NCBI GenBank assembly: GCA_021432635.1
Contig: MU270072.1
Span: 1 to 64,000 of the forward strand
DNA: 64,000 nt
Origin: Thozetella sp. PMI_491
Taxonomy: Eukaryota; Ascomycota; Sordariomycetes; Chaetosphaeriales; Chaetosphaeriaceae
Direction of reading: 5' to 3'
A program made the translations under genes and the position numbers. Of this stretch, positions 1-64,000 are shown piece after piece (position 1 is the first letter of the stretch; every line of letters starts with the position of its first letter). The notes under the pieces are model-generated. The model was not told the DNA's origin and made no database searches. It worked only from the letters and a program-made list of their open reading frames with translations.

Positions 1-343
1 CGTGCGTATGGCCTGAGAAGGCTGAGAATCAACAGACCATGGAAATATAGACCCCATCCTCCCCTAGGTCAGGCGCCGACCCCCCCCCCCCCCCCTTCTC
101 CCAAGCCTTGTTTTTTACCTGACTTCCCTCTAGTAGCCCTGTCCTTATAAGTCTGACACGATCCCGAGAAGAAGCCCAGGAAATTTGGTTAAATACCTTA
201 TCTCCCCAAGTTCCTCAGTTCCCTTGAACTTTCACAAGCTACGACCAGCTCCATGTAAATTTAAAGGACCAGTGCTCTAGAGCCATAGCATTGGATTTCT
301 TAGTTACCTCGCACAGGTCCCAAGACGCCTCCATACTCCTATC
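1..343. other. Gene-free left edge with poly-C tract
   Basis: No coding pattern was recognised. A run of 16 C lies at 80-95, a possible length-variable or assembly-sensitive site. The rest is unremarkable single-copy-looking sequence. Confidence 0.6.
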
Positions 344-662
344 ATGCCTTCCACCTCCTCCTCTTACCTGGAGCTGCAGCAGCGCCTCCGTGGCCAGGCT
401 AGGTACCAACCCCAGCTACCGACAAAGGAGAAGAAACCAACCTTATTCATCAAACATCCTATGGTCTCATATTCTACTATGACTAATTTTCTCCTCTTGA
501 CATAGCGTTTCCCCAGACTCCCGTCGTCGAACAAAGCGGGCCGCAAAGGTTCAGCAACAATCTCCCATGCTAGATCGCTTCTTGAAGCAAGAGGCGACCG
601 AAGATAGCAATATTTATGGACGTCTGACCAACACTACCCATCACTCCTCATCGGCATCATGA
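344..662 (+). CDS. Small two-exon hypothetical protein (weak call)
   Basis: An ATG at 344 opens a frame that can be spliced into a 71-residue product. Exon 1 would be 344-402 and exon 2 506-662, with the stop at 660-662. The intron 403-505 has a GTACCA donor, a CTAAT-like branch site followed by a pyrimidine stretch, and a CATAG acceptor, and the phase is kept. The predicted protein is Ser/Gln/Arg-rich with a basic patch followed by a short acidic, polar tail. I recognise no family, signal peptide or membrane segment. It could equally be a chance ORF or a fragment of a degraded element, because the surrounding 2.6 kb has no other gene. The support is the well-formed intron alone. Confidence 0.22.
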
Positions 663-2683
663 TGAGTATCGCCTAGTGCAACTAGAGCACAGACAATCAC
701 ACAGTTTGATTGCTACGGCGAGGACTCGACGGGTTCCCTGAGGTATTAGATCAAGTTTAGGATTTCACGAGGCGAACTAGTGACAGTTGTATGATGGTTT
801 CTCTGCAGAGCAACGAGGGACTACAAGGTCATTGAAAGCTAACAGAAGATGGAGCGTCAACTTCGGGATACTCGAGTTTCTACTACAGCTGGGAATTAAT
901 GGGTAAACTAGTGAGTTAAAGTAGCATGTTAATGATAATATCGACATAATTCCAACTATGGGATAATACAGATAAGGTCGAAGGAGCTACGTCTCAAGAA
1001 TATAATTCTAGAAATTACCTAGGTAGGTATTTTCCTATAACTCGATTATAGAAGGGTCAAAGTATGTAGGTAAGTAGGTAGGTGGCCTAGTACCCTCATA
1101 TAATGGTAACGGCACTTAAGACCCATGGGCTAGGAAATCTCATTGCTATCTGATCACAAGATATATAATTCGACGTGCTAATTAGAATATAAATCTTCTA
1201 CGGGTATCTAAATAGGTAGAGACTTTTTAGTAGTGTTGAAAGATGCAAGCCCATACTCTCGCCCCTATCGTAAGCTTTATGATGCCCTACCTTCGCTTCC
1301 GATTCCCCTCGCAATTACTTGGCTATTTTAATTTGTAGTCACTGACATGAGGGCTAATCCCCTCGTCATGAGATGACTCCTTTGATCTCATATTTACCAC
1401 GTTTTCCGTTGTTAATATTTACTCTCAATCCCTATGGATACCTTCGGGGATGGTAGTAGCGGACCACTTGGCAAGTACTTAGCAAGATATACGTAGGTAG
1501 CTCTTTCAGAGAAGATAAGGAAACAAGAGATGTGCCGAAAAACTAAGGTGGTATCGACGCGCGTTATGTCTTGAAACTGGTTTCGGGATTGAGTCATGTC
1601 TGCTTTCAGGTTCCCTATCTTTCGTCTCAACAATTCGAAAGCTGGCTGTCGAGTATCCCCAACATTTTCCAATGGGTAAAGCACGGCGATACTTCCAGCC
1701 CTAGGATCACACACACCATCTTCATCTGACCGCATCAGCTGGACCCAGTTGACAATCAAGATGTCCCCAACTTTGGGACCGCAGGGCCTGAATCCCACGC
1801 TCCTTCAAGGCTGCATGGAACCCACACCGGCTCTGCGTTGGGGGTTGACCAGCCTTAAAAACGCCTTACAGGGCTAAAATTGTTACTTTAGGACTGTGAG
1901 ATGTCGGGTAGGAGCCCGGATATCTCATACACTGTCTGTGAAAGAAAAGAAAAAAGGGGGGCGCCGGCTAGCCCATGACGTGCCCTAATATATGGATACG
2001 AGCGGTACCGGCAGATGGCTCGTATTTGTTCTGGACTGGATGTGACCATTGATGGGAGGTTACATTGAGTACTATATGCACTTGCAGCCCTGTCTGTCTT
2101 CTCGATTGGGGACGCCAACCTCGCAGTATTTGTCTTTGGTCCGCAGGTCGCAGTCAAAGGACCATTCCATACTGTCTTTTTGCCTCCCGGCTACGCTATA
2201 TTTTGGTCCGTAGAATCGAAGTAAAAGCTCTACATGCTTTGCCAGTAACTTTAGTACTTAGACTACCTTACTTGATGGAAGGCAAATAGTTGCAGTTTTG
2301 CAACGCCGGCTAATGACGGGAACACGGGAACATCCCGAACTTCCGGCCTTGTGCTTCCACGACGTTCCTTGCACAATCCGTCAGAACTGCCTCAGCTGAC
2401 CTACCTATTGACAGCCTGCAACTTTTGGTGCCTGGCAAACCGCAATTTCGGTAACAAGGTAGGAGAAGTGTGAGGTACTTATCAGCCTAGCCGCATTCTG
2501 TACAGCACAAGCCAAGCAAGAAGAAGGAAGCTTTGATAAGACCCTCGGGTGACCACTATCTTGGTTGTAACTAGGTACTTAGGTATCTATTAGCATGCCT
2601 TATATAGTTGTAATCTGCGTGCTCCTGGTCCATAAGTGGGTTCGAGAACGGCCTGAAACTCCTACTTCTCAACAGGCACTCTG
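663..2683. other. Gene-poor AT-rich stretch
   Basis: About 2 kb without a recognisable gene. It is AT-rich around 880-1420 and carries short TAGG/TAGGTAGG runs near 1020-1085. Reading frames up to about 128 codons occur on both strands (for example 1412-1798 minus) but show no family motif or splice logic. It may be decayed repeat sequence; nothing here is assigned. Confidence 0.5.
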
Positions 2684-4029
2684 GTGTCAGGTAGCATCGA
2701 CTATACTGGCAGAATGTGTGCTCTACCACCCCTTGGGGATGCGGACTCGGAAAGGAGGCTACGAAGAGATTTACTACCTCATATAATACATGTGCGTAAC
2801 TGTCAGAGGGCCATCGAAATGAGACTTGAGGACAGTAGGAGTCTGCGGAAGGTAATCTGGCGGGTAATGGGTGGGAAAGCTTACGGCATACGTCATGCCG
2901 AAGAAATGGCGCGCTTCAGCTTCGTATACTCCGAATACGGTCATTTCAACGATGCAGAAGAGCTTCAATCCAGAGCCCGTGCTATTTTCATCCAGAATTT
3001 GGGAGAAGACCATCCCATATCGATACGTGTCACGATGGCGCTGGCTAACACGCTTCGCGACCCCTGAGCAGGATTACTCACGCTGTGAGCCTATTGCGCA
3101 ACGCTCGCGGTGTTTGTTTGCGATCCTTGGGCCAAGACCACCCCACTAGTCTACAAGTTACGGATCTCCTTGGATCTACCCTGTGGTTCCTTGGTCGCTG
3201 GAGCGAAGCGAAGGCTATCCATACGAGAAACCTGGAGGGTATGAAGAAGGTGTATGGCATTGATCATGAGAATACCTTTAGAACTATCCGGACTATCGCC
3301 AATATACACCGGGCGTACCTAGAATATGAAGAGGCGGCTGAATATCTCGAACTTGCCTGGCATAAGCTAAAACAGAGGCTGGGTGAGAGTCATTCGGAGA
3401 CGCTTACATGCCTCGAGCAGCTTGCCATAAGCCGCAGTGCGCTTGCCCCGGAACACGCAGCGAAGGGAGATGAGATCATGACCTCAGTCCTTGAGATACG
3501 AGAGAAGACTATGGGCCCGGAGCATCCCTACACACTGGTGGCCATGGGAAATGCCGCTCACATCAAGTCATTAATGGGCCGTCACGGGGAAGCGGCTAAG
3601 CTGATCAAAGAGGCACTGACTATTGCAAAAAGGGCTATACCCGAATCTCATCTGATAATCATGGGAGGCAGGGCATTTTATGCTCATTTCTTGAGCAACG
3701 ATGGACGTTGCAGCGAGGTAGAGGATATTCTCTTGGATGTTACAGACAAGGAGAAGTACAAAGCAGTCAGCGAAGGGTATGGTGACCACCCTGACAGAAT
3801 TAGGGCATGCTGGTATTTGGCGTTGTGCTATCAAAGGCAAGGTAAGTTCCAAGATGCACTAGACACATGTGCAAATGTCCTGGACGCCTTGAAGGAAATA
3901 GGACAGGGTAAAGGCATGAACCACAAGATGTTCTCAATGGTAGGGGAGAAAATCGAGGAATTGACGGCGATCTTGGCAGGATCTAGCTGTCCTCCAGCTC
4001 CAGAGGCGAGAACCTTCTCTGCTCTTTAA
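2684..4029 (+). pseudogene. Truncated, frameshifted TPR protein (C-terminal part of an NB-ARC/NACHT-TPR type NLR)
   Basis: The reading shows consecutive kinesin-light-chain-like tetratricopeptide repeats, with the family phrases GEDHP, GQDHP, GESHS and GPEHP spaced about 42 residues apart. A segment typical of the region linking the NTPase domain to the TPRs (SERRLRRDLLPHI) comes first. In fungal NLR-like proteins such repeats form the sensor end. No nucleotide-binding domain is visible upstream, so the 5' part is missing. The frame moves by one base at a run of four C at 3061-3064: the first part ends with TGA at 3065-3067, and the repeat pattern continues at once in the next frame to the TAA at 4027-4029. 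This is either a real pseudogenising indel or a homopolymer sequencing error. A perfect 8-bp stem with a 6-base loop (4037-4058) lies just after the stop. Confidence 0.7.
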
Positions 4030-4036
4030 TGCAAAA

Positions 4037-4058
4037 TGGGAGCTAAACACAGCTCCCA
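4037..4058. repeat. Short inverted repeat after the TPR pseudogene
   Basis: TGGGAGCT and AGCTCCCA form a perfect 8-bp stem around a 6-base loop, eight bases after the pseudogene stop codon. It could fold in the 3' UTR RNA, or be coincidental. Confidence 0.5.
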
Positions 4059-4351
4059 GCTTCTTATGTTTGGCGCCTTTGCATCCGTCGCCAATTGGCC
4101 ATGCGCCCTCTTCGTGGTAACAACAAGGTCCTCAGTCTTGAGGTCAGTGCCGTGTTCGTCGACGATAAGACGGCGACGCCTGCTCCGGGTGACCGAGCGG
4201 ATACTAATCCTCTGTCTATCTCCTATTCCTTTAGCTTCTTCAGCTCTTCGATCGGAATTTAAGTCGGTGTCATTAGCAGCCGCCTAATTCTCATCGCTCT
4301 GCAGAACGCCAGCATCTCTCTCGGCGCACCTACTGAAATATAGCCACCTTA

Positions 4352-4463
4352 CCCACTAAAGAGAGACTTTGTACTGCAATACTGCAATTCTAATATAGAC
4401 CCTCTTCGTATTGCAATACGAACTCTTTCATTTTAATAGGTGTAGTCGCTATATTTTAGTGGG
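4352..4463. mobile_element. Candidate MITE with TA target-site duplication (Tc1/mariner type)
   Basis: The element begins CCCACTAAA at 4352 and ends with its exact reverse complement TTTAGTGGG at 4455-4463. It is flanked on both sides by TA (4350-4351 and 4464-4465), the target duplication of Tc1/mariner elements. It is 112 bp, AT-rich, has no coding capacity, and contains a 14-bp perfect palindrome (4407-4420) and repeated TGCAAT motifs. This matches the make-up of a non-autonomous miniature element. The inverted repeats are only 9 bp (11 with the TA) and no second full copy was noticed in this window, so a chance match is possible. Confidence 0.45.
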
Positions 4464-4465
4464 TA

Positions 4466-4881
4466 TCTAAAATTGTTAAAGGATACTTCAGGTGTGTGTC
4501 TTCCGGGGAAGGTCGCTTAAGTCTCGCTTCGGGGCTTGGCATTTTATCCTCAAGTGGAGGCGCAATTTGCTGCATATGCCCAAAGAGCTGCCAAATCCAG
4601 GAACCCCCTCCGACTCCCACCCGAGAGCGCAGCATCGGCCACGTCTCATATTGGGATCGGCCCACAACAAACAGGGCAAGTAGTTAACTCGCGTTGCATG
4701 CAACGCTTTCTGCACCGGTACTACCCTGTCATAACTATGCTTAAGAGACGTCCGTCGTACTTGCCAAATAGCACGCCTCCCGGGAGTCCAATTTAGCCTC
4801 TCTTCTCGTTGCACGCGACTGATGTCCAAGTGCAAAGTAGTGTGAGCTAGACTAGAATTGGAGTCGGGTTGGAAGATCACG
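4466..4881. other. Intergenic, upstream of the peroxidase gene
   Basis: Presumed promoter and 5' UTR of the peroxidase. Open frames here overlap one another in three registers with no family signal. No gene was recognised. Confidence 0.5.
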
Positions 4882-6673
4882 ATGCACACGCGCGCACTCG
4901 CTTGCTTGGGCCTGGCGCAGAGTGCCGCCGCCGCCTACGTATGGCCGGACAGGTACGACGCCATGGAGGATCTCGTGGCAATTAACGGTGGCTATCGGAG
5001 GTTTGGTTTCTCAGATCGTGCGCATCTCCCCGCGTCTTTCTTTTCCATTCATCGCTGATAATATATCAGTGGTTCTGCCCTGTGGCTTTGGGAGCAATCG
5101 AGTCGGCATCCAGAACTCTGCCGAATGGGTGCGAACCGCCTTCCACGATGCGATCACCCACAACGCCTCGGCCGGAACTGGCGGCTTGGATGCATCTATT
5201 CTCTTCGAGATGGACCGGCCGGAAAACACCGGAGCGGCCTTCAACAATACGTTCGGGGCCATGTCCGGCTTCGTGAACATTAGATCTTCGGCAGCTGATG
5301 TCATCGCGGTCGCGCTCGTCCTTGCTGTGACGTCTTGCGGTGGGCCAAGCGTTCCGTTGCGGTTTGGACGCGTCGATGCTACGGAGGCCGGCCCTGCTGG
5401 TGTCCCCAAGCCAGAAGATGACCTACCAAGCACGCAGACAAGGTTCTCGACTGCTGGCTTCACCCAGAGTAAGCCATCCGAATCTTTCTCGTCCTGTCAC
5501 GGCGGCGAAGGACTACCCAAGGCTCTCTTGACCTAAAGTTTTCGCAAATGGCATTTCAGCAGTGCTGACTTCATGATAGCCGATATGATTTCGATGGTCG
5601 CTTGCGGGCACAGCTTAGGCAACATCCACAGCGTTGACTTCCCCCAGCTGGTCTCCGGAAATGCCTCTGAAGCCAACATAGCTACATTCGACAAAACGCC
5701 CGCCTCGTTTGACAACGCAGTTGTCGTGGAGTATTTGACGAGCAATACTTCAAACCCTTTGGTCGTTGGGACGAACTCGACTACGAATTCAGACATGCGT
5801 ATCTTCTCCTCGGACGCTAACACCACCATGTCGACCTTATCTGACAGCGCCACGTTCCGACAGACGTGTGCAAACATCTTTGAGCGGATGATCAACACCG
5901 TCCCGTCGACTGTCACGCTTAGCGAGCCACTGGAGCTGCGGGATATTAAGCCCTACTTTGACAAGGTCCAACTGCAAGCTGACGGCTCTATTTCCATCGT
6001 AGGGAGCATACGTGTTCGAACGACCACTGTTACAGGCCGAAATCCCAACGACCTGGCCGTAACCTTGCCTTATACCACCCGCACAGGACTGAGTAGTGAC
6101 TCTCAAGTTATTAAAACCACTCTAGCGACATTGAAAGGTGGACAGTCCAGTGGTTTCAATGGCGAATCCTTTCATTGGTTCGAGTTCAGCCAGGCGATTG
6201 ACGGCTCCGCGGGAATCGCCGCCTTCAACGTTAGCATGTCCTCTATCTCGACAGGCAACACCACCCTTTATGACAACAGTGCTACGGGAGGGTATCCTCT
6301 GACGGCCGAGATCCTGTACCAGCCGGGAAACTCTTGCTTGGTCCAGGTGACTGACGGCTTTCGCCTGCAAGTTGTAGCAGCCGTGCGCAAGGAGCTCATC
6401 GATGGCGGTGCTTCCGTATCAATGGAGGTAGTCCGGAAGGTTCCGTACGCTATTGGGATCCTGCTGCCCCGCCTGGTACCAGAATCCATCCCCATGACAC
6501 AGGTACCGAGTCTAGAACGGTCGGGATATGTCTATTTCCAAGGGAACACGACCCTCGCGAACGAAAGCTGGTCCACGACGTTCGATATCTCGGTGACCGA
6601 GGGAGCTCAGACCTTTAAGGTCGAGTTCCAAAAGACTACAGGGCTTCCAAGCACGTGCGGAGCGCTCAGTTGA
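4882..6673 (+). CDS. Secreted plant-type haem peroxidase
   Basis: Predicted exons are 4882-5017, 5070-5468 and 5580-6673, giving about 542 residues. The ATG at 4882 is followed by a hydrophobic leader ending in an Ala run (SAAAAY), a plausible signal peptide, so the enzyme should be secreted. The distal haem-site motif EWVRTAFHD, with catalytic Arg and His, and the GTGGLDAS stretch lie in exon 2. The proximal-His motif ACGHSLG opens exon 3. This is the arrangement of the plant peroxidase superfamily, which oxidises phenolic or other electron donors with H2O2. The C-terminal ~250 residues resemble the long extension seen in fungal WSC-associated peroxidases, but I see no Cys-rich WSC domain. 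The frame is kept across both introns; the first donor (GTGCGC) is weak. Substrate is unknown. Confidence 0.83.
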
Positions 6674-7552
6674 TCGCAGCCGTCGCATTAATTTTATTAT
6701 TCCTTAATTCCCAAGATAGAGTGGGGGGCCTGGCTAGGCCAAGATGAAAAATTCTTGATCCATTGGAGTGTGAAGCTGGGAGTGGGTTGTTACATATGAA
6801 CCGGCAGGCTCGTGGTGGCATTCTATAGATGAGGTAGTAATTAATCCGGTGCCTCTGCAACACAGGTACGGCTAAGAGCTGCTGTCCCCCCCATTCACCC
6901 GCCGTTTCGTCCACTCACTCGTCAAGGGCAATAGCAGGGACCGATGAGGAGCCCGCATCGAGATAACTATCGATTACAGGGTGCGCTACTTAGTGGAGAT
7001 AGATAACCAAGCTCAGGCGCCCGGTACTGACTTTCACAGAGACATGCCAAGGTGTATAGCGAGACTGAGGAAATATACACTTGGCATAGACCGTGAGAGG
7101 CAAAAAGGCCCCGCTACGTCCCTTGGGCATTGCAGCCGCCTTTGGATGCCATGTGTACTAAGTTATTCTTGTCTGTATTCTCTGCGACGTCAGGTTTAAA
7201 CACCATATCCAAGAGTCTAGATGAACCGCTACAATATGGGGTATTTAAATGACAATTGGCCGTACTATCTAGAAGGTATGCATGTTGGAAGACTAGGCTT
7301 GGGGGTATACATATTGTGTACGGTGTGCCTCCGATGGTCGGCCGTCGAACTGCCTCTGGAACACGCTCACAGCTCCTAACAAACGTTAAATTATTCCGAC
7401 GCCCGGGCGTTGATACGAAATCTGAATCGAGTCCTCTGTGTCAATTGAAATATCAAACCTAACTATAAGAAAAGCCACATCTCAGTCAACGCTAGTCGAG
7501 CATCAGAAATCTTTTGCTCGGGATAACTACCAATGCCTCAAGCTTCATCCAG
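6674..7552. other. Intergenic between convergent genes
   Basis: Holds the 3' ends of the peroxidase and the broken hydrolase. No gene recognised; small frames show no family similarity. Confidence 0.55.
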
Positions 7553-8491
7553 CTAATCAACTAGAAAGTTGGCGCACAGCTGTAGGAAGCGGTCGCGTTG
7601 CTCCCAGTGCGTCATATGAGACGCACCTGCAAGCGTAACCCACTTGACGCGCTGGATACCTGAAAACCAAGGCTCAATACATAAATTGCTCACCTCGTCA
7701 TGCTCGCCATTGATAAGCAACGTGTCGACCTTGATCTTATGCGCTACATCGCGACCCCCGTCCCAGTCCTTGAGAGAACCCGTCAAAACGAACTCGCAGG
7801 GCCCAGTCATAGTTTGATATACCGTTGGATCCTCTGTGAGATGGGCGAAGCCTTGCTGAATCTCCTCGGGAAATGGGTCGAGCCGACAGAAATGGCGGGC
7901 GTAGAAGACGTCAGACGCTTTGTGGAATGCTTCTGACGTATAATCCTCTTTAGCCAGACAATCTTCGATAATAAGCCGTACATCCTCGGGTAGAGCTGCG
8001 ATCATAGGCTCTTCGCCTTTGGTCATAAGCACAGTGCTTGCAGGCCCGCCAGCGTTGATAAGCTTCCGTAGGCCTTGCGGGTGACGTGCTGCGTACTAGC
8101 TGCCGAACATACCGCCCCAGCTTTGGCCAATCAGCGAGAAGCCCCGTGTACGCAGTCCAAGATGATCGATAAGATTATCCAGTTCAGAGATAAACATATT
8201 GAAAGACCAGAAGCTACCGTCACCCATCTTGTCTGGGAAACGCGTCGATCGCGCACAGCCGACCTGGTCGTACAGCACGACAGGAATACCGCGCGTCTCC
8301 CAGAGGTCGGCTAGCGGAATCATGTACTCGTGGCCGGCACCAGGTCCTCCGTGCAGGGTGATTAGAGTAGGCTGTGTTGCTGTTGCGATGTCGCCGACGA
8401 CCTTGTACCACGTTTTGCATGGTTTGCCGGCCGGTGGCCAGTCGAAGGCTACCTCACCCTCAGTGATCGGCTGTATTGTGGCTCCATCCAT
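7553..8491 (-). pseudogene. Proline-iminopeptidase-like alpha/beta hydrolase with an internal stop
   Basis: The ATG at 8491 opens a protein of the proline iminopeptidase/epoxide-hydrolase-like alpha/beta fold. It has the oxyanion HGGPGAGHEY motif, the LYDQVGCARS stretch, the nucleophile elbow GQSWGG, a later Asp in NGEHDEV and the catalytic His in GASHMTHW. The reading frame is uninterrupted in phase except for one TAG (8096-8098 on the plus strand, read as CTA) directly after the nucleophile elbow. The conserved continuation YAARHPQGLRKL follows in the same frame. The whole length of 313 codons equals that of the family. No acceptable intron would remove the stop without losing the elbow. 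This looks like a recent single nonsense mutation; sequencing error or programmed readthrough is less likely. The neighbour is the P450 at 9008-10826. Confidence 0.8.
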
Positions 8492-9007
8492 AGCTTTTTC
8501 GAGTGTTTGAGGTTCAGAGTGTTTGATGTGACTGTATTTGGAGTCTAGGGACGTTCGTTGACTGTTCAGCTAAGAGGCTATCTTTCTAGCCTCTGGTGAA
8601 TTTACACGATTCCTGCCGCTCATGGCGGCCCCCAATTTTTACTTCCACCTTTGGTTCTGTTCCACCCAAAATCAAGCTGCTGGCTGACATTCATAAGTGG
8701 AGTAAGTGATATATTTCTTGCATAATACGCCCTGATTTGTCTCCCTCATCCGTCTGAGATGTGGTGCAGTGATACGGCACGGTCAACCCCCCCTCCCCCC
8801 CCGTCCCAGGGCGTGGTTCTCTGTCTCCGGACTGGTGCGCCGCCAGCAACTTGCTGCCAGCTGCTTGTATCTCTAGCCCATTAAGGAACTCGACCGCGAA
8901 TGTTCCAAAGCTCAACGGGTAAGGTGACTTGACTGTGACCACTCTAACACGTGAATCATATTTACAAAGGTATGCATGCTATTCCTAAGCCATACCAGGT
9001 CATCTAT
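8492..9007. other. Intergenic, upstream of the broken hydrolase
   Basis: Contains the presumed promoter of the hydrolase and the 3' end of the P450. C-rich tracts lie near 8786-8802. No gene was recognised. Confidence 0.55.
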
Positions 9008-10826
9008 TTACAAGTCCTTTGTTCTTTGCTCTGCAGCCGTGATCCACCCCGCTAGCTCGGCATCGGACCGTGGCTTCAGTCCGATCTTGAATGGCTTCGG
9101 GTCTGTGGTCAAGGATGTGGGGTTGATGCTGCATTCGATCGCATCGATGATGGGCGCATCCGCTGGGTTCTTTGGGGGCAGGATCTCAAAGGCGGTGATG
9201 AGGCGGATGTAGGCGGTGTAGAGCTCGCGGTTGGCGAGGTGCGAGCCGGCACACATCCTGGAGCCTGCCCCGTAGCCGTAGTGCGGCGTACCGCCTTCCT
9301 TGTCGTCGAGGAAGCGCTCAGGGATAAACTCGTAGGGATCCTTGAACCGCTGCTCGTCGTAATCGGCCGCGTAGGCATTCTAGCGTGTGCAAAGTTAGCT
9401 TCGGTGCTCGGTGCGCGCTGGACTCGTAGGCAGTAATAGCACGGCGATGGCACTAGCGCGAATTATGCATAGGTAACTAACCATGAAGAACGTTGTTCCC
9501 GCCGGAATCACGGTGTCTTTGTACGGAATATCCTTGATGCTCGTTCGCGGGAGGCATATGGGGATGACGGTCCAGAACCGAAGCGTCTCCTTGACCAGTG
9601 CAGTCACGTACGGGACCTTTTCTTCGACGAGGCACTTTTCCCACGCCTCGCCATCGGGATAGACTTCCAGGATGGCCTTCAAAGCTTTGGCTTGGATCTC
9701 TTGCCCATGCGGCGTGGAGAGGTAGGCCAAACCCATGATCAAATTGCCCGGAACGGTGTCTAGCCCGGCAGAGACCATAGTCAGGCAGATAGACTTGATC
9801 TCAGCTGCAGTTCGCAAGTTAGCATTTGACAGTCCGACAAGCTAAATACGGGATCCTGGGCTGCCTATACCTTCGTTCAGCTTAGCCTCTGGGTCCTTCA
9901 GAATGTTTCCTGTAATACATGGCTTATCGGTTCCAGCGGCAATGCGTCGCTTGAGATCTTCAAGCAGGATGGATAGATAGCGATCCCTCCTTGCCCGGTA
10001 TTCCTTAGCTGATGTGTTTTGAGCTCCCCATACGCGAAGAAGCGGCACGTAGTCCTGCCAATTGTTACTTGTGGAGCGGAAGTTAGAGACCTCTCGCTCT
10101 ACATGGGTTATTTCTTGGAGCAGCTCGCTGTCGACGGTGCCGTCAATTCGAAATCCATAATTGAGCGTCAAAGAGGTGTTGAGCGCAAAGCGCGCGAAGT
10201 AAAAGGTCGGGTCGAGGTCTTGGTTGCCGTCCTTGCAGTCCTGAAGCAGCTCCTTGATGCTTACGGTGGACTCGAGATCCAGGATCGGCATGTAGGACTG
10301 CACGGCTGGCCGGTTGAGCGCCGTGCCGGCTGCTTTCCGCCGTGACTTGCATGATTCATCCCACGGCGACGTCCCAATGGTGAAGCCCTGGGAGGTAGAC
10401 ACCACCGAGTGGAATGTGTGGAATGTAGGACGGGAGATTAACGCCGACTGATGCGTGATCCAGAAGTGCTTCACGGTATCGTACGAGTTGACGAAGATGA
10501 CGCGCTATTATCGATCCAATTAGCATAGTTCACTTGATTCCCCCTGCCTGACATCTAAAAGCTTGCGCATATAGGTCCCTGGGGAAGGGGCAAAGCTGGC
10601 TGCTCACTCTATTGCCTAGGCGTGTCTGGAAGACTGGCCCGTACTTGGCAGCCCATCTCTGCGCAACGCGGGCATGGTCGGTGCCCAACTGTATCAGATT
10701 GCCAAAAATGGGGATGCCAGGGATCTCAGGGAGACGTCCGATCTTCGGCACATCGGTAGCATTCAGGAACCTGATGAGGAGGTAGATGGCTACAATGCTG
10801 CCAGCGAGAGCTATTTGGTACGACAT
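9008..10826 (-). CDS. Cytochrome P450, CYP504-like (phenylacetate hydroxylase type)
   Basis: Four exons on the minus strand: 10826-10608, 10504-9871, 9804-9482 and 9379-9008, together 515 residues, the usual length for CYP504. A hydrophobic N-terminal anchor (residues 1-20) points to the ER membrane. The I-helix motif AGLDT, the K-helix ETLR, the PERF motif (IPERFLDD) and the haem-binding loop YGAGSRMCAG (Cys about residue 435) are all present and correctly spaced. The stretch MCAGSHLANRELYTAY after the haem Cys is characteristic of the phenylacetate 2-hydroxylase/3-hydroxyphenylacetate 6-hydroxylase family (Aspergillus phacA/phacB) as I know it. The expected reaction is therefore ring hydroxylation of an aryl acetate ahead of homogentisate cleavage. 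It is divergent from a Zn2Cys6 regulator 1.1 kb away. The exact subfamily is not certain. Confidence 0.87.
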
Positions 10827-11918
10827 ATTGAACAGCCTTGAAGATCTCTCAGGCCTACGTCTTTCGTCCTAGCTAGAAGATAGCGCTCTGGTGCTATTTA
10901 TGATCTATATAACTACGCCAAGGAATGAAGGTCATCTGACGAGCCGAGTCCACCATGACATATGCCATTCGTTGCCCCCGCCGTTCTCGCATTAACACCA
11001 GCAAAAAGACGCTCTGGTGTTGGCTCTTCCGAATCCGGTATGCCCCAAGCATTCGATTCCGATTCCGCAGCCCCAACGAGATTCCGGCGGTTCTGCAGGT
11101 TGGGGTAGGCGGGGGCGGGCCGCTAGTGCTTCAAGCGATAGAAAAGCTCGCTTCATGGCGAGGATACAAGCTTGACTGGGTCCACGGCAATGGAGATCAG
11201 ATGCATCGGCGCCTTTATTTCCATTGCCCCGTGCGCGATTCGTCGTCCCTGAGGCTGAGTGGAGCGGAGCCAAGACTAGAAGAATCCGGGGTCAGCTAGA
11301 TTTTGGCTCCCCGATGAGTACCGTATCCACACCCCATCGGACTCTGGTGACACAAGGGGAACAGAAGCCCGTAGATGGGTCGTCCTGCCGGTAGGACGAG
11401 GCTATGAATCTCACATAGAGTTAAAGAAAGCAGTCAGGCCGTCTTGAGTGGAAAGGCGCGTCTGGGCCCCGATCTCAGGTAGAATCCCCACTGGAGAAGT
11501 TCTCATGCATGGCTTTTGCAACTCCGAGCAATGCCAACTACCCCATAATTAAAGTGTGCTTGAGCCCTACTACGTACGTCATGAGCCATGCTGGCTTCCC
11601 AACCAAAACATCAAGAGTAGATGATGTAGTTGTGAGATATGGCCATGGTCCTCCACAGCCATTCCTCCTCGTGGCCGAGAGCGCCGAGCTAGGGCTGCCA
11701 TCTCCGCCCGCCCTGTACTACGTGTACGCTGCTGTGGCCGGGAACCCGGTGGCGGCGGTCGGTGCAAAAATCCATATCCCACCCCCGCCCCCGCATTCGC
11801 GTCCCGGGCGTGTGCACGTCCCTGGCGCACTTGTCCCCAATTTCTTCGGAGCATCAATCAACGTTCACTCCCGACATTCCCGGGCTTGCTGTGCTTGTGA
11901 GCATCCCCGGTCGGTGAG
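10827..11918. promoter_or_regulatory. Shared divergent promoter region of P450 and Zn2Cys6 regulator
   Basis: A 1.09-kb gap between two outward-facing start codons. Several frames are open on the plus strand (11509 onward) but show no family feature. I read it as 5' regulatory sequence, with no individual site assigned. Confidence 0.4.
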
Positions 11919-14504
11919 ATGCAGCCTCCGAAGTCGCCTAAGCAGTCGAGACGCACTGCACGATCGCGTCGCCTGCCCTACACAACGATTGCTTGGTCTG
12001 CGCGCCTTCCCTTCCCCTTTTGCGTCTCGTTTCGCCGGTGGCCATGTCGCTGACTCGGGGGTTTCAGTGAGCAATGCAAGAGACGAAAAGCGAAGTGCAG
12101 CGGCGAGCGCCCCTGCAAGGGGTGCCGGGGCAGCGATGTCGTGTGCGTCTATGATCGAGAGACGCGCTTCCGCACCGGCGGCCGCAGCGAGTGAGCCCCC
12201 AGTCTTGTTCCTCACTTTCTCATTTGGCACAGCTACCGAGGGAATTCGCGGTTCATCTGGCTCTGACCTGCCCCCCTCCTAGCACTTATAGCCATCTTAC
12301 TAATGCTTAAATAGCACGCAAACAGACACACAGAGTGCCGCTGGGAGCGTAGAACACCCTCTGGAAGCGGCGACATCTTGGTTGCCAGCGTCCACTGCTG
12401 CGCGGCGGACCAGCGTGCCCGCAGACCCTCGTCCACGATTCACAGCGGAGAGCTCCGACTATTATCTCCGTCTTGCCCAGAAGCGCCTGGTGGCCCTGAG
12501 CCCTGAGACAGCCGCCACTCCTCAGCGAAGTCAGCCGTTGGCCTTGGTCGGGGCCGATGTGATCCGGCGCCTGATCCATCACCGTGCCAATTCATCGCCA
12601 GAGACGTGCCTAGATGCTCTAGACACCGAGACCTGGTTGAATGTTTTCCAGAACTACGAGGAAGAAGTAGGGCTGCAGTATCCCTTCGTCGACCTCGAAA
12701 GGCTGAGACGCCTCGTGCGTCAGTCAAGCGGGGAGAGCGCAGGCGGTGAAGTGACGGGAGCAGGCCCAAGCGCAGATGATGATGCCCCGGCGGAGCGCTG
12801 CCGCGAAATTGCGATACTCATCCTCGTTGTGACGTCGACGTTTACAGAGCCAGCCCTATTTGGTATTTCGAACCCACTAGTAGAAGAAATTCACGCGGGG
12901 GCAATCCTAAGGGCGCATCTCGGGAATATCAATACGGATGAGCTGGTCTTACTGATTCTTATCGTAAGTTTTGACCGTTTCTCGGACTGTTCTCCGCGGC
13001 TTCACCGCCAGTTCTAACCCTTTTTTCAGGCCATTTACTTTTTCCTGTGCGACAAAGAGACACTCGCTTGGAGAATCATCGGCACGGTTCACCGGCTGCT
13101 CCAGGAGCTCATCTGCCAAAACTCGGGGGAATCGCAGCCGTCGTCGTCGGTGCAGTTACCGGAGGGCATAAGTGATGGGCTTTATTGGTCCGTCTACACG
13201 CTTGATCGGCGTTGGAGCTTCGGAACAGGGTTGCCGTTTGCTGTTCAAGATGCCGATATCCACCATCGACCAGCCTTTCCCGTACGTAAATATGTAGCGA
13301 CCTTTGGGACCTCTTGAACGCGATTTCGCTAACTGTGGAAATGCAACAGGACGATTCTATGTCTTCGGCCTACTCCAGGTGCATGGTTGACTATAGCGGG
13401 ATCGCATCTGAGGTCCGCAAGTCGATCCTTCAGTCCGCGCCTACTTCTCCGGCTATCTGTGCCTCGACCCGCGATTTCCTTGATTTCAGGGTCTCCCAGT
13501 GGCAAAAGAGCCTGCCTGAGAAGCTTCAGTTTCGTGGCATCAAGGACAAGTTCGTACCCGCCAAAGAAAGGCGAGGGGAGTATCGGCTCCGCCTCATCCT
13601 CTACCTCAGGGCCAACCAGATGAGAACGATCATCCACAGGAAGTCTGCGATATTTACCGACCCAAACAGCTTCAATTCTTCCAGTGTCAGCTTGCTAGCA
13701 TCGACCGCGCAGGACACCATCCGGATCTTGGCGGCGTTGGCCCGGGAGACGGACATTTATCACGCCCAGCACAAGACCTTCAACCACTTTCTTGAGACGG
13801 CCCTGACCTCCCTCCTTTTGATTCTCCCCTATGCCGGCCCTGAGCGAGGCGCATCTTGCTTGCAAGAAGCCTTCGCCGCGATGGAGACAATCAGGAACTT
13901 GTCGACCCACTCGCCTATCACTCGCGCGCTGGAGGAGAAGCTGCAGAACATACAAGGACTTGTGGCGGGCCTGCGGCCCAACTCACCAAAGATTTCGAAG
14001 GCCTCCGATGCTTCGGATCGTATCGCGGAGCTCCCTCCAGAAGCAATCGTCGAAGCCAACCTTTATGCAAGCCAATCATCTCACGATAGCCCAGCCAATG
14101 TCTCCCAAGAACCACCGGTGACAAGGAATGCACATACATCCCCCTCCACACGGCGACTAGCGCAAACAATTGCTGGAAAGGGATACGATCCGGCGCTTGG
14201 AATCAACACCCCTGTGAATTTTGATCCAGCAGCGCAAAAAGGTGAGTTCCAGAGTGATTCTGGCTTTCCCAGTATCGGAACACCTAGTCTGCCCTTCAAT
14301 ATCGACCAGACGCCACAATCACTTTTATCACAAGCGTTTTCGATATCAGAATCTTCGCCCCAGCTCACTGCAGACACCTCCGTACCTTCAGACTTTGACC
14401 CATCCCCGGATTTCTATACTTTCGGCGACTCTTTCCTACGTTTTCCACAGCTCAGCGAGCTCTTCAAGGACTATGAAAACATGGATTTTACCTTTCAGAT
14501 ATGA
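11919..14504 (+). CDS. Zn2Cys6 transcription factor with Fungal_trans domain
   Basis: Five exons: 11919-11995, 12068-12190, 12315-12963, 13030-13281 and 13350-14504, giving 751 residues. The zinc cluster is created by the first splice: the first Cys codon is split over intron 1 (TG/T), yielding ACEQCKRRKAKCSGERPC with the remaining cysteines downstream, the CX2CX6C pattern of Gal4-type regulators. A low-complexity linker follows, then the fungal-specific regulatory domain, with WLNVF, YPFVD and LYWSVYTLDRRWSFGTG as recognisable blocks. The Ser/Pro-rich tail ends in an acidic-aromatic segment, a plausible activation domain. Nuclear DNA-binding is expected. The neighbouring divergent CYP504-like P450 is the obvious candidate target. 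All five exons keep phase exactly, and the donor and acceptor motifs are good. Confidence 0.87.
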
Positions 14505-14953
14505 ACGGCTTACGCAGCTCCTTGTCCATCTTTTGGCGCCTTCGGTTCAGTGGGGTTATTCTCTACTTCCTTCTTCGTGTTAAAACTTGTCTAGGGTATG
14601 GGTTTATGGAAGTTTTGGCGTTCTAAGTGCGTCCTATCCGAAAAGGGCACGATACCCAGAGGTGTTATGGTTGAGAATCGATCCAAAGACAGATGTAGCG
14701 AGGGGGGGGGGGAGGGGGGGGGAAGACACCACTACTCTAGTAAATTAACAGGGAAGCTACTTGATCACGATGTTTCGGTACTGAATATTGTAGATCCTAT
14801 CACAGCCTAAAACCGCTGCTCGCCGAGATCCAAAAAATAATAATAATAAAAATGTCGTGCTGTAGACCGAAGTACATACCCATGTAATTGACTAGCCCAA
14901 ATTTCAAATCAACTCCATCCCAGCCCGCCGTAGCCCAGGCGACGAAGGGTATC
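14505..14953. other. Intergenic between convergent genes, with G-rich tract
   Basis: Contains an almost pure G tract from about 14702 to 14722, interrupted by an A. A short TAA-type A/T repeat lies near 14835. No gene recognised. Confidence 0.55.
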
Positions 14954-15965
14954 TTATTCTAGCGCCCAAGACAAAGGATCTTCGCCTCGCAGGCTCCTCC
15001 ACCAATTCGTAGACTCAAGTAGATCCTCACAACCTTCGACGAGGAACGACCACTTCTTCATAAACCCCTCAGTAAACTCCCAGCCACTGGCCTCCCATGG
15101 GGTCGCCCAAGCCACAATCATGGCACCGGGATCGTGGTTCACGCCAACCATGGAGCCTAAAATATCCTCGCAAAGATCACTGTTCGCAAACTGGTCCTGC
15201 ACCCGGATCGCGTTGTCTCGCATTCGCGGCGACGGTAGGAGATCGATCCAATCGGGGTGGGCTGTCGCTTGTTGTAGGGTGGTCGGCTTAAGCGAATCCG
15301 GAATGCCGCTGCCCTCATATGGATTCGGGAAGAGTGGAACGCGGCCCCCGAAGCTGCATTTGTCGCTGCCGAGATGCAGGTAGCCGAGGATGAGCACGTT
15401 GGTGCGGCTGGCTCGGAAGACGTTGTACTCGATTAGTGGCAGCAAGTGATCGCGCGACATGGGGTATAGATAACGCGCAGGGCGCACGCGGCCATCCTTA
15501 TGGAAAGGGGGGATGAAGACTGTAGATGTGGCGGCGGTGGTGGACATCTGGTTTCCATAGCCTTTAGATACTTCCACGTGTTTGGATTCGGCATTTGTGC
15601 CTTGGTTCTGCGTCGCCTTGCGCTTCCCTAGATACACATAATGTTATTATCCTTCGTTCACGTCGAAATCTAGACAGAGTGATCGTGGCTGCGAGCCCTA
15701 TACCCTCTATGGGGGTCGGTCTAACCACAAACTTGGCACCTTGGGGGCACAGGGGACAAGAGGGGGAACGGGAGCCACCAAGCAGAGAACCGTTGGCCTA
15801 CCAGACCTAGAAGTACTTACGATATGCTCTCAATGCTAGTCGCGTCTGTCGCTTACGCCTCTCAGCCTGGTCACTTATTCCGGTCCAGTCGTCCTCAGCA
15901 CGACGGGCCTCGGCAAGCTGGCGCATGGGCACAAGCTCCACGGAGGCCACTCCCATCTTTTCCAT
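14954..15965 (-). CDS. bZIP-like transcription factor with DUF3425 domain
   Basis: Two exons on the minus strand: 15965-15821 and 15627-14954, giving 272 residues. The basic region DDWTGISDQAERRKRQTRLA, continued by LRAYRKRK across the intron junction, is the N-terminal signature of the fungal bZIP/DUF3425 family. The C-terminal ~150 residues contain the DUF3425 pattern: an LLPLIEYNVFRA block, a central proline-rich part and a closing tryptophan-rich helix near WEFTEGFMKKW. The leucine zipper itself is short, as is common in this family. The ATG at 15965 is the first in-frame ATG; the frame is open further upstream but only with a GTG. It is a nuclear regulator whose targets are unknown. The 193-nt intron is long for this window, but both splice sites and the phase fit. 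Confidence 0.82.
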
Positions 15966-16648
15966 ACCAGCCAGGGTGGGACGGATCCCACCGGAGTGCG
16001 CACGCGATCTGTCGCAGAGCAGACGGGTCTGTTCGGTTGTTAAATCTGCAACCTGCTTTCTTGGTGTCGTTGCGGGAAGAGATGACGGAGAGTTGGGCTC
16101 GTGGAGATACCTCTTAGTTTCACTAGACCGACAGATCACGGGCGGCGCAGTCCGTCACAGCGGGATTCGGTGATCCCTACCGCACTAATGCAAGTTGCTT
16201 TCGCCGCTAGGCTAGATTAGGATTAGTGAGGCCTGGGAGAGGCCGTTATAGCCAATCTCGTGAAGGACCAGTGAAGGACAGGCCGTCAGGGGCAGAGGTC
16301 ATTGCCGTCCCCACTGACCCGTAGGATATCCGATGAAATACACTTGCATGGTGCCCACCGAAAGCCAAGTGCCTTGCATGAAGAAGAGGCAGATGCAAGA
16401 TGCTTTCCTTTAGCGTCTATCATGGCTTATGACGGTATTCGGGGAGAACGCGTTCCCCGGAGGCGTATAAGTCACGGCTCGCTCTCGCTGTCTGATGAAG
16501 AGAACAAAATGTCGAGCGCTCTTGACATCTTTGGTTACCTGAAAAAGGACTCTTCTTATGCAACATTGCCGATCTGTCCATCTTAGTTACACACAAACAC
16601 ACTCAGCATTTCCACTAGTTGTCCGGGACCCCCACAAAAACCCGTACA
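15966..16648. promoter_or_regulatory. Divergent promoter region of bZIP gene and SDR
   Basis: A 683-bp gap between two outward-facing starts. No family-like coding signal was found. It presumably holds both promoters; no single site is assigned. Confidence 0.4.
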
Positions 16649-17760
16649 ATGAATGCCGGCGACTTCTTCCGTTCTCAGCTCTGCGTAAAGCTGCCCGAGC
16701 CTACCAAACGATATGATGGACAGACCGTCATCGTGACGGGCTCCAACGCCGGCCTCGGTGTAGAAGCTGCTCTTTGCTTTGTCCGCCTCGGCGCAGCCAA
16801 GGTCATTCTTGCTGTCCGCAACATCACCAAAGGCGAGGCTGCAGCACGTTCCATCCAGACTTCAACAAAACGAACCGGAGTCACCGAGGTCTGGCACCTT
16901 GACCTCGTCTCGTACGCAAGCGTCAAATCCTTTGCCGCGCGCGCGCAAGCACTCGAACGACTCGATGTTCTCGTGAATAATGCAGGGATCCTCGTCTACG
17001 ACTTCGAGCTTGCCGAGGACAACGAGTCTAGTATCACCGTCAACGCCGTGAGCCCCGTGCTCCTGAGCCTCATGCTGCTACCTAAGCTTCGGGATACTTC
17101 GATCCGATTCCAGAAGGAGACGGTCATCACATTTACTGGCTCCTTCGTGCACTTCATGACTGAGTTCCCCGAGCGCAAATCTATTAACATCCTCAGTGGC
17201 CTGGCAGTAGAAGAAACGGCTCAGATGAAGGGCAGGTGAGAACACTAGACCACTTTTTCCAATGCAGGTATCTTCCGGTGCTAACTACAGCCAGATACTA
17301 CGTTTCCAAGTTGGTTCAGCTACTTATGATCCGAGAATTAGCCAGCCTAACGGCCCGGTCGACGAAGCCTGGCGATATCACCATCAACATCGTGAACCCT
17401 GGGTTCGTACGCACCGAAGTCTTGCGCCACGCCAGCGCCACCTTCCACTTCTTCTTTAAGCCGTATGCGAAGGTCGTCGGGCGCTCGCAAGAAGAGGGCG
17501 CTAGGACAATACTCAACGGCGCGGAGGGCGGCAAGGGTACTCATGGGGAGTATTTGAGCGACTGTAAAGTGGCCTTGTGAGTCACCCCGTTCCATTATCC
17601 TATCCGTATCATGGATTTTTTTTCCGTGCCAGCTGACAGGAACCCTAGGACTTCAGATTTCGTGCGGAGCCCGGAGGGAAACGAGGTCCAGAAGAAGATC
17701 TGGAGCGAGCTTGAGCAGATCTTGGAACGGGTGGAGCCCAATCTTCTGTCTAACATTTAG
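16649..17760 (+). CDS. Short-chain dehydrogenase/reductase (SDR)
   Basis: Three exons: 16649-17235, 17295-17576 and 17640-17760, giving 329 residues. The Rossmann dinucleotide motif VTGSNAGLG (TGxxxGxG, NAD(P) binding) lies near residue 30. The structural motif NNAG lies near residue 110, and the catalytic YxxxK (YYVSK) sits right at the start of exon 2. The length and the VNPGFVRTE block fit the classical fungal SDR subfamily related to retinol dehydrogenase/WW-domain oxidoreductase-type enzymes. It should reduce or oxidise a carbonyl/alcohol with NAD(P). The substrate cannot be told. Intron 1 has two in-frame acceptors 27 nt apart (17267 and 17294). The downstream one gives a normal 59-nt intron and the better active-site context. 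Confidence 0.87.
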
Positions 17761-17983
17761 TATGATCCATATGTGGTACTGGAGATGCTTGAGAATAGAA
17801 ATTGGATTCTGCGTGCGCGGATGAAGTGGAGATGGTTGACACGTTGATATTATAAGATTATCAGTTTTAGGGTCCTGCAGCGTCCTGAGTCATTATCATC
17901 CGCCGTGATGGTATATATTCTCTCTCTTCATACCGGCTTGACATAACGCGCTCAGATATACTGTCTTGCTTGTAGGATACGAT

Positions 17984-20639
17984 TCATTCCCGCCGAGAAA
18001 CACACCGCATTGGGGCTGTCTCAGATGCTGCCTCCTCGAGGACGCCTCTCCTCCAAAGCAGATATGCGGTTTTCCGTCTTAAAATCCTCTTCTTGACCAA
18101 CTCCGACGCCATCTCGGCTGGATGGTAGTCTAGAGGGTGACAGGTATCTTCCTCGTATACACGAAGGCACTCCTCTTCATCGTGGAGAACTGCAATCATG
18201 TGTATGGGGCGACCGAGTGACGTCACCACTGTGGAGCGGAACTCGTCGAAAGGATAGTCTCTGCGGTAGAGGTCATGGCCTCGCCCACATAGTTCGCAAT
18301 TGGCATTCGCGGTGTACGTGCTAAAGATCTTTTCGTCCGAGGGGTACGGATAACGGGCGCTCGAGCGCGCGGTGAGTGCATGTCGCAGGCTCTCCTTGAC
18401 TTCCTGTTCAGTGATCACGATGCCCTCAGCGGTAATGCTATGTTCAAGCTCTAGTGCGATACTTCTCCCTGCCTTGAGTAGCGCAGTTGAAAAGATTGGC
18501 CATGCTACCGGGGAGAATGCGGCATCGAGCGGCGTGTATCCAACGTCATTGGGCATGGCAGGATCGCAACCACTGGTCAGCAAGAGGACAAGGAGTTCGG
18601 CCACGGAGTCCCGTTGCTGCGCCGGCATTCTCTCATTGTTGCAGGCGGTAAGTCTTCTTAGCAGGAGATGAAGGGATCCCTCGTGGTGATTGTTTGTTGC
18701 TTTAGGAGATGCGCCGGCGCGGAGAAGTTTGTTTACAACAGGGCAGAGTTTCGGCAGTGGCAGATAGAATAAGCTGTACAGGAGCGGTGTGTTGCCGTTC
18801 AAGTCGCGCTCTTCAAGATCTGGCTCCCAAGTGAGTATTAAATCTAAGAGGTCCACCGTTAGACTTGGCTGTCTCAGGGCGCAATGTAGGAGGCCGATTG
18901 ACGAAAGCTGTGCCCCGTGTCGTCTCTTGAAACGTTCTGTCCTGTAGGCCTCCAGAGCACCAGTTGACTGCGCCAATAGGCGGAAGAGTCCAAAGCCGCT
19001 CTTGCCTAAGCTTCCGATGGCGATGGCTAGTGCGTGATCTCCGTATCTGTGACTCTATTTAAGGTCCTGGCTTGTAGGCACTACGTTCCCATAGGCGGTG
19101 TCTTACCGGTTACAATCAGAAGTGTCTGCACCGTTCAGAATGAGAAGCCGGGCCATTCCAATATTACCTTTGGAGATGGCGTGCTGCACAGAAACATCCT
19201 TAGTAACATGCCCACAACCAAGGCATATAGTGTGATGCCTTACGGATAGAAGGGATTCCCCGTCTTGATCTCGATCACTGGGCGATACTTGGCCGGATAA
19301 AAGCAAGCTTCTCACCGCCGCAACATTCCCCGATTTTATCTCCGCAAAGATGGTGGCTGTGCTGGGATGGTAGTTGAACGTGGATAAACTGCGCGTGGTG
19401 TCGATGGCAGCGTCGGAAAGGCTGTAGGCGCGGACTACTATCCCCATAGCGGACTCCCGGCTGTTAGGCATGGAGAACAGCCGTCCCGCCATCGCCCCCA
19501 TACCGCTTCGAGAGCAGGTCAAGGCACAAGTGCTAATAACCGTTCTGCCTCCGTCAAACTCGAGCGAGGTTGCCTGAATAAGCACACCGGCATCCGGATT
19601 CCTGAGATGAGAGCTGGCTGGGGCCATTGATATTTCCGTTTCGGAAAAGGTATGGCGTTTCCGTCTGGCGCCGTAGAAGTCTGAGCCGTGGCGAGGGGTA
19701 ACGCTCTGTTGCGCCCAGCAAACTTGATCTCGGCTGCGAATACCGTACTTCCCGAGCAACAGCTCCCCAGCCAGGGAGTACAGATGGCCTAGAAACCACT
19801 CAGCCCCTTCTAGGTTCGAGAAAGCATTCATGGCGCTGCACGTGAAAGCTCGACTACCGAACTTCGATAGGAAATCCATCAGCATCAAACGGCCCTCTTG
19901 AGTTGATCCGTATACTAGCGCGATTTGTCCCGTTTCACCACTTGGCAACCTAGGTTTGTCCCTATCTGGGGGTATCGTGAAGTTAGAGGATTGTTCTTCA
20001 ATACGCATTGCCCCTTGGCAAGTGCCGCTGAGATTGATGATGTCTTTGCGGATAGCTTCTTGGCCGTGTTTGAGGCCCAGCAGCTGTTCCCGCATCTCTG
20101 AAGCTGCTGTTACTGCCAGATTGCTGCGGTTGGTGGAGATTAGATGGTTGACATCATGGGAGACACCAAAGGAGCTGGTAGCTCAAAGAACATACTAACC
20201 TATCAAAGATTTGGACCATCAACTGTAATGCCTGAAGGCCGCGAGCTAGCCGGTCTCGTATACTCTGGATCTCGTCTTTCTTGATGCCAAAGACTATTGC
20301 CTCAAATAACTGCCGGGCTTTGTTCCGCCTGCCGGCAACGTTCATCCGCCGAAGCCCCTCTAGCAGTGCCCTAGCGGTTTTCTGGAGCTCTTTGGCCTCG
20401 GTCTCAATCCTTTCCAGCGATCTTTGCTCCCAGTGGCCCACCGGCGATTCTTGCAGAGACCTAGCGTGGCTGTGAACGTCATCAAAGAGGGACTTGAACT
20501 TTTCCAGCTCGTTTTCCAGCTGGCGCATCTCCTCTGCCGCGCCGGCAAGTTTGAAGCAGAGGTTTGAGATGTCGTTGAGCATAGGAGCAATCTGAGCAAG
20601 AGCCACTACTGTGCTCGCAAGCGCGAGCGCTTCGGCCAT
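17984..20639 (-). CDS. STAND-like protein: fungal N-terminal helical domain plus ankyrin repeats
   Basis: Three exons on the minus strand: 20639-20200, 20123-19107 and 19046-17984, giving 839 residues. The first ~150 residues form the helical N-terminal domain common in fungal NACHT/ankyrin proteins, with a hydrophobic start of the MAEALALASTVVALAQ type and then an amphipathic, Glu/Lys-rich helix bundle. The middle holds a degenerate region without Walker A or B motifs, so no NTPase domain is seen. The C-terminal half carries ankyrin-type units such as NGNTPLLYSLFYLPL and VGYTPLDAAF with 30-33-residue spacing. The architecture is that of a signalling or incompatibility-type (NLR-related) protein that lost, or never had, the nucleotide-switch module. 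Phase is kept exactly through both introns. The function is unknown. Confidence 0.75.
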
Positions 20640-22230
20640 GGCGGCGGTCGAGATCCACGAGTCGGCAGCGACTCCAACAGAGCGGGAGGGGCCGAAGAGC
20701 GGAGATAGAGGCCCACTGCAAGATGCAAATATCCAAGGTATGGAAACGCGAGCGGCAACCAATAGACCATCTTCGGTGCGGAATTAATTCCTCTAGGCAC
20801 ACAATGCGACGCAGCCTGCGCCCTGCGTAAAATTTGCGGCTGATAAGACATATCGAATCAAGTTCTAGGAGCTAGCGCCCCCAGCTTGCAATATGCGTCA
20901 GTGGCTTGGGATGGAAGTCGATCAATATGGCAGCGACGCGGCAGATCCTGGTCGTGATACCTAGGAAGGCGTTAGGCGGAACGGCAAGGCAACTCGTCGT
21001 GCTTCAGCTCCCCCACCTAATCGTGCAGAACGGGTTATCGCATGTAGGCAAACTGTATATTGTTTTAATCCTAGTAGCCAACCTCGGGGAAGCTACTATC
21101 CCAAAAGCGGTCGTTCCCCCGGCTACTCCGTAACAATTGGATCTGCCATTTATCGTGTAGTTTCCGACTAGCGGATTCACCTTTAAACCAGAATCTTTTT
21201 CTTCTGCAATTATTCTAAATCGAGATAAACAAGTCGTTTTGGAAGGTGCACGGCAACGTGCGTGCTCAGCGCGCATTATCCGTGACGCCTCTTGATGGGG
21301 TCGAGATGTTGAGCGTTTCTTAATCGTGCCAGTCATGACACCGAGAAGATCCACCAGTTATCTTTAGAAAACATCGTGACTCATTCTCCCCATCAAGTTC
21401 AGAAAGAAGAGGTGGCCAAGATGTATATCATGAGAAAAGCGATTGAATATTTGCAATATGGTCTACAAGTATTTGTAAGGCCGGGCTACTTGCAATGGTG
21501 GCGAATAAAGAGCATCTCGGCCGACAGCCGCGTAGGAAGTCGTCTGATAAATATAAGACGCCGAGTATACATAGCAGGATCATGGCGATATAGAGGTGAA
21601 GTATATAATAACGAAGAAGGGACCTAGAAGCTTGCCCTAGAAAGTATAGTGATTGGACCGGATGTCTTGTCCTATGGAGCGGTACAAGCTACCTAAGGGA
21701 AGTGGCGCCTAGGCGGTACCAAATTGGCGCGCATAGTGGATGCGCTATCTGCGCTGGCTTGCCTAGAAATGATGCAAACACTCGACGTTGGAACTCCATC
21801 CAAGAGATCTAGAAGAGTCTTCATGGATAGGAAATGTAACCCTAGCCGTGCTGGAGCTTCCATAGCGGCTCCATGGTGGCATCGTGTTTCCTAGCCGGGA
21901 TTGCGGCGGATAGCTACGGGCCGGAGTCTTGTTGAAGTGTCTGGGGTGCGTCGCCGAAATGGTGAGAAATGGAGCCGCGATGCCGGGGACCGAGCCGGTG
22001 GTGAGCGCACAGTGGACAGCCTAAAATTGGAAGCGGCCCCTTGGCGGCTTATCCATGGGTCACCTTTTCTGGAGAGCTAAGAGCAAAATTTTCACGATGC
22101 CGGCGCTCCACCGCATTCCAGAAGGCACCCGCCCCCGGTGGCGCATAAAACAAGAGACAGCGACATCGAATTTGCACGGGATGCTACGTAGCAGAGGAGA
22201 TGTTTCGACAGGGTATGTAATCTAACCATC
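20640..22230. other. Long gene-free stretch
   Basis: About 1.6 kb with no recognisable family, intron-exon logic or repeat boundary. Small frames (for example 21004-21354 minus) show no similarity that I can name. Confidence 0.5.
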
Positions 22231-22241
22231 TCAGGAAACCA

Positions 22242-22268
22242 AGAGGAAACACACACACACACACACAC
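22242..22268. repeat. (AC)n dinucleotide microsatellite
   Basis: An uninterrupted CA/AC run about 25 bases long, read as a Val/Cys run on the minus strand. A simple length-variable repeat. Confidence 0.85.
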
Positions 22269-23423
22269 GCATCCCTTGCATCACCATTTCCGACGGCTCA
22301 TCTGCAGCTGTGCCGCGCTGCGCCGCCGACCAAGTTGGCGAAGTCGGGCTAGGGCACGGCATTGTGAGTTCCGGTGCAGTGGTGATTGCAGAGCTCATCG
22401 AAGCGCCCATGCGGGGTTTGAGCGAACTTTCACGCGGGCTGACGATAAGAAGATAGAGGACATAAGCTTGCGACTCGCCAGGACTCCGGCTCGCGCATGC
22501 CCTGGGATTTACCCGAGAGCTTAGCATGCTCCACCGGCGCGCACCGTCCTGCGCCCAAACTCGCCGGGTTGGCCCCGGCGGCAGCAGGTCGTAGTAGTCA
22601 GGCCGCTGATCAGGCCCTCCGTAGATAGGAAGCGGCCCAATGGGCGCGTAGGGTAGGCCCGGATAGGCCGGCGTGTGCCGCTGGTTGGCCGAGGGGCCGT
22701 CCCTGGGGACCGCTTTTGGACCCTCAACGTCAGACCGGTCCCCAGCGTCGATGGTCTCAAGCTCCAACTCCCGAGACGAGTCAGGTCAGTCTAGAGCTTC
22801 GCCCTCTGGATCCTAATGAACGAAACGGGTCCCACTCCCCGATTTTCTTCCCTCTATTGCCAAGTTTGCGCGCCGTCTTGCTCATATGTATGCCCAGTCG
22901 GGAAATCCCTACCGCCCCTCTCTGATGAGCGGTGGACACAGAAGCGCGGCGGTGGGGGACGCCTCACCCTTTTGCCCCTTTACCCACTAAATATCATCAT
23001 GAGAAGCTCACGGTATCAGGCAACCCCCACGGACCCCGACGGGACTTGTTCGAGAGAGTTCCATCATGTCGCCGCTCCAGCCCTTTCTTCAATCAGCCCG
23101 GCCGCTACCTTCGCAATCGAGTGCCTGGAGCTCTGCTGTTCCCTCTAGCTTCCCCCACCATCCCTGATCGGTGCATTAATGGGACCCATTCATATCGCTC
23201 ATGACGCCAGCGGACGGGCCGAACGGAAACTAAACATAGTCACATGAACGCGTGGTCGCCAAGTGGTTCGAATACACGTGCTAGTTCCCAGAGTGTTGGT
23301 TGAGGCTGCCCTCCTTCAGCCTCCCACCTCCCATCCATCTTCAAGGAGCAAACACGGCACTTTTTCCTGTTCAGATTCGCCCCGTGTAGCCAGTCCAAGA
23401 GAAATTTTCGGGGGGCGCGGCCC
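22269..23423. other. Intergenic, GC-rich; possible unresolved minus-strand exon
   Basis: On the minus strand at about 22530-22785 a Pro/Tyr/Gly-rich frame runs to a good GTAAAT donor, with phrases such as YGGPDQRPDYYDLLPP. It has no in-frame ATG of its own, and I could not place a first exon or a family. I leave it unannotated as a gene. The right part is the presumed promoter and 5' UTR of the Prm10-like gene. Confidence 0.35.
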
Positions 23424-26267
23424 ATGCCTGGCCCTGCGATGCCTCCATCAACTCGGCCCGACCCGGAAGACCTGGAAACAGCACCGCCTGTTCCCCCCAC
23501 GGAGGGTAGTCCCCAGGATGTTCAGCAACTGCAACAGACAGCACCACTGTCCGCTGAGGCTCAGTCAGCCAAAGGCAAGGAGAAGAAGAAGGTCGGGTTT
23601 GCCAACGACCCACAAGACACCAAGCCATCGGTCGCGAGGTCACCCGCGGTCGTAGTGACGCCTAGTGCACCGGAAGTCGAAGACTATTTCTCCTTCACTC
23701 CGAACGACGCCGGGAATCCTTTTTTAACCCCAACTGGCCCATCTGATATCGATAAACGGGACTCGTTTAACCGGGATGAACTTACGAACGCACTAGCCAA
23801 GATCCTGAAGCCGGAACACCATGGAGGACCATTGCCGCACCCGCGGCCCGTGCTACGGAAGCAGACAGTCCTCGACAGCCCGGCCGAGCCATACGGTATG
23901 CCACTCCGCTCCGAGGTGGAGGCAAAGAACCGAGCAGACCGTCTCGCTGTTGCGGTCGGGTCTTCGTCGGCACCGGCGTCTAGAAGGACTTCGTTTGACG
24001 ATGACGAGGATGAGTCCACCCACGGTACTCTGTATGAGCGCGCGGGCTTCATCAATGGAGGCAGCGGCGGAGCGCCGGACGTGACGGCACACGACTTTGC
24101 CCCGCTGGCAAGCTCAACGGGCGTCCGCCCTCGGAGAGGAACCGGCGCGGAGCAGGTCGCCACGGAGCTGGTACGGTCACATACCCGAAGGAAGGCACCG
24201 GAGGAGCGGCCCCTACGTGATGGAGATAGATCCGGTACGGCAACACCGGTTGCGTACGATCTGGAATACGTTCCCCGTCCCACAACCTACAAGGGCGGAA
24301 TCCTAGGGAGCCTCCTCAAGCTCTATGGAGACAAGCCGGTGCACAGCGGCGAGAACAGTAGCCCTAGCACACCAAGCCGTACCCCGCGGACCACCCCTCC
24401 GTCTTCCATCCCGGGGACACCGAGGCTCGAACGGCCGCGCAGCGGGCTCTGGGGCCTCCGTGCCCACAACTCCAGCTCGACGCTCACGGGACTGCTCGAG
24501 TCCTCGGCCATGTTCGCGGCCCCCGGGTCCAAGGACATCTCTGACGTGTTCGCCGAGAAGCTGAGGCAGGAGCAGGAGCGCGAACGCGCGCGCAACCCGA
24601 AGAAACGCAAGTCCAACCTCTTCAAGCAGATGACCGAGGAGGAGCAGTTCCACATCACGGTGCACATTGCCGACGTCCTCAGCCGGCACCAGTACCTAGT
24701 CAAGCTGTGCCGCGCGCTCATGCTGTACGGCGCGCCCACGCACCGCCTGGAAGCGTACCTTGCCATGTCGGCGCGCGTGCTGCGGATCGAGGGCCAGTTC
24801 CTCTATCTTCCCGGGACCATGATCATCTCGTTTGACGACAGCAACACGCACACGACCGAGGTGAAGATCGTGCGCGCCGTGCAAGGCGTTGACTTGGGCC
24901 GGCTGCGGGACGTGCATGAAATCTATAAGGAGGTCGTGCACGACTTGCTCGGAGTAGAAGAAGCCACAGAGCGGTTGGATAGTGTTATGCAGCGTCGGGA
25001 CAAGTTCCCCATCTGGATCCGCGTGCTGCTGTATGGCCTGGCCTCGGCCACGGTGGCGCCATTTGGTTTCGAGGGGCGCTACATCGACATGCCGATCGCC
25101 TTCTTCCTCGGGTGCGTCGTGGGCACCCTGCAGCTCATCGCCGCGCCGTCCAACGCGCTGTACGCGAACGTGTTTGAGATCAGCGCGGCGGTGCTGACCT
25201 CGTTCCTGTCGCGCATGTTCGGCTCTCTGAGGGGCGGTAACCTGTTCTGCTTCTCGTCTCTCGCACAATCATCGATCGCGCTGATCTTGCCCGGGTACAT
25301 GGTGCTGTGCAGCAGTTTGGAGCTACAAAGTCATCAGATGGTTGCCGGATCTGTACGGATGGTTTGTGAGTGGTCTTGGAGGTGCTGGGGTGAAGATTTC
25401 CGAATGATGATCGGCTAACTGGCAGCAGATGCACTTATCTACTCGCTCTTCTTGGGGTACGGAATCACGATCGGATCGGTCTTGTACGGCTACATCGACC
25501 ACAACGCTGTGTCCAACGTACACTGCTCGGCATACGATGCTTGGTATCTCCAGCAACCGAGCTCCAACTTCTACCTGCTATTCGTCCTTCCATTCACCAT
25601 CTCCCTGTGTGCGATCAACCAGGCGAAATGGAAGCAGACCCCCGTAATGGCGTTCATCTCCCTTGCCGGCTACTGCGTCAACACGTACTCGTCTCGATAC
25701 TTCCAGGGCAACAGCAGCACACTATCTAGCACACTCGGGGCGCTATGTATTGGCGTACTAGCAAACTTTTACTCGCGCCTGGGTCCTTACCTGGAGAACT
25801 TCTGGCTAGATGTGTGGGAGCGCTACATCGAGCCTAGGATGGACATGTTCAAGAAGGGCCGGCGCCGGGCTTTCGTATACGACCGAACCTCAGATCCCGA
25901 GGCACAAAACGTTGAGAAGCCTATTCTCCGTCATGTGCGCAAGATCGGATACGGCCTGGCAGCGGCGGCGATGCTCCCGGGTATCTTCGTCCAGGTGCCG
26001 TCGGGCCTTGCCGTCGGCGGGTCGCTGCTAAGCGGCATCGCCAGTGCGGACATGATCACGCGGAATATGACTTTGGCGGCGAATGGCACCGTGATCAACG
26101 GGACGGAATCAACCATTAGCAGCTCTACGTCTGATCTCAACAGCACGGCGTTCACTGTTTTGTTTAGCGTTATACAAGTTGCCATCAGCATTTCGGTTGG
26201 CTTGTCCCTCAGCGCGTTGCTGGTCTATCCGCTGGGGAAACGGCGGAGCGGGCTGTTCAGTTTTTAA
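23424..26267 (+). CDS. Prm10/ThrE-family membrane transporter (DUF1212)
   Basis: Two exons, 23424-25365 and 25429-26267, give 926 residues. The first ~400 residues are hydrophilic, Pro/Ser/Arg-rich and low in complexity, probably a cytosolic disordered arm. A conserved segment beginning TVHIADVLSRHQYLVKLCRA follows and leads into the ThrE domain (family PF06738, then the second half PF12821). About ten hydrophobic segments run from roughly residue 530 to the end. The architecture matches yeast pheromone-regulated membrane protein 10 and its filamentous-fungal homologues, related to bacterial threonine/serine exporters. Amino-acid export across the plasma or vacuolar membrane is the family inference; the fungal substrate is not established. 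The intron splits a Tyr codon and restores the RMVYALIYSLFLGYG helix. Confidence 0.88.
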
Positions 26268-27067
26268 TGGGTATAGACGGGGGCAGAATAGAGTAGACTT
26301 TAGAAGACATGGATAGAGGTTTGGCTCTTAGAATGGGATCGGCTTGCGATTTCTTCGGGTAACAAGGCGCATTGGGGGTTCTGATGGGGCGAATCCGGCA
26401 AGGGACGGATAGGGAATACGAAACCAAAGACATAGATTCGAAGCGTATGAAGATGATGCTAATGGTGGGGAGAAATATAGATATATTCTTGTTTGCATAG
26501 TAAAGAAGTAGGGTGGTCTGGCCTCTGACTACCTAGGTAGCCTTGACGTCTCTCATATACGTCCTATCGATTCAGAGACAGCTCTGAGAGAAAATCGCCT
26601 CAGACTTTCTGCCATAGCACACTAATTGACACGTGCCACGTCATTTATTGTTTAAGAGGCAAAATTCGTATTCATAAGTAGTTTAGTTGGTCAGGGTGTA
26701 GCTCCAGCGTCCTCATCGGCTTCGTCTCCATCTATTTCGTCCAAATAAGCTCGATCCTGTTCAGTTTTGTCTTCAAGAGAATGACTGGTATCAAGAAGGC
26801 TACTTCAGTAATATCTAAAACTCCTCAGCAGAAACGAAATGCCTAGGTCTATACATAAATATACTCTACTTTATTATGGACTTGACTGTTTAGGTAAGGT
26901 AAGGTACCTTTGACAATCTCCCGTTCGCCCCCAATATTGTACCCTGCGCCGCGGTCTGTATGAGGGGCTGCTGCCTGGAGAGGTCGAATATATACAATGA
27001 AAAAGCCAAGTTGATTCCCTTGCAAGCCTCTGATCCTTTGTCCGATTTCTTGTTCTCGTCGTGCAGA
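26268..27067. other. Intergenic
   Basis: Holds the 3' UTR of the Prm10-like gene and the promoter of the next gene. AT-rich around 26440-26880. No gene recognised. Confidence 0.55.
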
Positions 27068-27946
27068 ATGGATCCTCGCGGCCCCAAGTGTTATCTTCTC
27101 CAGCTGCCGCGAGAGACCCGACAGCAAGTTTATGACCTCGTCATACACCTTGATACACCTGGTGAGACTGCTTGGCGGTTTTCATGCATGAAGGGCAGTT
27201 TCAAGGGCTCTTATGCGAGCGTGGTCAAAACCTCTGACGCAAAGTTCTCTATACCATGGGTCAACCTCCTGTCGGTATGTAAGGCGATCCGGGCAGAAAT
27301 GAAGGCATATATGGATCGACCGTCACTTTTTCAGGGGGAAATAAACCGCTCCTGGGCGGTAGAACTTGTGGTAGAGCCTCTTTACAAAGAATGGCTCAAC
27401 CGCCACTTTGTTCTGGGGCCTGTCCGATGGCTCCAGATCCCGTGCTCACCAGCCAAAGTCGAAACCTTACATGCGAATATTATTTTCCCACGGGCCCATT
27501 CGCACTTCTGGGGAAATGGCGGACTTCAAGCAACATTATGGCAGCTGCACCAGGCCTTAAATTCAACGTTGCACTACGGTCCTACCTTTGGTCTGCGGGA
27601 TCCTCTACCGCTCGCGCTGAGGCTCAAAACTCTAGTGATCCAAGTCTCCAGGGAGAGTCCCCAGAGCCCGTCCAAGATCGGCATCGAAGGTAACAGACGG
27701 CGTGACGAGGCATCTCGTGTCGAGCCCAGCAAGACGTTTGGCAGTCTCTGTGACTATCTCCGCCAGCTCAATCGCACTGGTCTTCTCTGGGGGTTTATCG
27801 ATAATGTCCGGGTAATCGACCAAGGTGGCCATCAAGAGGACCTTGAGGCAACTTTTGTTGAAAATGTCCGTGTGCCGGCATACTGGGCTTCATATGGCTT
27901 CGTATGGGGGGTTGCAGAGCACGATGAAATAGCGAAAAGGAGGTAG
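27068..27946 (+). CDS. F-box-like hypothetical protein, tandem paralogue A
   Basis: Single exon of 292 residues from the ATG at 27068. The start YLLQLPRETRQQVYDLVIHL is the N-terminal pattern of small fungal F-box-like/2EXR-type proteins, in which an L-P-x-E-x-R-x-x-I/V-Y helix begins the domain. No other catalytic motif is seen. It aligns over its whole length with the next gene: the shared blocks IPWVNLL/ISWVNLL, FFPRAHS/FFPNPRS, HYGPTFG/HYGPAFG and GLLWGFID/GVLWGYVD occur in the same order. The two are therefore a tandem duplication. A role as a substrate adaptor is only a guess from the N-terminal pattern. The frame is open upstream of the ATG without another convincing start. Confidence 0.7.
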   Translation: MDPRGPKCYLLQLPRETRQQVYDLVIHLDTPGETAWRFSCMKGSFKGSYASVVKTSDAKFSIPWVNLLSVCKAIRAEMKAYMDRPSLFQGEINRSWAVELVVEPLYKEWLNRHFVLGPVRWLQIPCSPAKVETLHANIIFPRAHSHFWGNGGLQATLWQLHQALNSTLHYGPTFGLRDPLPLALRLKTLVIQVSRESPQSPSKIGIEGNRRRDEASRVEPSKTFGSLCDYLRQLNRTGLLWGFIDNVRVIDQGGHQEDLEATFVENVRVPAYWASYGFVWGVAEHDEIAKRR

Positions 27947-28264
27947 GCTAGAGCAATCCTACAGTACACCGCGCTTCTCCGCTTTCCCGTTTGAACTCAT
28001 AGCTTTTTCCGCCTTTGGTAGGGGGTTGCCACGGTTTGCGTATATCATGGCTCCAATTCGGCAGGGGCACACTTTTGCACCTCTGTTGCCTGCCTGCAAA
28101 TGCTGTGCGCGGGCAGTTGCCTCATCCATTCTTGCCACATGCGAGCCCCGCATCTAGGGAAGGCAAGGACGGCAGCCTACAAAATAACTTTTTACGGGGC
28201 ACTCTCCCCTTGCGCCAAGCGACCAATCTCCTTCCATCCTACCACCCCCACATCAATCCTCGTC
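27947..28264. promoter_or_regulatory. Intergenic spacer between tandem paralogues
   Basis: 318 bp holding the 3' end of paralogue A and the promoter of paralogue B. No distinct element recognised. Confidence 0.4.
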
Positions 28265-29062
28265 ATGGAGCGTCCCAGCGACCGATGCTATCTGCTCGAG
28301 ATCCCTACAGAGGTCCGACAAGCGATATACGACCAGGTCATACACCTTGATCCGCCCACCGAGGTCTCCTGGAGCTTCGGGAAATGGGACGGCAGCATCG
28401 CCAAAACGCCCGACGCGGACTTCTCCATCTCATGGGTCAATCTCTTGCTCACGTCCAGGGCCATCAACAGCGAGCTTCAAGCGTATCTTGCACTTCGGCG
28501 TGGCTTTGATGAGGGCAACCGCACCTGGGTCTTCGAGACCGCTTGTTCGTCCCGTGGATTAGGGTGTCTGACACCTGCTACCTGGCGCCAGATCACTTGC
28601 CCTCCTGCCGACATCGACACCCTAGTTGCGAAGATATTCTTCCCGAACCCACGGTCAAGGTTCTTTGGAGATGGCGGACTTGCGCCAATTGTGTCACAGC
28701 TCCACGGTGCTTTCAATCGAATCTTCCATTACGGTCCTGCTTTCGGCCGACATACCCCCCTGCCGCAGCCATTGAAGCTGAAAACTACAGTGCTTCGGGT
28801 TTCCACGAGTCCTCACCCGGAAGCGGAAGATATCCACGACAATCGTTTCTTTCACAGCATCTCCGGTTTCGCTGAGATGCTCTATAATACCGGGGTCCTC
28901 TGGGGGTATGTTGACACTATCCGGATAATCGACGAGGTCACCAACGAGGAACAAACCCTGGTGGTGAGTTTCATCGAGAATGCTAGAATGCCGGATGAAT
29001 GGATCCGATACGGTTTTGGATGGGGGGCCACTGAGGAGTCTGTCATTGACAACAACCAATAA
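28265..29062 (+). CDS. F-box-like hypothetical protein, tandem paralogue B
   Basis: Single exon of 265 residues from the ATG at 28265. It begins with the same pattern as its upstream neighbour (YLLEIPTEVRQAIYDQVIHL) and keeps the same block order through to the C-terminal WGYVDTIRIID and YGFGWGA segments. It is about 27 residues shorter, chiefly through loss of loop sequence in the middle. Divergence is substantial, so the duplication is not recent. No membrane segment, signal peptide or catalytic motif is visible. The function is unknown; like its neighbour it could be a degenerate F-box-type protein. Confidence 0.7.
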   Translation: MERPSDRCYLLEIPTEVRQAIYDQVIHLDPPTEVSWSFGKWDGSIAKTPDADFSISWVNLLLTSRAINSELQAYLALRRGFDEGNRTWVFETACSSRGLGCLTPATWRQITCPPADIDTLVAKIFFPNPRSRFFGDGGLAPIVSQLHGAFNRIFHYGPAFGRHTPLPQPLKLKTTVLRVSTSPHPEAEDIHDNRFFHSISGFAEMLYNTGVLWGYVDTIRIIDEVTNEEQTLVVSFIENARMPDEWIRYGFGWGATEESVIDNNQ

Positions 29063-29920
29063 TGACCTGGATTGAAGAACGCATGTGAGGGCTCAGTCTG
29101 AGATGAAGCTTCGGTCAACACTTACTTTAGCTAGATGCTCTGTTCCCAGTTCCATGTACAGTAGTTATTCCGTACTTGGCCATTATGCACAAATATGTGC
29201 TTACGGTTGTCCCGAGCCATCTCGCGTCAGCACCCTGCCTGTCATACAGCATGATTACAGCAGTGGGAGTTAGCGAGACGAAATAGACGAGCCCAGGGCA
29301 ATCTCCCCCAACCTCGTCCCACTATAGAGATGGGGACGCATTTACATAGCAATAACAGCAACATAAAGAGTGGGAGAAGCCGGCCAAGACATCTCGGTTC
29401 AGCTGGTCCATACCTTCCGAAAGGAATACACACGAGATAAGCCCCCCAGCATGTCGATGGCCGAGCGTGTGGTTTATGGGGGCAACCAGCCGGCTTGGCG
29501 GTGGGACGGTGTAGAGAGACCTTACATGATTGGCCTTGTCTTGGAACCCTCTCTTGGCGGCCGCTACCGGCCCCGCCAGCCTCCTAGTCCCCCGCGAAGC
29601 GGTTCGCCCGAGTCGGAGACGTGGGTCTTACGATTACTACAGGGGTGGAGTCGTGAGAAGAAAATAGCCCGGCTCTAGACTGCCGATAAAGAAAGTTTTA
29701 TCACTTGGCACCTACAAGCAACCCATGACAGCGTGACCCAAGGGAAGACCCCGAACCAGACCCTGGTGACTGACTTCTACCTCCGGGGCCCCGCGGTTGC
29801 ACAGCACTTCAACTTTGCCTAAAGTGCCTGCCACCCACCGCATCTGCTCATTCGCTATTCGCCGTGTATTGTGCGCCTGCCTGGGAGTCACCTCACTTTG
29901 ACCTCAACCCTCCCGGCACG
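29063..29920. other. Intergenic, upstream of the MFS transporter
   Basis: About 860 bp without a recognised gene. A 75-codon frame (ATG at 29451, stop near 29678) has no recognisable family and is not called. Confidence 0.5.
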
Positions 29921-31492
29921 ATGGAGAAGGTAGACCTAGAGCAGGTCGCGCCAGGTTCGGCCTCCACGGACCCGGCACATGATATCGATTTGGCTGAGGA
30001 GAGAGCCTTGGTGCGGAAGCTGGACTGGAACATCATCCCAACCGTCATGGGCTTGTACCTCTTCAGCTTCCTAGACCGAGGTGAGTAGTGCCCGAACCTC
30101 CCCTTATTCTCTTTGTAGCTGCAACCGTCGCTAACTTGAGATAGTCAACATTGGAAATGCGCGTCTGTATGGGATGGAGGCCGATCTGCACATGGTCGGC
30201 TATGATTACCAGCTTGCTGTGTCTATCCTATTTGTGACCTACTGCGTGAGTCATACCCTGACCGAATCGCCCGAGGCCGCAACTAATGCTCGCACTAGCT
30301 GTTCGAGGTACCGTCCAATCTGGTTCTGAAGAAGCTGGTTCCTAATCGGTACATTGCCGGCATCGCGATCGCTTGGGGCGTGATCGCGACCCTGGTGGGG
30401 GTCGTGCAGAACTTGGGTGGCTTGATTGCATTGCGCATCCTGCTTGGGATATTCGAGGCCGGCCTCTTCCCCGGTCTTCTCACCTATCTTACCATGTTCT
30501 ATAACAAGAGGGACCTGGCGCTGCGAGTAGGCTATCTGTTCGTCAGCGCCGCCCTCGCTGGCGCTCTTGGTGGGCTGCTCGCCTACGGCATCTCGTTCAT
30601 GGACGGCGTCGCCGGCCTGAGAGGCTGGCGGTGGGTTATGATTCTGGAAGGCATTCCGTCCGTCCTGCTCGGCATCCTTGCATTTTTCTCCCTTCCAGGA
30701 TCTCCGGAGACGGCCAGCTTCCTCTCGCCCGAAGAGCGCAGCATGCTAGTGCGCGTCCGGGAGCGTGACATCGGCCAGACCGCGTCGGCACAGAAGTTCC
30801 ACTGGGCGGACGTCAAGGAGGGCGCACTGGACTGGAAGCTCTGGATCTTCAGCATCGCTGGCTTCTGCGAGGACATCATGCTCTACGGCTTCAGTACTTT
30901 TCTTCCGACCATCATCAAGGGCATCGGTACTTGGACACCCGCGCAGGCGCAGGCCTTGACCGTCCCAGTCTACGTGCTCGGCGCCATCACGTACCTCGTG
31001 ATCGCCAAGCTCAGCGACATGCAGCAGCAGCGCGGGCTTTACTCTGCAGGCTTTGCGATCGTGTCCGCCGTTGGCTACGCGCTTCTGTGTTCCAACAGTA
31101 GCGTCGCCGCGAGCTACTGTGGCTGCTTCTTAGTAGCCATGGGTCTATATGTTTCTGTTGGTCTGCCGCTCGCGTGGCTACCCACAAACTGCCCCCGCTA
31201 TGGGAAGAGGGCGCTGGCGACCGGAATGCAACTCACCTTCGGCAACCTTTCCGGTGTCGCGTCACCGTTTTTGTTCCAAACGAAGGATTCGCCCACGTTC
31301 TACACCGGGTATGGCGTAAGCATCGGTGCTCTTTGCATCTCTGCATCCATCTTCACCTTCATGCACTTCTATTACGGCCGCGTAAACAGACGTCGTGCGG
31401 CTGGGCGCGAGGACAACATAATGGGAGGCCTGAGTGAGGGACAGATCCAGGAACTTGGAGACCGCAATCCTGCTTTCCGCTACACCACCTAG
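29921..31492 (+). CDS. MFS transporter, anion:cation symporter (Dal5/allantoate permease) family
   Basis: Three exons, 29921-30080, 30145-30245 and 30299-31492, give 484 residues. Twelve hydrophobic segments are expected. The family landmarks are LDRVNIGNARL at the end of TM1, the LFEVPSNLVLKK stretch in TM3, GIFEAGLFPG in TM4, and GWRWVMILEGIPSVLLG around TM6. These are typical of the fungal ACS family, which includes allantoate, nicotinate, pantothenate and other organic-anion permeases at the plasma membrane. The substrate cannot be inferred from sequence alone. Intron phases (1 and 0) and consensus sites (GTGAGT donors) fit well. Confidence 0.9.
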
Positions 31493-31861
31493 ATGACAGA
31501 AGCATTGCAGGCTAGGCTGGGGTTGCCCCGACGGTTGACATTCGATAATGAGAGGAGAGGCCTATCCTCAACTATTTCGTAGCTCTATCTGCTGCGAGTG
31601 CAGGCCATGTACGATAGTACCGGGAATTCTTTCTCTATGGTGCTTGCCTGGCAGCTTGCAGCAACATGGGTTTAGAAAGAACAGGCTACGGCTAAGGTCG
31701 AACTTTGCAAGGGGACTAGGAGTTGAAAAGTGATGAAATTAATCCTAAAGCCGAAACAGGTATCCACCCAGCGGGTGTAAAAAACACATAGGGGGCAATC
31801 CTCAACGGGGCCAGGTATCACAATCTTTACAGGACGGTAGCACAGCCACTCCTCAGTTCGC
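31493..31861. other. Intergenic between convergent genes
   Basis: 3' ends of the MFS gene and the GRDP-like gene. No gene recognised. Confidence 0.55.
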
Positions 31862-33394
31862 TCAATAGGTCCAAAGGCCCCTACCGTACGGAGCCATGTT
31901 TTTCTGTCTGCGGATCTTCCGTGTGCCGTCAGGCAGGATCTCGGTATACTCGCCTAGTCCAGGCCGATACCCGACTTCCTTCTGTTTCTCTTTGGCCAAT
32001 TTGTCGGCCCTCTTCTCGGCGGCCGTTGGCGGCCTCGTAGGTAGTACTGCGCCGCGTTCACGGGCGTTCTCGACCGCGCTATAGAAGCACAGGTCATCTT
32101 TGATTTGACGTAGCTGCTCCGAGGATAGAGTAGAGATCTCGGATTTGATGGATGTAGATGGGGCTGCAGATGAGGTAGAAGCAGTTGAAGCATCTGGGGG
32201 TGATACATGAACAAATGTTGGGATGTCGTCTCGGATGCGTTCGCACGTCCAACAGCAGCATTGCCCGGCTGCAATATCCACATCTGAAGCCTCGGCGAGA
32301 AAAATGAGGCTCTTGTGAGATTTCAGCTCCTTGGTATCGCTGCTCTGCTCCTCGTCCCCTATCTCTTTGAGGAATAGGTCGTATTGCCGGGGGAAGAGCC
32401 GGTGCGTTCGCCAAAGTAGCTCAATCCCAAACGGCAGGTCTCCTTCGCAGGCGATGCTAGGAGCTGCCCTCTTTAGGTGGAAATCTAGGTAATCGACGGA
32501 CGATCTTACCAGCGATCCATTAAGCGCGGGGCCACGTATCCACAGCAATCGATGGGCTTTTTCGAAGAATTCCTCATGGTTCTTGACTTCGACCGCAAGA
32601 TCAAGACCTGCTGGCAGCGCCCTCGGGTCTGCGTATGCAGGTGGTTGTTCCAGATATGTCAGAATGTCGGCAGATTGCCCTGAAAGCGTAGAGAATAGGA
32701 TCTCGGCAGGGCGTGACAATGTGTAGTGCATCGTCTCCATGTCGATGGCGTCACGGATAGCCAGCCAGGGAAAGCAGAGCCGCTCGATACCGGGAACGGG
32801 TGGCTGTCGTTCCCGACACGCGGCGCGGTATGCGTCTGTGTCGAGCATGAACGCGTACCACACCAGAAGCACATCGAGGGGCGGCAGCTGGTCCTTGGCA
32901 AGTTGGACGGCGACTTTGGTGCTAGCGTGATGCGTGTACGCCGCTGCGTGTTTTAGGACGTCCTCTATGTTCGACCACCAGGCGGCAAACCGTGCGGTCG
33001 CTAATTTTATCAGGAGATCCCATCTCTGGGACTCCGGTAGTGTCGTTGGCTCGGCCGCAAGGGTGCGAGGCTTCTCCTCGTATGCCGGCGGCCTGTCGAC
33101 CTCGACATCGAGAGCGCTTGCGCTGAGCCGTAGATTCCAGAAGCATTCGAGTAGTGCGAGATGCACGGCCGCGTGGCTGACGTCAGGATAGCTCAGGGCC
33201 GAATCGAGGTTGCCCACCTCGGGCTCAGCGGGTATAAAGGCATTGGAAAAGACTTTGGGGCTGGGAATGACAGTCTGCTTTCCTCCGGGCTTGGAGGGGT
33301 CGTAAGAAGACTGGAGCTTCCACAAGTGGGGATCCTCATTGGCCGCCCCCCCGGAGCCCGAAAGTGCTTGCTGGACGCGGTTGAACAGTGGCAT
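31862..33394 (-). CDS. GRDP-like (glycine-rich-domain-protein-like) conserved hypothetical protein
   Basis: Single exon of 510 residues; the first ATG in frame is at 33394. The central part carries the pattern of the GRDP-like family (PF07173): RWDLLIKLATARFAAWW, then LPPLDVLLVWYAFMLDTDAY, a hallmark of that fold in plants and fungi. The C-terminus is basic and ends in a conserved GLWTY-type tail. A Cys cluster (AGQCCCWTCERI) about residue 390 may bind metal or be structural. The molecular role of fungal members is unknown. No signal peptide or membrane segment is seen. Confidence 0.78.
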   Translation of the reverse strand: MPLFNRVQQALSGSGGAANEDPHLWKLQSSYDPSKPGGKQTVIPSPKVFSNAFIPAEPEVGNLDSALSYPDVSHAAVHLALLECFWNLRLSASALDVEVDRPPAYEEKPRTLAAEPTTLPESQRWDLLIKLATARFAAWWSNIEDVLKHAAAYTHHASTKVAVQLAKDQLPPLDVLLVWYAFMLDTDAYRAACRERQPPVPGIERLCFPWLAIRDAIDMETMHYTLSRPAEILFSTLSGQSADILTYLEQPPAYADPRALPAGLDLAVEVKNHEEFFEKAHRLLWIRGPALNGSLVRSSVDYLDFHLKRAAPSIACEGDLPFGIELLWRTHRLFPRQYDLFLKEIGDEEQSSDTKELKSHKSLIFLAEASDVDIAAGQCCCWTCERIRDDIPTFVHVSPPDASTASTSSAAPSTSIKSEISTLSSEQLRQIKDDLCFYSAVENARERGAVLPTRPPTAAEKRADKLAKEKQKEVGYRPGLGEYTEILPDGTRKIRRQKNMAPYGRGLWTY

Positions 33395-34256
33395 CAATGC
33401 AGGGTGTTTGGTATGTTATCACTTGTACGTGTTGATGAGTGCCGTTGCTGATGCTATGGATATGCAAAAGGCGGAGGCTGCCGAAATGGGCCAGAGGAGA
33501 ATGTGCACAAGGGGCGGAGTTCCTCTTGAGCGTGGCGCTGTAGTCCGCGAAGTGGCAGTGTCAAGCCAAGTCAAAGCCAAGCAACTGGAAAGCTTGGCGG
33601 CAGATTTGATCTGCGAGCACTAATTGCTAACTGACGAGGTTGCGGGGTGATCTTCACTAGGTCGCACTACACAATACTCAGATAATAAGGGTTGTCGAAT
33701 GGGGGGTATAGGCACCGATTACTTAGCGCAAAGTTGCTAGGGAACTCGGCCGGCTTTTAAGCACAATCCAGGTCATGCGCCACGTGCATCTGAGCTAGGT
33801 AGACATTTTAGGTAAACATAGGTAGCTAGGGTAGGTCCTTTGGAGGCCACCTACCGGGCAAAGTAGAGTCATAGAGAGAGCCTCGCGGCCCGAAGACTGG
33901 GCCTTTGGCCACCTCAATTTCCCAGTGCCACACTGCGCAATGGATGGGCTAACGCGCATTTCTAAAGCTTTTAAAAATCGCAAAGAAAGTCTAGGAGCCA
34001 GCTAGTAGTAGTAACAGAGGTGCCATTAAGCCTCAGCCGCAGCTAGGCTAAGCCAGACCCGAACCTTGTTTTAACGGAGGCGATTCTCCCAACGAAGATC
34101 GCTCCGCCATCAACACGATTAGTCATGACACCCCGGCGCCGGCCGGCTAACGACAACAATCTACTTTCGTTTGCATGAGAGTAATTGGTCCAGGCTGCTG
34201 TACCACAGTTTCTCGTCGAGCTGCTAGAGATCACGTCGCCCTCGAGTGCGCTAAGC
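33395..34256. other. Intergenic
   Basis: Promoter side of the GRDP-like gene and 3' side of the second P450. AT-rich near 33640-33830. No gene recognised. Confidence 0.55.
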
Positions 34257-36231
34257 CTATAGGTAGTTCCGAAGCCGGATGTGGACAGGCATCCCGTCCT
34301 TGAGGTGTGGTGGTGAGTCCCCCTTTGATACCTGGTAGCATCTGTCACCCCACACTGTTTGGGGCATTCCTCGGAAGTTTCTAGGTACGAGTCCTGGTTA
34401 GCCCTCATGCCCTGGCCCCGTTCGTGAAGTTGCACCGGGACTGCGGATACGCTGGAGTGTCTCTTATCGCCTCTTACCTCTGCTCGTCCCATTGCTCCCA
34501 GGCACATTCGATGTCGAACATCCTGGCGGTAAGAGCCAAAGCCAGCTTAATCTCAGTCACAGCCAGGTGCTGCCCAATACAGTTCCGTGGACCCAGCTCG
34601 AAAAAGCGCCACGCATTCTTTGGTGGATGTAATGGATCGCTCTCATCTGTGGCAAGGAACCGCTCCGGCAAGAACTCCTCGCAGCGGTGCCAGACCTCCG
34701 GGTCTCGGTGGATGGCAAACGAGCCATCCCAAAGCACGAAACCCTCTGTAGGGAACTGCACCCCAGCGTACTCGGTGCCATGCTGCCCCGCAAGGCAGAA
34801 GCCGGCTTCGCCCTGGCGAATGGTCGAGATGTTGCAATGCACCCGCATGGTCTCTCTGAGAAAAGCATGCGTGTATGTCAGCGAGTTGACCAGGTTTGGG
34901 TTCTCCGTCAAAACTCGGACCGCCTGCTCAGGTTCGGGCCCCAGGATTTCGTCGTGCTCGGCGCGCATGCGAGCGAGCACCTCGGGGTATTGCGCGAGGA
35001 CGCGGTAGGCCCAGCACATGGTGCTCGCCGTGGTATCGTGCCCCGCAAATAAAAAGACGATGATTTGGCCGGCGCTCTGCTCTAGGAGACCTGGGCCTGC
35101 GAGAAGCTGATCAACGCTGGCAATTCCCGACTTCTCTTCCTCCATACTTTTAACGATCATGTCCACTAATGACTTGTCGCTAGTCCCCCCACTAAGGCGG
35201 CGCCCCTCGATTCGTTCGCGGAGGAAGGGGGCGATATCCTGCAGCATAATGCGGTAGTTGCGCCAGAGACGGAACTGGCGATACGGGCTATAGTGCCTGA
35301 AGAAGTTGCCAATATGCACGTAAAAGTTACACATAGCGATAGTCTCGATAAGGGCCTCGATGAGTCGGGACCTCTTATTGGACTGCTGATGTATACGCTT
35401 GTTTCTTTGCACGTGCCCATACAGGTTAACCAGGAGACGGCAGGTGAAAGAGTGCGCAAGTAGGACCTACAGACAGAACCGCAAAATGACATCTAACGCT
35501 AGGTCAGTGGTGAGCTCCTCAAGGTGAAAGACGTGACCCCAGTTGCCATTTGGACCGGCGTTCGACCGAAGCGCGGTGACAAAGTCGGATATCTCCTCTA
35601 CAAGATCCGGGATACGCGAGGTGATGTACTGGGGACTGAAACCAGGATTCAATCTCTTCCGCCAAGTCTTCCACTCGTCACCTTCCATAGAAGATAGGTC
35701 ATGGTTGTGCGTGAGCGGGTAGAGGACCTGCTTCTGTTGCGGACTCTTGGGCATCGAGCGCTCCTGAGTGAATTGGGCGGAGAGCCCGGCATCTATGGAC
35801 AAGGCTATCGGGGCGGCAAACGGCCACAAGTCGACGTAGGCGACGGGCGGACACTGCTTAGCATCGGGGAAGAGGGAACGCCACTCCTTCTTGATCAGTA
35901 CCATCATATAGTCGCCATGGACATCTGATGGTAGGTGGCCCAGTAGCTTGCCGATGACCTCAAGGTGGCCAAGCACCATGGAGTGGGACATTAGAGGCTG
36001 TATTCACCGTGTCAGCCCAACGAGGAAGAAAGCTCACAGCGACAAGCGCGGACACTCGCCAATTGGCGCATGGCAGGAATTGGTGGTCCTAGGAAAGGCT
36101 GTGAGGCGTCTTACTATTCCTTGCTGCTTCAGCTTTCGGAATGACATTCGGACCTCATACCCACGGCGAAGGTAATATGCGGCGACCGTTGCAAGGAACA
36201 GGGCAAGTGCCCAGCCGATAGATAGAGCCAT
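34257..36231 (-). CDS. Cytochrome P450 monooxygenase
   Basis: Four exons on the minus strand: 36231-36115, 35997-35471, 35404-34478 and 34380-34257, giving 564 residues. The ATG at 36231 starts a hydrophobic ER anchor (ALSIGWALALFLATVAAYYL). The oxygen-binding motif AGHDTT, the K-helix ETMR (in FLRETMRVH), the PERF motif (FLPERFLATD) and the haem loop FELGPRNCIG (Cys about residue 490) are in order. The last small exon restores the expected C-terminal KDGMPVHIRLR motif, common in fungal P450s of the StcB/CYP-related class. Intron 2 is 66 nt, a multiple of three, and contains an in-frame stop, so retention would truncate the protein. Substrate unknown; possibly linked to the flavin monooxygenase next door. 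Confidence 0.86.
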
Positions 36232-37232
36232 GTCCGGGCCTGTAAACTCGCAGAGCAACCGATGTGAGATGGCAGCGAGAATAATTGACAGTTGAAGCAA
36301 CGGCCGCTACAGCCAAGACGAAATGTGAAGAAATTTTGCCCGGTAAAACGGATGATGGTATGTGGAAGATGCAGGACGCTTTACTAAAATGAGACATAAG
36401 GTAGGGGGTAAATGCTGATCGCTGTAGGCCAGTGGGGCAAGGGGCAGCATACAAAATTCCCCGGTTTCAAGGCGGCGTTGCTTGTACTGGCACTGGAGGG
36501 CTACTGAACGAGGTACGGTTACCGGTTTCATACTACCCGACCCACGTAGAACTCGTGTAAAACGGCTCTTGTGTGCCCATTGACCCGAGCGACTGCCGTG
36601 CACATGCCACCGATAAGTAACGCTCAGATCGGGTTTTTAAGCAGTGAGCCGCAACGATAATGGGACACAGTCGTGATCGGTCATCCTGTCGGCGCCTTCA
36701 AGCCAATGCCATTGGTGCCTAATGGAAAGCGAAGCAGAAAGGCCATGCTGCACTAGAGCGACCATGTCGAGCATAGAAAGCCTGCCACAGCGCCTATAAA
36801 CGGGAAGTATCGGCGCACCCATAGGTCTCCTCACCGGTTGAGCCACATTGCGAGTTATAGCTCATGATGGGAAATGCTTGAAACCACACGCATTAGTGGG
36901 ACTGGCGTTGAACAGCCGCAATTAATGATTTTAAAAGTCCCTGCTAGCTCCGGAGACGGCTTATTCAAGTCTACGCGAACCAGAACCTCACGTTGTCAAC
37001 AGGTCGCGCTTATATCCGTCACAGGCCAACAAGTCCGCTCTAGCCAATCATGAGCCAGTATTTACGGCCGAAAAGTATGTCTGGGCAGCAAGATCTAGGC
37101 AAGCACTCTGAGGTACTTAAGAGCAGAGAAAACTCGACATCGACTGCTTGGCGGTCTCAAAAGACTAAACGTCAATCTTTCGGTATTCTTCATTTAGCAC
37201 GCATGTTAGCCTCCAAGGCCGCATTTAGCCCG
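36232..37232. other. Divergent intergenic region of P450 and FAD monooxygenase
   Basis: A 1-kb gap between outward-facing starts, presumably holding both promoters. The FAD-monooxygenase frame is open upstream to an ATG at 37050, so the right part may be 5' coding. No other gene recognised. Confidence 0.45.
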
Positions 37233-38510
37233 ATGACGACCCCTCTGAAAGTCCTCATAGTCGGCGGCGGCGTGGCCGGGCCATCCTTGGCGTATTGGCT
37301 TTCACGCCTCAACACCGATGTGACCGTGATTGAACGGTTCTCACAGATGCGCGCGAATGGCCAGCAGCTCGATCTCCGCTCCCATGGTGTGCCTATGATG
37401 AAGAAGATGGGCATGGAGACCGCCGTGCGCGCGGCCGCCGTCCACGAGCCCGGCATGCAATTCATCGACCAGAACGGCAAGACAAAGGCTTACTTCCCAG
37501 CAATTGCCACAAACACGTCAAAGCAGAGCATGACATCCGAGTTCGAAATCATGCGCGGGGACATGGTCCGAATCCTATACGGGCTCACCGAGAACAACCA
37601 GAAAGTGCGGCACGTGTTCGGCACTAGCGTCAAAGACCTCAGGCAGGACGATGAGAGCGATCCCAACGGCAAGGTCCATGTGCGTTTCTCAGATGACCGT
37701 GAAGAGGACTTCGATCTTGTTGTCGGCGCCGACGGGAGTGGCTCCGCCACGCGCAAGATGATACTAGACCCTGACGCACCGGACCCACGGGAGTCGCTCG
37801 ACGCGTACATAGGGTGGTTCACCGTCCCGGCACGGCCCGGAGACTCAGACCGGTGGACCTTCTGCCACCTCCCAGGCCGTAGGAGCATTGGCACCCGACG
37901 AGATTGCGCTGATGTGGTTCGCGTTTACATGATACTCGCGGGACGGAAGCCCGAGCTAGATGCGGCCCATAGATCGGGAAATCTAGCAGAGATCAAAAAC
38001 GCCTGGACCGAGCTCTATCGGGATGGCGGCTGGGAATCCAAGCGATTTATGCACGACCTTTTGCATGCCCCGGAGGCTGATGATTTGTACTCGTGCCGCA
38101 TCGAACAGATCAAGCTACCGGAGGGAGGCTGGTCGAAGGGCCGAATTGTCCTCCTTGGAGATTCAGCTTTTAGTCAGGGCCCGAATGGACTCGGCGCCAG
38201 TCTCGGCATGGTAGGCGCATACGTGTTGGCAGGTGAGATGGCGACGCTGGCTGAGACGAACAAGACTCCCTTGGCGGAAACGGTAGTGCAGGCCGCGAAG
38301 AACTACGAGGCCAAGATCCGCCCGCTGATTAAGATCACCGAGGGGGGATTCCCCTCCGCGCTTGCTGCCTTTTTCCCTCAGTCAAACCTTGGCATCAAGG
38401 TCCTGCAGACCGTGCTTGGGGCGGCCGCGTTCCTACGCATTAACCAATGGGGTTCGCCGGCGGAGAAGTCGGAGAAGTGGGCGCTTCCTGAGTACCCTCT
38501 GCTCAGCTAA
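37233..38510 (+). CDS. UbiH-type FAD-dependent monooxygenase
   Basis: Single exon of 425 residues from the ATG at 37233. The FAD-binding GxGxxG-type motif VLIVGGGVAGPSLAYWL starts at residue 5. The DG motif (LVVGADGSGSATRK) lies in the middle, and the GD motif (RIVLLGDSAFSQGPNG) near residue 310. Together these identify a class A flavoprotein hydroxylase like salicylate, urate (HpxO) or tetracycline (TetX) monooxygenases, using NAD(P)H and O2 on an aromatic or heterocyclic substrate. The substrate cannot be read off. The frame is open for 61 further codons upstream (ATG at 37050); that extension is basic and Ser/Thr-rich and could be a mitochondrial presequence. The 37233 start fits the family. 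Its neighbours are RidA and the esterase cluster. Confidence 0.85.
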   Translation: MTTPLKVLIVGGGVAGPSLAYWLSRLNTDVTVIERFSQMRANGQQLDLRSHGVPMMKKMGMETAVRAAAVHEPGMQFIDQNGKTKAYFPAIATNTSKQSMTSEFEIMRGDMVRILYGLTENNQKVRHVFGTSVKDLRQDDESDPNGKVHVRFSDDREEDFDLVVGADGSGSATRKMILDPDAPDPRESLDAYIGWFTVPARPGDSDRWTFCHLPGRRSIGTRRDCADVVRVYMILAGRKPELDAAHRSGNLAEIKNAWTELYRDGGWESKRFMHDLLHAPEADDLYSCRIEQIKLPEGGWSKGRIVLLGDSAFSQGPNGLGASLGMVGAYVLAGEMATLAETNKTPLAETVVQAAKNYEAKIRPLIKITEGGFPSALAAFFPQSNLGIKVLQTVLGAAAFLRINQWGSPAEKSEKWALPEYPLLS

Positions 38511-39083
38511 AGGCACCATGAGGCCAAGGGCACGTCATCTGGTGCAACAGCCAGCCAGACAGACAGGCTAGTGTATTATACGAAGCTGAAATCTGATGTT
38601 GCAAGTTCAACTGTAGTATTAGCCGCTTAGCTGGTACCTCTCCTATTCATTCTAGAATATAAAACACTGAAGGTTTAGTTCTTCTTGGCTGGGTTAATGA
38701 CACAGTCAAAGGTTCGAAGAAGCTTGATCTTTTCGCTTCATGTCTAGGAATATACATTTCAACTGGACACATTCAGTGGGTGGAACCAAGTTCTCTATAC
38801 GGATTGGTATAAGTCAAGTAGCTATGGTGCTAATTTGAGCTATAAATCGCTCGTGGATTTCGTCCATTATTGCCCCGTCTTTTGTTTAGCCGAATTTTGT
38901 TTACCATTCCTCATACCCAGACGTAACGATGCGCCAGATCCTTGATGCGATCGCCCCACTGATCACTGACGTGAAGAGCATGTCGGCCGAATGCACAGGA
39001 ATTGCTGTACGCTTAGGAACTTCGTTGCGATCCTGGAGCCTCTCTACCCCAGTGATGCGGACGAAACACGCCCAATATGTAAT
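38511..39083. other. Intergenic between convergent genes
   Basis: 3' ends of the FAD monooxygenase and the RidA gene. No gene recognised; the sequence is AT-rich. Confidence 0.55.
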
Positions 39084-39611
39084 CTAGAGGACGGCGGTAC
39101 ACTCAATCTCGACGTCAGTGTTCAGCGGCAGCGTCTTGACAGCGACGCAACTGCAGTACTCGTTAGCCTGTGCCATACGTAGCGTGGGCGGGGAGGATGA
39201 GAGGGTCAAACGTACGTCCGGCAGGGCTTAACGTCACCCCAGTAGGTCGAGTAGACCTCGTTCATGGCAGCAAAGTCGTCCATGTTGGCAAGGAAGACGT
39301 TGACCTTAACGACCTTCTCGATGCTGGAACCGGCCTTCTCGAGGATGGCAGTGAGGTTCTTGATGCATTGGTGCTGGGGCCGTGCAGTTAGCACCTGGCT
39401 CCTCTTTCCACTCCTCCTAGGGCTCGCGTTCGCCGAGAAGCTCGCTTACCGTGTGCGCCTTGATGTCACCGTCGATCAGCTTGCCGGTCTCGGCGTCCAT
39501 GGGGACGGCGCCCGAGACGAACACCATGCCGTTGGCCACGATTGCCTGGCTGTAGATGCCGGGCAGAGGCTTCGGGGCCTTGTCGGTAAGAACGGCGGTC
39601 TTGGAGGCCAT
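39084..39611 (-). CDS. RidA/YjgF/UK114 family enamine-imine deaminase
   Basis: Three exons on the minus strand: 39611-39450, 39373-39216 and 39150-39084, giving 128 residues, exactly the usual length. The start TDKAPKPLPGIYSQAI, the middle VSGAVPMDAETGKLI and the block HQCIKNLTAILEKAGSSIEK are family signatures. The catalytic Arg is in DVKPCRT, next to the last splice junction, and the C-terminal DVEIECTAVL completes the fold. RidA proteins hydrolyse reactive enamines and imines released by PLP enzymes and by heterocycle catabolism, in cytosol or mitochondria. No presequence is obvious. The neighbours suggest a catabolic role, but a housekeeping role is equally possible. Phases and splice sites fit throughout. 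Confidence 0.92.
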
Positions 39612-40748
39612 GGTGATGCGATGTTGACGGTGATGCTAGTTTCGAATCTGAACTTCGACGATGTCGAACCCCAAAAAGCTACCCCTCGCGAGGAACCCCT
39701 CCCTTTTAAATCGCGGCATGCTCCAGAGGATTGGCCCGCAGCTAACCGGCTCAACTGTGCTCCGCCATTAGGGTTCAGGGATGGCTCTGGACCTCAGTCC
39801 CACCGCATGCGTCTGCGTGTCTCCACGTCGCCGCCTAGTGGAGATAAAGAGCTCCTCCGCCCCTCCGTCGCTCCCCCGCTCAACCCCCCACGGTCAGCTA
39901 CAGCCCACGTAGCTTCGGCCTCCCACGTACTACGTTACTTGCGTGGGTATGCGTGGGAGGCAGTTCCCCACGTAAGCGGGGCGGTCATGGTTGCTCTTGG
40001 GCAGCCTTCAAGGGGTAGCCTAGGGGCGAAATTGGTCTAGGCGGGCAATGAGCAATGCCCCCACTGGATAGATAGATATCGTAGCTGTCTTGCGAGATAT
40101 TAGTAACTTCCTAGATATTAGGAGTAATGCAATCATGCGAATAATCTCAGCCTATCAGAGATTAATGGTTACGCTTCACGACACTACTCTATGTCTTTGT
40201 GACCCTTTACCCTAAGAAATATATGACGTTAATCTTTGCCTTGCATTCTTTGTTATTTTTGAAGCACTCTAGATAGAGCCCAAGGCATTGCACGCTGCTT
40301 ATACATATAGAATAGATGCTTATGTAGATGGATGCTATGGCATGTATGTATACTGTCTATGCACATACAATACAACCCCTATTTATTTGTTTGTCTGTTT
40401 GTTTATTGGCGTGGGAATTAAAAGGCCACTGTCTTCATCAGCAAGGTATTTGACCCAGAGACAGGGGAGTTCACACAGCTAACAGGGAGCCAAAAGGGTC
40501 AAGAACAACCATGAAGGGGCTAAATCATGCTCTGTTAGGCTGCTCCACCCCAGGACATCCATTGACTTGGCATGCATGCTCTATCTATGCTAAGCCGTTT
40601 CAGTAGCATAAAAATGTCTAGCCCTGACTAAAGATAGTAAAACACTGTGTCCACAGGCTCCCGCTTGAGTATAACACACGGTGCCGTTCGCCTTGTCCCA
40701 TCCTACATTCTATTATCCTAGAAACGTGACACGCTCGGGCTCTCGCCC
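39612..40748. other. Intergenic
   Basis: Promoter of RidA and 3' side of the esterase. GC-rich and Pro/Arg-biased in the left part, AT-rich from 40060 on. A GCGTGGG/CCCACGT-rich imperfect inverted repeat lies near 39900-39975. No gene recognised. Confidence 0.5.
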
Positions 40749-41856
40749 CTATTGCGTCGCTGCTGCGAGGCTGTCGCACAAAAGCGTAACTCCCTGCCTA
40801 CCCTTCTCCAAGACCGCATCCATGACGAGGAAGACGTGCGGAACTCCCTCGATCACCTTAACATCGGCCTTCACCCCAGCAGCTGTCAGCTTACGCGCAT
40901 ACTCCTCGCCCTCCCACCGCAAAACATCGAGTCCAGACACGACGATCAATGCCGGGGGCAACTTGGCCCACTTCTCGGGATCGGCCTGGAGCAGTGGGGA
41001 CGCCTCGACATCCGTCCATGTTTTCTCATCAGGGAGATAGTGTCGGCGGTACCACAACATCTTAGGCACTGGTAGTGCGGGTGTGTGCTCATACGCTTTG
41101 TAAGTCGGGCTCGTCTCGACCGTGACCGAGTTATCCGTGACGGGGACGGTGAGCATCTGGAACTTGAACCCGGGGAAACCCGAGTCCGCGGGAAGATCTA
41201 GCACCTTCTGCGTCATGATGGCTGCTAGGTTGCCGCCGGCACTGGAGCCGCCGATGCAGAGTTTGTTGAAATCTAGGGGGTGCTTGAGGGCCTCCGCGAG
41301 GCCGCCGAAGCCCGCCCACAGCACCGTTTCCCAAGCATCATGTACAGCAGCCGGATAGGGATGTTCCGGGGCAAGCCGGTAGTCAGTAGTAACCACTACG
41401 CACTTTGCACGAGAACAGAGATTCGTGCAGAGACTATTCTCCGAGTCGATATTCCCCAGCACCCAGCCGCCTCCGTGGTACCAGAGAAATACTGGCCACC
41501 CGGCAGCAGGGGGGGTGCCAGCTGGAACGAAGACGCGCACTGGGACTGGTGGGCCCTGTGTCTCGCGCCTCGCGATCTGAAAGTCTACTGTCTCGCCCAC
41601 GGGCACATTATCCGTACCTCCCTAGGTATGACTGTCAGCAATTTGCTCTCAAATTTATATCGCTAAAAATATCGAGAGGGCCTACCGGAATTATTCTGCC
41701 GCCTACGCGCGATGCAGAAACCGGTTGGTGATGTGTCTGCGGTGCATTGAGCAGGTACTTGTTGTAGAAGGCAGCATACTCCGGGTCGACTTGGTCCTTG
41801 ACGGAGTCGTGGAGGGGATACGGAGGCGGAGGGATGGGAGCGCTATCTCCAGACAT
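40749..41856 (-). CDS. HSL-type alpha/beta hydrolase (esterase/lipase)
   Basis: Two exons on the minus strand, 41856-41686 and 41621-40749, give 347 residues. The oxyanion-hole motif HGGGW (near residue 106), the nucleophile motif GGSSAGG, a catalytic Asp in SGLDVL and the closing catalytic His in PHVF are in the order of bacterial family-IV/hormone-sensitive-lipase-type esterases. The substrate would be a short-chain ester or lactone. No signal peptide is seen, so it is probably cytosolic. It is divergent from a C2H2 regulator with 369 bp between the two starts, making joint control plausible. The intron (41622-41685) keeps phase 0. Confidence 0.88.
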
Positions 41857-42225
41857 TTTGGGCTATTGATTGGATGGTATGCCACTCGGTTTGTTCTAGA
41901 AAGCGTAGAAGGCTCAGGAGGCTAGGCAAGTCTCGTCTCACATGGAACGGGTAAAGTATACACAGACCAGACAGCGATAGTTATCCATGTGAAATGGTGG
42001 AGAACCATTAGCGGGGGCGTCCTTGCGTGGGATCGGCGTGGGCATCACTAGTCGGCCAAGCACGACTCAGGAAGATAAGGCGGGAGGAGGCCCACCAGAA
42101 ACCAGACCAATGCCCACTTCATCCGACCAGAGGAAACAAGTTTCCATCCCACACAATGCCCGCTCAGTATGCACGAACTTGCCCAGCTGTCTGTGTCAGG
42201 CAAACAAGTGCGCCAATCCGCCGTG
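41857..42225. promoter_or_regulatory. Shared divergent promoter of esterase and C2H2 regulator
   Basis: 369 bp between two outward-facing ATGs. Short frames on the plus strand read through it but have no family features. I infer a bidirectional promoter; no individual operator is assigned. Confidence 0.45.
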
Positions 42226-44628
42226 ATGGCGTATAGGTGCAGTGAATCTGGATGCTCCTCGGTCTTCAAGCGGCCGGAGCATCTGAGCAGACACAAGCTC
42301 AACCGTAGGCTCCACCCTCCCCCGCAAAACGCGTCTCCGTAGGCCCCCGGTCTGACGATGCAGTCACAGACAAACCCCGGCGCATCTACCAATGCGACCT
42401 CTGCGGCAAGGACTTTGTGCGCCGTGATCTCCTGCGGCGCCATGCCAGCAGGCACGAGCGTGGCATGTCGTACCGCAACTCGGGCGGCTACTCCAACACG
42501 GGCAGGCCTGATTCGGCGACCCCTTCAGCACCCGTGACCCCGTGCCCGACGGTATTATGCGAGCCGGTGCAGCCGCCCCCGGACCAACAGATGCAGGATG
42601 CAGTAGCACCCGAGGCTACACCAGCGGATACTGACCAGGGGTTGCCGCTGTCGCCGCCACCAGTGCAGGTACAAGACGGCCTCGAGATGCCGTGGAGCTC
42701 GGATCCAGAGTACTATACCTTCTTCGACGGCCCCAGCGACGCCGGCGGCTTGACGCAGGATCTGGACTGGCTCTTCGGCCATAGCCCTAATGATGGGTCC
42801 TTTGACGCCTTGCGAGGGCTGCAGGTCAACAGTGTCCATGTGGCTGTCACGTCGCCTGGGTACGAGACGTCATCGCAAGGGTCACTGCCCGCATCTTACG
42901 CAGATGCCGCCTATCTGTTGCCAAGGGAGAGCATCCTCGCGACGCTAGCTTCCCTGCCGCCTAACATCCTCGGGTCCTCCTTCTTCGACGCAGCCAATCT
43001 CGACATGTTCATGCGGAACTACTGGCGCCAATTCAACCCGCACTTCTCGCTGCTCCACGAAGCTTCATTCTCGGTGCAAGATGCGCCACCGCTGCTTCTC
43101 CTATCGCTGTTGACCCTAGGGGCGACCTTATCGCCGGACGAGGAGCATTATGCCGTAGCAGAACATGTCCACCAGAACCTCAGGTCACTGATCTTTGCTG
43201 TTCGTATCCTGTACTTCCATGTGCTACTCCTACTCGGGTACGCAGCGTATCCATGAATTTTGCAGCTAACAAAATATGCAGTCCCCCTGGTTCCAGCCTC
43301 CTGCTCCGCTATGGGTCGTGCAGGCACTACTGGTCGTCCAAGCTTACGAAAAGATGTTTTCTTCTCGGAAACTTCATGAGATGTCTCATGTCTTCCACTA
43401 CTCTGTCATTACGGTGAGCTTGCTCCTGCCGAAGTATTAAACAGGCTCTCGAGTACGGCGGCTAACATTGGCAAAGCTCATGCGCAGGGGAAGCTCGTAT
43501 TCTCCCGATCGAGAGGACGAAGGCGAGATCTCGTCTACTGAACGCGCTTGGCACAGGTGGATAGAGCGCGAGTCGTCATATCGTGCGGCCTACTTTGCAT
43601 TTATCATGGACGCGCAGCATTCGTCGATATTCGGGCATACCGCGGCCTTGTCACTCAGCGACATCCGGCTTCCACTCCCATGTGCCGATGTTATCTGGGA
43701 TGCGGCAACAGCGACACAGTGGGAGAGGGCACGCGCCCGCACCGCGCCGCCGCCGCAGTTCTTAGCTGCTCTCAGGGCTCTGCTATCACGCCGCCCAATC
43801 CCGCAGAGCTACAGCCCTTTTGCGAGGTTTGTGCTCTTGCACGGGCTCCTGTGCGTCACAAGGCACATGATAACTCGCGACCAAACTGCTTCTTGCATCA
43901 ACGTCGCCGGCCAGCCACCGCCCGACATCGACTCTGGCGCGTCGACACCACACGAAGACCACGACAACTGGAAGGACCGCCTCGACCGAGCGATTGATAC
44001 ATGGTCTCTCAGCCTGCTTAGCCAGGCTCCATCGCTCTGTCTCGAGGCGGCCCGTCCTCTCCAACGCATCGCCCACGTGGTCATCCACATTTCTGTGTTG
44101 GACTTCCACATCCTGGCCGGCGCGCCGAATCTGGCAACAGGGACGCCAGTGCGCACCGACAGCGCTGAGTTCCGACGAGCTCACAAAAAGGTCTTGGAGT
44201 GGGCGCGCCACCGAAATGCCAAGCGGACACTGAGCCACTGCCTGATGCTGATACAGGAGATCATGTTCACGCGCACCAGATATCTGGCCGTTGAAGACAA
44301 TATTAGCCTCCGTCCGTGGGTGCTTTACCATGCGACACTCGTGCTCTGGGCATATGGCGCGATCGTGGAGGCTCATAGCGGGGCGACACGGGAGGAGGGG
44401 GAGGCGGAGCTCCGCTGGAGCGCCGAAGAATACCTGGCTCATATGTTGAACGAGTTGATGGGAGATGGAGAACTGGCACAGCTGCAGGGCGCCCACTGCA
44501 CTGGTGGGCTGATTCTTGCGGTGAGGACTGCTCTGGAGGGATGCAGATGGGAGCTACTCAGAGAAGCACAGGAGACACTCGGCAACCTTTTAGAGAACCC
44601 TAGTCGTTTGAAAGCTCGAGTTGAATGA
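42226..44628 (+). CDS. C2H2 zinc-finger transcription factor with Fungal_trans domain
   Basis: Four exons: 42226-42304, 42370-43199, 43282-43413 and 43477-44628, giving 730 residues. Two adjacent C2H2 fingers occupy the N-terminus: YRCSESGCSSVFKRPEHLSR in exon 1 and QCDLCGKDFVRRDLLRRHAS just after the first splice, with the linker HKPRRI rebuilt across the intron. The C-terminal ~450 residues hold the fungal-specific regulatory domain, with PPAPLWVVQALLVVQAYEKM and the MRRGSSYSP stretch as its recognisable blocks. This two-finger plus Fungal_trans layout is a known class of fungal pathway regulators, including nicotinate-utilisation HxnR-type regulators as I know them. The third intron donor (GTTCGT) is weak. 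The likely targets are its neighbours. Confidence 0.87.
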
Positions 44629-44641
44629 ATATCTATCGTAA

Positions 44642-45719
44642 CTATCCCGCGAACTCATACTTGGCCACTCCCTTGACGCCGTGCGCCGTGTAGCGGAACA
44701 TGTGGCCGCCCTCGTCGTTTTCCCTGACGGCCTGCCCTTTCCTGTCCTTGCCCGTCGCAACAAACAAAATGTTCTCTTCTTTTCCGCCCCACGTCGTGCA
44801 GGCCATGTGCCGCGCGGAGAAGATAATATCTTTGAGGTGGCGCCCTTCGGGGGAAAACACCATTACCCGGTTCGAGTCAAAAACCGCAATCCATAGGTTC
44901 CCCTCAGTGCTATACTTGCATTAGCGCGGCTTTACTAGGGCTGTCAGGGCTGTTAGGGCTGACTTACTCGACGACCATGCCGTCGGGCTCGCCGAAGCTG
45001 TCCCGGCGGTCGATGAAAAGACGCTTGTTGGTGATTGCGCCGGTCTCTACGTCGAAGTCGTACTTGAAAACCATCATCGCCACGGAGTCGTTCACATACA
45101 CTACAAGTTGGTCAGTCCCCTGTTCTCGCAAAGAAAAGACACCGGAGGAATACATACTGTACTTGCTGTCGGGACTCCACGCAAGTCCGTTGCCGCAGAT
45201 AAATCCCTTGTCCATCATATGCAGAGACCCGTCAGGGTCGTACCTCCAAAGTCGGCCGATCGGCTCGCCGTAGGTCTTGGGGAGCTTGTTCGGCCCGAAC
45301 GCCATGGCCTTGACGTCGATCTCGGCCAGCCAGAAGCGGCCCTTCGCGTCGACACCGCCGTCGTTGAACCGCAACTTGTCGCGGTCCTCGGTGGGAATGA
45401 TCTCCTTGACCACATCCAGCCGCCCCGTCTCCTCATCCAGAAACGCTACGCCCTGGTAGTAGGCGCAGATGTAGCTGCCAGGCTTGTCGCGCCGGAAAAA
45501 GTGTACCGTGACGCTGTCGGCCAGCTTGAGCACGCGCGCGCGCCCTATAGCATCGCCATTGTCCGGATCCACCTTCAGGATGTGCATCTCATCGGATAAG
45601 CAGTCGACCCAATGCAGGGTTGAGTCGCTCTTCCGGTAGATGGGCGCCTCGCCCAATACCATGGGCTGGTCGCAGTAGTACCAGGCTTGGCCGCCTTGGA
45701 TCACTTCGAGGCCAGCCAT
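44642..45719 (-). CDS. SMP-30/gluconolactonase/LRE-like lactonase
   Basis: Three exons on the minus strand: 45719-45158, 45100-44968 and 44909-44642, giving 320 residues. The start APIYRKSDSTLHWVD is the first blade of an SMP-30-type beta-propeller. The metal-site residues are in FNDGGVDAKGRFW, in GNGLAWSPDSKYMYVND (restored across the first intron), and in the final GMVVDTEGNLWIAV (across the second). The family are Ca2+/Zn2+-dependent lactonases that open sugar or other lactones. No signal peptide is seen. Its stop codon lies only 13 bp from the stop of the convergent C2H2 regulator, so the two 3' UTRs must overlap. Confidence 0.88.
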
Positions 45720-46290
45720 GTTGACGGTGTGTATGGATACGTCGAGGATGCGGCGATGTCCGTTCCTAACATATGCGTTAGGGTACGGCAGATCGGTCTA
45801 TTTACTCTCGTTTGCTTATTAGTCCATCCCGCACGTTGATCTGTTACCTAACAAAGAAATGGGGTGTTATCAGTACGTCACGAGTCAGGTGCCCGCGACC
45901 ACGACCCGCATGCCCACGCTGCGCGCAGCGCCGCCGTACTAGCTACCCTTGATGCCCCGGATTAATATGCCCGCGCAAGAGTGCTTTGTCACCTGTGATA
46001 CCAAGTGCCAAGTGCAGATTGGGCGATAGCGCAGGAGCCTAGTGCGCTCTCGACCAAGCCAATCTCACCATACCACCACCAGATAGGCCCGTTGGTCCTC
46101 AATTGGCCTGCGTGTTGCATCTAGCTAGGTCGGCCGGAGGAATATCCAATCTAATTATCTGTGAAAGACGCAGCGTCGAAGGTCGACTATTTTCCTGGGT
46201 CTATAAGGGCCAGCCGTGTGCCATTGAAAACCCACCCCTGCACAACACCAACCATCCGACGCGTCCTCCCACAGCACAAGCAAAACGGCA
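45720..46290. promoter_or_regulatory. Divergent promoter region of SMP-30 gene and NCS1 permease
   Basis: 571 bp between outward-facing starts. It includes three matches to the AreA/NIT2 HGATAR consensus (45867-45872 minus, 46024-46029 plus, 46155-46160 minus). That count is close to chance, so it is not evidence by itself. No coding signal seen. Confidence 0.4.
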
Positions 46291-48074
46291 ATGTCGACAT
46301 CGACCGACCACGATCTCTCTGGGGAGAAGAAGACCTGGCCCCAGAAGGTTAAGCACGCCTTCAGCTCTCCCAGCAACTTCCACGACGCCATCGTGCTCAA
46401 GAGCGCGACCTCAATCCTCGTCAACGAAGACCTGCTTCCTTCGCCCTCGAGCCGTCGTACCTGGACGACTTGGAGCTTCTTGTCTTTCTGGTGGTCGGAG
46501 AGCTGGAATGTTTCGACATGGAGCGTGGGAGCGTCACTAATTACCATCGGAGCCACCATCCGGGATGCCCTGCTGATCGTGCTCTTCGCCAACCTCCTCT
46601 CGGCCGTCGTTATTGTGCTCAACGGCTTTGCCGCTTCGCGCTACCACGTCGGCTATCCAGTACTCTCTCGGACGAGTTTCGGTGTCTACGGGCAATACTT
46701 CGTCGTGGTGCTGCGTTCTATCCTGGGCATAGTGTGGTGCGGCGTCCAACTCTACTTTGAAGGACAGTTCATTAGCATCTGTCTGCGCTGCATTTTCCCG
46801 TCCTGGACCGAGATTCCAAATGGAATCCCCGCTAGCCAGTTCATTACAACACAGGTCATGGTTGGCTTCTTCCTCGCCTTTCTCTTCACCATTCCCTTCC
46901 TATTCCTGCACACGTCTCGCATCCAGCATTTGTTCAGCGTCAAGTCGTTCGTGCTGCCACTGGCCGGCCTAGGAATTGTCATTTGGGCCACCAAAAACAA
47001 CGGTGGCGTCGGAGCTGAGGCGTTGGAGACCCAGGCAGCGGCTTCGCGATCCTCGGTTGCCGTCTTTGCCTGGGGGCTTGTCGCTCAGTTCAATTCTGTC
47101 ATGGGTGCCAACTCGGCGTTGCTGGTTACCATTCCCGACATCGCTCGCTACTCCAAAACTCGTAATGCTCAGATCTGGGGACAGCTGATCGCGCTGCCGC
47201 TTGGGCAAATTATGTGTGCTGCTTTCGGAATCATCAGCACGGTACGTTGGCTCTCCAGACTCCCCAATGATATGCCTAAGACTCATTCGCGATTTAGTCT
47301 GCCGTGATGAACCTCTATGGCGAAGCCTACTGGAACCCATACGACCTGCTCAATGGCATCCTCGACCGCTCCTATACCTCTTCGGCTCGCGCTGGCGTCT
47401 TCTTCGCCTCTGCCAGTTTCGCCTTTGCTACGCTTGGCACGTCGATCGCCTGCAATATTATTCCCTTTGCCGCTGACGCGACTTGCCTGCTGCCAAAGTA
47501 CCTCAACATCATCCGCGGCCAGTTCCTGTGCCTCATTGTCTCATTTGCCATCGTCCCCTGGCGTATCCTTACCTCCGCCTCCGGTTTCCTCAACTTCCTC
47601 GGCGGCTACTGTATCTTCCAGGGGCCGGTAGTTGCCATCATGGTCGTGGACTACCTGATTCTCCGACGCGGAAACCTGAACCTCCCAGACATGTATACTC
47701 TCTCATCTGAAGGCCGCTACTACTTCTTTAAGGGGTGGAACCTTCGGGCTTTCGCCGCTTTCGTCATCGGATTTCTCCTGCCTCTTCCTGGCTTTATTGG
47801 GAGCTTTGGAACGACGACGGTGTCGGAGGGCGCGACACACATGTATACCCTTGGGTGGGTTCTGAGCTTTCTTGTTGGTGGCCTCGCTTATCTGGTCATC
47901 TGTTTGGTTTTCCGCCTTCCCGGGGACGATGGGGAGCATGGATTCGAGACGGTCTCAGCTGAGTACACAGATTTCGAGCACGGCGGTGTGCTTGATGGAG
48001 AGTATGTAGCGAACGCCGATGGCAGCTACGCAAAGGACAGTGGAAGGAAGGAGGAGGGTACTGAGAGCGTGTAG
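46291..48074 (+). CDS. NCS1-family permease (nucleobase/uracil-allantoin type)
   Basis: Two exons, 46291-47241 and 47298-48074, give 575 residues. The N-terminal phrase NEDLLPSPSSRRTWTTWSF followed by WNVSTWSVGASLITIG is the classical NCS1 Fur-type signature before TM1. Twelve hydrophobic segments follow, with YPVLSRTSFGVYG in the middle and the PKYLNIIRGQ block in exon 2. NCS1 carriers take up uracil, allantoin, uridine, thiamine, nicotinamide riboside or related compounds with protons. The substrate is not decidable here, though Fur-type NCS1 members in fungi mostly transport pyrimidines, purines or allantoin. The intron is phase 0 and 56 nt. Confidence 0.9.
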
Positions 48075-49012
48075 ATTCGCCGCACACCACGTTAATGTAA
48101 TTCTATGGATGCTCTCCGTTAATAGAATAAATTTTATTCCCATGTTATCTTTCTCCCATTAATCTAGCTACTCAAGTCAAGGATTTTGCATGATACAGCA
48201 AGCCAGGGGATAGACTACAGCTGTCAAGAGAGACAGGTCGGAGACACAAAACAGCCACTATAATAGCCTCACTTTTCGGGTCTGTACTGGTGTCCCACTT
48301 CGTCGGGCACTCCCTGCCACCCACCTTCCTCCGGTGGCTGCGATGCGTCTCGCACCTTCCGTCCTAGTCCTTTTACTGTTGGGCGGAAGATCTCGCCCTT
48401 CGGGCTTACCGCCAGTGTTATTGGCTTATCTCATGCTGATCCTCCATCCGATGCGGTGTCAGTCCGCTGCAACAATCACAGCGCTGTCCCTTTCTATCGT
48501 GTACCCCGAGATGCCAATACAGATGTCGATACCTCTTGTACGCACTCAGATAGATTAACCCGAACTCCAGTCGCCGTAACAACTCAAGTCACTCCGTTGA
48601 GCAGCCAAGTTGCTACCCCCACTACCCCTATACGAGATTCCGTCGTCAACACGCTGTCTCAGACTCGCACCAGCCAGCCTGCTAATTTTGGCGACTTGGC
48701 CCGGTTGGGCCAATCTGACAAACAGAGGTAGGAAATTCCCACGGTGTTTTTCTCCATAGTAAGGAGCCTTCCGCTAACAACCGAACCGAGCCTGCATTGT
48801 GGAGCGGAAACCGGGGGCGGGCCGGAAGCAGTCAGGGGCCGCATTCCGGCTCCGCGCGGTCCGTGTTATGAATGATAGTCTTTACTTAAACCCCATAGTC
48901 ATCTCCGGTTACAATCTCTTGCAAGATAAATCAAAATTCTGATAGGGCTACTATCACTATTCCTGCGTCACATCAACGATACCAGAACCGCACTCGACTT
49001 TAGCGTGTCGAG
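48075..49012. other. Intergenic
   Basis: 3' end of the permease and promoter of the oxidase. A Thr/Ser/Pro-rich frame at 48456-48731 has no recognisable family. Nothing is called. Confidence 0.5.
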
Positions 49013-50468
49013 ATGCATAAGAACTGCCGCATCGTCATCATCGGTGCTGGGGTCTTTGGGCTCAGTACGGCATTACAGTTAAGGAAAAACGGATTCAATA
49101 ACATCACCGTCCTGGACCGACACGTACCTCCTGTATGTTATACCTTTTTCTTCCAAGAAACCCATGATTGCTAAATATTAACTACCAGGTACCTGACGGT
49201 TCAAGTGTTGATATATCGAGGGTTATCCGGTTTGACTACGCCGATCCAGTATATGCCAATATTGCAAAAGAATCGTTCGATCTCTGGACTACTACTCGCT
49301 ACAAAGACTTCTTTTTTCCGTCGCCATTCACTCTTGTGGCAGAGAATCAACAGGGTCGCTCTTATATTGAGAAATGTACCAAATATCTCACTGGAGCATC
49401 GCTGCCGTGGGTGCCGTTCGAAACTCCTCGCCAGACTAAAGAGGCCTTCCCAACGCTGACAGGGCCATTGGGAGATTCCGACTTCTCCGGATACTGTAAC
49501 TTTGCAGCAGGATGGGTCGATGCCCAACGGGCCATTACGTCATTGCGCGACGAATGTTCGCAGCTTGGAATCACCTTCCTATGCGGTTCCGGGGGCACAA
49601 TGACTGGATACCACGCCGATATTACTAGTGGAAAAGTCCAAGCAGTAAGGACTAAAGACGGGGAGTCAGTACATGGCGACCTCTTCATCATGGCCACCGG
49701 CGCATGGACTTCAAGGCTTGTTCCAATGTACAACTCCATCCTCGCCACTGGGCAAGTTGTCGGTTTCCTCAAATTAACAGAGGCTGAGGTCAATCGCTAT
49801 AAAGACCTTCCCATATATATTAACTTTAGTACTGGCTGGTTCTGTTTTCCGCCGCATGAGGAATCCAAGTATCTCAAATTTGCGGTTCACGGATATGGAT
49901 ATACAAATACCGCTGAGAGAGGGGAAACCTTGGCAGACGAACTCAAAACGTTTAGCAGCAACGCTGATTCGGAGACGGTTGACGCATTGTCGGCACCTCC
50001 AACTAGACCTGCTATGCAGCGTGCGAATTTTGCGCCTCTCGACGGCATCCGCCGACTTCGAGAAGGGTTAGGAAAGATTCTTCCCGAGCTTTCTCAACGC
50101 GAGTTTGACCGGACAGCGGTATGCTGGTACACCGATACACCCAGCGGAGATTTTATTCTAGACTATCACCCAGACCACGCAAATCTCTTTCTTGCTACCG
50201 GGGGTAGCGGACAGTAAGTTTCATTGCTCCTTGAGTTATACATGGTCTTTTTCCGGTCTAAAATCTGTTCTGTAGCGCATTCAAGTTTCTTCCAGTCCTT
50301 GGAAAGTATGCTGTCGAAGCTCTCTCGCGAAACCTTCCCGAGAAATTGGTCCAAAGATGGAGGTTTCGACGAGAGTATAGAGACGCCAATAACTTATTCG
50401 ATGGTGATGGGAGTCGAGGTGGTCCCTCTAGAAGGGAGTTTACTGCTAAGGAGAAAGGGAAGCTCTGA
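49013..50468 (+). CDS. FAD-dependent amine oxidase of the MSOX/amadoriase type
   Basis: Three exons: 49013-49132, 49189-50213 and 50276-50468, giving 445 residues. The FAD-binding GxGxxG motif IVIIGAGVFGLSTALQL starts at residue 7. Near the C-terminus AVCWYTDTPSGDFILDYHP contains the Cys that links FAD covalently in monomeric sarcosine oxidase and fructosyl amino-acid oxidases, followed by ATGGSGHAFKFLP, the second FAD-contact block. The set identifies the MSOX/L-pipecolate/amadoriase family, which oxidises secondary amines with O2 and releases H2O2. There is no obvious C-terminal peroxisomal SKL; the protein ends GKL. The true substrate (sarcosine, pipecolate, Amadori product or another secondary amine) is unknown. 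A Zn2Cys6 regulator lies tail-to-tail 143 bp away. Confidence 0.86.
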
Positions 50469-50611
50469 GAAGAATTCACAAGTCAAAATGAGCATTAGGA
50501 ATGCATGTATCTTGACTCATACAAGGTCCATGTAACTTCTAGTTGATAGATCGAAGCTAAAATAGAAGAATACACAAAAAGTGGCCACGTTTGACTTTTC
50601 ATTTCACGAAG

Positions 50612-53244
50612 TTAGTAGAGGGTGTCATCCTGCATGTAGGCTGACCAAGGCTTCCCTAACAGAGACCACTCCTCAGTGAAGGCGGGATCCAGCTCGAAAG
50701 CAGGAATTTGACTATTTAAAACGTCCTCAAGTGCATCATCGGCCAGCCTGTTTGGCTTTTCAGTGGCGGTGTATATGTGAGAGATAGGAGAAGCGGAATT
50801 GAGCGCATCCCGACAAGCAGTAGTCGAGGTTTGCTGTGGAGACGTTGAGCCATGAGGAATCAGCGGGGACCATTCGCTGGCTTCAGTTCCCGAGAGAGAT
50901 GCATAGTCAAAGAGTTGCCACATTAGCTCGATATCGTCCTTCCCTAGATTAACGTCCTGTAATTCTTCCCTGGGTATTGCTCCATTATAACGATCTCGTG
51001 CAAACCTAAGGGCATGGCGTCGGTTGAGTCGCATCTCAAATTCTTCGATGAGTCGATACTGATCATCATGTTAGCAAGCCAAACCTGTGTATAAAGGTGC
51101 CAGGTGACGCTTCTCTCACCATATGAAGCATGTTTGGCCAATCCTGAGACATTTTGCGTAGAAAAGCACGAGCAGTTTCAAAATTCTGCTTCGCAGAGGC
51201 TGCCATTGTTTCCTGCTCGCTCACGGTGTGTTCCAGCTGGATGGTGGCAGCAATGGCTACCATTTGGCCAATAATTGGATCATACAGACCTTGACCAGCT
51301 TGTGATGCTTCGGATATATGTCTTATGACCCACTGCGAGTGGATCATCGCATTTTCCTGGGACTTTTGCAATAACGTCAATGGCACCTGACCGTGAAGTT
51401 GCCTCGTCCTCATAAAAAGAATGAATGGATGATTTCTAGGAGTTATTAGGAAACTTGACTTTCTCCCAGAAAGGGGCACGAGGTTATCAACTTGCAAGCA
51501 ACAATGGACACCGGAGGACACAATCTGAAGGAATATCCATGGCCCAAAATAAGACAACAAGTGTGATTCGTGTCGAAGTGAGTTAACAGCGCCGTATCGG
51601 TGGGGATAGATTCCTAGCGTGATTAATTAGCAGTTGATCTCTCATAAATCCTAAATTGCACAGATAGCTCACTGATCTCCAGGTCTAGGATGGCTGATTG
51701 GGCCTTGTTCCAGGGACTGCCGTCCAGCCAAAACCGAGTCGTCTCTCCTTGCTTCAGGTCGCCAATATCGGCAATGACCGCCTCCCATATCCGAACAACC
51801 TCGAAGTTTGCTGAGTTAATACCAATATGTTGACTTAGAGGTCCTCCTGTCCATAGTTTCTGCAATTGTAACTTTTTCGTAGGATCCAAATCCTTCTCGG
51901 TACAAGGCGCACTTTCGTATTGTGATTTGAAAGAAACATTAAGCGAGGGCAAAGTGATATTCTTTTGAAAGCTGTCAAATAAACGCTCCATCGTCAAAAG
52001 TGTAAAGATGATTGCTCCAGGATAAGACGTAATTGTTTGTTGCCTTCCGTTACTGACCGAGGCAAGTACCATCTCGCAGTCCCGTCCAAGCGCCAAACCA
52101 AGAGCGATTTGTGCTCGGGATCTAGTTAGATTGCCCGCTAAAGTTCTATACTCAGTATTCGGTCAGCAGGCGGTGTTTGATGATCTATTAGGCTTACTCG
52201 CGAAGTCCGACTGGGCCAGTAAGCACAGGCCTTGGAAATAGCTCAAGCCGAACTCGGAACTTGAATAGGCCTTCGTTAGTAGACCCCAGGCGATGTTGGA
52301 TAAAAGCCCCAGCATTTCGGCTCGTGCTTTTCGGTCGTAAAATAACGGGTCGGTGGAAGCACGTAGACTCAACGTCAGCATTGGGTAGAGGACGATTTTG
52401 GGAAGATTGGTGGCCAAGAACTCGGCCTCTGGCACCTTGCCTGAAAAGAGCGGGTAAGGCTGGTTATGAAAATGTTGGAAGTAGAGGGTGATGCCTTGAG
52501 CCACAATCCGCGTGGGAATTGGGCAATTTAGATCAGTGCTTCCAATGTGTTAAATATAAGCACTCCCGGTTTTGAGCGGTCAATACATACGTGGGTTGAT
52601 TCCAGTGTGGCGGGAACACCTGTGAAGTCGAAGCCCTGAGATCGTTTTCCCCTGCGGGATGTTGTGTGGTTGGGGGTTGAGACGTCAGCCCCGGTTTTGG
52701 AGATACAACTGGCGTACCGGAGACGTCATTTCCTGGGTGTAGACCCTTTGGTGGGCTGTCCGAGTTCCTGGTTCTAGGGAACATTAGAGGACTTAGGGGG
52801 CCTGGGGATTACAAGAGCAGGGGTCTTGGATGGGTGGAGAGACCTTACTCTAAAGCGGCTGCAAGTCGGTCTAACTTTTCCTGAACCGCAGCGAGCTGTT
52901 GTGCATGCTGGTCCATGATCAGTTTCAACCTAACTTTACTGACAGCCGGAGTTCTATGAAATCTAACCTGGTCTATTCTCTGACTTTGGTGTCCTGATTT
53001 TCCTTGTTCCTGTCGTCGAAACTGAGTTGGTCTATCGAGGTATACACAGCGTTGATTCAGACGTGCGCAGAGCAAGCATACTGGCTGCTCGCCATTGCAG
53101 CGAGACTTCTTGCGCCTGGATATAGTGATATTATTAGTTGTAGTTCCATACTGCGAGATATCCTTGTACCCACCGGCAGTTCTCGCATGCTTGGCGGACT
53201 CGACGTGTGGTGGGATAAGGTGCCCGTCGAACTGATTCATTCAT
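50612..53244 (-). CDS. Zn2Cys6 transcription factor with Fungal_trans domain
   Basis: Seven exons on the minus strand: 53244-53174, 53115-52849, 52767-52591, 52538-52198, 52137-51673, 51613-51120 and 51058-50612, giving 753 residues. The zinc cluster is split by intron 1 between the second Cys and the next Arg codon and reads ACENCRRRKKSRCNGEQPVC followed by LLCARLNQRC, the Gal4 pattern with six cysteines. A coiled-coil-like segment (AQQLAAVQEKLDRLAAALE) follows, typical of the dimerisation linker. The rest is the fungal regulatory domain (blocks ITLYFQHFHNQPYPLF and RAQIALGLALGRDC). All seven exons keep phase, the strongest check on this model; the intron 3 and 4 acceptors (GGAAG, TTTAG) were chosen for that reason. 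It probably controls the adjacent oxidase. Confidence 0.85.
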
Positions 53245-54173
53245 CTTCTTCAATGGGTAATTGAAGCGGTGAGATTTTCTCAAGACATTCCTGCAAGATC
53301 GATGATAGAACAAGGAGATGATTGCTCTGGTCAGGAGTAAAGCTAAAGGAAATCTTCGTCCGTATGGGTCAATTCTGTGTAGCGGCTCAACAGCGTCGTG
53401 TTGAGTTAGGATGATGAGCCTCCGGCATTACACTCTGCATGAGGTTGGGTGAGAGGAGGGGAATTCTACGGAACTAGTGTGGTTAGCGTCACCCCCTGCA
53501 AAGGGTTGGCGCAGCCGCCCTACTCGATCCAGTCGACCCCAATCAGCGCCAGCAGCAATCTTACCAGCGTAATCGTACAGAATCGCGTCTTAACTACGGG
53601 TCAAGTGATGGAGTCTCACAGTACCTTAGAAAAATTGCGCCGCATTGCGAACATCCCAGAGTACGTTTGCGCGAACATCGCCGGAACCACCGCTAACACG
53701 AAAGTATGTTTAGCTGCTACCGAAGTAGGTAGGTACCTTGGATATCTCTATCTACTTCCTAGGTGGGTTACGGCATGGAGCAGACAGCATACGGCACACG
53801 GCAAGTCTGATATCCGGCATAGCCCCGCAGTCCGGCACACGGACACGGTCGGATTGGCGTTGCCGCTTCCGTTAGCGCGAGGGGTAGATATAGTATCGTA
53901 CATTGTGTGAGCCAAGGCCGACGTATGCGTGATTCAGGAAGGTGGGTTATACGGCCTCCATCATCAGAATTGCCGGCCACGGCCTGGACACGGATGCGGG
54001 TGAGCTCCAAGCGGCTGACGCTGACCTTGAGATCGGCTTCAATGCTCTGAAAGGATATACTGAGCCCTTAAATAGCGTTTTATTCTGCGATCTTTTGTAG
54101 ATTATTCGTCCGAGAATCGCGAGTGTATCTCACAGCCCGACCGATTGGCAATAACGTTGCCATACGCTGCAAA
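53245..54173. other. Divergent intergenic region
   Basis: 930 bp between the start of the Zn2Cys6 regulator and the start of the S9 peptidase. No gene recognised. A 153-codon frame (53449-53910) has no family features and is not called. Confidence 0.5.
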
Positions 54174-56228
54174 ATGACGGCGGTTCAAACAGAGCAAGAC
54201 CAAAGCGTTACGAGGGCTACAGTGGACGCGCGAAAGATACCACCACTTGTTACTTTGAGGGACATTACCTCCACCCCTACATTCAAGGATGTTTGGCGAC
54301 GACACGAAGAGTTTCTTCTTCCCTCTCAGAACATTCCCGTCGACTTCGAGAACCCGGCAATTTCCCCTGATGGGAAGCGCATAGCCGGGGTCGCAACAAT
54401 CTGCAAGGAACTCAAAGGCCGGCCATCCAATAGATTGGCGATTGTCGACGTCGAGAATGGCCAGCTGTCGACCTTTGGCGAGCGAGAAGGGAGCGATTCG
54501 CGCCCACATTGGTCGCCCAGCGGCGAAACTGTCTGTTTCTTGTCCCTAGTAGACGGCGCCTCGCAGCTGCATCTTCTCGACGTTGCCTCGGGCGGGGTGA
54601 AATTGGCGGGCAAGGTCCCTGGCAATATAGAGGAACTGTCTTGGTCGAAGGAAGGAGCTCAAATCCTTCTAGTCGTCGCCGGGTTTGGAGCCGATCTGGC
54701 AGGATACCAGGGTGGGCAGGCTATGTTTAAGGATCCCGGTGCTGTCGCATCATGGATGCCAGCAATAGACAAGAAGCCAGCCACCGACGCTTATCGAACT
54801 GCTTGGATCTACGACGTCTCGTCCGGGATCTCGAGGCGGACGACATCGGAAACCTTGAATATCTGGCAAGCAGTGTGGGCGTCAAGCGATTCCATTGTTG
54901 GGTTCTGTTCAGATAAACCCGGAGAGGACAACTGGTATCATTCCACACTTCGAGAGATCTCCCTGGCAACTGGCGAGGTCAAGGAACTCTTCGCTACAGA
55001 CGTTTCTATGGAGTGGCTAGCGGCTTCTCCAGGAGGCGAGCATGTGGCGTTTGCCGTTGGTGTCGCCAGCGACCGGGGTATTCTAACTGGCGACCTTCAC
55101 GTACTGGAAGTTGCTAGTGGACGCGTGATACTTATCGACGCACTTGGGGTTAACGTCGGCGCTATCACTTGGGCTGGCAACGACGATGTCGTTGCAGCTG
55201 GGCTTCGAGACGGCAAAGAAGTCATCATACAGTACAATATCAAGTCAGGTGAAGTTAGCGAATTATGGAGCAGCGATGAGCTCAGCTTGGGTTCGGCATA
55301 TCGTTCTGAGCTCACGGCCTGCAAGGGCAGCCAGATCTTTGTCACCTTCGTCCAATCGGGCTACTTCACTCCTCCAACTCTAGTCATTTCGTCGGCTTCT
55401 GGAACGCAGGAAATCAAAGCATTTTCTTCGCCAGAGCTCCACAAAAAGACCCAAGCGCTCGGCCAAGCACGAAAGCTACAATGGATGGCTCCCGACGGCA
55501 TGACCATCTATGGCTATCTACTTTCGCCGTCTACTACGGGACCTTTCCCTACCCTCATGAACGTTCATGGTGGCCCAGTTTATGGTTGGACACCACGGTA
55601 TATCGGGAAAGCGGTCCAGCTGCAAGCCTTGTTAGCCGCAGGGTTTGCTGTGTTTGAGCCCAATCCGCGGGGCTCCTGGGGCCGCGGTCAATCGTTTGCC
55701 AGAGCTGTCTTCGGAGATATGGGCGGCGCCGACACGCAAGATTACCTCAGCGGTCTTGACGCCATCATAGATGCGGGCGTGGCGGATCCGAATCGCCTGG
55801 GGGTCTTCGGTGGTAGCTATGGTGGCTTCATGTCCTCTTGGCTGATCTCGCAGTCTGATCGGTTCGCCGCGGCAATGCCGATGAGCCCGGTCACGAACTG
55901 GACCAGCGAGCACTTTACGTGCAATATTATGCGCTTTTGTCGAGATTTTCTGGCTGATGATGTTCACAACCCCACCGGCCAGTATTTTTCACGCTCTCCG
56001 ATTCACCATGTTAAGAACGTTAAAACGCCCACGCTCCTGACATGCGGAACTCTGGACCAGACTACCCCCGCTGGACAGGCCATCGAGTTCCATCATGCTC
56101 TTCTTGAGCAAGGTGTACCCTCCGTTCTTCTTACCTACCCAGAGGAAGGGCATGGGGTTAAGAACCTTCCGGCATTCGTGGATCTGGTGGCGAGACAGGT
56201 TGAATGGTTCCGGGCTTTTCTTTCGTAG
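54174..56228 (+). CDS. S9-family prolyl-oligopeptidase/acylaminoacyl-peptidase-like serine peptidase
   Basis: Single exon of 684 residues; the ATG at 54174 is the first in frame. The N-terminal ~430 residues are a beta-propeller of the type that gates this family (repeated PAISPDGKRIAG-, HWSPSGETVCFLS-like blades). The C-terminal alpha/beta-hydrolase domain carries the nucleophile motif GGSYGGFM (Ser about residue 548), the Asp in GTLDQTTP (about 628) and the His in EEGHGV (about 660), the complete S9 catalytic triad. There is no signal peptide, so the enzyme is expected in the cytosol, cleaving short or N-terminally blocked peptides or a related amide. It stands between two Zn2Cys6 regulators. 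A role in a small-molecule pathway rather than general proteolysis is possible but unproven. Confidence 0.9.
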   Translation: MTAVQTEQDQSVTRATVDARKIPPLVTLRDITSTPTFKDVWRRHEEFLLPSQNIPVDFENPAISPDGKRIAGVATICKELKGRPSNRLAIVDVENGQLSTFGEREGSDSRPHWSPSGETVCFLSLVDGASQLHLLDVASGGVKLAGKVPGNIEELSWSKEGAQILLVVAGFGADLAGYQGGQAMFKDPGAVASWMPAIDKKPATDAYRTAWIYDVSSGISRRTTSETLNIWQAVWASSDSIVGFCSDKPGEDNWYHSTLREISLATGEVKELFATDVSMEWLAASPGGEHVAFAVGVASDRGILTGDLHVLEVASGRVILIDALGVNVGAITWAGNDDVVAAGLRDGKEVIIQYNIKSGEVSELWSSDELSLGSAYRSELTACKGSQIFVTFVQSGYFTPPTLVISSASGTQEIKAFSSPELHKKTQALGQARKLQWMAPDGMTIYGYLLSPSTTGPFPTLMNVHGGPVYGWTPRYIGKAVQLQALLAAGFAVFEPNPRGSWGRGQSFARAVFGDMGGADTQDYLSGLDAIIDAGVADPNRLGVFGGSYGGFMSSWLISQSDRFAAAMPMSPVTNWTSEHFTCNIMRFCRDFLADDVHNPTGQYFSRSPIHHVKNVKTPTLLTCGTLDQTTPAGQAIEFHHALLEQGVPSVLLTYPEEGHGVKNLPAFVDLVARQVEWFRAFLS

Positions 56229-56900
56229 GCAAGTATTGCTAAGTACTCGAGGATCGCCGAAGTCACTGAACCATAGTTGTGATTGAAATATGTAACTAAC
56301 TACGCCAACTTGCAATATCGGTTTCCACTTTAGTTTTGTTCAGAGCATAGACCATGTCAACTAGTAGGCTGTCGATCCCTCATCGCGAACGCGATAACAC
56401 TGCAATTTTAGCTCTAAAGAAGGGGAGGACGTATGTTGTACAGCACAGCCACCGTACTGTGGCCGTACATGGATTCCGCCACCCATGGCGTTGTATCCGT
56501 ATAGCCTGCTAGGCATCCGTCCACCATAGCTACCTACCTAGCTTTCTTCATCATCCTCTTTCAGACCCTCTGCACGGCAGCTTACTCCAACTAATTAAGG
56601 CCGACATGGTCTGTGCTCGGAATAAATATTTAACAAATAAGATGGAAACCGATGTTGCAAGTTACTCGAGTAACTGCTGCAGGACGAGTCCTCTATTTGA
56701 GTACCCGAGTCGGTTTCTCGTAGCTTGAACAGTAACCTGAGTCTACGGCGGGGCATTCCTGCGCGGACATATTTGGTGCGGAGCTAAGCGGCTTCAATTG
56801 TGGAGCTTATGTCCGCAGGCCGTGCTCGGTTCGTGGCACGACGAGCTTTCACGACTCATCACCACGCGCTTACGGCCGAGTTCCTCAATACACCGTTGAC
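56229..56900. other. Intergenic, upstream of a regulator gene
   Basis: Contains the 3' end of the S9 peptidase and the promoter of the next gene. No coding feature recognised. Confidence 0.55.
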
Positions 56901-59252
56901 ATGGAGCGACAACAACGCCGCCGACGCCGGAGGCCGGCTCTCTCATGTCTCGAATGTCGACGCCGAAAGATCAAGTGCGACCGCAGCGAACCGTGTGCAC
57001 ATTGCGTCTCGGCTAAAATCCGGTGCGTCTTCCGAGTCTATCGGGACGAACCTATCGATGGACAGTCGACAACGACGCCCAGCCCACCGGGGAGGGCGGC
57101 ATCGCCGTCACCCGCACAGAAAATTAGTGCGCGGGAGCCCACCGGAGAAAGCGGCCAGAGCCCCCCACGGCAACCAGCCGCAGTAGCAAGTGGAATCCCC
57201 GAAGCAGAGTTACGAACTTCATGGCCTCGCCTGCCATTACTACAAGCAGCAGGTCACGAGGATATAAGCAACGCCTTTGACCCCATCATGGAGCCACTTG
57301 GAGACCTGGTCGGGGACCTAGAACCGAGCATTCGGAATTTGCTCCAGCAAATACAGAGGCTCAGGGCGTCGACACCGTCCAAGCCTCTCCGCAGCTCGGA
57401 CGAAACAAACCGGGACCCAGCTGAGCGCCAGTCCAGTCTACAGGCTTCCCAGATTGTTATGAACAAGACGAGACTCTTGAGGTGGAGCCACTTGATGGGT
57501 AATGCCAAAGAGGTAATTCCGCATGCCTTGCCTAGCCCCTGTTCCACCCCATGCTCATCGGCCCCTTAGCTTAGAACTTGTTACGAGTGCTTCAGCGAAG
57601 CCGTTGGTGGCGGTGGAGGTGTCTTGTTCCAGTCCGACGAGACGAAAGCCCTAACTGCCGAGATGGGCGACCTCCTGCAGCAATGCAAGGTGCTAGCGCG
57701 CCAGTCGAAGATCGGGCGACCGAGTAGAAGCCTTGGCGGCCAAGGATATATCCCCGCTCCCCCGCCACGCGAAGAGGCAGATGCCATGGCTGCCCTTTAC
57801 TTCCAGTCATTCGAATCTGCCTACAGGATACTGCACATCCCAACGTTCTGGTCCGAGTATCAGCTGTATTGGAGCCAGCCGGAAAGTGCCCCGATCGAGA
57901 TACGTCTCAAAGTCCTCCTTGTTATCGCTATTGGTTTAAGCCTGCGCAAGCACAGCGACGAAGATGCTCCGTTTCGTACTGCAGTGCATCGATGGGTATA
58001 TGCGGCCCAGACTTGGCTTTCTGGACCGCTAGAAAAGAGCCGCCTGGAGATTGCAGGCCTGCAGATCCACTGCCTCGCCCTTATCGCGCGGCAGGCTTTC
58101 TCCATTGGCGCTGACCTGGCGTGGGCGTCGATGGGCTCCCTTATCCATCAAGCTATGCAGATGGGTTTGCACCGGGACCCCAAACACCTCCCTGCCATGT
58201 CCGTGTTGCAGGCCGAGCTCCGCAGAAGATTATGGGCTACTATCATCGAGATGGCAGTGCAATCGTCTTTAGACTCCGCGCTTCCGCCTAGGATATCTCT
58301 CGACGAGTTTGACACCCTAGCTCCGTCCAACGTTGACGACGAGGAGCTTAACACCTCTGCTACGATCCTCCAGCCGCATGACAGGAACACCTACACGGCG
58401 ACATCAGTGCAGCTCATCTTGCTCGACTCGCTGCCGATCCGGTTGCGGATCCTCAAGCTTTTGACGAGCCTGCGCTCCGAGCTTTCCTATACAGACGTCC
58501 TCGCCTTGAGCTCGGAGCTCAGCAGTGCGTGCCGATCTTGTAGCGCCTTCATGGGAGCGAACGCAGTGTCGGGTGTGACGCCCTTCCATCGAAATATGCT
58601 CGACTACCTAGTGCGCCGTTTCATGATACCTCTGCATTCATCCTTTGCGAACCAGGCGCGCGAGAACCCGTTCTTCCACTATTCGCTTAAGGCCACCCTG
58701 GACGCAGCGATGGCTATTGTATCGCCCGAGCCGGATGAAAGCTTCGCCAATCTCATGATGATTGGCGGAGGAATGTTCCGAGAGGCCATCCGATACGCGG
58801 GCACGATCATCACCATTGAGCTTCTTGCCGAGGTCGAATCGCAGCGCCTGGATGGGACGCTCCAGCGCAGCTCGCAGCGCCGTGAGCACCTTAAACAAAC
58901 TGTCGTAGACCTGATGTCTCAGTCGGAGGAACGGATGAGGCTGGGTGAGACCAACATCAAAATGCATACATTTCTGGCCATGGTTCTGGCGCAGGTCAAG
59001 GCCGCTGAAACGGGCGACCCCGACTACGAACTCAAGATGGCGCGGGATGCGAGGGACAGCTTGGCACGATGCTACAGCTTGCTGCAGGGGTATCTAGGCT
59101 CGCTTTCGCCGCCCAGCGCGCAAAGTGACGCAGGATTGGCATCGCGCGGATCGGTTGTAAGGGAAGAGGGCATCGGATTTGGGTTAGACTTGGATTTTCT
59201 TTTGCCCGAAGCCGATTTTTCCTGGTCTCCCGAAGGGTGGCATGGGCTATGA
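56901..59252 (+). CDS. Zn2Cys6 transcription factor with Fungal_trans domain
   Basis: Two exons, 56901-57512 and provisionally 57588-59252, give about 758 residues. The zinc cluster, immediately after a poly-Arg start, reads LSCLECRRRKIKCDRSEPCA followed by HCVSAKIRC, the full six-Cys Gal4 type. A Pro/Ser-rich linker follows. The large regulatory domain begins LYFQSFESAYRILHIPTFW, with RRRLWATIIEMAVQSSLDSA and the family's DEFDTLAPSN block further on. The exact acceptor of the intron is uncertain: several AG dinucleotides lie between 57570 and 57590, and I chose the one (ACGAG at 57583-57587) that keeps frame with the GAG/GTAATT donor. A nuclear regulator is expected. It is a candidate controller of the upstream S9 peptidase or of a downstream unidentified pathway. 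Confidence 0.82.
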
Positions 59253-60110
59253 GTAGAGCGCCATTTGTTTTAAAACTACAAGAGGAGGAGGTGTAAGGCG
59301 TTCAGTGAAAAAATGGTCTTTGGTTTTTTCTTTGGGCGAGGGTGGAGTGGAATGCGTGCGCCTTAGCTGGGACTGCCAATTTCTGATTGCTCTTTTGATC
59401 ATTTTATTCGAGCCAATCAAAGTTGCACTTTGAGACGCCCACAACAACGAGTGACACGTACCTCTTGCCTCTTCCATGATGTAACTACATAGTTCTTGAT
59501 GAATACGTATACCGCGCTCTTCATCTTTACCACTTCTTTCTTTCCGACTTCCACTATAACCAATAACAAATGTGCCGAAATGTGTACCCTGAAGTACACA
59601 CCAAATACATTGCCCTTGAGCCAATAGTAATTGTGCCGCAATGCCTCCCGCGTAGTACACAGGCAACGCCTTAGGTATGTGCCACATGGGACATTTTCTA
59701 CAGGAACCATTGTCTCCCTGAGGGGATTTGAGGTGTAGGCCGTATCAAAGTCATTGTGTAGGAAATCCAAATATCCCGTTCCACGATTTGAGTTATTTTC
59801 ATTTAGATAAAAGAACGGTACAGCGATTTCTGCGGCAAATTACCTACCTACTGAGTATAGTAACTGGTGGTCATAGCCGTGCAGAATCGACATGAAGGGT
59901 TGCGCTGTTTTGTATGACAGAGGTTTTGTACTATAGAGGTACTGTTAACACCAAGGGGTACATGTGTTCTGCCTCGAGATGCACTTCGTCAAGGTAGCCT
60001 AGATTGTCAGCCTTGCGGGCGGCTCGCCCACTTAAACAGCAGACTAAATTACGGCACATATACCAGCCATGGATCCCGTTCTGTAGCCTTCTTTCTACAA
60101 GCAACACGAG
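59253..60110. other. Intergenic
   Basis: About 860 bp without a recognised gene: 3' end of the regulator and promoter of the membrane-protein gene. AT-rich in the middle. Confidence 0.55.
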
Positions 60111-62468
60111 ATGCCGAACGATGAGATTTACGACTGTTTTCACGACCCACCCGAGGTTGAGCCTTACGGCGACGTGTCGGGCGTCGGTGTCAGTGGCGTA
60201 TTTTCTTCTTTCCACGCCCGCAGCTACTCTTGATGCAAGAATACTAATTATGCCTCGCTAGGTTCTCACGGGGTTCCTTGGAACAGCCTACTTGGTAGTG
60301 CTTATAGTATCGGCTTACTACCTATTTGCATTTGACCCAGAACACAATCATTTTAGGGCTGAGGAAGAGGCCGAACATGACCCAGCGGCGGCCGATGGAT
60401 CAAGTAAACCCCCCCTGGAACAGACTCTTGTATCAAAGATATTTCGCGTCAACTCCGCTAATGATCACGAAATTTGCAGACGAATGGCGACGCAATCCAA
60501 TCGATGAACTGGTGCTACAGTTTCTTAGGTCCTTGAACTTCGGACCGCAACGGTGGGGACAACTACGGGGCAAGGATAGAATAACGCTAGCACACGCTTT
60601 CGAAAAGGTCTGCCTTATTCTCATTCCTCATTCAAGCGACGAGTTTTAACTTCTAAGACTAGTGTGTCCGAAGCCTTATCGACGCTCAGATCGTAACAGG
60701 AATCGGTATTCTAGTCAGTGGCTTTGGCTCCTTGAAGAACGGCCTCTCTGCATATCATTGGCAGCTGATCGTCTATCTTGCATGGTTTGCCAACTTGACG
60801 CACATCTCGGGCCTAACCTTCCTCAGAAACTACCTCCAGAAGCACCGTGATGAGAGGAACTGGAGGCTCGCTGCTATGGGAATCCTACTGGTCTTTCTGA
60901 TTATCGCCGAAGTCCCGACCGGCTTTTTCAACTGGTCCAACACGGGCCCGTACCCGGGAGAAATATCCGCCGCAAATTCCAGCTCGTATGCGTCGTGCTT
61001 TTTCGAGATGCACACTGCAAAAGCTCGATTTATTGATGCCCAGCAAGGTTCCAGGGTTGAATACTGTAGCCCTAGCTATGAGGACATATCTCTCTGTTTA
61101 GACGAGACCCGCGATATGGAGTTGGTGGATACGACTGCCTTCCAGACTATGATATTGTCCACAGTTTTGCTTATATTTAGCTTCGCAACTCGAACCATCA
61201 AGCTATCGAAGAGGTTATCGACACTATTTAACCATCAAATACGCGACAAGATTAGTAATGTTACGCACGACTGGATCGAGACATTGTACAATAAAGTCCA
61301 AGGAGATAAGAATACCTTGACGCGACGGCACCGAGAATACATGATAATCAAGCCGATGTTTGCAGTTATACTCCTATGCCGGCTGTACGCGGATCTGTAC
61401 ACTTCCATGCTATCCGAGGTAAGCCTGAATCAAGGATGTTCCGTCCCCTGTTCCCTAGCTGAGATATTAATGGACCACCTAACCTCGAGCTCTTAGGTTT
61501 TCTGGCTAATTGTCTCGACTGTTTGGGGGAGCATACACTTGTTCACGGCAAGACACTCTACATATGTAGACGAGAGTGAGCTAACCTTCGGGCAAATACT
61601 TCCCATATTCCTGCTCATTGGGCCACTCATTCCCGTCACTGTGACTCTGGTTCCCGTGGTATACAGGTTGTGGAAGGAGCCTCATTCAAACCAACGAAAC
61701 GGTAAAAATATTATGGCCTCCATTTTCATCAGAATTACGGCACTAATCTTCTAGGTAAGAACGACCACGTAGGTCGGCCTCACGTCGTCGAAGAACTACT
61801 GCACATAATGGTCGTGACGACCGACCCCAGCCCACGTGGATGGTAAGGGACTACTACAAATGGCCTTGTATGATACCAGTCATCACGGTTTCTATCTTGC
61901 AGGTCGCTTTTCTGAGTGCTGTAACCTTTACGTTTCTCTCTACAAACATTAGCGTCATCAAGACGTTTGTCTCGCTGCTTTTCTGGTATGTCCCTCACTC
62001 TAAAACACCGTTGTCTCTCTTCTATATCCTCTCCCATATAGAGTCGCCTGTTCTGAGGCTGGTATCTTGATATCATAGAAGAAAATTGTTTACTAATGCC
62101 TTGGTAGGTTTTTTTGGGTACAGCCCTTCGCATGCTACTTTATCATCCTACTAGCCCTTGCCACCGAGGGTATATATCTAGTTTGGGCCCATAAAAGAGG
62201 AAAATACCAAGCCCTCCGAGATGCATTTAAGTTTGAAGAATCCCGCTTTTGGTGGATATTTGGGCTTTTCGTATTTTTGGCCTTATCTCTTTCACCGATT
62301 TGGAATGATGATCTTTTCTTTGAGGGCGGCGATTTAGCGAATAATTTCTCCTTGCTAATCATCATTTTTCCACTTTCCGGCGGCATGATGAGCATATATT
62401 ATATCTCTTGCTCTTATATCTTGTGGAGGTTTGGCCAGAATCAGACATCCATCGGATGGGAAAAATGA
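60111..62468 (+). CDS. Polytopic membrane protein of unknown function
   Basis: Seven exons: 60111-60188, 60262-60403, 60480-60607, 60663-61418, 61497-61701, 61760-61985 and 62108-62468, giving 631 residues. About 11 hydrophobic segments are spread through the chain, beginning at residue 27. A charged loop about residues 65-110 includes RNPIDELVLQFLRSLNFGP, and a Cys-containing extracytoplasmic-looking loop lies between segments 4 and 5. This is the pattern of a conserved ascomycete integral-membrane family that I know only as hypothetical. I see no transport motif. The splice phases all agree. The sixth exon uses a TAAG acceptor (61756-61759) five bases past a stronger-looking CTAG; the earlier one would give a stop 27 codons later. 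Exon 6 and exon 7 join through a Trp codon split TG/G. Confidence 0.72.
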
Positions 62469-63912
62469 CGGCTGGAGCGAGATTTGGTACATCTTGTCGA
62501 AGCCAGGTGGGGAAAACTAAAGCGCGATATCAGAGTGTAAATAGCTATTGTAAACAGAATAACAACGGATAGGAACATTCCTGAGGTATAAAGAAAGGGT
62601 TAAAGCCAGAGATTTTCTACATATGAGGTTATTAATAAATAATAAATAATGTGCTAGATATTTTGTATAAAACAAGAGGCTAAGCATGGTACTGTAGTTT
62701 TCTTAGTGGATCTATGGCGGTAGAAGTGCGGTACGGCGGAGCGAGGAGAAGAAACGTACCTAGTGTGGGTTGTGCTTTGACCGATGAGGCTTTCGTACCA
62801 GGTGCTTGTCCAAGGTCATGTGTGGTCTGAATCACGTGGGTACCTCACCTACTGCATGGGTTGCTGCGCCTGCCACAGGACATCAATGCCGACTTGAGGC
62901 TCTTCATCTCAATCTACTCTCTATCCCTTTCCTGAAGTTGCCAGTTGCCAGAGTTAAGTCAACATGGCGACTCATTACAACACTAGGTGGGCCCTAATTT
63001 GGATGGAAGTGAAAGGAAGTACAGCAAATCCACGTTGTATTTATCGCTTAGCTTGCCTTTCACAAGTTAAGCGATCTCGTTCCCTCGTAGCTCATCACCT
63101 ATTCACGCCGTCTTTACCAATCATTTTATCCGTAGCGGAAGTTCGATGGTAGGGTCCCGGCTATGTATACTTGCACGGGACTGAGAATGCGATGGTCCAC
63201 AATACCTTGAAGCAATTCAGCAAATAATACCGTTGTATTGCTGTGTATAAACCTAGTCAATATCACCGATGCGACAATGGCCGAGATATGCGAGGTAGAG
63301 CGCAGGTCGGGGTGCTCAAGGATTGGGCAGGAAGCGATAGGCAGATCCAGAGAGTATTCGTCAGCAATCCCCGGTGCCTATGGCAATAGTATAGCTACCA
63401 TCACTTTGAACCATTATGGCGGAGTCGGACACCGCATGCGTGCTTGCGCAATGCTATATAAAATTGCAGTGCAAAGTCGTCGTGGCATGCGGTGAGTCAC
63501 GCAGGGCCTATGACCGCAACGCTACAGAAGACTGTACAGGTACGACAACGCCCAATTAAAACCAAGCACTACGGAGATGCCCGGCCCCAGTTTTTGTTTT
63601 ATTGCCGGACCAGCTCGGCGAGAGCGCGGCATAGAGGCACAGGTGCGCGCCCGATGAAACGGCTCCTTTGGTTGGCGGCCGCATAGTGGGGCATTCGGAC
63701 GGACTCGGTTGAGTTCGCAGAGCGCTCACCCTCACCTGCTGTCGCTGCGTACTTAAATGACCTCCAGCCTCCAGCCTCCAGCCTTCACCCCCCAGCCTCA
63801 CCAAAGAACCTAGCCTACCTACCTACCTACCTATTTTCATCCCTGCTCTTGCAGTCGCATACCGCCGACGATAGCGTCCTGCAGATTTCATATCTCAATC
63901 GCATCTTTGACC
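62469..63912. other. Intergenic with simple repeats near the right edge
   Basis: 1.4 kb without a recognised gene. It includes three copies of a CCTCCAG heptamer at 63761-63783 and a TACC tandem run near 63815-63833 just upstream of the last start codon. These may be promoter or 5' UTR features of the next gene. Confidence 0.5.
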
Positions 63913-64000
63913 ATGGCCTCCTCCGCCGCTACCCTCGGCCTGAGCACCACCAACTACGCGCCGGCGTTCCTCGGCTTCCACTTCATCTTCGCCTATGGGG
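63913..64000 (+). CDS. 5' end of an unidentified gene cut by the window edge
   Basis: An ATG at 63913 opens a frame to the end of the window (29 codons). The first codons encode MASSAATLGLSTTNYAPAFL and then a hydrophobic segment. This could be an N-terminal membrane helix, for example of a small MAPEG-like or other integral-membrane enzyme, but too little is present to assign it. The ATG follows a pyrimidine-rich, CTACC-repeat-bearing leader typical of fungal 5' UTRs. Confidence 0.45.
   Translation, partial: MASSAATLGLSTTNYAPAFLGFHFIFAYG

Follow-up and report, generated by a model that had tools for sequence, protein, structure and literature searches.

To our knowledge, complete fungal clusters for the catabolism of nitrogen heterocycles have been described in few cases, the hxn nicotinate regulon being one of them. 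In bacteria, the Rut pyrimidine pathway combines a monooxygenase and a Rid protein with an alpha/beta hydrolase and a permease; its monooxygenase RutA is luciferase-like, and its permease RutG is an NCS2 carrier. PMC8478523 describes the hxn regulon of Aspergillus nidulans as clustered oxidoreductases, hydrolases and transporters under GATA-factor (AreA) control, and HxnR, a regulator with two N-terminal C2H2 fingers and a Fungal_trans domain, controls this nitrogen-regulated cluster.

A window of 64,000 nucleotides from the 72-Mb genome of the fungus Thozetella sp. PMI_491 was analysed by ORF reading, spliced gene models and Pfam. Six intact genes adjoin at positions 37233-48074 of this window, in the order flavin monooxygenase, RidA, HSL esterase, C2H2/Fungal_trans regulator, SMP-30 lactonase and NCS1 permease. 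Like the hxn regulon, the locus combines oxidoreductase, hydrolase and transporter genes with a regulator of the C2H2/Fungal_trans type. The hxn regulon differs in that its nicotinate hydroxylase is a molybdenum enzyme and its transporters are of the MFS type (PMC8478523); no member of the molybdenum hydroxylase hxnS family was found among the 30 ORF stretches of the window that were scanned, and the main text of PMC8478523 contains none of the words permease, lactonase, esterase and RidA.

In the open-licence literature searched, no title or start of an abstract was found that describes this gene set. A Fusarium response to lactams and lactones (PMC10512309) includes an induced salicylate hydroxylase in a cluster, but is not a match because the induced L-PSP and SMP-30 genes have distant locus numbers. 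NCS1 and SMP-30 genes also lie at distant locus numbers in PMC5371717, and PMC7842363 names RidA in its reference list only.

Arrangement of the locus

Gene models were spliced with GT..AG introns (Table 1). The intergenic gaps computed from these models, from the monooxygenase to NCS1, are 573, 1137, 369, 13 and 571 bp. By these gaps the last four genes are tightly packed, in divergent/convergent/divergent order, while the monooxygenase and RidA are convergent. The original prediction of six genes of different families side by side, four of them in this tight order, was thus confirmed by the models and by Pfam. The locus has the adjacent permease, enzymes and pathway regulator that characterize an hxn-like fungal catabolic cluster. 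A dispersed repeat lies inside the 1.1 kb between RidA and the esterase.

Table 1. Features of the locus in window coordinates.
Feature	Position	Strand	Description
Flanking cytochrome P450, divergent from monooxygenase	34474..36306	-	Pfam p450; own-genome paralogs; ORF extent without introns resolved
Class A flavin monooxygenase, tetracycline-destructase-like fold	37233..38510	+	One exon, 425 aa; FAD_binding_3, PDB matches, AlphaFold model
RidA imine deaminase (predicted)	39084..39611	-	3 exons, 128 aa; Ribonuc_L-PSP, TIGR00004, PDB matches; R106 conserved
RidA upstream 800 bp	39612..40411		4 HGATAR sites, 8 GHGGGG motifs
HSL-type esterase (Abhydrolase_3)	40749..41856	-	2 exons, 347 aa; Pfam, PDB matches
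Divergent promoter esterase/regulator	41857..42225		369 bp, 2 HGATAR sites
C2H2 regulator	42226..44628	+	4 exons, 730 aa; C2H2 fingers 5-27, 35-55; Fungal_trans 242-523
SMP-30/regucalcin-type lactonase	44642..45719	-	3 exons, 320 aa; Pfam SGL, regucalcin alignment
Divergent promoter SMP-30/NCS1	45720..46290		571 bp, 4 HGATAR sites
NCS1 permease	46291..48074	+	2 exons, 575 aa; Pfam Transp_cyt_pur, Mhp1 alignment
FAD oxidase, fructosyl-amine-oxidase/sarcosine-oxidase family	49013..50468	+	3 exons, 445 aa; Pfam DAO

The edges of the cluster as drawn are arbitrary. A P450 gene is divergent from the monooxygenase at a distance of 926 bp, and an FAD oxidase gene, a possible extra member outside the six-gene span, begins 938 bp past NCS1. 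The 30 scanned ORF stretches also contain two P450s, an MFS carrier, a short-chain dehydrogenase, a peroxidase, an S9 peptidase and two Zn-cluster regulators. Neighbours of this sort are therefore not rare here.

Families of the gene products

The monooxygenase matches FAD_binding_3 (8.7e-17), and its AlphaFold model (pLDDT 90.5) has Tet(50), Tet(51), Tet(55) and Tet(56) as nearest folds, in a list where the absence of a family does not exclude that family. It had been described as UbiH-type, an assignment contradicted by its scores of 47.2 bits for TIGR01988 (cut-off 224.65) and 36.6 for TIGR01984 (cut-off 392.2). The fold is like that of these Tet enzymes, but the score against the tetracycline destructase family model NF033476, 153.9 bits, is under the cut-off of 550, and the fold does not reveal a substrate. 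The best NCBIfam model, NF005761, gave 182.7 against a cut-off of 454. Nicotinate chemistry, suggested by the PDB molecule name '6-hydroxynicotinate 3-monooxygenase' (8twg/8twf), was dropped because the titles of both entries say tetracycline destructase Tet(56-2)/(56-3). The monooxygenase has 564 confirmed relatives in bacteria, and the neighbourhoods of the best 80 were scanned at E 1e-4 with the window's own proteins, a search that distant family members could escape. RidA, SMP-30, NCS1, regulator and oxidase matches were found in 0/80 of these loci and a weak esterase-type match in 2/80.

The esterase (Abhydrolase_3, 6.5e-61) carries HGGG at 106-109, S184, D289 and H319, which we take to be functional residues. 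In the lactonase (SGL, 1.2e-58), E24, N119, N177 and D227 align with regucalcin E18, N103, N154 and D204, which presumably have metal or substrate roles; all four positions are shared with the regucalcin/SMP-30 gluconolactonase, at modest overall similarity (E 4.3e-31). The two exons of the permease match Transp_cyt_pur at 3.5e-48 and 9.5e-43, and their PF02133 scores of 164.9 and 147 bits exceed the gathering score of 23.5, as expected of an NCS1 carrier. The permease retains three of four Mhp1 substrate positions, with W149, Q153 and N370 aligned with W117, Q121 and N318, whose substrate roles we assume. It departs from the Mhp1/fungal Fur group of NCS1 carriers at the fourth position, where W220 is replaced by L263, and in its TIGR00800 score of 336.7 bits, which is under the cut-off of 353.1.

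RidA (Ribonuc_L-PSP, 7.6e-39) is archetypal by score, with 149 bits for TIGR00004 (cut-off 106.25), and the catalytic arginine is kept in CRTC at 105-108. According to PMC4433059, the arginine equivalent to R106 is essential for imine hydrolysis, RidA hydrolyses imines from an amino acid oxidase, and in bacteria Rid genes are found in clusters with genes for FAD amine oxidases. The earlier placement of RidA in an imine clean-up class therefore appears sound, as judged from model score and essential arginine. The PDB matches of the neighbouring FAD oxidase are fructosyl peptide/amine oxidases. Pfam found both domains predicted for the regulator (Fungal_trans 3.6e-51, zf-C2H2 4e-8), and the architecture is the same as that of HxnR in table 1 of PMC8478523.

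The first suggestion for these genes was a pathway of the Rut or urate type. The enzyme classes are similar on paper, and the NCS1 positions shared with Mhp1 fit a cyclic amide substrate. However, the 74.6 bits obtained with the RutC model TIGR03610 fall short of its cut-off of 169.1, as do the 85.5 bits with the HpxO model NF033623, whose cut-off is 500, and the monooxygenase and permease families differ from those of the Rut pathway. We regard this explanation as highly improbable. Of the original interpretation, these two parallels fall away; the gene families, their arrangement, and the presence of a regulator and a permease in the tight core are supported.

Promoters and paralogous loci

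The RidA, esterase/regulator and SMP-30/NCS1 promoters together contain 10 HGATAR sites, compared with 4.6 from the background (P 0.035). The background was drawn from stretches that lack any ORF of 150 aa and therefore includes some coding sequence. Adding the NCS1-oxidase gap, which was chosen after its count was known, gives 18 sites against 7.2 (P 0.001). The P450/monooxygenase promoter shows no excess (2 vs 2.5), and its addition to the three core promoters gives 12 against 7.2 (P 0.086). Elsewhere in the window, nine intergenic stretches picked by eye have a mean of 3.0 sites/kb vs 5.7 in the core, with two of the nine reaching 4.0 and 5.0. The GATA-type sites of the three core promoters are thus weakly consistent with nitrogen control. 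GHGGGG, the predicted HxnR-type site, was expected 1.5 times upstream of RidA, where the count is 8, and was found once in the esterase/regulator promoter and 0 times in the SMP-30/NCS1 promoter; its near-absence from these two argues against common control of the core. Words of 9-12 bases common to at least two promoters were not in excess over mononucleotide shuffles. One 9-base word is common to the P450/monooxygenase, RidA and SMP-30/NCS1 promoters, where 0.16 such words are expected.

Relatives of the genes were located across the genome by family search (NCS1, SGL and RidA) or by protein query with differing E cut-offs (esterase, monooxygenase, regulator, P450 and oxidase). After merging matches less than 3 kb apart, the family searches gave 48 NCS1, 22 RidA and 14 SGL loci, and the protein query gave 22 loci of the esterase type. 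Pairs were counted for seven families (21 pairs, two distances), with the oxidase outside the count, and no other locus with more than three of these families was found in the genome. Outside the window, NCS1 and esterase lie within 15 kb of each other 3 times against 0.47 expected (P 0.012), and monooxygenase and P450 once against 0.05 (P 0.048); neither withstands a correction for the 21 tests.

RidA and the esterase have their closest own-genome paralogs ~6 kb apart, at C18:904.9 kb and C18:911 kb, respectively. The chance of such linkage is ~0.003-0.006 with pairs allowed for, a rough post hoc figure. Two genes sit between these paralogs, and the window esterase has a nearly equally close relative on C29. 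An NCS1 gene lies 12 kb beyond the C18 pair, which places three families within ~20 kb. This NCS1 gene and those beside esterases on C20 and C25 match PF02133 weakly and are missing among the matches to the window NCS1 at E 1e-10, and are therefore assigned to another subgroup. The monooxygenase has a paralog at C18:309 kb (52% identical) with a P450 within ~3 kb, and one on C10 likewise has a nearby P450. The closest paralog of the window P450 is at C19:903 kb.

Explanations of the locus

The explanation that we favour, with slightly less than an even chance of being correct, is that the tight core of esterase, regulator, lactonase and permease, probably with RidA and perhaps with the FAD oxidase, forms a small nitrogen-controlled catabolic cluster for a nitrogen-containing nutrient. 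It is supported by the close spacing of the four core genes, a pathway-type regulator among them, by the linked C18 paralogs of RidA and the esterase, and by the HGATAR excess in the core promoters. The kept regucalcin, Mhp1 and RidA positions suggest that residues for activity are present. Also in its favour, HxnR, of the same architecture, runs a nitrogen-regulated cluster (PMC8478523), and bacterial Rid and FAD amine oxidase genes cluster (PMC4433059). Several results count against it: the lack of another locus with more than three families, together with the unmatched C18 NCS1; promoter words not above shuffles; the uneven spread of GHGGGG over the core promoters; the weaker GATA excess once the P450/monooxygenase promoter is added, and the partly coding background behind that comparison; the repeat-containing gap between RidA and the esterase, the genes between their paralogs and the close C29 esterase; and the abundance of NCS1 and RidA loci.

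What the sequence shows is the families of the genes and their conserved active-site positions; the shared pathway and each of its steps as set out here are what we infer. Acting as a proton symporter, NCS1 would bring in a small cyclic nitrogen compound, and hydrolytic steps by the esterase and lactonase would open or trim it. An FAD oxidase would make an imine, which RidA would hydrolyse with release of ammonia. The C2H2 factor would induce the genes, and a GATA factor would derepress them when nitrogen is short. All six genes may act in one pathway; the monooxygenase and the P450 are as likely to be neighbours as members of the cluster.

The genes could instead be unrelated accessory-metabolism genes, each with its own role, adjoining by chance in a large, family-rich genome. 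We consider this a serious possibility, at somewhat under an even chance. Other genes of the window are of the same broad kind, relatives of the NCS1, RidA, SGL and esterase genes are numerous, the full set was found nowhere else in the genome, the shared promoter words do not exceed shuffles, and no counterpart turned up beside the monooxygenase relatives in bacteria, of which the best 80 of 564 were covered. However, the very tight core around a regulator and a permease, the GATA-site excess in three core promoters and the linked RidA and esterase paralogs count against it. Alternatively, two units may abut: a P450-monooxygenase pair that would oxidize xenobiotics or secondary metabolites, and a hydrolase/permease cluster of its own, beginning with RidA or the esterase and ending with NCS1 or the oxidase. 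This arrangement is a real possibility, though less likely than not, and it overlaps the favoured explanation, in which membership of the monooxygenase stays optional. It fits the divergent P450 and monooxygenase genes and the P450s near both monooxygenase paralogs, the lack of a GATA excess in the P450/monooxygenase promoter, and the convergence of the monooxygenase with RidA. But the P450 at C18:309 kb is not the closest paralog of the window P450, the pair outside the window is a single case at an uncorrected P, and the 9-base word links the P450/monooxygenase promoter with those of RidA and SMP-30/NCS1.

More specifically, the favoured cluster might encode a nitrogen-scavenging pathway not described before, with a Fur/Mhp1-like permease, a regucalcin-type lactonase, an HSL hydrolase, an FAD amine oxidase, a dedicated RidA, and HxnR-like and GATA control. 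We think this unlikely; if true, RidA and the esterase would make up a reusable module that this pathway and the D-amino-acid-type locus on C18 have in common. As it stands, the cluster is a candidate of a kind that large fungal genomes hold in number. Should the core prove to be a true cluster, it would provide a defined regulator, permease and enzymes with which to identify a nitrogen source new for fungi, as well as an example of a RidA that serves a single pathway.

Gene group and its edges

Spliced gene models, whose introns run GT..AG and whose reading frames are intact, were compared with Pfam for all six genes and with NCBIfam and PDB for five of them, the regulator being left out. The models and Pfam assignments confirmed the monooxygenase, RidA, HSL esterase, C2H2 regulator, SMP-30 lactonase and NCS1 permease where the original prediction had placed them. 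The window, the first 64 kb of contig C58 in a 72.3 Mb genome of 157 contigs, is fungal DNA, with introns and with Fungal_trans and Zn-cluster genes. In the tight part of the group, the esterase, regulator, SMP-30 and NCS1 genes are separated by 369, 13 and 571 bp, respectively. The monooxygenase and RidA are convergent with 573 bp between them, while the 1137 bp gap from RidA to the esterase spans a dispersed short repeat. This repeat has 36 other matches genome-wide, of up to about 160 bp and 72–88% identity; its left edge is sharp in the 8 copies aligned, and it gave no tRNA or Rfam match.

A P450 gene is divergent from the monooxygenase on its outer side, and an FAD oxidase gene, nearest in a PDB search to fructosyl peptide/amine oxidases and next to sarcosine oxidases, starts 938 bp past NCS1. 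Among 30 ORF stretches scanned, the rest of the window holds a second P450, an MFS carrier, a short-chain dehydrogenase, a peroxidase, an S9 peptidase and two Zn-cluster regulators. Since the P450 and FAD oxidase adjoin the group and genes of a similar broad kind occur in the wider window, the six-gene frame is a choice of the original prediction and does not mark a natural boundary.

Positions of the gene group, the repeat and related loci on other contigs of the same genome
Feature	Position	Content
Six-gene group	37233–48074	
FAD oxidase	49013..50468 (+)	
Dispersed repeat	40359–40525	
C18 locus	C18:901–914 kb (L009:3529–9048, L010:25–5871)	MFS carrier, RidA, DHDPS-family gene, D-serine-dehydratase-domain gene, HSL esterase, Zn-cluster regulator
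Closest RidA relative	C18:904.9–905.4 kb	74–91% per exon
Closest esterase relative	C18:911.0–912.1 kb	50–55%
C18 NCS1 gene	C18:924 kb	PF02133, E 1.5e-11
Further esterase paralogs	C20:214–226 kb; C25:67–74 kb	NCS1-type gene within about 5–10 kb
NCS1 paralog, C88	L022:4539–7809	Adjoins arylmalonate decarboxylase family gene (PF17645); possible nitrogen or malonate locus
Closest NCS1 paralog, C12	L021:18–5720	About 40%; amidase and class I/II aminotransferase nearby
Closest FAD oxidase paralog	C10:387–396 kb	About 7.5 kb from weak SGL match

Relatives in bacteria and elsewhere in the genome

Bacterial and archaeal genomes were scanned with an alignment of the monooxygenase and four own-genome paralogs, and neighbourhoods, mostly with 6-kb flanks, were taken for the best 80 of 564 confirmed relatives. 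When these 80 were searched with the window proteins (E 1e-4), none showed relatives of RidA, SMP-30, NCS1, the regulator or the oxidase, and two gave a weak esterase-type match. The proposed parallel to bacterial Rut is unsupported by these neighbourhoods.

Within the genome, family searches gave 48 merged loci for NCS1, 14 for the SMP-30 domain SGL and 22 for RidA, and protein searches with differing cut-offs gave 22 for the esterase, 8 for the monooxygenase, 11 for the regulator and 14 for the P450, counts that cover less than whole families and may include split genes. Forty-eight NCS1 loci make a large family for a single fungus, although tandem genes, or exon fragments separated by over 3 kb, could distort this count. 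The closest relatives of RidA and the esterase are linked on contig C18. Any two specified genes would show such linkage by chance with a probability of about 2e-4; allowing for all pairs and for a near-equal esterase paralog on C29, this becomes 0.003–0.006, a rough, post hoc estimate. With an NCS1 gene, three of the six families lie within about 20 kb there. At E 1e-10 that gene is not among the matches to the window NCS1, further ORFs intervene before it, and searches for the monooxygenase, the regulator and SMP-30 gave no match at this locus. We read C18 as echoing the window group in part, not as duplicating it. Nowhere else in the merged-locus comparison did three of the families come together.

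That all six genes form one full pathway is unproven. A partial catabolic cluster, with the esterase, regulator, SMP-30, NCS1 and probably RidA as its core, is plausible, at slightly below an even chance. Chance company of the genes, to be weighed with the locus counts on one side and the RidA–esterase linkage on the other, is nearly as likely. The genes may also make up two units, a somewhat more doubtful reading that overlaps with that of a partial cluster.

Promoter sites

The regulator carries C2H2 fingers at residues 5–27 and 35–55 and Fungal_trans at 242–523. PMC8478523 describes this architecture, two fingers plus Fungal_trans, for HxnR, and predicts GHGGGG as its site. The 800-bp region upstream of RidA contains 8 copies of GHGGGG, against 1.5 expected from dinucleotide shuffling (at least 8 in 0/400 shuffles), yet the esterase/regulator promoter has one copy and the SMP-30/NCS1 promoter has none. 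A single regulator for the whole core is therefore not favoured, provided that the predicted HxnR site applies here.

The GATA-factor pattern HGATAR was counted 4 times upstream of RidA (800 bp), twice in the esterase/regulator promoter and 4 times in the SMP-30/NCS1 promoter. This sum of 10 compares with a mean of 4.6 (P 0.035) in a background of 109 stretches, 117 kb in total, that lack any ORF of 150 aa and come from the window and 25 own-genome loci. The background includes some coding sequence, which may lower its mean; dinucleotide shuffles gave P 0.0075. The core density is 5.7 per kb, against 3.0 per kb (35 in 11.8 kb) in nine other window intergenic stretches picked by eye, two of which reach 4.0 and 5.0. 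The NCS1–oxidase gap, included only after its count was seen, has 8 sites (P 0.006), giving 18 over four regions against 7.2 (P 0.001). In the P450/monooxygenase promoter, 2 sites were counted where the background gives 2.5, and swapping this promoter in for the gap gave 12 against 7.2 (P 0.086). From these counts, the RidA-to-oxidase stretch may be under nitrogen control, to which they lend weak support, and there is a hint that the monooxygenase would lie outside the controlled group.

A possible source of imine for RidA

No PLP enzyme was seen around the six-gene group among the ORFs scanned. The FAD oxidase would be a natural imine source for the window RidA, since PMC4433059 reports clustering of Rid genes with those for FAD amine oxidases in bacteria, and hydrolysis by RidA of the imines that an amino acid oxidase produces. 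At C18, the DHDPS-family and D-serine-dehydratase-domain genes lie between RidA and the esterase, and the MFS carrier and Zn-cluster regulator lie beside them; RidA adjoining an imine-forming PLP enzyme is the expected arrangement there. The bacterial ong cluster for an oxidised chitin sugar combines a D-amino acid deaminase with a RidA protein (PMC9537276), and C18 recalls it with its PLP deaminase, RidA and DHDPS-type gene. The C18 locus is a candidate fungal D-amino-acid or amino-sugar-acid locus.
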